Shown: positions 1 through 36,495 of the stretch, piece after piece | Layout: every line of letters begins with the position of its first letter | Position numbering within the stretch: the stretch's first letter is position 1 | Origin: Microcaldota archaeon | Lineage (GTDB): Archaea; Micrarchaeota; Micrarchaeia; Anstonellales; Anstonellaceae | NCBI GenBank assembly: GCA_018304295.1 | Contig: JAGVWK010000003.1 | Location: forward strand, 1-36,495 | Direction: 5' to 3' | Length of the DNA: 36,495 bases | Program-made: the position numbers and the translations under genes | The notes under the pieces: generated by a model | Seen by the model: only the letters and a program-made list of their open reading frames with translations | Told to the model about the DNA's origin: nothing | Databases searched by the model: none

Positions 1-1
1 T

Positions 2-247
2 GCGGTCCTTATCGGGGTGCCGCTTTACTCCAATGCTGCCGGCACGATACCGATAGTGCAGGCGCTCATGGGAAAAGGCATGGCGCTTGGCACTGCGCTT
101 GCGTTCATGATGAGCATCACCGCGCTCTCCCTGCCTGAAATGGTCATTTTGAGGAGGGTGCTGAAACCGAAGCTCATTGCAATATTTGCAGGCATACTTG
201 CAATTTCCTTTATTATTGTGGGGCTGCTCTTCAATGCGGTTTTTTAG
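2..247 (+). CDS. Permease C-terminus (YraQ/DUF318-like), partial
   Basis: The reading frame is open from the left edge of the window, so only the last 81 or so residues are visible. They begin with GVPLYSNAAGTIPI and continue into two hydrophobic segments that end in a short hydrophobic tail. The Gly-Val-Pro-Leu-Tyr...Gly-Thr-Ile-Pro pattern followed by a Gly-Lys-Gly turn is typical of the second half of UPF0718/YraQ-type inner-membrane permeases. Substrate is unknown. A GTG at 17 could be misread as a start, but the frame clearly extends upstream. Assignment rests on pattern memory, so the family call is moderate. Confidence 0.65.
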   Translation, partial: AVLIGVPLYSNAAGTIPIVQALMGKGMALGTALAFMMSITALSLPEMVILRRVLKPKLIAIFAGILAISFIIVGLLFNAVF

Positions 248-307
248 TGCCGGGAAATAAGATGCGCATTTGTGCAAAAAAGAATGGAAGGAATAAAAAC
301 GCGCCCG

Positions 308-315
308 TATATAGA
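308..315 (+). promoter_or_regulatory. TATA-like box before the tRNA-Leu-like foldback
   Basis: The run TATATAGA lies about 16 bases before the tRNA-like segment that starts at 328. That is closer than the usual archaeal spacing of about 26, so it may drive a start inside the segment or be fortuitous. Confidence 0.35.
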
Positions 316-327
316 TAACACTCAATT

Positions 328-416
328 GCAGGGGTAGCAAAGCTTGGTCAAATACCTAAACCGCGGAGGGGGACACCCCCTCCCCAGTTTTAGGTTTAAT
401 CCTGACCCTCCCCCGC
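328..416 (+). repeat. 89-bp foldback beginning with a copied tRNA-Leu 5' end
   Basis: Positions 328-353 are identical to 453-478, the first 26 bases of the downstream tRNA-Leu(CAG). The copy then diverges into GC-rich sequence in which almost the whole segment folds back on itself. GCAGGGG (328) faces CCCCCGC (410-416), GGTCA faces TGACC, ACCTAAA faces TTTAGGT, and a GGAGGGGG/CCCCCTCC core closes on ACA. The length resembles a class II tRNA, but there is no anticodon arm, the D stem is broken and no standard T loop exists. It is best described as a tRNA-derived pseudogene or palindromic insertion. On the minus strand the terminal pairing is slightly better, with a G-U wobble in place of A-C. 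Confidence 0.6.
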
Positions 417-452
417 TTGCTTTTATTTGTTTATGAACTAAAGTTATGTAAA

Positions 453-668
453 GCAGGGGTAGCAAAGCTTGGTCAAATGCGCAGGACTCAGAGAACCCTT
501 TTGCTCGCTCCAGATGGGTACGCTCGCAACAAGCTTTTTCGCTTCGGCGAAAAAGATGCGCCTTTTTGCCTTCAGGCAAAAAGTGCGAAGCGTTCACGGA
601 AAAATGGCAAGAGGGTTTCGGTAATCCTGTCGGTTAGCCGTTCGAGGGTTCAAATCCCTTCCCCTGCA
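453..668 (+). tRNA. tRNA-Leu(CAG) with a 131-nt anticodon-loop intron
   Basis: The acceptor GCAGGGG (453-459) pairs with CCCCTGC (661-667), followed by A73, as expected for Leu. The D stem is GCA/TGC. The anticodon stem CAGGA (482-486) pairs with TCCTG (625-629) and the anticodon CAG is at 489-491. A long variable arm precedes the T stem and the loop TTCAAAT. The intron is placed at 493-623, between positions 37 and 38. A BHB forms with 3-nt bulges GAG and TAA and an outer helix AACCC (494-498) with GGGTT (613-617). The central four-pair helix has one C-C mismatch at anticodon base 34. The mature length is 85 nt. An AT-rich box centred near 428 lies about 25 bases upstream. Confidence 0.9.
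493..623 (+). other. tRNA-Leu(CAG) intron, family A
   Basis: This is the BHB-type intron, 131 nt. It contains three hairpins: one around the TCCAGATGGG loop, a GCTTTTTCGC/GCGAAAAAG hairpin on TTCG, and a CTTTTTGCC/GGCAAAAAG hairpin on TTCA. About 95 bases in the core are nearly identical to the first intron of tRNA-Ser(GGA) at 17088-17232. No endonuclease-like protein is encoded; open frames here look compositional. Confidence 0.8.
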
Positions 669-791
669 TTTTTGCTTGCAAAAATGCGGCGCCTTGGCTT
701 AAGGCCAAGTGTCGCCTGCACTTACCTTTTGCCTGAGTGCGGTCCTTTTTTGAGCACTGAGCTATGCCCTATTCCCTGATGGCAAGCATCA
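669..791. other. Convergent intergenic spacer with two hairpins
   Basis: This lies between the 3' end of tRNA-Leu and the end of the Fic gene. A TTTTTGC/GCAAAAA inverted repeat sits at about 669-684 and a GGCG..CTTGGC/GCCAAG..CGCC hairpin at about 690-717. They may help terminate transcription from either side. No gene is seen. Confidence 0.4.
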
Positions 792-1349
792 CTATTTCCC
801 TTTGGCTGATGCAATGTATTCCTCGCCAAGCTTTTGCACGAACCAATCCGCCAGCTTTTCGAATTTTTGGGTGTTTTGCGCATACTGGAGCTCCTTCACA
901 TAGGGGATGGTGTCCCTGACATTTATGTTGACTGGTGGATACCCGTTGCGCATGAGGATAAGGTTGGTCAGCAGCCTTGCGACCCTCCAGTTGCCATCCC
1001 CGAACGGATGCACCTCTATGAATTTTAAGTGCGTGATTGCCGCAAGCTCTATCGGATGGAGCCTTCTTTTGTTTTTGGCATACCATCCGAGGAATTCCCC
1101 GAATTTTCCAACGACTTCCTTTTCTGACGGCGGCATCCAGTTCGCTCCCTCTATCCTAACTGGATAGTTTCTTATCCTGCCTCCCTCAGAGTCATCTATA
1201 TTTGCCATCATCATCTTGTGGAGATTGAGTATGAGGCGTTTTGAGACATCAGAATAGTTTTCAGGAGTAAAAACGATTTTGGATGCGTGCTCAAAATTAA
1301 ACAAAAGACTGAATTTGAAAATTTTGTGCAATTTTTTCAGGCGAGCCAC
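792..1349 (-). CDS. Fic domain protein, short
   Basis: Fic enzymes usually transfer AMP (or another nucleotide or phosphate moiety) to a hydroxyl side chain of a target protein. The signature HPFGDGNWRVAR lies at residues 114-125 and keeps the catalytic His, the Asp and the Asn-x-Arg pattern. The usual Gly of HPFxDGNGR is replaced by Trp. The preceding EIRxxPV-like flap is present as RIRNYPVRIEG (58-68). At 185 residues it is short, and no clear inhibitory helix of the (S/T)xxxE(G/N) type is visible at the N terminus. It starts 15 bases after the decarboxylase gene ends, so it is probably the third gene of the mevalonate operon. Whether the Trp variant is active cannot be told from sequence. 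Confidence 0.85.
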   Translation of the reverse strand: MARLKKLHKIFKFSLLFNFEHASKIVFTPENYSDVSKRLILNLHKMMMANIDDSEGGRIRNYPVRIEGANWMPPSEKEVVGKFGEFLGWYAKNKRRLHPIELAAITHLKFIEVHPFGDGNWRVARLLTNLILMRNGYPPVNINVRDTIPYVKELQYAQNTQKFEKLADWFVQKLGEEYIASAKGK

Positions 1350-1364
1350 ATAAATTTTAAGCTC

Positions 1365-2363
1365 TTACTTTGCAGGGGCTTCAAGGACGCGCGGCCCTTC
1401 CCCCACGCCGCACGTGAAAAGCTTTTGCACGCCAGCAACTTTGCTAAGCGCGTTTTTAACTTCCGCAGCATGCGCTTTTGTAGTGTACACGTGCGCGTTT
1501 GGGCCTGCGTCAAAAGTGTAGCCGCACACGTTTTCCCCATGCGTTTTGTTAAGGGATTCCACTGCGCGCACTATTTCGCGAGAAACATTGTTCATGTAGC
1601 GCAGGGGCGGCTTTGTGTCAGCCATGCATGCGTGCATGCTGGCGCTTTCCTCCATTGCGATTGCAAAGAAAGAATGCGCGTCCCTTTTTTTTATCGCCTT
1701 CTCCATTCTTGCTGTGCGCTCAGGCAGCTCTGCAAGCCTTTTTTTGAAAAGCGCGCTTGTTTGCACTGTGAGTTGCATCCCCTCCGCGGAGCCGACGGCC
1801 TTTTCGCCCGCATCAACAACTGCGGCAATATTGAGCAGCCCCTCCCAGTGCGAGGCGGGTGCAAGCTGCACGGCGTATGAGTCAAGCCCGTTCTTTTGTT
1901 CCCCGGCGTTCCATTGCACAAAGCCGCCAAGCACACTCCTGCATGCGGAGCCTGAGGAAACGCGCGCAAGGCGCGAGAGAGCGTCGGGCCCAAGATGCAG
2001 CGCAAGGGCCGCGTCTGCCGCCACCGCAAGGGCGGCAAAGCCGGAGGCGGACGAGGCAAAGCCAGCCTTTGTCGGGAAAAAGTTTTCGCTTTGCACCCTG
2101 CATTTTTCGCCTGCGCACGCAAGCTTTCGCACTTGATTTATTATCTTGAGCACGCGCGTGTGCCCATCCCCGCCCAGCTCCTTTCCGTTAAGGAATGCAC
2201 TGTCTTTTTTGAAATCCCCAAATTCCACGCGCGTGCGCGTGCGCAGGGAGAAATCCATTGTAACTGAGATGCTGCTGTTGAGCGGAAGCACAAGGGCGCT
2301 ATCGCGCATGCCCCAGTATTTTATCACGGCGATGTTGGGAGTTGCCTCTGCGATTGCGTGCAT
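1365..2363 (-). CDS. mvaD: Diphosphomevalonate decarboxylase
   Basis: This GHMP-superfamily enzyme makes isopentenyl diphosphate from mevalonate diphosphate with ATP, releasing CO2. Visible landmarks are ATPNIAVIKYWG at residues 7-18, LNSSISVT shortly after, GSACRSVLGGF in the middle and FDAGPNAHV near residue 280, the segment that carries the catalytic Asp in characterised enzymes. Length (332) fits the family. The close match to bacterial/eukaryotic decarboxylase motifs favours the diphosphate substrate. A phosphomevalonate decarboxylase, which would feed the adjacent kinase, cannot be excluded. It follows the isopentenyl phosphate kinase gene by 18 bases. Confidence 0.9.
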   Translation of the reverse strand: MHAIAEATPNIAVIKYWGMRDSALVLPLNSSISVTMDFSLRTRTRVEFGDFKKDSAFLNGKELGGDGHTRVLKIINQVRKLACAGEKCRVQSENFFPTKAGFASSASGFAALAVAADAALALHLGPDALSRLARVSSGSACRSVLGGFVQWNAGEQKNGLDSYAVQLAPASHWEGLLNIAAVVDAGEKAVGSAEGMQLTVQTSALFKKRLAELPERTARMEKAIKKRDAHSFFAIAMEESASMHACMADTKPPLRYMNNVSREIVRAVESLNKTHGENVCGYTFDAGPNAHVYTTKAHAAEVKNALSKVAGVQKLFTCGVGEGPRVLEAPAK

Positions 2364-2381
2364 GGAACCAACTTTGCAAAT

Positions 2382-3134
2382 TCAGTTTATCCTTGTGCAA
2401 ACTGCATTTTTGCCAAGCAGCACGTTGCGCACCACGTGTGGCTTGCTGCCGTTTGCAATAAAGGCGGGTTTTTTTGCCTTGAGAAGCTCAAGGAGCTTTC
2501 CGCGCATCCCGCCGGTTACGTCCGCATGGTTGGAGTTTCCAACATGCATGAGGATGCTGGGCGCATTTTTACTGTTTATTTCGCGCACAAGGGCCTTGCC
2601 TGCGTAAATGCCATCAACGTTTGTGAAGAGCACGAGGCGGCGGGCTTTTTTTGCAAGCGCGCTTATTATTGCGTCGCCTGAGAGCACGCAGCCGCCGAGC
2701 GCATCATCAATTACAACGTCCCCGTAGAGCACCGGAGTTATGCCAAGGGAAAGAAGAGAATCAATTGCATCAGTGCAAAACTCGGTAATTTTTTTGTTTT
2801 TCGTTCTCACTATTGCAAGCGGCGGGATGCTTGCGCACGGGACGCCTGCGCGCATGAGTTCGGATGCGACGAGTGCTGAAAGCTTCTGCACGCTTTGGTG
2901 CGTCTTTGCAAATCCTTGCGCCTGCAAAGGGGTGCGAACGCCATTGCGTATTTTGTATTTGAGAACGTGCGGATGCCCAAAAGACCCTGCCCCGTGCACT
3001 ATTATGAGCGGCTCGCGTGATTTTTTGCGCGCGTATGCTATCTCTTTGCAAAGCGCGCGAAGTGCCGGACTGTTCGCCTTTTCAAATCCGCCCTTGCGCG
3101 TTATCACGCTGCCGCCAAGCTTTACTATTTGCAT
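2382..3134 (-). CDS. Isopentenyl phosphate kinase
   Basis: This amino acid kinase-fold enzyme phosphorylates isopentenyl phosphate to isopentenyl diphosphate in the archaeal mevalonate route. The protein opens with MQIVKLGGSVIT, the Lys-Leu-Gly-Gly-Ser nucleotide-binding start, followed near residue 47 by HGAGSFGH, whose first His is the substrate-binding residue of the family. GDVVIDDALGG and an FTNVDGIY segment complete the fold. The ATG at 3134 is chosen because the conserved N-terminus begins there; the frame runs further upstream into the tRNA-Pro gene but shows no homology. Length is 250 residues. It is first in an operon with the decarboxylase and the Fic gene. Confidence 0.9.
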   Translation of the reverse strand: MQIVKLGGSVITRKGGFEKANSPALRALCKEIAYARKKSREPLIIVHGAGSFGHPHVLKYKIRNGVRTPLQAQGFAKTHQSVQKLSALVASELMRAGVPCASIPPLAIVRTKNKKITEFCTDAIDSLLSLGITPVLYGDVVIDDALGGCVLSGDAIISALAKKARRLVLFTNVDGIYAGKALVREINSKNAPSILMHVGNSNHADVTGGMRGKLLELLKAKKPAFIANGSKPHVVRNVLLGKNAVCTRIN

Positions 3135-3169
3135 AAATGAATCTGGGGCAGGAAACAATAAAAAGAAAA

Positions 3170-3337
3170 TGGGGCCACCGTGATTTTCAACAGAGGTTTC
3201 AAAGCCCGACACCTTTGATTTCGAAGAGGGGGTGAAACCTCAGGGGGACTTTCGGTAAGCATTGGTTCCCCCTAGGTGTTTGAACACGGACCGCCGCGTC
3301 CCGAACGCGGAAGCATACCAGGTTAGCACATGGCCCC
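3170..3337 (-). tRNA. tRNA-Pro(CGG) with a 95-nt T-loop intron
   Basis: Acceptor GGGGCCA (3337-3331) pairs with TGGCCCC, with A73 at 3170. The anticodon stem is CCGCG/CGCGG with loop TTCGGGA, giving anticodon CGG. The T stem CCGTG pairs with CACGG, but its loop is interrupted. The sequence TTCA-AAC ... TGAA-AAT forms a BHB: a four-pair helix TTCA/TGAA flanked by 3-nt bulges AAC and AAT on top of the T stem. Cutting after the second base of each bulge removes 3184-3278 and restores the consensus loop TTCAAAT. Mature length is 73 nt. AT-rich TTTAAA centred near 3373 is a candidate promoter. Confidence 0.9.
3184..3278 (-). other. tRNA-Pro(CGG) T-loop intron, family B
   Basis: The 95-nt intron lies between positions 59 and 60. 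It folds as AGGGGGA/TCCCCCT closing an 18-nt loop that holds CCGAAA, followed by GAGGTTTC/GAAACCTC enclosing a second domain. The T-loop intron of tRNA-Ser at 16961-17055 has the same length, the same position, the same two-domain layout and shared sequence blocks (GGGGAAC, CCGAAA, CCCCTCTTCG). Confidence 0.85.
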
Positions 3338-3426
3338 GATAAAGTGAGGTTATATGCCACAAAGAGGTTTAAATTCGTGCGTTTTTTTACTTGCGCGCGC
3401 AGCCCCCGACGGCAAAAAAGGCAAGG

Positions 3427-3434
3427 ATTTAAAA
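3427..3434 (+). promoter_or_regulatory. TATA-like box of the DUF4389 gene
   Basis: TTTAAAAA stands about 50 bases before the ATG at 3480. With the usual spacing, transcription would start near 3456 and leave a short leader that contains the ribosome binding site GAGGTGAT just before the start codon. Confidence 0.45.
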
Positions 3435-3479
3435 AACTCTCCCTTAAGATGGATATAACAGTTATGAAGAGGTGATTTG

Positions 3480-3755
3480 ATGAAAACCGTAAAATATGAA
3501 GTAACGTATAGGGAGCAGGCAAGCAGGCTTGAGCTTGTGGTGCGCTGGGTATGGTCCATTCCTTCGTTCGTAGTGTTGGCATTGCTTGGGATATTGTCCG
3601 CCATAGCGGCGTTTTTGCAGTTCTTCCACGTGCTCATATTAGGCAAGAGGAACAGGACGCTTTATGACTGGACGCTCATGTACGTTGCGTATTATGTCAA
3701 ATGGGCAAGCTATTTTTACCTCACTGACGAGCGCAGCCCAATAATGCCGGGATAA
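3480..3755 (+). CDS. DUF4389 small membrane protein
   Basis: The product is 91 residues with one strong and one weaker hydrophobic stretch. A charged N-terminus ending in RLELVVRWVWSIP leads into a long membrane segment, then LGKRNRTLYDWTL and a second amphipathic stretch, and it closes with YLTDERSPIMPG. The pattern RW..IPS, a Phe-rich middle, a Gly-Lys-Arg turn and a Leu-Thr-Asp-Glu-Arg-x-Pro ending matches DUF4389 proteins. Function is unknown. ATG at 3480 is chosen over the in-frame TTG at 3477 because GAGGTGAT is well placed before it. The gene stands alone, between the divergent tRNA-Pro and the pyrimidine tract. Confidence 0.8.
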   Translation: MKTVKYEVTYREQASRLELVVRWVWSIPSFVVLALLGILSAIAAFLQFFHVLILGKRNRTLYDWTLMYVAYYVKWASYFYLTDERSPIMPG

Positions 3756-3915
3756 GTTCTCCTTTCTTTTTTGTTTCTTTTTTCATTGGCTTGTTTTTTC
3801 TTTTTTCTTCCTGTTTTCTTTGCATTTTCGTTCTTTTTCTTTTGCCTTCTTTTTATTTTTTCTTCCTGTTTTTGCGTTTTGATTTCTTTTTGTTTCTTTT
3901 TTCATTGGCTTGCTT
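3756..3915 (+). repeat. Pyrimidine tract with a ~30-bp direct repeat
   Basis: About 150 bases are almost entirely T and C on the plus strand. A unit reading TTTCTTTTT-GTTTC-TTTTTT followed by CATTGGCTTG occurs at 3763-3793 and again at 3883-3912, and TTCTTCCTGTTTT occurs twice in between. T-runs downstream of the DUF4389 gene would terminate archaeal transcription. The repeat structure goes beyond a simple terminator. Confidence 0.75.
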
Positions 3916-3946
3916 TTTTGGCGGGCTTCCGGAAATCTGCGGAACA

Positions 3947-3953
3947 TTAATAA
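3947..3953 (+). promoter_or_regulatory. TATA box for a leaderless argS transcript
   Basis: TTAATAA is centred 26 bases before the ATG at 3976, the standard distance from TATA box to transcription start. No ribosome binding site precedes the ATG, so a leaderless mRNA is likely. Confidence 0.6.
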
Positions 3954-3975
3954 GTTTGAGATTGGACAGCAAACC

Positions 3976-5811
3976 ATGCGGGGCATGCGCGATGAACTTT
4001 ATTCTGCGGTTGCAAAATTGGTAGCGCAGGCAGCGGGCTGCGCGCAGGAAGAGGCGCTTACAAGCCTTGAGAAGCCAAGGGGGCAGTTCGGGGATGTAAG
4101 CTCAAAGATTGCGTTTGAAATCGCAAAAAGGGAAAAGAAAAACCCCGTGCAAATCGCGGCAGGCATTTGCGCAAAAATCGGAAAGCATGAATGGGTGGAA
4201 AAAGCGGCTGCAGCCGGGCCGTACCTAAACGTGCTGCTTTCGGATGCATTTTATGCGCAGCTTGCGCAGGGGATGGCGCAGGAAGGGGTGGCATTCGGCA
4301 GGGGAAGCGCAAAAAAAGGCAAAGTGCTCATTGAATTTCCTTCCGTGAACCCAAACAAGCCTTGGCACATCGGGCACTTGCGCAACGCGCTTTTGGGGGA
4401 CAGTGTTGCAAGGATGCTTTCTTTTGCAGGTGAAAACGTTGAGAGGCAGGATTATATTGATGATTTGGGGCTGCAGGTTGCGCAGTCAGTGTACGGCTTT
4501 TTGGAGTTCGGGGAGGAAGACTGGAAGAAATTTGACCACATGCTGGGGGAGCAATACGTGAAGGTTGCGAAAATGGTGGAAGATGCGGAAGTGGAGGAGA
4601 AGGTGCGCGCGCTGCTAAAGGAACTTGAGGGAGGGAAGTCCGCGCGCTGCGCGCAGGCAAGGCACATGGTGGAGCGCTGCGTTCTTGCGCAATATGAAAC
4701 CGCATACAAATTCGGCATTTTCCATGACGTGCTTGTTTTTGAGTCTGATATTATGCGCGAAATTTTCAGCGAGGGGCTTGCGCTGCTGCGCACAAACAGC
4801 GCGATAGTGCAGGAGGAGGGCGGGAAAAACTCCAGATGCCTTGTTGCAAAAATGCAGGGGGAGGAGTTTGAGGGCATGAAGTCGCCGGACAAGGTGCTCA
4901 TAAGAAGCGACGGCACTGCCACATATACCGGAAAAGACGTGATATTCCAGTTGTGGAAATTCGGGAAACTGGGAAGCAAATTCAAATATGCGCATTTTGC
5001 AAAACAGCCAAATGGAAAGGAGTGCTACAAGACAAGCGGCGAGGGAAGTGAAATGCATTTTGGCGGGGCGCAAAAAGTCATCAACGTAATTGGAATGGAA
5101 CAGGCTTACCCGCAGAAAGTGATTGCGGAAATATTCAGGCTCATGGGATTTGCGCAGGAGGCGGAAAATTCCGTGCACCTCTCTTATGAGCACGTGGGGC
5201 TTGCTGGGGGGAAATTCTCAGGAAGGGAGGGCAGCTGGAAGGGATTTACCGCGGATGAGCTTTTTGAAGAAGGGGAGAGGAGGGCTGCGGAAAAGATAAA
5301 TGGTGAAATGGAAGGGGAGGAAAAGAGGAAGATTGCGGCTGCGGTTGCTGCGGGCGCAATACGCTTTGCGCTTGTGGGGGTGAGCCCGCAGAAAAAAATA
5401 GTGTTTGACTGGGACAAGGCGCTTTCCTTGGAAGGGGACAGCGCCCCGTATGTAATGTATGCGCACGCAAGGTGCGCAAGGATACTTGAGAAGGCAAAAG
5501 GAGTTGCGGAAAAAGAATGGGATGTCGCGAATTACTCTTACAACAAGGAGGAGAAGGAACTTCTCAAGATGGCAATGGAGCTGCCGTTTGTTGCGCAAAA
5601 GGCGAGTGCTGAATGCCAGCCGCACGTATTGTGCGACTACCTTGTGGGGCTTGCCAGCATGCTGAACAAATTTTACAATTCTTCCCCGGTGCTTGCTGCT
5701 GATGTGCCAAAAGAGGCAAGGCAAGCAAGGCTGCAAATAGTAAAGGCTGCAAAAATTGCGCTTGCATGCGGGCTTGGGGCAATCGGAATAGAAGCGATTG
5801 AAAGGATGTAA
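3976..5811 (+). CDS. argS: Arginyl-tRNA synthetase
   Basis: This class I synthetase charges tRNA-Arg. The protein is 611 residues from this start. An N-terminal Arg-tRNA-synthetase domain with QFGDVSS near 38 leads to VNPNKPWHIGHLRNA, where HIGH is at 131-134. The catalytic domain continues with DYIDDLGLQ. The KMSKS equivalent is degenerate (KFSGREG), as is common in ArgRS. The C-terminal helical anticodon-binding domain holds YAHARCARIL and LNKFYNSSPVL. The ATG at 3976 is chosen because a TATA box sits 26 bases upstream; a second ATG lies at 3985. The gene converges with lon, leaving six bases between the stop codons. Confidence 0.95.
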   Translation: MRGMRDELYSAVAKLVAQAAGCAQEEALTSLEKPRGQFGDVSSKIAFEIAKREKKNPVQIAAGICAKIGKHEWVEKAAAAGPYLNVLLSDAFYAQLAQGMAQEGVAFGRGSAKKGKVLIEFPSVNPNKPWHIGHLRNALLGDSVARMLSFAGENVERQDYIDDLGLQVAQSVYGFLEFGEEDWKKFDHMLGEQYVKVAKMVEDAEVEEKVRALLKELEGGKSARCAQARHMVERCVLAQYETAYKFGIFHDVLVFESDIMREIFSEGLALLRTNSAIVQEEGGKNSRCLVAKMQGEEFEGMKSPDKVLIRSDGTATYTGKDVIFQLWKFGKLGSKFKYAHFAKQPNGKECYKTSGEGSEMHFGGAQKVINVIGMEQAYPQKVIAEIFRLMGFAQEAENSVHLSYEHVGLAGGKFSGREGSWKGFTADELFEEGERRAAEKINGEMEGEEKRKIAAAVAAGAIRFALVGVSPQKKIVFDWDKALSLEGDSAPYVMYAHARCARILEKAKGVAEKEWDVANYSYNKEEKELLKMAMELPFVAQKASAECQPHVLCDYLVGLASMLNKFYNSSPVLAADVPKEARQARLQIVKAAKIALACGLGAIGIEAIERM

Positions 5812-5817
5812 GTTTGC

Positions 5818-7902
5818 TCAGCGGTTTTTGCGCTTTTTTACCTTAAGGGATTTTTTGTGGGCGTGCGGCTTGCCGTTTTGCACGCCCGCAACGTCCTTTA
5901 TTATTTCTTTTTTCTTGTCACAGGGTTCAAGCACAAGCGCGAGAACCTCGTCTATACTGCGCACGGGGTGAATTTTTATTTGCCCGCGCATTTTCTCAGG
6001 CAGGAATATGTCTTCGGCGTTGCTTGAGGGCACTATTATCTCTTTTATGCCCGCCTCTATTGCGGCTTCGGTTTTGGCTGTTACGCCCCCTACTGGAAGC
6101 ACTTCGCCGCGCACCGAGAGCGAGCCTGTCATTGCAAAGTCCTGGCGCACGCGCACGCCTTCCATTGCGGAGAGGACTGCAACTGCAATGGAAATGGATG
6201 CGGAATCGCCCTCCACGCCCTCATATGTCTGCAAAAATTGCACGTGCACGTCGTACTGGGAAACGTCCTTGCCCATGTGCTTCTTTATTATTGCGGACAC
6301 GTTCTCAACAGCCTCCTTTGCGATTGTGCCAAGCTTGCCGGTTGCAATGAGCTTGCCCTCGCTTTTTGAGGAGGCAGGGGTAACTTCCGCAACTATGGGC
6401 ATCACAAGCCCCGAAGATGTGCCCTCGCCAAGCACTGCAAGGCCGTTCACCTTCCCTGTTGCGTATCCCTCTGTTGAGAATACGCGGTAATCCTTGCGGT
6501 TCTCAACGTACTTTGAGCTTAGCTGGTGCTCAAGGGGCTGCGAAAGCGAGCGCGCCTTGTGCACGTGCTCCATGTCAATGTATTTTGCGCCTTCCTCGCG
6601 CGCAACGTCCCCTGCCGCGCGCACAAGGCCGCCAAGCTCGCGCAAATTGAGCGTAAGGCGTTTTTTCCTTCCTGCCTTGCGCCTTGCCTCGTTTATTATC
6701 CCGATTACCGCATCGCGGGTGAAGTGGGGTATTTTGCGGTCCTTGGTAACTTCCTGCGCAATAAACTGCACGAGCTTGTCCTCATTCTCGGGCGTGTCGG
6801 GCATTGTGTCGTCCATGTAGACCTCGTAGCCGTTGCCCCTTATGCGCGAGCGCAGCGCGGGGTGCATGCGCGGCATGTCCACCATATTGCCTGCTGCCAC
6901 AAGCACGAAATCGCAGGGCACGGGCTCTGTTTTCACTATTGCACCAGAGCTCATCTCGGACTGCCCGGTAATTGGGTATTTTTTCTCCTGCATGGCAGTG
7001 AGAAGCTCCTGCTGGGAGTGCATCTTGAGGGCTGCTATCTCGTCTATGAAAAGCACACCCTTGTTTGCGCGGTGTATTGCGCCGCTTTCAACGCGAAGGT
7101 GCGCGGGCGTTCCAAGCCCGCCGGATTGCAGCGGGTCGTGCTTCACGTCCCCAAGAAGAGCCCCTGCGCGCGAGCCTGAGGCGTCCATGAAGGGGGCTGT
7201 TTTCCTGCCGGTATTGTCCACTATGAGCTTGGGCTCGTTTGTGTCAGTGAAGCCCATGCGCCGCCCTACGGTATTTGTGAAGCGCCACAAAAGGAAAAAC
7301 ACGCCTGCGCCAAGTATCGCGGCAAGCACGAACCACTTGTTGTCATTGTTAAAGGAATTTGTTGCGTAAAGGAAAATTATCACGCCCATTATGAGAAGCA
7401 GGAAAAGCAGCCCGCTTGAGGCACCGCCCATTGCAGGCGCGCTGCGCATTTTGCCGCTGTCTATTGTGAGCCTGCCAAGCCCCGGCTCGGTTTCCTCCTT
7501 TTTCTCAGGGAGCGGGGACTGCGAGTCCTGCTCCTTTTTCTGCGGGCGCAGGGCTGAAGTGAGCTTTTTTATCTCTTCAAAGCGGCTGTAAAGCTCGCGA
7601 AGGTATGGGCTTTTCTTTATTTCATCCTGCGATGGGTAGGTCTTTAGCACCTTCACAAAAGGGCGGTTCTCGTCGCGCTCGTTGGGATATACGAGAACGT
7701 CCTCCATGTCGGTTGCAGGCATAAGCTCTGCCATTGCCTGTGCAAGCATGCTCTTTCCTATTCCCGGTGGGCCTATCATGAGCACGTTGCGCTTCTGCGA
7801 GGCTGCCTTTTTCACTATCCGCGTTGCGGCCTCCTGCCCTATCACTTGGTCTATGAGCTTTTTTGGCACAGGTATCTCTTCTGTTGTTTTGAAATCGCGC
7901 AT
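5818..7902 (-). CDS. lonB: Membrane-anchored Lon protease, archaeal LonB type
   Basis: This ATP-dependent protease degrades misfolded and regulatory proteins at the membrane. The Walker A motif GPPGIGKS is at residues 44-51 and Walker B is [11 protein letters not shown]. Between them sit two hydrophobic segments (about residues 160-210), the hallmark of archaeal LonB. The C-terminal peptidase domain shows the catalytic Ser in [10 protein letters not shown] and the catalytic Lys in [14 protein letters not shown]. The ATG at 7902 begins [13 protein letters not shown], the usual LonB opening; the frame continues upstream without homology. Length is 694 residues with a Lys-rich tail. It diverges from the polymerase gene. 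Confidence 0.95.
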
Positions 7903-8014
7903 AAGAACCGCCTGAAAAATATAATGTGGAAAACGCGCCCTAGCTTTAAAAAGATAGTTGGCATGGGAAGGCGGATGCACAAATATAATATTTGTTGCCT
8001 TGCACAAGGAGGGC

Positions 8015-9232
8015 ATGCAACTGATAGTGATGCTCCTTGACATGGATTATTTTTTTGCGCAGGTGGAGGAGAGGGAAAACCCGCTTCTTGCAGGCAAGCC
8101 CCTCATGGTGTGCATATTCTCAGGAAGGGGGGAGCTTGGGGGCGTTGTGAGTACGTGCAATTATGCTGCGCGCGCACTTGGAGTGCATTCTGGAATGCCC
8201 ATTGCGTTTGCAAAGAAAAAGGCGCCCGAGGGGGCATTCCTTAAGGCGGATTTTGAAAAATACAATAAGGCGTCCGAAGCGGTAATGGGCATTGTTGGCG
8301 CGCACGCAAAAACCGTGGAGCAGGCAAGCATTGATGAGGCGTATGCGGACATTACGCAGGAGTGTAATGGAGATTTTAAAAAAGCTGCGAAAATTGCGCA
8401 GGAAATAAAAAAGGAAATTTTGAAGCAGGAAAAGCTCACCTGCTCCGTTGGGATTGGGGAAAACAAGCTCATTGCAAAAATGGCTGCCGGGGAGAAAAAG
8501 CCTGACGGGCTGACGGTGGTGAAGCAGGGGGAGGCGGCGGCTTTCCTTGGCCCCATGCCCGTTGGAAAGCTTTTTGGGGTGGGGAAAAAAACCGAAGAAA
8601 AACTGCATGCGCTTGGGATAAAAACGATAGGGGAGCTTGCAAAAAAAGAGGAAGGGTTGCTTAAGGAAAATTTTGGCAATTCGTTCGGGCACTACCTCTT
8701 TGAGGCTTCAAAAGGGGTTGACGAGGAGGAGGTCAGGGAACGCGAAGAGCCAGCACAGGTTTCAAAGGTTGCAAGCTTTCCGGAAGATACAAACAATAGA
8801 GAGGAAATTGCCAAAATGGTTGCAACGCTTGCGCAGGGGGTGCATGAAAAGCTGTGCGAGGGCGGGCTGGAATTCCGCCAAGTAACGTTCATTGGGATAC
8901 TTGAGGGGCTGCAAACGCACACAAAAAGCAAAACGCAGGAGAAGCACTCGCAGTCCGGCGAACTCTTGAAATCCGTTGCGCAGGAACTTGCGGCCGGCTT
9001 TGGGTTGGGCGGGAAAAAGATGCGCAGAGCCGGAGTGCGCGTTGGGATGCTGCAAAAAAAGCAGGAAGGCGTGGAGGAAGAAGGCGGGAAAAAGAAGGGA
9101 AAGGTTGCGCAAGGGGAAGCAAAAAAGCAGGCACAAAAGAAAAAGGCGCAGGGGAATGCCCGGGAAACAAAGGCAAAAACGCAAAAAGGCGCGGATGCGG
9201 CGGGCGGGCAGAAAAGCCTCTCTGACTTCTAG
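8015..9232 (+). CDS. dinB: Y-family translesion DNA polymerase (Pol IV/Dpo4 type)
   Basis: This is a translesion polymerase. The palm begins with [13 protein letters not shown], whose Asp residues bind metal, and the second catalytic site is SIDEAYADI near residue 105. The little finger follows. The last about 55 residues are a Lys/Gln/Ala-rich linker ending in QKSLSDF, which fits the PCNA-interacting pattern QxxLxxF. Start choice is uncertain: AAGGAGGG ends one base before ATG 8015, while GTG 8027 and ATG 8030 are 13 and 16 bases away. AAATATAATA at 7981-7990 would suit a leaderless start at 8015. It is divergent from lonB. Confidence 0.93.
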
Positions 9233-9288
9233 CGCAGGGGTTAAGTTAAAAAAGGGAGCAAGAGTAGGGGTTGCATCGGGTGGTATTG

Positions 9289-10437
9289 ATGAAATATGCG
9301 CTTTTGCTTGCGCTTGTATTTGGATTGTTTTTCGCGTTTGGATGCGTGCAGAACATGCCTGCGCAGCAGGACAATGGCGCGCAGGCGCAGCAGCCGCAGG
9401 AAAAGCCGCCCGTGCCGGTGCCTTGCGCAAGTGCCATAGGGGTTGAGGCAAAAGACAATTGCTTTATGGGGATTGCAAAGAGCACCATGAATGCAAGCAT
9501 GTGCGCAAGGATTTATTCCGCCCAGTTAGTTGATGAGTGCCTCAATGCCACCATGCAGAACATTGCGTGCAGCGGTTTTTTGCTTTCTTCGGGAAGGGAT
9601 GCCTGTTATTATGAGGCTGCAAAAGCCGCAAACAGCACTGCGCAGTGCGCCCTTATCTCATCTTTGCAAATGCGCCAGCAGTGCATAAGCGAACTCTCCC
9701 CCCCATGCGAGCTGGAAACAAATGCGGCTGCAAAAGGGAGATGCCTTGCTTACCTTAAAAATGATTTTTCCTACTGCACAAACGACGAATGCAGGTATTC
9801 GTTCGCGCTTGAGAAAAGCGCTTATCCTGCGTGCCTTGAGCTTGCGGAAGGCGCGCAAAAATATGCGTGCTTTGCAATAGTGCTTGAAGACAGCGGAAAA
9901 TGCGACCAGGCACCGCAATTGCCAACCAAGGATTTGTGCACGCAAATGGTTGCGCTGCACACGGACAATATACAAACATGCAACCGCGCAACATTGGGAA
10001 GCGAATACCGCAACGGGTGCTATGCGCTATTTGCAATAAAGGAGAGCAATTACACCCTGTGCTCCCTTGCAAGCCCCGAGACTGCGCGGGATGCGTGCTA
10101 CGCGGACTTTGCAAAAAGCACAGGCATCTTTGGGGCGTGCGCAAATGTTGTGAATTCGCTCAACAAAGAGGCATGCTACCTCTTTGCTGCGCGGGAAAAC
10201 TCAAACCCGCTTGCATGCGAGGGGATGCTGTATGAAAGGTCGCAGACGGATTGCTATGCGAACGTTATATTTGCTGGAAAAAGGATTCCGCTTGAATATT
10301 GCGAAGAGATAAGGATTGGGACGTGGAAGGACAAATGCTTTGAAACAATGGCTCCCTTTTATGCGGACAGGGCAATATGCGAAAAAATATCCGGAAGCGA
10401 CTCAAAGGCCTCGTGCGTTGCATCCTTTGAGGAGTAG
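9289..10437 (+). CDS. Cysteine-repeat lipoprotein, function unknown
   Basis: The N-terminus is a signal peptide ending in FAFGC, a lipobox-like site with Cys at residue 19, followed by a Gln/Pro-rich linker. The rest holds about ten imperfect units of 30-40 residues of the form xxC(Y/F)xxxA...C, for example RNGCYALFA, RDACYADFA, KEACYLFAA, QTDCYANVI and KDKCFETMA. The even spacing suggests one disulfide per helical hairpin outside the cell. I do not recognise a named family. GGGTGGT lies just before the ATG at 9289. It follows dinB by 56 bases and may be cotranscribed. Confidence 0.75.
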   Translation: MKYALLLALVFGLFFAFGCVQNMPAQQDNGAQAQQPQEKPPVPVPCASAIGVEAKDNCFMGIAKSTMNASMCARIYSAQLVDECLNATMQNIACSGFLLSSGRDACYYEAAKAANSTAQCALISSLQMRQQCISELSPPCELETNAAAKGRCLAYLKNDFSYCTNDECRYSFALEKSAYPACLELAEGAQKYACFAIVLEDSGKCDQAPQLPTKDLCTQMVALHTDNIQTCNRATLGSEYRNGCYALFAIKESNYTLCSLASPETARDACYADFAKSTGIFGACANVVNSLNKEACYLFAARENSNPLACEGMLYERSQTDCYANVIFAGKRIPLEYCEEIRIGTWKDKCFETMAPFYADRAICEKISGSDSKASCVASFEE

Positions 10438-10549
10438 GGAAAAACAAAAGCAGGGGAAGCATCCTTGGAATAATGGTAGGATCTGGCTCCCTCCGGTAGG
10501 CATTTCGGCCGTGAAAGGTTAATATAACCCGGCATTTAAAAACGGTTTT
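10438..10549 (+). promoter_or_regulatory. Spacer with a TATA box for the DUF3800 gene
   Basis: AATATAA centred near 10524 is about 26 bases before the GTG at 10550, which fits a leaderless transcript. The upstream part contains an ATCCT/AGGAT inverted repeat and CCGGTAGGC/GGCCG-type short pairs, but no recognisable RNA gene. Confidence 0.45.
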
Positions 10550-11191
10550 GTGTTTATTTTCATTGACGAATCCGGCACAACTGACGAGAAAAACAGGCAG
10601 AAGTATCTTGTGGTTTCCTTCGTGCTGCTCAAAAACCGTGCATTCGCAGACGAACTCATATTTGAAATCAGGGACGCCTGCAAGAAGAAAGGCAAGCCGA
10701 TAACCAAAAAAGAGCTGAAATACCATGACTTGGAGCCTTTCCAGCATGAGATAGCAGTGCAGGTGATAAATTCCAAATATCGGAATTTTTATGTATGCTT
10801 CTTTGATGTGGACAAGGCAAACAGGACAATGGTAACGGGCGAATATGAACAGCTTATCCAGATGAAAAGCATACATCTTGTTCTCTCCACGCTTGACAAA
10901 AACGAATTGAAAAAGCAAGGGAGCGTGAAAGTTCTGATGGATAAAAAGCTCACAAATGAGTTCCAGAGTGCAATTGAGAACGAATTCCAAAAGCACATAG
11001 GCACAAAAAAAGGCATAAGCGTTGAGGCTGTTACTTCGTCAAAGGAAAGAGGGATACAGCTTGCGGATTTGATAGCAGGGGCGTTCAGGGCAAAGCTGAT
11101 GAAAAAATCGGGCCTATTTGAAGCAGAGCACGCGCGGGTTTTCCAGATAAGCGCAAATGATGCCGAGCACTTCAAGACAGAAAAAGCATGA
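10550..11191 (+). CDS. DUF3800 family protein
   Basis: The protein begins FIFIDESGTTDEK and near its end has GIQLADLIAGAF. These two segments frame DUF3800, a family with a predicted RNase H-like nuclease fold in which the early Asp and late Asp are likely metal ligands. Length is 213 residues. The start is GTG at 10550, chosen because the conserved FIDESG begins three residues in and a TATA box lies 26 bases upstream. DUF3800 genes are common in mobile and defence neighbourhoods. Here it stands alone between the lipoprotein gene and a small RNA locus. The biological role is unknown. Confidence 0.85.
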   Translation: MFIFIDESGTTDEKNRQKYLVVSFVLLKNRAFADELIFEIRDACKKKGKPITKKELKYHDLEPFQHEIAVQVINSKYRNFYVCFFDVDKANRTMVTGEYEQLIQMKSIHLVLSTLDKNELKKQGSVKVLMDKKLTNEFQSAIENEFQKHIGTKKGISVEAVTSSKERGIQLADLIAGAFRAKLMKKSGLFEAEHARVFQISANDAEHFKTEKA

Positions 11192-11194
11192 GTA

Positions 11195-11265
11195 TAGTGC
11201 TACCCCGCCTATTTCGTACGACGCATCAAGCGGCGATCAAACCTACTCGCGGGATCGGCGCACTA
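11195..11265 (-). ncRNA. Candidate small RNA, ~71 nt, own TATA box
   Basis: On the minus strand TAGTGC (from 11265) pairs with GCACTA (to 11195), and inside it ATCCCGC pairs with GCGGGGT. A CGATC/GATCG arm and a small CGC/GCG arm follow. The TATA-like GGTATATAAAG on the same strand is centred near 11293, 28 bases before the stem, and a T-run follows the 3' end near 11184. The size is tRNA-like, but no T loop or clear anticodon arm is found. Position and promoter make a transcript likely; identity is unknown. Confidence 0.5.
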
Positions 11266-11287
11266 CGTAAGAGTAACGTGCCAGTTC

Positions 11288-11298
11288 TTTATATACCT
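11288..11298 (-). promoter_or_regulatory. TATA box for the small RNA
   Basis: GGTATATAAAG on the minus strand is centred about 28 bases before the predicted 5' end at 11265. Confidence 0.5.
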
Positions 11299-11391
11299 AT
11301 GTCTGTTTATGTGAGCGCCAAGAAAAAGCAGGAAAAGCGCAGGCACATCCGATGCGCTTATTCGCCTTGCGGCTTCTTTTCGTTCTTTATT

Positions 11392-12222
11392 TCAATGCCC
11401 TCGTCTTTTTTCTTCTTTTTGCGGCTCTTGTGCTGCTTCTTCTTTTTGCTCTTGTGCTGCTGCTTCTTTTGCAGTTTCGGGAGTGGAAGAAGCCTCTTCT
11501 GCTGAAGCCCCTGCAGCGGGTTGCGTTGTTTCCGCTGCCTGCGCATTGCCCCCCGGTGCGGCTGCGCCCGCGGCGGCTTGTGCTGCTGCTTTTGCTGCCG
11601 CAATTTCAGCCTCTGTTTTCTCGGGAGTTTCAAATTCCTCTATTGTTGCCTTGAACTCGTCATAAGAGGATATTTTGCCGCAAGCCATTGACATCTCGCG
11701 GGCAAGAAGGTAGAAAATGAGCGCAAGCGAGCGGCGCCCCTTATTGTTGCAGGGAATCACCCAGTCAAGGTAGGAGGTGTAGTTGTCCGTGTCGCACAGC
11801 CCGATTGTGCAGATGCCCATTTTCCCTGCCTCAAGCACTGCTTGGCGCTCCCCTTTGGGGTCGCACGTAAAAAGCAGCTTTGGCTCGGTAAAGTCGTCGC
11901 GGTGCACGTTTGTGAAGGTGCCGGGCACTATCCTCCCCGGAAGAAGCCGTGCGCCGCTTATTTGCGCGAATTTGGAGGCTGCGTTGCTTGAGTATGTGCG
12001 CGATGCCACCACTATTATGTCCTTTGGGTCAAAGGAAGCAAGCATTTTACCCGCCATCCTTATGCGTTCGTCAACCTTGCGTAAGTCAAGCACAAAAAGC
12101 CCGTCGTTGCGGGCTCGGTATATGAAGCGGTTCATGTCAACCACTTTCAGCTTTGTGCCGATGTGTATGCCCGCTTCAAGGTACTTTTCCTGCCTTATCA
12201 GCATGCTTTCTTTTTCGCTCAT
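11392..12222 (-). CDS. rpsB: 30S ribosomal protein uS2 with acidic Ala-rich tail
   Basis: uS2 is a small-subunit protein that binds at the junction of head and body. The core runs from MSEKESMLIRQEKYLEAGIHIGTK through RFIYRARNDGLFVLDLRKVDERI and DNYTSYLDWVIPCNNKGRRSLALI, all classic archaeal/eukaryotic S2 segments. About 75 residues after the core are Ala/Glu/Gln/Lys-rich and low in complexity. The ATG at 12222 follows AAGGTGAAAC at good spacing; the frame extends upstream into the structured leader without homology. It is the last protein gene of the ribosomal array and has a candidate structured RNA in front of it. Confidence 0.95.
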   Translation of the reverse strand: MSEKESMLIRQEKYLEAGIHIGTKLKVVDMNRFIYRARNDGLFVLDLRKVDERIRMAGKMLASFDPKDIIVVASRTYSSNAASKFAQISGARLLPGRIVPGTFTNVHRDDFTEPKLLFTCDPKGERQAVLEAGKMGICTIGLCDTDNYTSYLDWVIPCNNKGRRSLALIFYLLAREMSMACGKISSYDEFKATIEEFETPEKTEAEIAAAKAAAQAAAGAAAPGGNAQAAETTQPAAGASAEEASSTPETAKEAAAQEQKEEAAQEPQKEEKRRGH

Positions 12223-12239
12223 TGTTTCACCTTTTTGGG

Positions 12240-12425
12240 AGTCCCGCAGGCAATTTCCGTGAACGCTTTTTCGTGCGTGCCCATTGAGCGGACGCGAACG
12301 TCCGCGAGACAAGCAACCGAGGAAACCCCAAGGTTTCCAAGGCGCCTGACCGCGAGGTCAGCCGCGCCGAAGGTTGCTGCGTCTGGAGCACGAAAAAGGG
12401 TTCTGCCACTTTCGGGAAGCACCCG
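12240..12425 (-). ncRNA. Structured RNA or leader upstream of rpsB, related to family A introns
   Basis: The minus strand folds into nested helices. CTTTTTCGTGC/GCACGAAAAAG (11 perfect pairs, 12388-12398 with 12266-12276) encloses an AGCAACC/GGTTGCT helix that carries two hairpins (CTGACC-TCGC-GGTCAG and GGAAACC-TTGG-GGTTTCC), plus a GCGGACG-TTCG-CGTCCGC hairpin. GAACCCTTTT (12394-12403), GCTCCAGA (12382-12389) and GCGTTCACGGAAA (12254-12266) occur in the same order in the tRNA-Leu intron. No tRNA halves flank it. It could be a 5' leader of rpsB mRNA, an independent RNA or a relic intron. Confidence 0.6.
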
Positions 12426-12435
12426 TTAATAAAAA

Positions 12436-12539
12436 TGGGGTCACCGTGATTTGAAGTTCCGAGAAGCATCTTTGAAATGCTCCTTCACGGATCGCCGCCA
12501 CCCCAAGGCGGTAGGTTAGCCAGGTTGCCCCATGACCCC
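12436..12539 (-). tRNA. tRNA-Pro(GGG) with a 30-nt T-arm intron
   Basis: Acceptor GGGGTCA (12539-12533) pairs with TGACCCC (12443-12437), with A73 at 12436. Anticodon stem CCGCC/GGCGG carries loop TTGGGGT, so the anticodon is GGG. T stem CCGTG pairs with CACGG and the loop is TTCAAAT, but 30 bases are inserted between positions 53 and 54 (12456-12485). A BHB supports this boundary: central helix TCCG/CGGA, bulges TGA and ACT, and an intron helix AGGAGCAT/ATGCTTCT closed by TTCAAAG. The exon-side helix is short, a relaxed form. Mature length is 74 nt. It follows rpoN directly. Confidence 0.88.
12456..12485 (-). other. tRNA-Pro(GGG) intron at position 53/54
   Basis: The 30-nt intron is mostly one hairpin of eight pairs. 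It is unrelated in sequence to the 95-nt T-loop introns and sits six positions earlier in the T arm. Confidence 0.8.
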
Positions 12540-12568
12540 GTAAGCTAAAGCGCACCTTAAAGCACGCG

Positions 12569-12766
12569 CTAAAGCTTCCCGTATTTCACTACTTTGTCCA
12601 TTACCTCCACGTGGGAGAGGAACATGCGCCTGCAGCAGTAGCGGTCAAGCTCCAAATCGGAGAGGACCTCTGCAGGGTTTTCGCCCCCTTTCACGCGTTT
12701 TTCATACTGCGCGTAAAACTGCCCTATTACTGCGCCGCAGGTAAAACAGCGTACAGGAAAATACAT
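12569..12766 (-). CDS. rpoN: RNA polymerase subunit Rpo10 (RpoN)
   Basis: This small zinc-binding subunit of archaeal RNA polymerase, homologous to eukaryotic Rpb10, helps assemble the Rpo3-Rpo11 platform. The 65-residue protein has the zinc site CFTCG at residues 7-11 and YCCRRM near 43-48, both invariant in the family. It lies downstream of S9 in the usual archaeal order L18e-L13-S9-RpoN and is followed by tRNA-Pro and S2. The start follows GGGTGG. Confidence 0.96.
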   Translation of the reverse strand: MYFPVRCFTCGAVIGQFYAQYEKRVKGGENPAEVLSDLELDRYCCRRMFLSHVEVMDKVVKYGKL

Positions 12767-12781
12767 ATTGCCACCCCGTGT

Positions 12782-13222
12782 TTATCTGTAAGATTTTTGG
12801 AAGCGCGCGCGGGCTTTTGGGCCCTTGTATTTCTTTGGCTCCACCCTGCGCGAATCTTCCAGAAGTATAAAGCGGTCCCTTTTCATTATCGTGGATTTGA
12901 GTTCTGGGTCGTCCGTGTATTTTACAAGCGCGCGCGCAAGTGCTGTGCGCGCAGCCTGCGCCTGGCCCATGGTGCCGCCGCCGTATGCATAAACCTCAAC
13001 GTCAACCTGCGATGCGACGGACGGGGCAAGCGTGAGCGGCTCGCCTATTATCTGGCGCACGAACGGATCTGCAATGGAAGTGAGGAGCATCTTGTTGAAG
13101 CGCACCCTGCCCTTTCCTTTTCGTATTGTGGCGCGCGCAACGCTTTTTTTTCTTTTTCCCCTTACCACTATTGAGCCGCCTTTCTTTGCGTGCTTTGCAG
13201 TGGGTTTTTTCTTTGCAACCAT
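12782..13222 (-). CDS. rpsI: 30S ribosomal protein uS9
   Basis: uS9 sits in the small-subunit head with its C-terminal tail reaching the P-site tRNA. Visible are GKRKKSVARATI near the start, the glycine cluster YAYGGGTMGQAQAARTALARAL, and the ending KARARFQKSYR, the conserved basic tail. The ATG at 13222 follows GGTGAACTT; an upstream in-frame start at 13237 is less well supported. The neighbours L13 and RpoN confirm identity. Length is 146 residues. Confidence 0.96.
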   Translation of the reverse strand: MVAKKKPTAKHAKKGGSIVVRGKRKKSVARATIRKGKGRVRFNKMLLTSIADPFVRQIIGEPLTLAPSVASQVDVEVYAYGGGTMGQAQAARTALARALVKYTDDPELKSTIMKRDRFILLEDSRRVEPKKYKGPKARARFQKSYR

Positions 13223-13252
13223 AAGTTCACCAACCATTCTTGTTATTTTTCA

Positions 13253-13672
13253 TCATCTATATTGGTATCCGAGAGCCTCTGAGAGCTGCAATACGCTGAA
13301 GGACTGCCCAAGCTCTTTTTTTGCGCCTTCCATCTTTGTGATTTTTTCGTTTATTGTTGCCGGAGCGCCTATTTGCACGTGCAGCCTTTTGTATGCGTCC
13401 CTGCCGCGCTGCGAGTCCCATGGAAGCATGCCACGCAGCATGCGCCTTACAAGCAGGTTGGGCACGCGCGGCCAGTGCGGCGAGTGCGCAGGGGTGCGCT
13501 TGTCAGTCTGCGAGCGGTGCGAAATAAGCTTTGCCTTTTGCACTGCAAGCGAGCCTGAAATGCGCATTTTCTCGCAATTGTAAAGCAGCACGCTTTCGCC
13601 TGCCAGCAGCGCCTTTGAAATTTTTGTGCCGGTCCTTCCAAGTACCGCGTTTTCCCCGTCAATATAAATCAT
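13253..13672 (-). CDS. rplM: 50S ribosomal protein uL13
   Basis: uL13 is an early-assembling large-subunit protein. The sequence begins MIYIDGENAVLGRTGTKISKALLAGE and contains NLLVRRMLRGMLPWDSQRGRDAYKRLHV, the most conserved uL13 segment in archaea. Length is 139 residues. It precedes uS9 by 30 bases, the universal L13-S9 pair, and follows L18e. Confidence 0.96.
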   Translation of the reverse strand: MIYIDGENAVLGRTGTKISKALLAGESVLLYNCEKMRISGSLAVQKAKLISHRSQTDKRTPAHSPHWPRVPNLLVRRMLRGMLPWDSQRGRDAYKRLHVQIGAPATINEKITKMEGAKKELGQSFSVLQLSEALGYQYR

Positions 13673-13706
13673 TCTCTCACCTATTCCATCATCTGTTTGA
13701 CATCAG

Positions 13707-14030
13707 CTACTTTATCAGCATTATACCAGTGCCTTTTGGGTTTTCCTTGCGAAGCTGCGAAACTCCCATTACCTTGCAGCCCGCCTTTTTCAAAAGCGCG
13801 CTTGCGGATGAGGAGAACTTCTCGCATGCTATTGTAAGCTTGTGCTTCATTTGGCCGTTTCCAAGCAGCTTGTCAGTTACAAGCACCACGTCGCCTTCCT
13901 TTGTAAGGGAAGAGAGGCGGGAAAGGTTGAGCCCTTTCTTGCTTCTGCGCGGCTTTTGCAACAGCGCAAATGCGCGCATCCAGAATGCGCTATGGGAAGT
14001 CTTTGTTTCTTTTGATTTCTTTTCTTGCAT
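13707..14030 (-). CDS. rpl18e: 50S ribosomal protein eL18 (L18e)
   Basis: eL18 is an archaeal/eukaryotic protein related to uL15. The 107-residue product contains RRSKKGLNLSRLSSL, the Gly-Asp-Val-Val-Leu-Val-Thr-Asp-Lys-Leu-Leu-Gly-Asn-Gly segment and a C-terminal KAGCKVMGVSQLRKENPKGTG. Order Rpo3-L18e-L13-S9-Rpo10 is standard in archaea; here tRNA-Leu(GAG) separates Rpo3 and L18e. The start follows GGTGGT. Confidence 0.95.
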   Translation of the reverse strand: MQEKKSKETKTSHSAFWMRAFALLQKPRRSKKGLNLSRLSSLTKEGDVVLVTDKLLGNGQMKHKLTIACEKFSSSASALLKKAGCKVMGVSQLRKENPKGTGIMLIK

Positions 14031-14080
14031 ATTACCACCATTTCTGCTTGCAGGACAGCGTCGGAAACTGAAAACTTCAA

Positions 14081-14165
14081 TGTGGGGGAAGGGATTCGAA
14101 CCCTCGAAGACCTAAGTCACTAGCCCCTCAAGCTAGCGCATTTGACCAGGCTCTGCCACCCCCAC
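14081..14165 (-). tRNA. tRNA-Leu(GAG), no intron
   Basis: Acceptor GTGGGGG (14165-14159) pairs with CCCCCAC (14088-14082), with A73 at 14081. The anticodon stem CTAGC/GCTAG carries loop TTGAGGG, anticodon GAG. A long variable arm (GACTTAGGTC) marks class II, and the T arm is GAGGG-TTCGAAT-CCCTT. The length is 85 nt uninterrupted. It lies between rpoD and rpl18e in the ribosomal array and is the only tRNA in the window without an intron. Confidence 0.97.
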
Positions 14166-14194
14166 TCGTTTCACATATTTTCATTTGATGCATT

Positions 14195-14803
14195 TTATTT
14201 GCCGCTCTTTTTGCCCTCCAGTTTTATGCCCTCCAGCGCAGCCTCAAACTCTTCGCAGCGCTCCTCTGCAAGGGTTGCGGCAGCAAGCAAAAGTGCGCGC
14301 GGCTCAAGCTGCATGAAAGATTCAAGGGTGAAGTTATAGGAGTCATTGCTTATTTCGTAGCCGCACAGGCCTGTCTGGAACTTTGCGTGCGCCCTGCCTT
14401 CCCCCATGCGCGCCTTTGCCTCAAGGCGCAGGGACTGGCCTTCCAGAAGCTTTGCTATTGGGATTTCGTCGTAGCCGGGAGCAACTTTTATTTTTGCGTC
14501 CATGCTTTTGAGGTCCCCCGAATATACTGTACATGGGCCGCGCACGTCAAGGGAAAAAAGCACTTCGTCTTCCCTTGAGTACCCGCTTGCCATTTTAAGC
14601 GGCACCAATCCAAAGCGGTTGGAGATGTATTCGTCAAAAAGGGAGGATGTGTTTTCGTAAACCATCACTGAATCTATGGCAAAAACAGGCACATGCGACA
14701 TGCAATAGCGGCGCAGCACGTTTGCAAATGAAACGGGCGCCCCGCTAAGGGAAAAACGCATCTTGTTCCCGCTCTCGCGCTCCACTTCTAATTTCATTGC
14801 CAT
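14195..14803 (-). CDS. rpoD: RNA polymerase subunit Rpo3 (RpoD), short form
   Basis: This is the alpha-like subunit of archaeal RNA polymerase, pairing with Rpo11. The sequence holds SFANVLRRYCMSHVPVFAIDSVMVYENTS, the dimerisation domain signature, and NRFGLVPLK. At 202 residues it is shorter than the forms of about 260 that carry an iron-sulfur domain, and no ferredoxin-like cysteine cluster is seen, so domain 3 is absent or reduced. It follows uS11 by 12 bases in the usual S13-S4-S11-Rpo3 order. Confidence 0.95.
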   Translation of the reverse strand: MAMKLEVERESGNKMRFSLSGAPVSFANVLRRYCMSHVPVFAIDSVMVYENTSSLFDEYISNRFGLVPLKMASGYSREDEVLFSLDVRGPCTVYSGDLKSMDAKIKVAPGYDEIPIAKLLEGQSLRLEAKARMGEGRAHAKFQTGLCGYEISNDSYNFTLESFMQLEPRALLLAAATLAEERCEEFEAALEGIKLEGKKSGK

Positions 14804-14815
14804 ATTATCGCCTCT

Positions 14816-15553
14816 TTATACTCTCCTTCCGCGCCGTCCGCCTGGCCTTTTGGTGGTGTCCGTTGGGGTCGGGGTTACGTCTTCTATTTTGCCCACGCGC
14901 ACGCCCATCCTTGCGACAGTGCGCACAACTGACTGGGCGCCTGAGCCGTGCCCGCCGGGGGCGCGTATGCGTATGTGCAAGCCTGTTATTCCGCGGTTCT
15001 TTGCGCCTTCAACCGCCCGTATTGCGGCCTGCATTGCTGCATAGGGCTTGCCTTCCTCCCTGTCGGCTTTCACTATCATGCCGCCGGACGCCTTTGCAAT
15101 CGTTTCCGCGCCGGAGATGTCGGTTATTGTGATGAGCGTGTCGTTCTTTGAGGAGTATACGTGCGCAATCGCCCATTTGAGAGGGCCGCGCTTGTAAAAT
15201 GGCACTGATGCTGCCGGAGTTGCGGCAGCAGGCGCAGTTGCCGGGGCAGCTGCGCCCGGTGTTGCCGGCGTGGCTTGCGGGCTTGCTTGCCCTCCAGCCG
15301 CAGGTTGCGCCTGCGTGTTCTCTGCCGGCTGCCCTGTTTTTTCGTGAACGTTTTCAGCAGTATTCTTTTGGCCTGCTTTCTCATGCGGCTTTTCGTGCGC
15401 CTTTTTTGCCGCAGCCTTATGCTCTGCTTTCTCATGCGTTGTTGCGGGCTGCTCTGTGTTTGCCGCTTCATGGGTTTTTGCAGGCTCTGTTTTTTCGTGC
15501 GCCGTTTCAGCCGCGTTTTTTTGCGCGTGTTCTTGTATTTGTTTTTCGCTCAT
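14816..15553 (-). CDS. rpsK: 30S ribosomal protein uS11 with long His-Glu-Lys N-terminal extension
   Basis: The uS11 core spans about residues 117-245. It begins [20 protein letters not shown], contains [14 protein letters not shown] and ends with [16 protein letters not shown] and GGRRGRRV, all diagnostic. In front lies a low-complexity extension of about 115 residues. Its first 72 hold eight His residues and five HEK triplets, then Gln/Ala/Pro-rich sequence. The ATG at 15553 is chosen because GGTGAT stands four bases before it and the frame before it overlaps S4 without homology. uS11 normally has a tail of only 10-20 residues, so the extension is unusual. Confidence 0.93.
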
Positions 15554-15563
15554 CAATATCACC

Positions 15564-16130
15564 TTATGCCGCAGCCGAAGGCGCCGGGGCAGCAGAGGGC
15601 TCCTCTTTGGGAGCCTGTGCCTTGCGCTTTGGCTCTTCAACCGGGACTGAGACGTCTATTGCCTTGTAATATGAAACAGTCGGCTCATCGTTAACGCTCA
15701 CCGTGTAGCTAGGGACAGTTACTTTCCTGCCGTTTATGCAGATAAAGCCGTGTGTTATGAGCTGGCGGGACTGGCGCATTGTGCGCGCAAGAGAGCGGCG
15801 CACCACTTTTGTTTGCAGCCTTCTCTCAAGGAAATCGCGCACGCCAAGCGTAAGGATATCCTCTACTGTTGCTTCGGGATTTGTTATTACGCCAAGCCTT
15901 GAAAGCTTTGAGAGCACCTGCGTGCTTTCCTCCTTGCCTTTTTCTCCCATGGAGAGCAGCCTTCGCGCTTCGCGGCGCACTTTTTTCAGTTCCTTCAGCG
16001 CCACCCAAAGCTCCCTTGTGTTGCGCAGGCCGTACTCGCGCTTGAGAGCGCTTTCCGTTGAAATCCTCTCCGCATCAAGCACCTTTCTTGGTGTCTCGTG
16101 CTTTTTTTTCAGCTTTCTTGGGTCACCCAT
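15564..16130 (-). CDS. rpsD: 30S ribosomal protein uS4
   Basis: uS4 is a primary 16S rRNA-binding protein. The start [23 protein letters not shown] matches archaeal S4, and the S4 RNA-binding domain is seen in [42 protein letters not shown] near residues 105-145. The last 25 residues are Pro/Ala/Glu-rich. The ATG at 16130 follows GGTGAT with four-base spacing. It lies between S13 and S11. Confidence 0.96.
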
Positions 16131-16147
16131 TAAAATCACCTAAAAAA

Positions 16148-16912
16148 TTACTTTTTCTCCGAAGGCTTTGCGCCCGCTGCTGGCTTGGGGGCTGCTGAAG
16201 GGGCTGCTGCCTTTGGAGCTGCCCCTGCTGCCGGCTTTGCGCCTGCTGCTGCAATTGGCTTTGCGCCTGCTGCCGGCGGTGCGCCTGCTGCCTGCGCGGC
16301 TGCCCCGGTGGTTGCGCCTGCGGCGGCGCCAGCCTTTGCCATAATGCTTTTGCGCAGCACTCCCACGGTCATTCCTGTTCTGCCTGAGGTGCGGGTGCGC
16401 TGGCCGCGCACTTTTTGCCCGTATGCGTGGCGGTAGCCGCGCCACGTGTAAATGTCCTTCTGGAAGCCGATGTCCTGCTGCACGCGGTAAACCAAATCAG
16501 TCCCTATAAGGTGGGAATCCTCGCCAGTTTCCATATCGTGCCTGCGGTTAAGCATGAATTTGGGCACCCCGAACTCTGCAGGGTGGGAGAGAATATACTC
16601 AAGCCTGCTCATCTGCTTTTCATCCAGCTCCCCTATCATTGTTGCCGGCTGCACGCCAAGCTCCTTTGTTGCAATTGCGGATACGACCTTTCCGAGGTTA
16701 ATGCCAATGCCTTTTACACGCATCACGGAATTTGCAAGGGAGTTTTGCCCCTTTATGTCCTTGCCTGCAAGGCGCACTATGCCGCGTATTTCCTTCCCGT
16801 CCGCGCCAGTTATCACCTGCGCTGTAGCCTGCTGCATCGGCCTTTTTGCAGGGATGTTTTTTTTGTCATCGCGTTCTTGCGCGGATGAATATTTCTTGCC
16901 TGTTTTTTCCAT
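16148..16912 (-). CDS. rpsM: 30S ribosomal protein uS13 with Ala/Pro-rich tail
   Basis: uS13 contacts tRNA and 50S bridges from the 30S head. The core includes IVRLAGKDIKGQNSLANSVMRVKGIG and the C-terminal GYRHAYGQKVRGQRTRTSGRTG, both diagnostic. The next about 70 residues are almost only Ala, Gly, Pro and Lys. Two adjacent ATGs (16915 and 16912) follow GGTGAT; the second matches the spacing used by neighbouring genes. It lies after tRNA-Ser, before S4. Confidence 0.95.
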   Translation of the reverse strand: MEKTGKKYSSAQERDDKKNIPAKRPMQQATAQVITGADGKEIRGIVRLAGKDIKGQNSLANSVMRVKGIGINLGKVVSAIATKELGVQPATMIGELDEKQMSRLEYILSHPAEFGVPKFMLNRRHDMETGEDSHLIGTDLVYRVQQDIGFQKDIYTWRGYRHAYGQKVRGQRTRTSGRTGMTVGVLRKSIMAKAGAAAGATTGAAAQAAGAPPAAGAKPIAAAGAKPAAGAAPKAAAPSAAPKPAAGAKPSEKK

Positions 16913-16960
16913 CATATCACCGTGATTTTTTTGAACGTAATGGGGACGCCGGGAATGGGA

Positions 16961-17055
16961 TTTTCACCAACGGGCTGCAGCCAAATCTTCGGATGCGAAG
17001 AGGGGTTGAAGCCCTTAAGGGGAATTTCGGAAATGCTTATGTTCCCCTTATGGGG
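16961..17055 (-). other. tRNA-Ser(GGA) T-loop intron, family B
   Basis: The 95-nt intron is homologous to that of tRNA-Pro(CGG). AAGGGGAA/TTCCCCTT closes a loop with CCGAAA, GGGCT/AGCCC encloses a TCTTCG/CGAAGA hairpin. Both main helices differ from the Pro intron by paired changes, which supports the fold. Confidence 0.85.
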
Positions 17056-17087
17056 TTTGAACCCATACGGCCTTGCGACCACACGCT

Positions 17088-17232
17088 TTCTGGACATTTT
17101 TCCCTTTGTCTTCCGTTGACGTTTTCCGTCAACGCTTCGCACTTTTTGCCCGGAGGCAAAAAGGCGCATCTTTTTCGCCGAAGCGAAAAAGCTTGTTGAG
17201 CGCGTTCCCATCTGGAGCGCTCAAAAGGGTTG
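17088..17232 (-). other. tRNA-Ser(GGA) anticodon-loop intron, family A
   Basis: The 145-nt intron shares its core with the tRNA-Leu(CAG) intron: AACCCTTTT, GCTCCAGATGGG, and the same two T-rich hairpins with TTCG and TCCG loops. The first stem TTGAGCGC/GCGCTCAA is perfect here. A CGTTGACG-GAAAA-CGTCAACG hairpin near the 3' end is absent from the Leu copy. Confidence 0.85.
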
Positions 17233-17293
17233 TTCCAGGCGTGCGCACTACCAGATTATGCGACCCCGGCACGCCGCCATTACGCATGACATG

Positions 17294-18244
17294 TTACCGT
17301 GTTGCCCATCCTTTTGGGTATGTTCCCCTTTGCATGCACACGCGCACGGGCCTGCCTGCAAGCCCTTGGCGCATCCCTGCGATTGCAGTGGCGTCTTCAA
17401 GGGAATCGCATATTGCGACCAATTCGCCTTTTTGGCTGAACGCCGCAAACTGTGTTCCCTTCTTTATCTTTTCGTCTAGGGAGCATATTCCTTTTATGCT
17501 CAGGGGTGCGCCTGCGCACACCGCCTCTATTGCAGAATCCTTTATGAACATTTTTGGGAGCGTTATGAGCTCCTCGGGGCTTTTTAGCAGGCTGCGCAAC
17601 GCAGCCTCTTCGTGGCGGTTCCAATGCAGCCATGCAGCGTCTGAAAGCCTCTGCAAATTGACCGCCATTTCCTCCTGTATCGTGCCGACTTCGCCGCGTC
17701 GAAGCTCAAGCATATTGGCTCCGCCACATTTTTTTCCCACGTCGGAACAAAGGGTTCGTATGTATGTCCCTGCCTCGCATCCTACGCTAAAAAGCACGTC
17801 GGTACCTTTTATTTGGTGCACATCAATATAATAAATGTTTCTCTTGCGCGCAACCTTCCTCACGGCAGAAAGCTTTGGGGGCGTCTGCGTTATTTCACCC
17901 ACAAATGATGCGAGCAGGCTCTTTATATACTCTTCGCCGTGAAGCTTTTTAAAGCGCATCAGGCACACGTAATCCTTCCTGCTGCCGGAAAGATAGTGCA
18001 ACATAGGGGTTGCGCGGTTTATTCCCACCACAAGCACTCCGGAAACCTGCGGGTCAAGCGTCCCTGCATGGCCGCTTTTTTGCGCGTGCAGCAACCTCTT
18101 GACAATTGCGCTTACCTCGTGCGAGGTTGGGCCCTGCGGCTTGTCTATTATCACGATGCTGCATGCGAGCATTTGCTCCATTGTGCGCTTTGAAGGGAAA
18201 GTGCCGTATTTCTCATCCGTTTCGCAGTCCGCCAGCTTTAGCAC
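17294..18244 (-). CDS. cbf5: tRNA/rRNA pseudouridine synthase Cbf5 (dyskerin type)
   Basis: Cbf5 is the catalytic subunit of H/ACA ribonucleoproteins and can also act on tRNA. The N-terminal ETDEKYGTFPSKRTMEQ leads to VIIDKPQGPTSHEV and SGHAGTLDPQVSGVL, which carries the catalytic Asp. A PUA domain fills the last about 80 residues (LPKMFIKDSAIEAVCAGAPL onward). The GTG at 18244 follows GGGTGG and lies 10 bases after the L14e stop; an upstream in-frame start at 18286 would overlap L14e. The family's usual 'GHGGTLDP' is GHAGTLDP here. Position after L14e is standard for archaea. Confidence 0.93.
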   Translation of the reverse strand: MLKLADCETDEKYGTFPSKRTMEQMLACSIVIIDKPQGPTSHEVSAIVKRLLHAQKSGHAGTLDPQVSGVLVVGINRATPMLHYLSGSRKDYVCLMRFKKLHGEEYIKSLLASFVGEITQTPPKLSAVRKVARKRNIYYIDVHQIKGTDVLFSVGCEAGTYIRTLCSDVGKKCGGANMLELRRGEVGTIQEEMAVNLQRLSDAAWLHWNRHEEAALRSLLKSPEELITLPKMFIKDSAIEAVCAGAPLSIKGICSLDEKIKKGTQFAAFSQKGELVAICDSLEDATAIAGMRQGLAGRPVRVCMQRGTYPKGWATR

Positions 18245-18254
18245 GCCCGCCACC

Positions 18255-18431
18255 CTATACCGAAGCCACGTCGTTTGTGGGCTCAAGGTGGCGGACTGAT
18301 GAGCGCCTCTTTTTGTTGCCTATTGAGATTTCAGCAAAATTGCCCTCAAGCATTTTTGTCACTATTGCCTTCTTGCCTGCGTCGCGGCCCATTGTAACCA
18401 CGCAAATCCTTCCGGGTTTCATTGCAACCAT
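18255..18431 (-). CDS. rpl14e: 50S ribosomal protein eL14 (L14e), short
   Basis: The 58-residue product has a KOW-like beta-barrel: PGRICVVTMGRDAGKKAIVTKMLEGNFAEI, then KKRRSSVRHLEPT, which match the first domain of eL14. Archaeal eL14 proteins are usually nearer 80-100 residues, so this is a minimal form lacking the C-terminal helix. The ATG at 18431 follows AAGGTGATTTGG. The order Cmk-L14e-Cbf5 supports the call. Confidence 0.9.
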   Translation of the reverse strand: MVAMKPGRICVVTMGRDAGKKAIVTKMLEGNFAEISIGNKKRRSSVRHLEPTNDVASV

Positions 18432-18436
18432 CCAAA

Positions 18437-18994
18437 TCACCTTTTGTTTTTCCCTTGCTTTTTTCCTTTTGCCGCGCCTTTTTCCATTGCAGCATCAATT
18501 ATTTTTTGCGCAACCTGCTGCGCGCTTAGACTTTCCACGTCAATCTGCAGGTCAAAATCATCGTGAGCTGTTATATCTATCCCGTAGACTTTCTTGTAGC
18601 GGGCAACATTGCCTTCATCGCGCTTTCTTATGTGCATAAGCGCTTCTTGCGTGCTTATTTTTTCCCTTGCAGCCAAGCGCTTTGCGCGCACGGCCTCAGC
18701 GGCATAAAGCCATACTCGCAAGTCCGCATTTTCCACAATCCATGGGCCAAGCCACGTTGTAATCACGCAATGGCCATCGTTTGCCTGCCTGCGAAGCTCT
18801 AAATCAAACTTCCTGTCTATTTCGCCGTCCTTGCTTTGGGCAGCCCTTTCCTGAAATTCCATGAGGGTTATGCCCTCTGCCTTTGCCAAATCCTTGAAAG
18901 TCGGGCTTACAAGGCGCATTCCAAGTTTCTCTGCAACGTATTCGCCTGCGGCGTTTTTGCCGCTTGCGCAAAAGCCAGAGATGCAGATTATCAT
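18437..18994 (-). CDS. cmk: Cytidylate kinase
   Basis: This P-loop kinase converts CMP/dCMP to the diphosphate. The archaeal-type short form is 185 residues and begins MIICISGFCASGKNAAGEYVAEKLG, with the P-loop GFCASGKN at 7-14. The LID region RKRDEGNVARYKKVYGID is characteristic. The tail is Lys/Gly-rich. Order L34e-Cmk-L14e-Cbf5 is common in archaea. Confidence 0.94.
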   Translation of the reverse strand: MIICISGFCASGKNAAGEYVAEKLGMRLVSPTFKDLAKAEGITLMEFQERAAQSKDGEIDRKFDLELRRQANDGHCVITTWLGPWIVENADLRVWLYAAEAVRAKRLAAREKISTQEALMHIRKRDEGNVARYKKVYGIDITAHDDFDLQIDVESLSAQQVAQKIIDAAMEKGAAKGKKQGKNKR

Positions 18995-19018
18995 TCGTTC
19001 ACGTATTTTGTTTTGGAG

Positions 19019-19342
19019 TTATTTTTGAAGCAGCGGCTTCACGTATGGCAGCAGGAGTATTTCAACCTCGGTTTGCTGCATTGAGCCGTCCTTTATCCTC
19101 TGCGAGAATATTATTGCCTTTTTTGCGCACAAATGGCACAGGTTGCCCCCGTATATGCGCGAGGGGTGGCGGCTGCTTTTTGCAAGCGACGGGAGCGAAT
19201 GCGTTGCGTGCAATTTTCCCTTGCACACTGCGCACGAATGCTTCTTTCCCTTAACGCGCCTCTTGTAAATGGTTGTTGTCCCCTGCGGGGTGCGCCTCTT
19301 CACCTTGCGCACTGAATTTGACCTGTTTTTTGGAGATGCCAT
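19019..19342 (-). CDS. rpl34e: 50S ribosomal protein eL34 (L34e)
   Basis: This is an archaeal/eukaryotic large-subunit protein. The sequence contains RSNSVRKVKRRTPQGTTTIYKRR and a zinc-binding pair of motifs, CAVC and CHLC, around residues 37-72. Length is 107. It precedes Cmk. A TATA-like TTTTTAAG about 40 bases upstream suggests an internal promoter. Confidence 0.94.
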   Translation of the reverse strand: MASPKNRSNSVRKVKRRTPQGTTTIYKRRVKGKKHSCAVCKGKLHATHSLPSLAKSSRHPSRIYGGNLCHLCAKKAIIFSQRIKDGSMQQTEVEILLLPYVKPLLQK

Positions 19343-19416
19343 AAAAATACCTCTCTGTAAGGCGGAAGATTCCGGCTTAAAAAGCTGAATTTTATCTCAA
19401 TGAATGTTTAAAAGGC

Positions 19417-20337
19417 TTATTGCGCCGGCGGGTTTTGCTCTGGCGGGTTTTGCTCCGGGGGCTTTCCTTTCCCAAAAGCAAGCGAAGGCAATTTCACGTT
19501 CGCCTTTTTCAGCGCGCCCCTAAAGATGGAAATCAGTATGCTGAAGACAAAAGAGGCGAGGATGAAAAAGCCGGTTGCGCCAACAAGCCTTTGTATGTTA
19601 AGAATCGGCAGCGCAAATGGCAAATCAACAAAGTAGAAAGTGCCATTATTTACCGTTGCGCTTGCTGCATCAACTTGCTCGCTCACTTTTGCGTGCAGGG
19701 AAACGGCTTGCCCAAGGGAGTATTCCTGCCTGTCTGCGTAGGGGGAAATTGAAACTGCCTTTGTGCCAAGCACCATTTCCAGTATCCCGTGCTGCTTTGA
19801 AACAAGGTAAACGTCAGACGGCTTGCCGCCCTGCACGTAGAGAGCTGTTGAGTTTTGCGCAACTGAGCCGTTGTTTATGAAAGCCTCTGCGGACACCACC
19901 CATGCGCCCTTTTGGGTGCTGTTGAGGATAAAGCAGCCGGAGTATATGAGATCGTTTGCAACTGCATCGCAGTGCGCAAGCAGCCCGTCGTCATATAGCG
20001 CAACCTTGAAGTCGTCAGAAGTGTAGGGCTCAATCGCCGTAAGGAGCATTATGAGAGGTATGAAAAGCCCGAGAGTGATGGGCAGCATGCGCATCTGAAG
20101 CGACATCATTTCGCTAAGCATGGGACCCTGTTTTTTCATTAGTTCGTCCATTTCCTTTGTGTCTTTGCGCTTTGAGGCCTCGCCGATTTTTTTGGAAATT
20201 GCGTTAAGCTCCTTGTTTATTTCCATGAGCCGCTCAGATTTGCCGAATTTTTTTTGCAGGAATGTGGAAAGCAAAACGTATGCGAGCGCCGCCAGCATGA
20301 GGAATATTGTAAATGAGTTCTGGTCAAAAATTTCCAT
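19417..20337 (-). CDS. DUF106 / EMC3-like membrane insertase
   Basis: DUF106 proteins are archaeal relatives of the YidC/Oxa1/EMC3 insertases. One N-terminal membrane segment (residues 8-28) is followed by a charged coiled coil rich in Lys/Glu/Met that would bind ribosomes or substrate, then a membrane segment MLPITLGLFIPLIMLLT. A soluble extracytoplasmic part of about 130 residues follows, then a final membrane span near residue 260. It ends with the repeat PPEQNPPEQNPPAQ. Its place between Adk and L34e, close to SecY, fits a role in membrane protein insertion. The extracytoplasmic insert makes it longer (306) than minimal DUF106 proteins. Confidence 0.88.
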   Translation of the reverse strand: MEIFDQNSFTIFLMLAALAYVLLSTFLQKKFGKSERLMEINKELNAISKKIGEASKRKDTKEMDELMKKQGPMLSEMMSLQMRMLPITLGLFIPLIMLLTAIEPYTSDDFKVALYDDGLLAHCDAVANDLIYSGCFILNSTQKGAWVVSAEAFINNGSVAQNSTALYVQGGKPSDVYLVSKQHGILEMVLGTKAVSISPYADRQEYSLGQAVSLHAKVSEQVDAASATVNNGTFYFVDLPFALPILNIQRLVGATGFFILASFVFSILISIFRGALKKANVKLPSLAFGKGKPPEQNPPEQNPPAQ

Positions 20338-20352
20338 GTGTGCACCTGAAAA

Positions 20353-20906
20353 TCAAAGCAATGACGAGAGCCTTGCGCAAGCATCTGCAAGCGAGCCGTC
20401 GCGGTTGAGTATTATGCACGCGGGCGCGCCCGCGTGAATGCGGAGTAGGAAGCCAAAAACGCGCGGTTTATTGCCTCGTGCTCAAGCAGCCCCTCCACGT
20501 CAAGCTCGCGCACGCGCCCTGCCGCCTGCATGTCCTTGCGCCGCCGTTCCAGTATTTCGTCCGCAGGGGCGCTTATGAGCACAAGCACTTCAACGTCAAG
20601 CCCTGAGAGAAGCGAAAAGGGCAGCCCCGGAAGGTAGCCGCGCGGGGTGTTTATTGAGCAGTGCGTGTCAAGCAGTATGCCGCCCTTTTGCGCTGAAAGC
20701 TTTTTTGCCACAAGGGATTGCATGCGCCGTTGCTTTTTTGTGTCAAGCCTGCGTATTTCGTCCCGATGGGATATGCCGAACTCCTTCTGGGCTATTTCAA
20801 ACATCAAATCCCCATAGTTGAGGATTGCCCTGCCCTTTGTATCGGCGCTTTTGAGCACTGTTGATTTTCCGGCGCCCGGAACGCCCATTATTATTGCCAT
20901 TCCCAT
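20353..20906 (-). CDS. adkA: Adenylate kinase, archaeal type, apparent frameshift
   Basis: This enzyme converts AMP and ATP to two ADP. The P-loop is MGVPGAGKST near the start, followed by LNYGDLMFEIA and LLDTHCSINTPRGYLPGLP, the archaeal AdkA pattern. The main frame stops at 20412 after AFTRARPRA. In another frame of the same strand, GAPACIILNRDG followed by SLADACARLSSLL runs to a stop at 20353 and matches the expected AdkA C-terminus. The break falls in a perfect 16-bp GC palindrome (20419-20434). It may be a sequencing error, a real truncation or ribosomal frameshifting. ATG 20906 is preferred over GTG 20912. Confidence 0.88.
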
Positions 20907-20943
20907 GTGCACACCGTTTTGCTGATTTCTAATTTACGAACGC

Positions 20944-22431
20944 CTAATTCCCAAACAATTTTGAAAGCACGGGCATTGAGTCAAATGCGTTGCGCGCCTC
21001 CAAATCCTCGTAGAATTTGTGCAGTATGCCCACTGTGAGCAAAATTCCCGTGCCCGTGCCAAGCGCGCCGGTCATGTCCGCAAGCGCAGCCAGAAGCCCG
21101 ACAAATGCGCTGCCCAGTATTGTGATGGTGGGTATGTACCTTTCAAGTATGCGCTCTATTATGCGCGGGTCGCGCCTAAAGCCCGGTATCTGCAGCCCTG
21201 AATTGTCAAGCTGCGTTGCAACGTCGCGAGCGCTCATGTTTGCGGTTTCCACCCAGAATTTCCCAAAGAGAACGCAAAGCACCATCATGAATATTACGTA
21301 GGTTATCACGTGCACGTATTCAGGGATGCCAAAAAGCGGGGTTTTGGAGGTTGCAAGAAGGTTCATGTACGCGCCAAAATTGGAGTTTGCAGGGTGGTAT
21401 ATCGGGGAGATGAAATAGAGCAGCCCGTCATACATCCTGCCGCCGGAGGAAAAGCCCACCAGCTGCACAAGGTCAACCCCTCCAGAGCACACGCCTTCAG
21501 CCTCAAGCAAGTCGCCCCCTATGCACATGTGCTTTCCCTCAAGCGCAGGCGCCATGAAAGACAGGTTCAGCATGAGTGCGGAAGCTAATATAACTGGGAT
21601 GTTGGACACGTAGAGAAACTTTATCGGGAAGCGGCTTCCAAGGCCGCGCGCCCTTTCAAACGCCAAGGGTATTTCCACTTTTATGCCTTCCGCATATACC
21701 ACAACAAGGAACACGACGGCGGTGAAAAACAGGGGAAGAAGGACTATGAGCGCGCTTGGAAGCGCCTCCGCCCCTCCGCCAAGAAGCGCATCCACAACGC
21801 CGTTTTGGCCCGTGAGCAGGTTTATTGTGCCGCCCACAACCGAGAGGGAAACTCCTGCCGCAATGAAAAGTGAGATGCCGCTGCCTATTCCGTATTTTGA
21901 AACTATTTCATCTAGGTAAAGCAGTATGAGCGAGCCCAGCGCAATTTGCAGTATCACGATTGCCTGCATTGCGACAAGGCTGCCAAAAAACGGCGGTTCT
22001 AAAAGAAATCCTCCTGCATTGTTGTTTGCGCTGCTTGCGAGTATGTAAATTGCAGCCTCAACAAAGCACAATGCTATTGCAAGGAGCTTTTGCGCGCCCT
22101 GAAATGTGGCCTTTTCCTCGGGATTGCTCATGTCAACTTTTATTATTTTCGCGCCGGCAAAAAGCTGCAGGAAAATGCTTGCAAGCACTATTGGGCCTAT
22201 GCCGGTTGTGAGAAGCGAGCCCATCCTGCTTGCAGTTACCACCTGCAAAAAGTCAATGGAGGCAAAGCGCGCAGGGTTTACCCCGACTGCAGGGATATTG
22301 TACATTATGAAGAATGCAAGAAGCGCCACAAGCACCCAGATGAGCCGCTCCTGTATGCGCGGCTGGTATTGCGGGGCTTTTATTTCAGGGAGGAAACGAA
22401 GCGCGGGTTTTAGGAAATCAAGCGTGCCCAT
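20944..22431 (-). CDS. secY: Protein translocase subunit SecY
   Basis: SecY is the channel subunit of the Sec translocon. The 495-residue protein has about ten membrane spans, starts with LDFLKPALRFLPEIKAP, typical of archaeal SecY, and contains SKYGIGSGISLFIAAG and the C-terminal GTGTGILLTVGILHKFYEDLE. It follows L15 with a 93-bp spacer holding two TATA-like sequences: TTTATAAAG centred near 22496 and TATTAAAAAG near 22457, the latter 26 bases before the ATG. GGTGAAACC also precedes the ATG, so it could be read from both the operon and its own promoter. Confidence 0.97.
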   Translation of the reverse strand: MGTLDFLKPALRFLPEIKAPQYQPRIQERLIWVLVALLAFFIMYNIPAVGVNPARFASIDFLQVVTASRMGSLLTTGIGPIVLASIFLQLFAGAKIIKVDMSNPEEKATFQGAQKLLAIALCFVEAAIYILASSANNNAGGFLLEPPFFGSLVAMQAIVILQIALGSLILLYLDEIVSKYGIGSGISLFIAAGVSLSVVGGTINLLTGQNGVVDALLGGGAEALPSALIVLLPLFFTAVVFLVVVYAEGIKVEIPLAFERARGLGSRFPIKFLYVSNIPVILASALMLNLSFMAPALEGKHMCIGGDLLEAEGVCSGGVDLVQLVGFSSGGRMYDGLLYFISPIYHPANSNFGAYMNLLATSKTPLFGIPEYVHVITYVIFMMVLCVLFGKFWVETANMSARDVATQLDNSGLQIPGFRRDPRIIERILERYIPTITILGSAFVGLLAALADMTGALGTGTGILLTVGILHKFYEDLEARNAFDSMPVLSKLFGN

Positions 22432-22452
22432 TTGGTTTCACCAACTATTGGC

Positions 22453-22500
22453 TTTTTAATAGGAAAAAGCCAGCCAATTACAGGCGGGAACTTTATAAAG
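22453..22500 (-). promoter_or_regulatory. Likely internal promoter in front of secY
   Basis: Two AT-rich boxes (TTTATAAAG at 22491-22499 and TATTAAAAAG near 22453-22462) lie in the only sizeable gap between L15 and SecY. Confidence 0.5.
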
Positions 22501-22524
22501 CTAAGGATGGGTTGGAAAATGCGC

Positions 22525-22980
22525 TTACTGCGTTTTTTCCTTTTCCTGCAAAGCCTCTTGTGCAGGCGCGATGCTTTCCGCCTTGCCGCCCGCCTTTTCT
22601 ATTTTCTCCTTTGCCCCTGCCGCAAAGGAAATTGCGCGCACGTGAACTGCGTGGGAAAGCTTCCCGCTTCCAAGGACTTTTCCGGCAAACTCAAAAAAGA
22701 GTTTTCCGTCCTTTGATGCAAGCTTGCCTGCAAGCGCCTTTTGCTCAAGCTCAAAAACGTTTAGGCATTTGAGGTGCTTTGCATTGGGCATTGTAAAGCC
22801 GCCGCGTATGAGGAAATCAGGCTCCTTGCTTGTGATGTAGGTCATGCGGTGCTTGCCCATGCCCGCTCTTCCCCAGCCTCCCTTGTTGCCCTTGCCCCTG
22901 TTGTTTTTGGCATTTCCTTTTCCGTATGAGCCGCTGCCGAGGAACTTTCTCCTTCTTTTTTGTTTTCTTTTTTCAACCAT
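22525..22980 (-). CDS. rplO: 50S ribosomal protein uL15
   Basis: uL15 threads a basic N-terminal arm through 23S rRNA. The sequence begins with a basic run and GSGSYGKGNAKNNRGKGNKGGWGRAGMGKHRMTY, the glycine-rich arm typical of archaeal uL15, then the globular domain with LSHAVHVRAISFAAGAKEKIEKAGG. Length is 151. It lies between L30 and SecY as expected. Confidence 0.96.
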   Translation of the reverse strand: MVEKRKQKRRRKFLGSGSYGKGNAKNNRGKGNKGGWGRAGMGKHRMTYITSKEPDFLIRGGFTMPNAKHLKCLNVFELEQKALAGKLASKDGKLFFEFAGKVLGSGKLSHAVHVRAISFAAGAKEKIEKAGGKAESIAPAQEALQEKEKTQ

Positions 22981-23004
22981 GATGGCACCTTTTATGCGTG
23001 CAGT

Positions 23005-23448
23005 TTATGCGCGCAGCATTGATTTGAGAAGCTTGTCCATGTCGGGCCGTTTTCCAAGAGCCCCCTTGGGGTACATGAATTTTGTCTCATCATACCCGCC
23101 CGCCGGAGGCGAGAGGAAAAATGGCTTTGAAATTCCAAGCCCTGCAATTTCCGACGGGTTTGCGTGCACTTTTGCAGCCAGAGCCTGCACTTGCGTTTCG
23201 CCCATTGCCTTGAGGCTGCCTTTTTCGCCCCTGCCGCGCTTGTAAAGCAATGCTGCGACTATTTCCATTGAAACTTCGCCGTATGCGACGTGTTCGCGCA
23301 CCACCTGCAACATCCCCATGTTTTGGGGAGTGTCTGCGACAAGGGTGCAGCTGTTCACTCTCGTGAGCTTAAGGCACTCCATTGTTTTGCGCACTTGCGG
23401 CGGGTTGGAAAACAGCCCGCGCACGCGGACCACTGCGATGCATTTCAT
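23005..23448 (-). CDS. rpmD: 50S ribosomal protein uL30
   Basis: This is the long archaeal form (147 residues). It opens MKCIAVVRVRGLFSNPPQVRKTMECLKL and continues with RVNSCTLVADTPQNMGML, both diagnostic, and ends with a GLGISKPFFLSPPAGG segment. The ATG at 23448 is eight bases after GGAGGT; the ATG at 23454 is too close. It follows S5 and precedes L15. Confidence 0.95.
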   Translation of the reverse strand: MKCIAVVRVRGLFSNPPQVRKTMECLKLTRVNSCTLVADTPQNMGMLQVVREHVAYGEVSMEIVAALLYKRGRGEKGSLKAMGETQVQALAAKVHANPSEIAGLGISKPFFLSPPAGGYDETKFMYPKGALGKRPDMDKLLKSMLRA

Positions 23449-23487
23449 AAGCATAACCTCCAGTTATCATTGCATTATCATAGCCAT

Positions 23488-24231
23488 TTAAGCGCTGGCT
23501 TCTGCGGATGCGCCCTCTGCGACTGCTTCGCTTGCGGCTTCTGGCTTCATTGCCGTGCTTTTGAGCTTTGCGCTCCATGAGCCCTCAAAGCGCATTGTGT
23601 TAAGGCTGGAAAGCGCGCTTGCGACTGCCATTGCATTGTTGTATATTGTCTCCGTGTGGCCGCGTGAAAAGCTCCATACGTCCTTTACGCCTGCGAAAGT
23701 GAGCACTTTTTTCACTATTTTGTTTGCGGCGATGCCAAGGCCGCGCGGGGCTGGATTGAGCGTTACTTCCACTGAGCCTTTCTTGCCCACTACCCTTATC
23801 GGGATTGAGTGCGCCGTCTTGCAGCCGCATTCCCACGAGCCGCAGCCAAGGGGCACGCACACTATGTTCCTTTTCGCGTCCTTTACCGCGGATTCTATGG
23901 CGGGCTTTACTTCCTCGCTTTTTCCGCTGCCTATGCCAAAATGCCCGTTCTTGTCCCCGACAAGCACGATTGCGCGAAACTGCATTTTCCTGCCGCAGTC
24001 CGTCATGCGCTGCGTGCTTGAAACTTCAAGGGTCTCTTCCTGCAGGCCCGGAAGCAAAAAATCCGATATCTCGGACTCAAGTATTGTGCCGCCTGCGGAG
24101 TAAATTTCCTCTATTGAGAAAATCTGCTTGTTTTTTACCTTTACGCCAATTGAGCTTTTGGGCACCCATGCGGACAGCATCTCTTCCTTGCTGGGCCCAT
24201 CGTTGCGCCTTTGTCTTAGTCTACCTTGCAA
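23488..24231 (-). CDS. rpsE: 30S ribosomal protein uS5
   Basis: uS5 acts in decoding fidelity. The sequence contains RKMQFRAIVLVGDKNGHFGIGSGKSEEV (S5 domain), GSVEVTLNPAPRGLGIA and the C-terminal VWSFSRGHTETIYNNAMAV. It ends with an Ala/Glu-rich tail. TTG at 24231 is proposed as start because GGTGAT, which includes the L18 stop codon TGA, stands three bases before it and no ATG suits; the frame itself extends further into L18. This suggests translational coupling of L18 and S5. Confidence 0.93.
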   Translation of the reverse strand: MQGRLRQRRNDGPSKEEMLSAWVPKSSIGVKVKNKQIFSIEEIYSAGGTILESEISDFLLPGLQEETLEVSSTQRMTDCGRKMQFRAIVLVGDKNGHFGIGSGKSEEVKPAIESAVKDAKRNIVCVPLGCGSWECGCKTAHSIPIRVVGKKGSVEVTLNPAPRGLGIAANKIVKKVLTFAGVKDVWSFSRGHTETIYNNAMAVASALSSLNTMRFEGSWSAKLKSTAMKPEAASEAVAEGASAEASA

Positions 24232-24235
24232 AGTA

Positions 24236-24805
24236 TCACCATTTTGCTTCCAGTATTTTCTGCTTTGAGGCTGCAAACGCCTCCTCTATTTTCTTTGGGT
24301 CAAAATTTTCCCGCGCATATGCTGCAAACTGCGTGCCGCTTGAGGAGGCCGCGTATTTTGCAATGTGTGCGCCCGATATGCGGGATGCGTCAATCATTTT
24401 GCCGTCGTAATTTGCCTTCAGGCCCGCATCAAGGGCGCCTTGAAGGGCTGCGAACACTATTGCGCCCTTTGAAGGAGTTGCAATCCCCACGTCAAGCACA
24501 AAGCCGCTTATTTTCTTTGTTGCCGCAAGCTTGCCGGCAAAAAGGCCGGTAAGATATGCGCTCGGGGTGTTCCTTCTTGCGCCCCAGCCAAACTTGGAAA
24601 GCTGCTGGGATTTTGCACATGCAAGCACGCTGTCCCCTGTTGGGGAAAATGCAATGAATTGCACAAGCACCCCCCTGCGGGACTTGCGCACCACCATGCG
24701 GGGCAGGGTGCTTTTTACAAGCCCCAGCCTGCGGCTGTAGTTTGTAAGCCCAAGCCTTCTGCGCCTGAATGCCACTTTGTATGCCGGTCCTGTTGCTTTT
24801 GACAT
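24236..24805 (-). CDS. rplR: 50S ribosomal protein uL18
   Basis: uL18 binds 5S rRNA. The archaeal form starts MSKATGPAYKVAFRRRRLGLTNYSRRLGLVKS and includes RMVVRKSRRGVLVQ and TGLFAGKLAA. Length is 189. It lies between L19e and S5; its stop codon overlaps the S5 ribosome binding site. Confidence 0.95.
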   Translation of the reverse strand: MSKATGPAYKVAFRRRRLGLTNYSRRLGLVKSTLPRMVVRKSRRGVLVQFIAFSPTGDSVLACAKSQQLSKFGWGARRNTPSAYLTGLFAGKLAATKKISGFVLDVGIATPSKGAIVFAALQGALDAGLKANYDGKMIDASRISGAHIAKYAASSSGTQFAAYARENFDPKKIEEAFAASKQKILEAKW

Positions 24806-24814
24806 ATTTACACC

Positions 24815-24852
24815 ATTCCTGTTTTACGCCAGTCATGTTTTACGCCAGTCGT
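24815..24852. repeat. Short tandem repeat upstream of uL18
   Basis: TGTTTTACGCCAGTCA is followed directly by a copy with one change (period 16) in the 71-bp gap between L19e and L18. It may reflect slippage; no promoter is evident. Confidence 0.6.
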
Positions 24853-24876
24853 GTTTACTTCCGTTTGCGCTGTTTA

Positions 24877-25377
24877 TCATGCGGTTTCGCTTTGCTTTGC
24901 AGCCTTGGTGTTTTGGGGTTTTTCATCCTCTATGTCCCCAAGCTTGTTTTCCTTTATGTATGCAAGCATGTTTGCAATGCCGCGGAATGCGCGACCCTTT
25001 ATCATAAGGTAGAGCTTGCGCGCATCTGCGCTGCCCACCCTTCCTTCATCCTTTAGCCTTGAAAGCACTGCGCGCAGCGAGCGCACGCGCACCATCCAGC
25101 TCTCTTTTGCATTTTCACGGCCGAACTTTGTGCCCCGGCGGCTTCCCATGCCGCGCCTGCGGCCTTTTTTCTTTTGCGCCGCGCGCTTGCGCGAGCGGCC
25201 CTTTCCCACGCCGGTTTTGGCAAGCACTATTATGGTGCCATCCTCTATAAGGCTGCGCGTGTCTTCGCGCGTGAGCGCGTCTTTTACTTTTGAAAGCTGT
25301 GCAGGGTCAAACTTTATGCGGCTCTCGCCCACTGAAAGAATGCCTGCTGCCATCCTTCTTATTGTTTTTACTCCCAT
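24877..25377 (-). CDS. rpl19e: 50S ribosomal protein eL19 (L19e)
   Basis: This is an archaeal/eukaryotic large-subunit protein with long basic helices. Visible are MGVKTIRRMAAGILSVGESRI and the basic middle GKGRSRKRAAQKKKGRRRGMGSRRGTKFGR, then WMVRVRSLRAVLSRLKDEG. Length 166 includes a short charged tail. It is flanked by L32e and L18. Confidence 0.96.
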   Translation of the reverse strand: MGVKTIRRMAAGILSVGESRIKFDPAQLSKVKDALTREDTRSLIEDGTIIVLAKTGVGKGRSRKRAAQKKKGRRRGMGSRRGTKFGRENAKESWMVRVRSLRAVLSRLKDEGRVGSADARKLYLMIKGRAFRGIANMLAYIKENKLGDIEDEKPQNTKAAKQSETA

Positions 25378-25388
25378 AAGATCACTTT

Positions 25389-25736
25389 TTACTTGTTAAG
25401 CACGTGAAGCGACAATTCAGCCGCTTTTTTTACTATGAGCGCACGCTTTTTTACGCCCACGCCCGAAGCCATGCGCACCAGCACGTTCTTTGCGCCCTCA
25501 AGCTGCGATGCGTTGTGCACGAGAATCTCGGGCAGCCCCAAGGGGTGCAGATGCCGCGTGGCTTTTGCATTGCGGTGCCCGATTGAGGGGGAGGCTCCCA
25601 TGTATTTTAGCTTGAGGCGTTTCTTGTTGTCAATGCCACGGCACGTGCGCCAAGAGCGGCCAATCCTTTCGCGGGACTTGCGACCGTAATTTGGCCTTAG
25701 GAACTTCGGGTGCTTTTTCTTTTTTATTTCTGCCAT
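25389..25736 (-). CDS. rpl32e: 50S ribosomal protein eL32 (L32e)
   Basis: The 115-residue protein contains HPKFLRPNYGRKSRERIGRSWRTCRGIDNKKRLK and YMGASPSIGHR...HPLGLPEILVHN, the full eL32 signature. It lies between L6 and L19e, the standard archaeal order. Confidence 0.96.
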   Translation of the reverse strand: MAEIKKKKHPKFLRPNYGRKSRERIGRSWRTCRGIDNKKRLKLKYMGASPSIGHRNAKATRHLHPLGLPEILVHNASQLEGAKNVLVRMASGVGVKKRALIVKKAAELSLHVLNK

Positions 25737-25751
25737 GATATCGCCAACCAG

Positions 25752-26237
25752 TTATTCTGATATGGGGTATATGCCGTCCTGAAACACGCGGCTGTCGCGC
25801 CCCACTATTTTTGTTGCGCTGCGTATGTTCGCAATCGTCTGCCCCACGTGCTCCTTTGAGCAGCCGCTCACCGTAACTTCCTGACCCTTGACCTCTATTT
25901 TGGTGCTGCCAACTATTTTGGCGTTGCGCGGCTGCTTTTCACCAAGGAAATTCTTTATTATGAGCTTGGGGCCCTTTATTTCAAGGGACATGGGAAAGTG
26001 CGCGAATATTATTTTCAGCTTGTGGGAATATCCTTCGCTTGCGCCCTTTACCATGTTGCGCATGTGCGCAAGGGAAGTATTTTGCAGGTTCAGCGGGCCG
26101 CTTGCAGAAAGCGTATCGCCCTCGTGCACAAGCTTTACGCTTTTTGGGAACGTATACGTAACTTCGCCCTTGGGTCCCTTTACTGAAAGCACTGAGCCTT
26201 CAAGCTTTGCTGTGAGCCCCTGCGGTATTTTTATCAT
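25752..26237 (-). CDS. rplF: 50S ribosomal protein uL6
   Basis: uL6 lies near the GTPase-associated centre. The two L6 repeats are visible, the first with LSVKGPKGEVTYTFP and the second with KNFLGEKQPRNAKIVG, and the ending GRDSRVFQDGIYPISE is diagnostic of archaeal uL6. The ATG at 26237 is preferred over the in-frame GTG at 26246. Length is 161. Confidence 0.96.
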   Translation of the reverse strand: MIKIPQGLTAKLEGSVLSVKGPKGEVTYTFPKSVKLVHEGDTLSASGPLNLQNTSLAHMRNMVKGASEGYSHKLKIIFAHFPMSLEIKGPKLIIKNFLGEKQPRNAKIVGSTKIEVKGQEVTVSGCSKEHVGQTIANIRSATKIVGRDSRVFQDGIYPISE

Positions 26238-26274
26238 GCCAATCACTTTTTTTCATTCTGTTGTTTTCATTCCG

Positions 26275-26661
26275 TTAGTATACGAACGCGAGTAATCTTC
26301 CGCCAAGCCCTTTTTGCTTTGCCTCTTCGTTTGACATCAGGCCCGAAGAGGTGGAGACTATCAGTATGCCAAAGCCCACGCCGGGAATGTATTTTTGCTC
26401 CCACTCGTTCCACTGCGTGCCCTTTATCGGGTAGCGCGGCTTTATTGCGCCGCACTTGTTTACCTTGCCTAGGAGCTTTATGCGGAACTGCCCGCTTTTG
26501 CCGTCGTCAACGAACTCAAAGTCGCCGATAAAGCCGCGCGCCTGCAGTATTTTCAGGGTTTCGCGCACGAGCTTGCTTGGGTGCACCTCGCAAGTGGGCT
26601 TCCCAAAGTGCTCATGGGTTTTTATCGTGTTGAGTGCGTCTGCGAGCAAATCATTTGCCAT
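26275..26661 (-). CDS. rpsH: 30S ribosomal protein uS8
   Basis: uS8 binds the central domain of 16S rRNA. MANDLLADALNTIKTHEHFGK opens the protein and GILIVSTSSGLMSNEEAKQKGLGGRLLAFVY closes it, both classic. Length is 128. It follows S14 with SD GGTGAAAC before the ATG. Confidence 0.96.
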   Translation of the reverse strand: MANDLLADALNTIKTHEHFGKPTCEVHPSKLVRETLKILQARGFIGDFEFVDDGKSGQFRIKLLGKVNKCGAIKPRYPIKGTQWNEWEQKYIPGVGFGILIVSTSSGLMSNEEAKQKGLGGRLLAFVY

Positions 26662-26673
26662 AGTTTCACCATT

Positions 26674-26853
26674 CTAGAATTTCCGGAAGCCGACGTTCTC
26701 GGCTACCTCCCTAAAGCACCTGCGGCAGGTTTGCAGCCCGAAGCTGCGAATCATGCCGCGCGCATTGCCGCAGAAGCGGCATTTGCGCTTGCCTTTGCCC
26801 TTTTGGCGGAACTCAAGGGAGAGGGTTTTTTGCTTTGTTTTCTTTTCTGCCAA
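26674..26853 (-). CDS. rpsN: 30S ribosomal protein uS14, zinc-binding form
   Basis: This 59-residue gene is read from the sequence directly. The translated product includes KGKGKRKCRFCGNARGMI and GLQTCRRCFREVAENVGFRKF, giving the CxxC...CxxC zinc site of the short uS14. The start is TTG at 26853, preceded by GGTGATATA. It fits exactly between L5 and S8. uS14 sits in the 30S head. Confidence 0.95.
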   Translation of the reverse strand: MAEKKTKQKTLSLEFRQKGKGKRKCRFCGNARGMIRSFGLQTCRRCFREVAENVGFRKF

Positions 26854-26871
26854 TATATCACCATATCACAT

Positions 26872-27375
26872 TTACACTACGTTTATGCCAAGCTGCGTGC
26901 GCGCAAACTCCATGCCGTCCTCTTTTGTGAGAAGGTGCGCCTTCCCTATTTTCGCGCACGCGCGCCTTCTTTGTGCCACGCGGTAGCCGCGCCTTTTGAG
27001 GGTAACGCACACGTCAAACCCTATTATGCCGATTTGCGGGTCGTACTTTACCCCCGGCATGTCAATGTACTCAGGAACCCCGAATGAAAAATTCCCGCGC
27101 GCGTCAAAGCACTTGGAGGGGAGCGTGCCCGCCTTTACCAAAAGGGCTTTTTTGAGAAGCTCTAAGGCTGCCTTTCCCCGCAGTGTGGTTTTTGCGCCGA
27201 TTGGATCCCCTTTCTTTATCTTGAAGACGGGGTTGCGCACGCGCGCCGCTGTTTCAATTGCCTTTGTGCCGCTTATGCGCGAAAGCAGAAGCTTTGCGTT
27301 TTCAAGGTCCGCCCCTGCATGGCCCACGCCTATGTTGAGCGTTACCTTGTCAACCACTGGTTCTTTCATTTTCAT
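26872..27375 (-). CDS. rplE: 50S ribosomal protein uL5
   Basis: uL5 binds 5S rRNA and contacts P-site tRNA. The body contains VDKVTLNIGVGHAGADLENA and FSFGVPEYIDMPGVKYDPQIGIIGFDV, both diagnostic. Three Met codons lie close together (27378, 27375, 27369) after GGGTG; 27375 has the spacing used by neighbours. Length is about 167. Confidence 0.95.
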   Translation of the reverse strand: MKMKEPVVDKVTLNIGVGHAGADLENAKLLLSRISGTKAIETAARVRNPVFKIKKGDPIGAKTTLRGKAALELLKKALLVKAGTLPSKCFDARGNFSFGVPEYIDMPGVKYDPQIGIIGFDVCVTLKRRGYRVAQRRRACAKIGKAHLLTKEDGMEFARTQLGINVV

Positions 27376-27385
27376 CATAAACACC

Positions 27386-28084
27386 CTAATTGAATGAATC
27401 ATCCACTGCGAAAAGGTATTTCGCAACCGTTACAAAGCTCTCCTGCGTCCCCTTGAGCTTTGCTTCCGCGTCCATGCTGCCTTTCCTTTCTATGAGCCCT
27501 TCAAACTGCGCTATCTCGCCGGCATGCTTGCCCGAAGTTATCAGGCAGCGCGCGCCGCTCTTGAGCTTTATTACCTGCGACATTTTCGCCCCGTCATCAA
27601 GCACCGCCGTGTCGCCGACTTTGATGTCGTTGTCCGCAAGCATGTTGCGCCCGTTGTGGAACGTTATGCACGTTTTGCCGCCGCTGATGGTGCTTTTGCC
27701 CACCACCTTTAGGAAATGCTTCTTTGCGTTTTCTGCGGATATTTCAACAGGCTGCAGTTTTCTTGCGCGTATTGTCATTCTGTAGCTTTTCCCCTCCAGT
27801 GGCAGGCTTACAACGTCCATCAGCCCGATTGGGAACTTTGCTTCCGTGCGCGCGATTGAATTCACGAGAACGCGCTTTGCGCGCAGCACTTTTTTGCACT
27901 CGCGCAGGTCGGAAACCACCTTGAGCACGTCGCGCAGAAGAACTCCCAAAGTTATGCTTGCGCCCTTTGGGTGCGGGCCCGGAGAGGGTGCGAGAAGCCA
28001 TCTGTTTTCCTTCTTTCCCTTTATTGCAAGGGAATTTGGCGCCCTTATGCGCAGATAGTGCGGTGAGCCTCCTTTTTTTGCCAT
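27386..28084 (-). CDS. rps4e: 30S ribosomal protein eS4 (S4e)
   Basis: This archaeal/eukaryotic protein has an S4-like RNA-binding domain and a KOW domain. It starts MAKKGGSPHYLRIRAPNSLAI and shows GPHPKGASITLGVLLRDVLKV and HNGRNMLADNDIKVGDTAV. Length is 232. It follows L24. Confidence 0.96.
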   Translation of the reverse strand: MAKKGGSPHYLRIRAPNSLAIKGKKENRWLLAPSPGPHPKGASITLGVLLRDVLKVVSDLRECKKVLRAKRVLVNSIARTEAKFPIGLMDVVSLPLEGKSYRMTIRARKLQPVEISAENAKKHFLKVVGKSTISGGKTCITFHNGRNMLADNDIKVGDTAVLDDGAKMSQVIKLKSGARCLITSGKHAGEIAQFEGLIERKGSMDAEAKLKGTQESFVTVAKYLFAVDDSFN

Positions 28085-28117
28085 ATTATCATCCCATTTC
28101 TAATCGTGTTTTCATTT

Positions 28118-28483
28118 CTAAGCCTGTTTTTTGCGCAAATTCGCGCGCTTTCCTTTTGCAAAGTCCCCGTCTATTATTTCCACGCTGGAAGGTGAAACCG
28201 CCCGCGGCTTTTCAACCCCTTTGGCGGTTTTTGAAACAACGCCCTCAACGTAAATGCGGCACCTTGAGCAGTCCACGCGCGTAACCGCGCCCGTGTGCTT
28301 CTTTTTGTCGCCGCTGCGAAGGCGGACCTTGTCGCCCTTGCGCACAAGCGTGCTGCGGCAGATTATGCCAAGCTTTGCGCGAAGCTCTTTTGAAATGTGC
28401 ACGTGCAGGAACTTCCTGCGAAGGTGCATGGGGGCAAGCGCCCGGAACTTTCGCTGCTTTCTTGGCTGGCCGCTTTTTGTCAT
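28118..28483 (-). CDS. rplX: 50S ribosomal protein uL24
   Basis: uL24 is an assembly initiator protein with a KOW domain. SGQPRKQRKFRALAPMHLRRKFLHVHIS is the archaeal N-terminus, and VRKGDKVRLRSGDKKKHTG is the KOW motif. The ATG at 28483 or the adjacent one at 28486 is the likely start. Earlier in-frame Met codons lie within L14. Length is about 121. Confidence 0.95.
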   Translation of the reverse strand: MTKSGQPRKQRKFRALAPMHLRRKFLHVHISKELRAKLGIICRSTLVRKGDKVRLRSGDKKKHTGAVTRVDCSRCRIYVEGVVSKTAKGVEKPRAVSPSSVEIIDGDFAKGKRANLRKKQA

Positions 28484-28496
28484 CATAATAATCAAC

Positions 28497-28895
28497 TCAT
28501 ACCACTGCTGCCGCGATTGCCGCAACCTTTGGGAAGCGGTCCGCAACCTCGCGGCTTATTGCGCCTTTTATTTCGGTTCCGACAGGCAACCCCTGATCGT
28601 CTATTATCACTACCGCGTTGTCCTCAAACTGTATGCGCATGCCGTTTGCGCGGCGGAATTCCTTTCTCTGGCGCACCACGACCGCCTTGAGGATTTTCTT
28701 TTTCATTGCAAGCGAGCCTTTTTTCACCGCAACCGTCACGATGTCGCCCACGCCCACCTTTGGGTACATGCTGCGCACCGCGTGCGCGCCTTTTGTGCCT
28801 ATTATCTGCACTATCTTTGCGCCGGAGTTGTCATTGCACAGTATTGTTGAGCCGGTGCAGAGGCCTTTTGTTACGCTTGAGCCTAATCCTTTCAT
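28497..28895 (-). CDS. rplN: 50S ribosomal protein uL14
   Basis: uL14 forms an intersubunit bridge. The sequence holds GSTILCNDNSGAKIVQIIG and the segment AVVVRQRKEFRRANG...FEDNAVVIIDDQGLPVGTEIKG, which are universal. Length is 132. It lies between S17 and L24. Confidence 0.97.
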   Translation of the reverse strand: MKGLGSSVTKGLCTGSTILCNDNSGAKIVQIIGTKGAHAVRSMYPKVGVGDIVTVAVKKGSLAMKKKILKAVVVRQRKEFRRANGMRIQFEDNAVVIIDDQGLPVGTEIKGAISREVADRFPKVAAIAAAVV

Positions 28896-28909
28896 TTTTT
28901 ACACCCATT

Positions 28910-29305
28910 TTATTCCGCATGCTGCGTTGCGGCTGCCTTGGCTGCCCTGCCTGCCGCGCGAGCGCGCCTTTCCTGCTGCATTTTCTCGCGCGCTTCCAAT
29001 TCCTCGTGCTTTTCGCGCACGATTGTTGCGCCCCTTGTGAGAACTGCTGTTACTATCCATGCCTTTGTCTTTGAGATTTTCCTGCACTGCGCGATGCGCA
29101 CCAGATCGCCCATTTTGGCATTTATCTCAGGCGGGTTGTGCGCGGGTATGCGGGACTTGCTGCGCGCGTAGCGCTTGTATTTTGGTATGTATTGGACAAG
29201 GTCCTGCGCGATTATCACTGTGAGCTTTCCCTTGTCGCTCACCACCACTCCTTCTTTTACAAAGCCGCGCGTTGAGACAGGCTTGTTGTTTGCGATTAAT
29301 GCCAT
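28910..29305 (-). CDS. rpsQ: 30S ribosomal protein uS17 with basic tail
   Basis: uS17 is an OB-fold 16S rRNA-binding protein. The core includes RGFVKEGVVVSDKGKLTVII and YKRYARSKSRIPAHNPPEINAKMGDLVRIAQCRKISKTKAWIV. The C-terminal about 35 residues are Arg/Ala/Glu-rich and probably helical. Length is 131. The start follows GGTGAT. Confidence 0.95.
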   Translation of the reverse strand: MALIANNKPVSTRGFVKEGVVVSDKGKLTVIIAQDLVQYIPKYKRYARSKSRIPAHNPPEINAKMGDLVRIAQCRKISKTKAWIVTAVLTRGATIVREKHEELEAREKMQQERRARAAGRAAKAAATQHAE

Positions 29306-29390
29306 TCCATATCACCATTGCCAGTATCGTCATTTTCATTCCATGCGTTTTCAGTTCGGGGTTTTCAGTCCTTTTTCAGTTCATGCGTTT

Positions 29391-29687
29391 TCAGCGCCTT
29401 TTTGCATTTTTGAAGGGCTTCATGCGCGCCTTTTTTGTGCGGTCTTCGCTCCTAAAGGCGATTTGCGCGCCCTCCACTTTTGTTTTCCTTCCTTCATACG
29501 TGAATACAAACGTGCATCCCTTTTTGGGGATGCGCACCTGCCTGCCCTGCGTTTCCAGCACCAGCGTGTTTTTCGTCTCGTCCACCACCATGCCTGACAA
29601 GCCCACAAACGGATTGCTTTGCGAGCTTGCGACTTTCGCATTCGTTCCCAGCAGCTCATGCAATGCAAGGTTTTGCGCGCAGCGCAT
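29391..29687 (-). CDS. rnp1: RNase P protein component Rpp29 (Rnp1)
   Basis: This Sm-like protein helps RNase P RNA remove tRNA 5' leaders. From MRCAQNLALHELLG onward the protein shows NPFVGLSGMVVDETKNTLVLE and IPKKGCTFVF, ending with FRSEDRTKKARM, the Rpp29/POP4 signature. The ATG at 29687 lies after the aIF1 stop. Length is 98. Its position between aIF1 and S17 is the standard archaeal place. Confidence 0.92.
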   Translation of the reverse strand: MRCAQNLALHELLGTNAKVASSQSNPFVGLSGMVVDETKNTLVLETQGRQVRIPKKGCTFVFTYEGRKTKVEGAQIAFRSEDRTKKARMKPFKNAKRR

Positions 29688-29698
29688 TTTCAACGCCC

Positions 29699-30016
29699 CT
29701 ATTGCAGGCCTTGCAGGACTGCAATGCTGGATTGCGTGTATCCCATTGATACCAACAGCGGCATTACCTTGGACTTGTGGTCTCCCTGCAGCACTATGAG
29801 GCCGTTTTTGGCGGTTCCGCCGCACGCAAGCTTTGTTTTCAGCTCCCGCGCGGTTTCCTCTATTTTGTCCGTCGTGATGCCTTCAACGATTGTTACAAGC
29901 TTCTTGAACTTCTTCTTTGTGGCATATACGCGTATTGTCTGCACTTCCTCTTTCTCTAGGATGTCGCAGGCGCATATTTCCTTCATGAGTCCGCATTTTG
30001 GGCAAATTTCAGGCAA
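29699..30016 (-). CDS. Translation initiation factor aIF1 (SUI1)
   Basis: aIF1 guards start-codon selection on the 30S subunit. The SUI1 domain is visible in KKKFKKLVTIVEGI and LACGGTAKNGLIVLQGDHKSKV. The N-terminus has CPKCGLMKEICACD, a zinc-finger-like cluster. The start is TTG at 30016, inside the end of the L29 gene (8-base overlap), with GAGGTGA six bases upstream. Length is 105. Confidence 0.94.
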   Translation of the reverse strand: MPEICPKCGLMKEICACDILEKEEVQTIRVYATKKKFKKLVTIVEGITTDKIEETARELKTKLACGGTAKNGLIVLQGDHKSKVMPLLVSMGYTQSSIAVLQGLQ

Positions 30017-30317
30017 CGTTTTTCACCTCTGGTATGTTTTCCTTCTTTGCTGCTGGGGCGCTAGGTGGCGCGCTTTTTTGCACTGCGCCCTTGGATACTG
30101 TTATCCTGCCCTCCTTGCTTTCCTTTCTTTCATGCATTATTGTGAGCATGCGCGCTATTGTGCGGCGAAGCTCCCCTATTTTCCCCGGATTGCTCGTCCT
30201 TCCGCCGTTTTTCACAAGGCCGCGTTCGTAGTTGAGCTCGGATACGAACGTATCCATCTTGGCTGAAAGCTGCGCATCCGCAGTTTCGCGCATTTCCTTT
30301 TTTTTCATTATTGCCAT
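30009..30317 (-). CDS. rpmC: 50S ribosomal protein uL29
   Basis: uL29 lies beside the polypeptide exit. The core EMRETADAQLSAKMDTFVSELNYERGLVKNGG, then IGELRRTIARMLTIMHERK, matches uL29. A Lys/Ala/Pro tail of about 35 residues follows, longer than usual. The ATG at 30317 follows GTGATATTG. Its end overlaps the aIF1 start. Confidence 0.94.
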   Translation of the reverse strand: MAIMKKKEMRETADAQLSAKMDTFVSELNYERGLVKNGGRTSNPGKIGELRRTIARMLTIMHERKESKEGRITVSKGAVQKSAPPSAPAAKKENIPEVKNVA

Positions 30318-30333
30318 CAATATCACTTTGGGA

Positions 30334-31071
30334 TTATCTTTTGGGCGGGTGCGGCCTTCTTTGCGGGCCTGCTGCAAGCGCCTTGCGCTCTTCCTCCTTT
30401 GCCTCGTCCCCTTCGCGCCTCTGCTCAACGTATTCCACGCTTTCGGCAGCCGCGATTATCTTTGGAATCTCTATTTTCTTTACCTTGCCCTTTTTGTCAG
30501 GGAACACGGTGTTTGGCGCGACTATGCGCACAAGCACGCCGATTGCGCCTGACTTTGGATATGCGGTAACGTGATTCTCAAGCACAAGCCTTGCTGGCTC
30601 TCCTGCCTTTGGTATGTAGCCTGCAAACACGCGGAACGACTTTGAGCGGCCTCCCTTGGCGGCTATTTTGCCGCTTGCGATTATCTCCGCGCCAAGCGCG
30701 CCGTTCTCCATTATTTCACGCAGCAGTGAATGCAATATCGGGCGTATTTTCTTGCCCATCTCAATGAAGCGGCACGCCTTCTTTGCCATAAGGCGGGGCT
30801 CAAGGGAGGGGTTGCTCACTTCGGATGCGGATATCTGCGGGTCCTTTATGCCGAATTCCGTTGCGATTGCCTCCGTGAGGTCGCGTATGCTCTTTCCCTT
30901 TTTCCCTATCACTTTGCCCGGGTTCATCACTTCAACGTTTATGCGCGTCACCATCGGGGTGCGCTGTATGAGCACGCGGGAAAAGCCTGCGCGGTCAAGC
31001 TCGGCTTCAAGAAACGCTGACACCTTGTGGCGGCTTATTGCGTCTTCAATGAACTTCTTCTCTATTCCCAT
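30334..31071 (-). CDS. rpsC: 30S ribosomal protein uS3
   Basis: uS3 lies at the mRNA entry. The KH domain holds NPGKVIGKKGKSIRDLTEAI, and the C-terminal domain holds GALGAEIIASGKIAAKGGRSKSFRVFAGYIPKAGEPA. Length is 245 with an acidic/basic tail. It lies between L22 and L29. Confidence 0.96.
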   Translation of the reverse strand: MGIEKKFIEDAISRHKVSAFLEAELDRAGFSRVLIQRTPMVTRINVEVMNPGKVIGKKGKSIRDLTEAIATEFGIKDPQISASEVSNPSLEPRLMAKKACRFIEMGKKIRPILHSLLREIMENGALGAEIIASGKIAAKGGRSKSFRVFAGYIPKAGEPARLVLENHVTAYPKSGAIGVLVRIVAPNTVFPDKKGKVKKIEIPKIIAAAESVEYVEQRREGDEAKEEERKALAAGPQRRPHPPKR

Positions 31072-31082
31072 TGTATCACTTT

Positions 31083-31871
31083 TTACTGAGATTTTTGAAT
31101 GTCCGGCTTGTTTGCAGTTTCTGTTTTTGCAGTTTGCGCTTTTGGAGCATCATTGGGTGATGTTTGGGCGCTTGTTGCTTTTTCGGTTTGCGCATTTGCC
31201 TGTTTTGCAGTTGCAGGTGTTTGCGCTTTTTGGGTTTCATTTGCTGCAGTTGTTTGCGCCTGCGCGGGCGCGTTAGGCGTTGTTGCCTTTTCCGCCTGCG
31301 CATTTGCTGGCTTTTCCGCTTGCGCTTTTTGCGTTTGCGCAACTGCTGGTTTCTGCTCCTTCTTTGGCTTTTGCGCCTTTGCAGCCGGCGCTTTTTGCGC
31401 ATTGCCCTTGGAGCGGGGCTTTGACCAGTCCGGAATGGAAATTTCCTCAAGCACGACCTGCGCGTGCGCGGTTTCGTAGTCCATGCGCATGCGCTTTCCC
31501 TTGGGGGACATGCGCGGTATGACATCGCCCTTGTTTGCGGCAGCGTGCGTTACTTTCACGTTTGCGATTCCTTTTGCATTTGCGTTCGCGTATGCGCTTT
31601 GCAGAAGCTTAAGCATTATGCCTGCCGCTTTTTTGGGGTAGCCGCCCTTCCCTCCGCCCAGCTCCTTGCGGTGCCCCATGCCAGCGTTGTGCGTGCGGTA
31701 GCGGATTGCCTTTTCCCCTTGCGCGGCGGATGCAAGGAAATCAATTGCGCTTGCGGCGTTGCGCCCGCGTATTGAGTCGCATACCGCGCACAGGTCCTTG
31801 TAGGAGGCGTTCACGCCCCTCACGTATGCGCGTGCGAACCTTTTGTTGTTTTTTGGAGTGTACGAATACAT
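31083..31871 (-). CDS. rplV: 50S ribosomal protein uL22 with long Ala/Gln/Lys tail
   Basis: uL22 lines the exit tunnel. The core runs from YSYTPKNNKRFARAYVRGVNAS through HNAGMGHRKELGGGKGGYPKKAA to MSPKGKRMRMDYETAHAQVVLEE (about residues 1-150). The last about 110 residues are built of irregular AQxEKA-like units and Ala/Gln/Thr/Pro, about twice the usual tail. The ATG at 31871 follows GTGGGATTT; the in-frame GTG at 31880 is less likely. Confidence 0.95.
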   Translation of the reverse strand: MYSYTPKNNKRFARAYVRGVNASYKDLCAVCDSIRGRNAASAIDFLASAAQGEKAIRYRTHNAGMGHRKELGGGKGGYPKKAAGIMLKLLQSAYANANAKGIANVKVTHAAANKGDVIPRMSPKGKRMRMDYETAHAQVVLEEISIPDWSKPRSKGNAQKAPAAKAQKPKKEQKPAVAQTQKAQAEKPANAQAEKATTPNAPAQAQTTAANETQKAQTPATAKQANAQTEKATSAQTSPNDAPKAQTAKTETANKPDIQKSQ

Positions 31872-31880
31872 AAATCCCAC

Positions 31881-32282
31881 TTATTTGAGCGGTATGAACT
31901 TTGAGCCGCGCGTTGCGCCTACTCCCGGCCCTGAGTGCAGCACCCTTGAGGTCGTGTGCGCAAAGTCGCCAAGCCGGCAGCCTATCTTGTCAACGGTTAT
32001 CAGCACGTTCTTGAATTCCTTGCCGTTGTGCACCGCAAACGTAAGCCCCACCCAAGCGGGAAGCACGACCGCGTCGCGCACGTGCGTCCTTATCACCTTG
32101 GCGGGGTTTGCCTTTTTTATTGCAGCCACTTTTTTCATGAACTTCTTGAACGTGATGGACTTTGAGCCTGCGCGCATCACGCTCCTGCGCGCGCGGGAAG
32201 TGAGCAGCGCGAACGCATCCTCGTGCGTAAGAGACTCAAGGTCTGCCTTTTGTTTTCCGCGTATTTTTTCTATTCTTGCCAT
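31881..32282 (-). CDS. rpsS: 30S ribosomal protein uS19
   Basis: uS19 lies in the 30S head. The core shows KVIRTHVRDAVVLPAWVGLTFAVHNGKEF and TTSRVLHSGPGVGATRGSKFIPLK, the conserved archaeal end. Length is 133. It lies between L2 and L22. Confidence 0.97.
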   Translation of the reverse strand: MARIEKIRGKQKADLESLTHEDAFALLTSRARRSVMRAGSKSITFKKFMKKVAAIKKANPAKVIRTHVRDAVVLPAWVGLTFAVHNGKEFKNVLITVDKIGCRLGDFAHTTSRVLHSGPGVGATRGSKFIPLK

Positions 32283-32304
32283 TTATACCACTTCATTGCA
32301 AATC

Positions 32305-33045
32305 TCATTGCGAGTCCGTGCGCGTCTTGCGCCTTCCTGTTGAGCGTGCTGCTATGTGCCCGACTTTCCTGCCCGGCGGCGCTCCCCTTCCTATTGTGCT
32401 GCTGCGCCCCTTGTGGTGCTGCTTTCCGCCAAACGGATGGGTGTATGCGCACATCTTCACGCCGCGGTTAACCGGCCAGCGGCGGTTTTGCGCATGCTTC
32501 TTGTAGAAGTTTGCGCCTGCCTTCATGAGCGGCTTTTCAAGCCTGCCACCGCCGCACACCACGCCAAATTGCGCCCTGCACATTGCAGGAAGGGACACGA
32601 CTTTTTTTGACGGGAGCTTTACATAAACGTAATCCTTTTCGCGCGAAACAATTGTTGCGTATGCCCCGGGCGCGCGCACGAGCTTTCCGCCGTCCCCCGG
32701 CTGCAGTTCTATATTGAACACCATTGAGCCGTCGGGCATGCGCACAAGGGGATATACGCCTCCCAGTGAGTAATCCGCTTCCATCCCAAGCCCCACCCAC
32801 GAGCCAACATGCGCGCCCTCAGGAGCAAGAAGAATTATGCGCTCCCCGTTTGCAAGCGCAACTTCCATCAAAAGCGCGCCGCGCGCAGGGTCGTCAACAA
32901 AGCCTAAAACCTGCCCGCGTATGCCGGACTGCTTTTCCACGGCATCGTACTTGCGGTATTCAAGGTTCGCATAGTAGCGGTGCGAAGGAGCCCTGTATGC
33001 GCCGCTGCCCTTGCCGCGCCTCTGTTGTTTCAGCAACTTTCCCAT
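32305..33045 (-). CDS. rplB: 50S ribosomal protein uL2
   Basis: uL2 supports the peptidyl transferase centre. The sequence holds GKGSGAYRAPSHRYYANLEYRKYD, then LQPGDGGKLVRAPGAYATIV, and the universal RGVKMCAYTHPFGGKQHHKGRSSTIGRGAPPGRKVGHIAARSTGRRK, where the His of the GGKQHH segment lies near the active site. The ATG at 33045 lies just after the L23 stop. Length is 246. Confidence 0.97.
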   Translation of the reverse strand: MGKLLKQQRRGKGSGAYRAPSHRYYANLEYRKYDAVEKQSGIRGQVLGFVDDPARGALLMEVALANGERIILLAPEGAHVGSWVGLGMEADYSLGGVYPLVRMPDGSMVFNIELQPGDGGKLVRAPGAYATIVSREKDYVYVKLPSKKVVSLPAMCRAQFGVVCGGGRLEKPLMKAGANFYKKHAQNRRWPVNRGVKMCAYTHPFGGKQHHKGRSSTIGRGAPPGRKVGHIAARSTGRRKTRTDSQ

Positions 33046-33055
33046 TTTTTCACCA

Positions 33056-33304
33056 TTATACAATCTTGAGCTTGGCTGCAAGGTCATCCGCCTTGAAGCC
33101 TTTTTTCAGCTTTACAAATGCGCGCTTTTGCCCCTTTGGGGTTATGTGCGTCGTAACTTTCTCAACCTTTACGGCAAAGCGCTTTTCAACGTCGTCCTTT
33201 ATTGATTTTTTGGTTGAGCTTTTCTCCACTACGAATATGAGCTTGTTCTCAAGCTCAATCATGCCGACTGCCTTTTCCGTTGTTATTGGGTAGAGTATTG
33301 CCAT
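33056..33304 (-). CDS. rplW: 50S ribosomal protein uL23
   Basis: uL23 lies at the exit of the tunnel, where SRP and SecY dock. MAILYPITTEKAVGMIELENKLIFVV and KVTTHITPKGQKRAFVKLKKGF are typical. Length is 82. ATG 33304 lies 5 bases after the end of L4. Confidence 0.96.
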   Translation of the reverse strand: MAILYPITTEKAVGMIELENKLIFVVEKSSTKKSIKDDVEKRFAVKVEKVTTHITPKGQKRAFVKLKKGFKADDLAAKLKIV

Positions 33305-33309
33305 TGTAA

Positions 33310-34104
33310 TCACTGCATCTTGGCTATTTCTTCTATTGCGCCCTCTGTGAAAACAGTGAGCCTGCCTGCGTGCGTGCCCGGCGCAAGAAGGCAGCAGCGC
33401 AATTTTTGCGTGCTAACCGCATCCACGCCGCAGATGTTGCGCGACGCTTTTAGTATTTTGCTTCCCTTTGGGGCTACAAGAAGCACTGAGCAAGGGGTGC
33501 GAACGCCGCCCCTGCGGGTTCCGCCCAATCCCGTGCGCACTTTGCGCCTGGTGGCACGGTTTAGGTCTTCTTGCATTCCCAGCATGGAAAAGAGGCTTGC
33601 GATTTGCTTTGTTTTTGAAAGCTCCTCACATTTTCTCTCAAGCACTGGCGGGACTGAAAGCGTGTCTGCAAACTTGTGGCCCCTTTTTTGCACAAGCACC
33701 TTTTGCGCGCTTGCAGAAAGCGCGCACAGGAGCGCCTTTGCATATTCCTTCTTGTTCACTGCCTCGTATAGGCGTTTTTCAACATGCGGCGGGTGTGCGC
33801 GGCGACCCTTTACTGAGGAGGGGATGCGCCTTACCTTTCCAAAGCGCCCTTTTGCAAGCACTTCGCGGGGAAGCATTGCGATGCCGTGGTTCTTTGCAGA
33901 GCCGAAATCCTCCTTGCGCCCCTTGTATTTTGCGGACGTTTCCATTCCTGCCCATACGTAGCTTCCCTTTGGCTGGTATTGGGAGCTGTAATCTGAAAGC
34001 ACTGCACGGTAAATGAGCTGCTCGTTCACCGCCTGCTCAAATTGCGCAGGAAGCGTAAGCTCGCGCAAGGGCTTTGCATCCATTGAATATATCTGTGTTT
34101 TCAT
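33310..34104 (-). CDS. rplD: 50S ribosomal protein uL4
   Basis: uL4 reaches into the exit tunnel. The archaeal/eukaryotic form is visible as GIAMLPREVLAKGRFGKVRRIPSSVKGRRAHPP and RRKVRTGLGGTRRGGVRTPCSVLLV. Length is 264. It lies between L3 and L23. Confidence 0.96.
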   Translation of the reverse strand: MKTQIYSMDAKPLRELTLPAQFEQAVNEQLIYRAVLSDYSSQYQPKGSYVWAGMETSAKYKGRKEDFGSAKNHGIAMLPREVLAKGRFGKVRRIPSSVKGRRAHPPHVEKRLYEAVNKKEYAKALLCALSASAQKVLVQKRGHKFADTLSVPPVLERKCEELSKTKQIASLFSMLGMQEDLNRATRRKVRTGLGGTRRGGVRTPCSVLLVAPKGSKILKASRNICGVDAVSTQKLRCCLLAPGTHAGRLTVFTEGAIEEIAKMQ

Positions 34105-34108
34105 AATC

Positions 34109-35062
34109 TCACTGTTTGGATTCTATTGAAACATACCTTATGTCAGGCGCTTTCGGGGCTGCATCCATGCGCACTGCCTTCCTTAAGCGTATCAGCCGCT
34201 TTGCCGGGCCGCCAACAGAGCCCGCAAGCATTATGTAGTCGTTTGAAACAACTCCGTAATGCAAAAAGCCGCCCTTTGGGGTTACTTCGTTTCCTGCGCC
34301 GATTTTCATTATGCGCTTGTTAAGCTCTGTGCGGTGGTGGTAGCCCATCTGCCCTGCCATCGGTGCGGAGTATTGCACGTATCCGGGGTGCCAAGGGCCC
34401 AATGTGCCTGCGTGGCGCACCTTGCCGGTTGCCTTTCTCCTTTGCTTGTGAACGCCGTGGCGCTTTACAACGCCCTGCCAGCCTTTCCCTGTTGTAACTG
34501 AAATGCTGTCAACGTATTCGCCAACCTTGAAAATGTCCGCGGCTTTCACTTCCTTTCCAAGAAGGGTTAATGCGAACTCAAGGGCTTCCTTTGCGTCCTT
34601 GCCCCCGACCGCTATTTCCATGCGCTCGGGGCGCTTTTTCCCTATGCCTGTTTTTTGCGGCTGCGCGTATACAAGTATAAAAATGGAATCAGGGGAGGAA
34701 GATAAAAGCGAAGTTGCATCAGAAGAAGAGATTTTCTTTATGCCCAGCGGGGCGAGCAGTTTTGCGTCCGTGCACAGCACATCAGAGAGGGGGTTTCCGC
34801 CCTTGTATGCGCGCACGCCATAAGCGCACATTGGCGGCACTTCAAGAATTGTTACCGGGGAGGAAACTTCCACTCCCTTGTTCGGGCACTCCCTGTCCTC
34901 TATATATGTAATGTGAGTCATGCCTGCCTTGTAGCCTGCAACACCAAGCAGCCTTTTTTCGCTGCTCTTGGGCCAAGCGTTTATGCTGGGCATCTGCGAA
35001 ATCGCGCGCTTGCGCGGCTTGAAGGCGAGCGAGCCTCTCCTGTGTGAATGCCTCTTTGACAT
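34109..35062 (-). CDS. rplC: 50S ribosomal protein uL3
   Basis: uL3 lies close to the peptidyl transferase centre. The sequence begins with RHSHRRGSLAFKPRKRAISQ and contains GWQGVVKRHGVHKQRRKATGKVRHAGTLGPWHPGYVQY and the finger loop segment MAGQMGYHHRTELNKRI. Length is 317. It is the first gene of the long minus-strand array. GGAGATGA precedes the ATG. Confidence 0.97.
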   Translation of the reverse strand: MSKRHSHRRGSLAFKPRKRAISQMPSINAWPKSSEKRLLGVAGYKAGMTHITYIEDRECPNKGVEVSSPVTILEVPPMCAYGVRAYKGGNPLSDVLCTDAKLLAPLGIKKISSSDATSLLSSSPDSIFILVYAQPQKTGIGKKRPERMEIAVGGKDAKEALEFALTLLGKEVKAADIFKVGEYVDSISVTTGKGWQGVVKRHGVHKQRRKATGKVRHAGTLGPWHPGYVQYSAPMAGQMGYHHRTELNKRIMKIGAGNEVTPKGGFLHYGVVSNDYIMLAGSVGGPAKRLIRLRKAVRMDAAPKAPDIRYVSIESKQ

Positions 35063-35085
35063 CGGTCATCTCCTCTGAGCGTTAA

Positions 35086-35100
35086 GCACAAAATATTCAC
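35086..35100 (-). promoter_or_regulatory. Promoter of the ribosomal array
   Basis: AATATTTTG on the minus strand, centred near 35093, would start transcription about 26 bases later, just before the L3 ribosome binding site. Confidence 0.5.
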
Positions 35101-35141
35101 GTGCAAATGATTTCCGCCGCATGCGATTGGCGCAAGTGTGG

Positions 35142-35176
35142 AAGTGTCATCTTACAGTTAAGTAAGAAGTGGCACT
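35142..35176. repeat. Imperfect hairpin near the IS left side
   Basis: AAGTG..CA.CTTAC pairs with GTAAG..GTG.CACTT across a short loop. It may belong to the insertion sequence end or mark its insertion site. No direct repeat can be tested because the other end is not resolved. Confidence 0.4.
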
Positions 35177-35261
35177 TATTTAGGGAACAACTGTTTAAAA
35201 GGCTTTTGGCGGCTGCGGCTGCAGTAGTTCCGAACATCTTTTGAGACAGAATAATAAAGCC

Positions 35262-35317
35262 GCCCCTGAAAATAGGTTTGCTTAGTGGTTTGGCGACCAA
35301 CTAAGCAACTCAGGGGC
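35262..35317 (+). promoter_or_regulatory. Long stem-loop just before the transposase start
   Basis: GCCCCTGA (35262) pairs with TCAGGGGC (35310-35317) and, inside, TTGCTTAG pairs with CTAAGCAA, then TGGT with ACCA. The 3' arm holds GGGGCGAG, the only purine-rich stretch before the ATG at 35325, so the fold could hide the ribosome binding site. AATAATAAAG at about 35250-35258 is a candidate TATA box. Confidence 0.6.
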
Positions 35318-35324
35318 GAGTAAT

Positions 35325-36485
35325 ATGGAGAACTGCAAGCAGAATAAAATACCTGCTGCCTTGATGGAGCAGGCAAGGAAACTAACGGCGTATGACCTGT
35401 TGAAGATTGGAAAAAATGCCGTTTATGGGGTGGCAGGAATACTCCAGACTGCGATTGAGGCAGCGGTAGCCGCCTCATCCATTGAGGCAACTGCAAAGGC
35501 TGCTGATGCAGACACTGTTTTCTATCATTTGGGAAAGCTCTCTGTTGAAGATACAGAAAGGATGCTCAAACAGCATGTTGGCAGGTCAGTGGAGCTTCTC
35601 AAAAGGAGGTTTGGCGGCAGGAAATATGCTGTTGCCATTGATTATACTGATGAGATGTTTTATGGAAACAAAAAGACAGAGGGAGTGGTTGGAACAAAGC
35701 GCAAGGGCAGCACCAATTATGCATTCCAATATCTCACTGTGAACATCGTTGTTGAAAACTGCCGCTTCTTCCTTTTTTCATATCCGATTTTTAAGAGGGG
35801 CGACAATTGGCGACATATAGAGAAGACGCTTGACATTCTGGAGGAGTTTGGGGTTAATGCGTATGTGCTGCTTCTTGACAGGGAATTCAACAACGGCATG
35901 ACGCTCAAGCTACTTGATGGGAGAGAATACGATTTCATAACTCCCTCAGATCAGGATAGCAAATTCATAAGATGGAAAGAAACAGCCAAAAAATTCCCTG
36001 CAATTTCAAGATGTTGGAAGGTGGCTGACGCAGAAACAACCCTCATAATGCTGCAAGAAGGAGAGCACGTTTATGGCTACCTCACAAACATTGAAGAGGA
36101 GTTTTATCGGGATGATGCATACATTTTGTCTTGGCTTTATTCCAAGAGATGGGGAATTGAGACTGCACACAGAGTGGAAGATGGATTCAGGATACACACC
36201 ACGACGAAAAATTGGATTGTGAGGTATTTCTTCTTCGTAATTTCCATCCTCATTTACAATCTGTGGGTCTGGGTAAATCTCAATTTCTGTCTCGTTGGGA
36301 AATTGAGGATTACTGTAGCCAAATTGAAGCGCATTCTGCTTTGCGCATTTGAGGAATTTTGGTTATGGCTGCGTTCCCCCCAAAGATGGTTCTCCATGCC
36401 CAGCCTGCAAAATGAAGGGAGAGGTTATTTTGCATGTTTTGGCAGGCTGCGCCTGCCAATTGGCAGCGCAACCGCGCTGCGCTGA
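35325..36485 (+). CDS. Transposase, ISH3/IS4-like DDE family
   Basis: The product is a 386-residue DDE transposase. The first Asp is in VAIDYTDEMFYGN, the second in VLLLDREFNNG, and the Glu in the Y(2)R(3)E-like segment YSKRWGIETAHRVEDGFRI. The spacing and size fit archaeal ISH3-type elements of the IS4 superfamily. The gene appears full length, with no frameshift. The left flank holds hairpins; the right inverted repeat is not recognisable before the window ends at 36495. It inserted just upstream of the ribosomal array, diverging from L3. Confidence 0.9.
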   Translation: MENCKQNKIPAALMEQARKLTAYDLLKIGKNAVYGVAGILQTAIEAAVAASSIEATAKAADADTVFYHLGKLSVEDTERMLKQHVGRSVELLKRRFGGRKYAVAIDYTDEMFYGNKKTEGVVGTKRKGSTNYAFQYLTVNIVVENCRFFLFSYPIFKRGDNWRHIEKTLDILEEFGVNAYVLLLDREFNNGMTLKLLDGREYDFITPSDQDSKFIRWKETAKKFPAISRCWKVADAETTLIMLQEGEHVYGYLTNIEEEFYRDDAYILSWLYSKRWGIETAHRVEDGFRIHTTTKNWIVRYFFFVISILIYNLWVWVNLNFCLVGKLRITVAKLKRILLCAFEEFWLWLRSPQRWFSMPSLQNEGRGYFACFGRLRLPIGSATALR

Positions 36486-36495
36486 CACGGGAGAA

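Follow-up and report, generated by a model that had tools for sequence, protein, structure and literature searches.

Archaeal tRNAs may contain two or even three bulge-helix-bulge (BHB) introns, located at canonical as well as non-canonical sites (PMC4390854, PMC3293823). How archaeal tRNA genes gain introns has been described as unknown (PMC4090602). For the Thermoproteales, similar tRNA introns dispersed among different tRNAs in a lineage-specific manner were reported (Fujishima 2010, as summarized in PMC4090602). In Caldiarchaeum, the disruption of a tRNA-Thr gene involves an insertion of 1.9 kb that carries a putative recombinase gene and lies beside a copy of the tRNA 5' half (PMC3293823). 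The introners of eukaryotes, as outlined in PMC9860276, are repeat families that make similar introns at many sites and also occur as dispersed copies.

We analyzed a window of 36,495 nt, meaning the whole stretch of DNA under study, from a genome (G000) that falls into the genus of 'Ca. Anstonella' and whose assembly is fragmented and 84% complete. The tRNA-Ser(GGA) gene of this window shares with the transposed introns of the Thermoproteales that similar introns are found in different tRNAs and at different positions. It differs from that system, as described in PMC4090602, by the host lineage (Micrarchaeota), an epsilon2 EndA, copies outside tRNA genes, copies behind tRNA 3' ends and direct repeats that flank some copies. 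Unlike in the multi-intron tRNAs known so far, each intron belongs to a different repeat family, and copies and empty sites can be traced in relatives. The likeness to Caldiarchaeum lies in the association of intron gain with an insertion beside a copy of a tRNA 5' half, whereas the elements found here are gene-free and only about 50-150 bp long. The likeness to introners lies in the repeat family and its dispersed copies, whereas removal would here be due to EndA acting on BHB motifs and not to a spliceosome.

The tRNA-Ser(GGA) precursor comprises 324 nt on the minus strand (17270-16947) and is composed of the following parts:

17233-17270, minus strand: exon 1, from the acceptor 5' strand to A37 (ARAGORN on the spliced form; conserved in relatives)
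17088-17232, minus strand: intron 1, 145 nt, at 37/38, family A with an extra hairpin insertion (BHB; BLAST)
17056-17087, minus strand: exon 2, from A38 to A59, variable arm and 5' half of the T-arm (spliced form; relatives)
16961-17055, minus strand: intron 2, 95 nt, at 59/60, family B (BHB; family relatives; CM)
16947-16960, minus strand: exon 3, from T60 to the discriminator G73 (spliced form; relatives)

The joined exons form an 84-nt class II tRNA in which all stems and the consensus loops are kept. ARAGORN identified tRNA-Ser(gga) in the spliced form but reported nothing for the precursor. When intron 2 alone was taken out, it called a tRNA-Ser(gga) containing an intron of 145 nt. The precursor was also missed by Rfam, and a scan of the window with both programs returned only a tRNA-Leu(GAG). 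The introns matched no group I or other catalytic intron family of Rfam apart from a chance hit with an E value of 0.81, and a search for known RNAs within them gave none. The TruB protein encoded beside the tRNA gene is 79% identical to TruB of isolate LFW-35, which is 'Ca. Anstonella stagnisolia' (Anstonellales, Micrarchaeota; PMC8561730).

For intron 1, the BHB consists of an outer helix CACGC/GCGTG, a central helix CTGG/CCAG and the bulges AA^C and AA^A. The poor inner helix makes this a BHB of the relaxed type. For intron 2, the outer helix is ATGGG/CCCAT, the central helix TTCA/TGAA, and the bulges are AA^C and AA^T. Folds that were forced into the BHB were 2.7 (intron 1) and 0.7 (intron 2) kcal/mol above the unconstrained minimum. 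The initial annotation had proposed exactly these two introns and the resulting class II tRNA, with a precursor almost four times its size; this anatomy was confirmed, including both BHB motifs, that of intron 1 with a weak inner helix.

We compared the observed BHB pairing to chance by scoring, for all parsable introns of Anstonella and its relatives, whether the intron 4-mer predicted to enter the central helix is complementary to the exon of the same tRNA. The central helix was fully paired in 27 of 49 introns at position 37/38, compared to 10% when the exon was taken from another tRNA and 2.6% for other 4-mers of the intron. For family A introns alone the corresponding values were 12 of 17, 15.5% and 2.5%. 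B-like introns showed full pairing in 10 of 13 cases versus 2.1%; exchanging the exon for that of another tRNA was uninformative at 59/60, because the T-loop bases are nearly identical across tRNAs. BHB complementarity was thus far above the controls.

An endonuclease of broad specificity had been postulated for this genome by the initial annotation. C37 of G000 indeed encodes a 406-aa EndA, of which residues 14-406 match residues 1-387 of the epsilon2 enzyme of ARMAN-2 (4fz2) with an E value of 1e-129. The match extends over the full length and the three-unit architecture (PDB 4fz2, 9w2k). In ARMAN EndA, the Tyr-Lys pair of the ARMAN-specific loop (ASL) and the catalytic Tyr/His/Lys are reported to be essential, and transfer of the ASL into another EndA is reported to have resulted in broad specificity (PMC12397907). 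The alignment to ARMAN-2 showed that the C37 protein has kept both the ASL residues Y160/K161 and the catalytic residues Y236/H251/K282 (numbering from PMC12397907), so that this epsilon2-type EndA is predicted to have the specificity required. In contrast to the ARMAN system described in PMC12397907, G000 encodes an additional, shorter EndA-like protein of 168 aa (C18, L218, 503-1009, minus strand). Similar short paralogs are present in several relatives.

The locus might also be a dying pseudogene filled with repeats, with the serine codons being served by another tRNA-Ser(GGA) that is missing from the incomplete assembly. The 84% completeness of the genome and the size of the precursor would fit this assumption. 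A second intact gene, which together with the lack of a mature product from this locus would speak against the initial annotation, was not found in our searches of G000. The stems, the consensus loops and the BHB pairing at both junctions are all kept, which speaks against a pseudogene. We also read the tRNA-Ser(GGA) genes of about two dozen relatives, some of them by eye. Two introns were present in G000, G001, G005, G008, G009, G015, G025, G027, G028, G030 and G034; only a T-loop intron in G002 and G016; only a 37/38 intron in G003, G004, G010, G014, G019, G022, G029 and G038; and no intron in G032. A scan had suggested two introns for G003 as well, but inspection revealed that the T-loop intron is absent. 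The exons of the orthologs are nearly alike irrespective of the presence of two, one or no introns, and several of the genes lie just upstream of rpsM. The two-intron architecture is therefore not unique but shared by about ten relatives, and a tRNA with two introns is in itself not unusual for archaea or for this lineage. Based on these comparisons, a pseudogene is very improbable, and the locus is most likely a functional tRNA-Ser(GGA) gene that is presumably spliced in vivo.

In G001, a sister species of the same genus, and in several other relatives, the T-loop intron of tRNA-Ser(GGA) is unrelated to family B and in our reading fits best to position 56/57. The B intron of G000 consequently looks like the product of turnover rather than of simple inheritance. 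In G004 (C14, L069, about 1626-1800), the 3' part of tRNA-Ser(GGA) recurs in the form of two 37-bp units and one partial unit. The units are separated by hairpin-bearing segments of about 39-42 bp, an arrangement reminiscent of a repeat-spacer array.

Intron 1 belongs to family A. Its best BLAST match among the other tRNA introns of the same genome had an E value of 1e-41, and relatives are present in tRNA-Leu(CAG), Tyr, Asp, Glu(TTC), Glu(CTC), Gln(TTG), Gly(TCC) and Ala(TGC) and outside tRNA genes. Relatives of intron 2 (family B) are present in tRNA-Leu(TAG), Gly(GCC), Tyr, Lys(TTT), Lys(CTT), Ser(CGA), Pro(CGG) and Arg(TCG). Each family thus occurs in at least nine tRNAs of G000; tRNA counts are minimum figures, based on searches and on selected stretches. 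Among the tRNAs parsed, Ser(GGA) and Tyr hold one intron of each family. The core of family A is the covarying hairpin AACCCTTTT..AAAAGCGTTnACGGAAAA, that of family B is (A)CCTAGGGGG..CCCCCTgAGGTTTCACCCCCTC. For the family A hairpin, we counted 15 cells with changes on both sides versus 4.5 in shuffled alignments, and none of 500 shuffles reached this number. Intron 2 matched the family B CM with an E value of 6.5e-25, this copy being part of the training set; scores of copies on which the models R1 and R2 were trained do not count as independent evidence. Our sample of the order and the phylum contained 11 family A copies in G000, seven in G001 and nine in G013, and family B gave 23 matches in G000, many of them outside tRNAs.

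The assignment of one intron to each family by the initial annotation agreed with these relatives in different tRNAs of the same genome, but its implication that each family is confined to one position did not hold. Besides 37/38, relatives carry family A at 59/60 of tRNA-Tyr, at both sites of one tRNA-Lys and in the D-loop of tRNA-Val, and the B-like intron of tRNA-Arg(TCG) is located at 37/38. Outside the order, other families of the class gave weaker A-like matches, among them D-loop copies, intergenic copies and a tandem array.

Such similarity could also arise without any mobility of the introns themselves, if tRNA genes exchanged them through gene conversion or ectopic recombination. The families are mostly found in tRNA genes, these genes have exon sequence around the T-loop in common, of which family B requires no more than TTCA. 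The cores of family A, however, are common to tRNAs whose intron 3' ends are tRNA-specific. Furthermore, copies are present at 5' regions of porB and upstream of rpsB and of an SBDS-like gene. Others lie within a C/D-box-like RNA and within 23S rRNA, and none of these sites has a tRNA exon in common. One of these copies lies within the window:

12251-12402, minus strand: family A copy upstream of rpsB, with extra internal hairpins (outside tRNA)

Near the start of porB, family A copies are located at different points in G000 (C40, L155) and G001 (C4, L198), and the start of the gene is duplicated in each case. The porB copies were also considered as spliceable mRNA introns; no BHB was seen by eye in G000, and a downstream ATG gives the full frame, which led us to reject this idea. 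No strict bias towards the sense strand was seen among the copies outside tRNAs. B elements lie directly behind the 3' ends of tRNA-Ala(CGC) and tRNA-Val.

Some further copies are worth recording on their own. In G013 (C49, L200), a family A element lies between the D' and C' boxes of an apparent C/D-box sRNA gene, as judged by eye. In G021 (C46, L178), an A-like element within 23S rRNA at GACTGTTTACCAAA is apparently an rRNA intron. In G251 (C123, L263), four A-like elements outside tRNAs are arranged in tandem with a period of 50 bp. In G000, a family A copy (C20, L160, 421-522) seems to be in frame near the start of an ORF (ATGGACGAA^AACCC), and a tRNA-Val-like gene with a D-loop intron is directly followed by a family B copy (C22, L114).

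The window contains further tRNA genes and related sequences:

453-667, plus strand: tRNA-Leu(CAG) with a 131-nt family A intron at 37/38 (exons compared to the G001 gene)
328-429, plus strand: element C (354-429), preceded by a 26-nt copy of the 5' part of tRNA-Leu(CAG) (328-353); lacking in G001
3170-3337, minus strand: tRNA-Pro(CGG) with a family B intron at 59/60; not detected by ARAGORN or Rfam (sequence and family B matches)
12436-12539, minus strand: tRNA-Pro(GGG), interrupted in the T-arm near 53/54 by an intron of about 30 nt; not detected by ARAGORN or Rfam (by eye)

Of the five tRNA genes that we read in the window, ARAGORN and Rfam recovered only one and missed four. The G001 counterpart of tRNA-Pro(GGG) has family B at 59/60 instead. 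The tRNA-Leu(CAG) of G001 is intronless and identical to the spliced exons of G000 (84 of 84 nt). Likewise, the tRNA-Ser(CGA) of G001 lacks the B intron that G000 has at 59/60, and also the insertion of element C with its 41-nt duplication. Family A is also present in the tRNA-Leu(CAG) of G013 and G030, so that G001 may instead have lost the intron.

These sites bear on the view that the families are MITE- or REP-like palindromes of the usual kind, inserted at arbitrary sites, and that the tRNA introns are older and merely lengthened by them. In tRNA-Tyr the A element sits inside an older short intron, the 3' part of which is kept. The extra hairpins inside A match many further places in G013, and the tandem array of G251 lies outside tRNAs. 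We consider this view possible but rather less probable than its opposite. Between the sister species, whole introns of tRNA-Leu(CAG) at 37/38 and of tRNA-Ser(CGA) at 59/60 are present or absent exactly at the splice positions, through a gain in G000 or possibly a loss in G001; the repeats can thus make up the intron itself.

Several copies are flanked by duplications. At porB the duplication measures 21 bp in G000, whereas that of G001 measures 49 bp and includes one mismatch. Another one of 11 bp was found in G001 (C1), one of about 16 bp, also containing a mismatch, in G031, and one of 35 bp around two B copies. At further B copies, 12 bp are duplicated in G000 (C48), and in G004 the duplication covers 15 bp of the 3' end of a tRNA-Pro. 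An automatic scan detected direct repeats of at least 11 bp around 7 of 104 A, B or C copies, or 5 without two tandem copies of L249, whereas such repeats flanked 8 of 1048 positions taken as controls from these loci; the 11-bp repeat of L136, which stems from a second tRNA-like sequence nearby, and the tandem array of L263 were excluded from the count. Several more cases were seen by eye. Flanking repeats are therefore enriched over the controls, yet most copies have none. Gene conversion would not be expected to give such duplications, and together with the copies outside tRNAs this makes exchange between tRNA genes an unlikely origin of the families.

We consider it highly probable that the tRNA-Ser(GGA) locus is a functional gene whose two BHB introns, cut by the epsilon2 EndA, are copies of two lineage-specific mobile repeat families. 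As judged from sequence comparison, spreading of BHB introns by a mobile, introner-like repeat is the most likely explanation. Both introns would be excised by the epsilon2-type EndA of G000, and the exons would then be joined, presumably by RtcB. Copies would insert into tRNA genes, in many cases at the boundary of an existing intron or slightly within it, and likewise into other RNA genes and intergenic sites. Some insertions would duplicate the flanking target, by which an intact copy of the gene would survive. A copy would persist in a tRNA when its ends complete a BHB together with the exons. For this, family B would supply TGAA, which is complementary to the near-invariant TTCA of the T-loop. 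Family A would use a 3' end that is specific to the tRNA and in some cases was taken over from an older short intron. One of the duplicates would later be lost; we give this route of duplication and loss somewhat less than an even chance. B elements right behind tRNA 3' ends may represent an alternative outcome of the same insertions. Retrotransposition was not supported: the reverse transcriptase family was sparse in our search, and it was not detected in G001 despite the seven A copies of this genome, so that reverse transcriptase does not track copy number. More tentatively still, the elements could be regarded as 'introners' of the Micrarchaeota, gene-free hairpins with long and variable target duplications that end up as a spliceable insert or as a repeat beside the tRNA after loss of one duplicate.

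As far as the literature searched shows, the copies outside tRNAs, the flanking duplications and the empty sites in sister species are new for the Micrarchaeota. In the open-access literature searched, no title or abstract dealt with BHB introns of Micrarchaeota or tRNA introns of DPANN archaea, which is weak evidence for novelty. The tRNA genes that were missed by gene finders bear on tRNA-based measures of completeness for DPANN genomes. Full and empty sites in sister species, copies outside RNA genes and duplicated flanks make the gain of archaeal tRNA introns testable, and the introner reading, if true, would provide a concrete mechanism for the gain of BHB introns.
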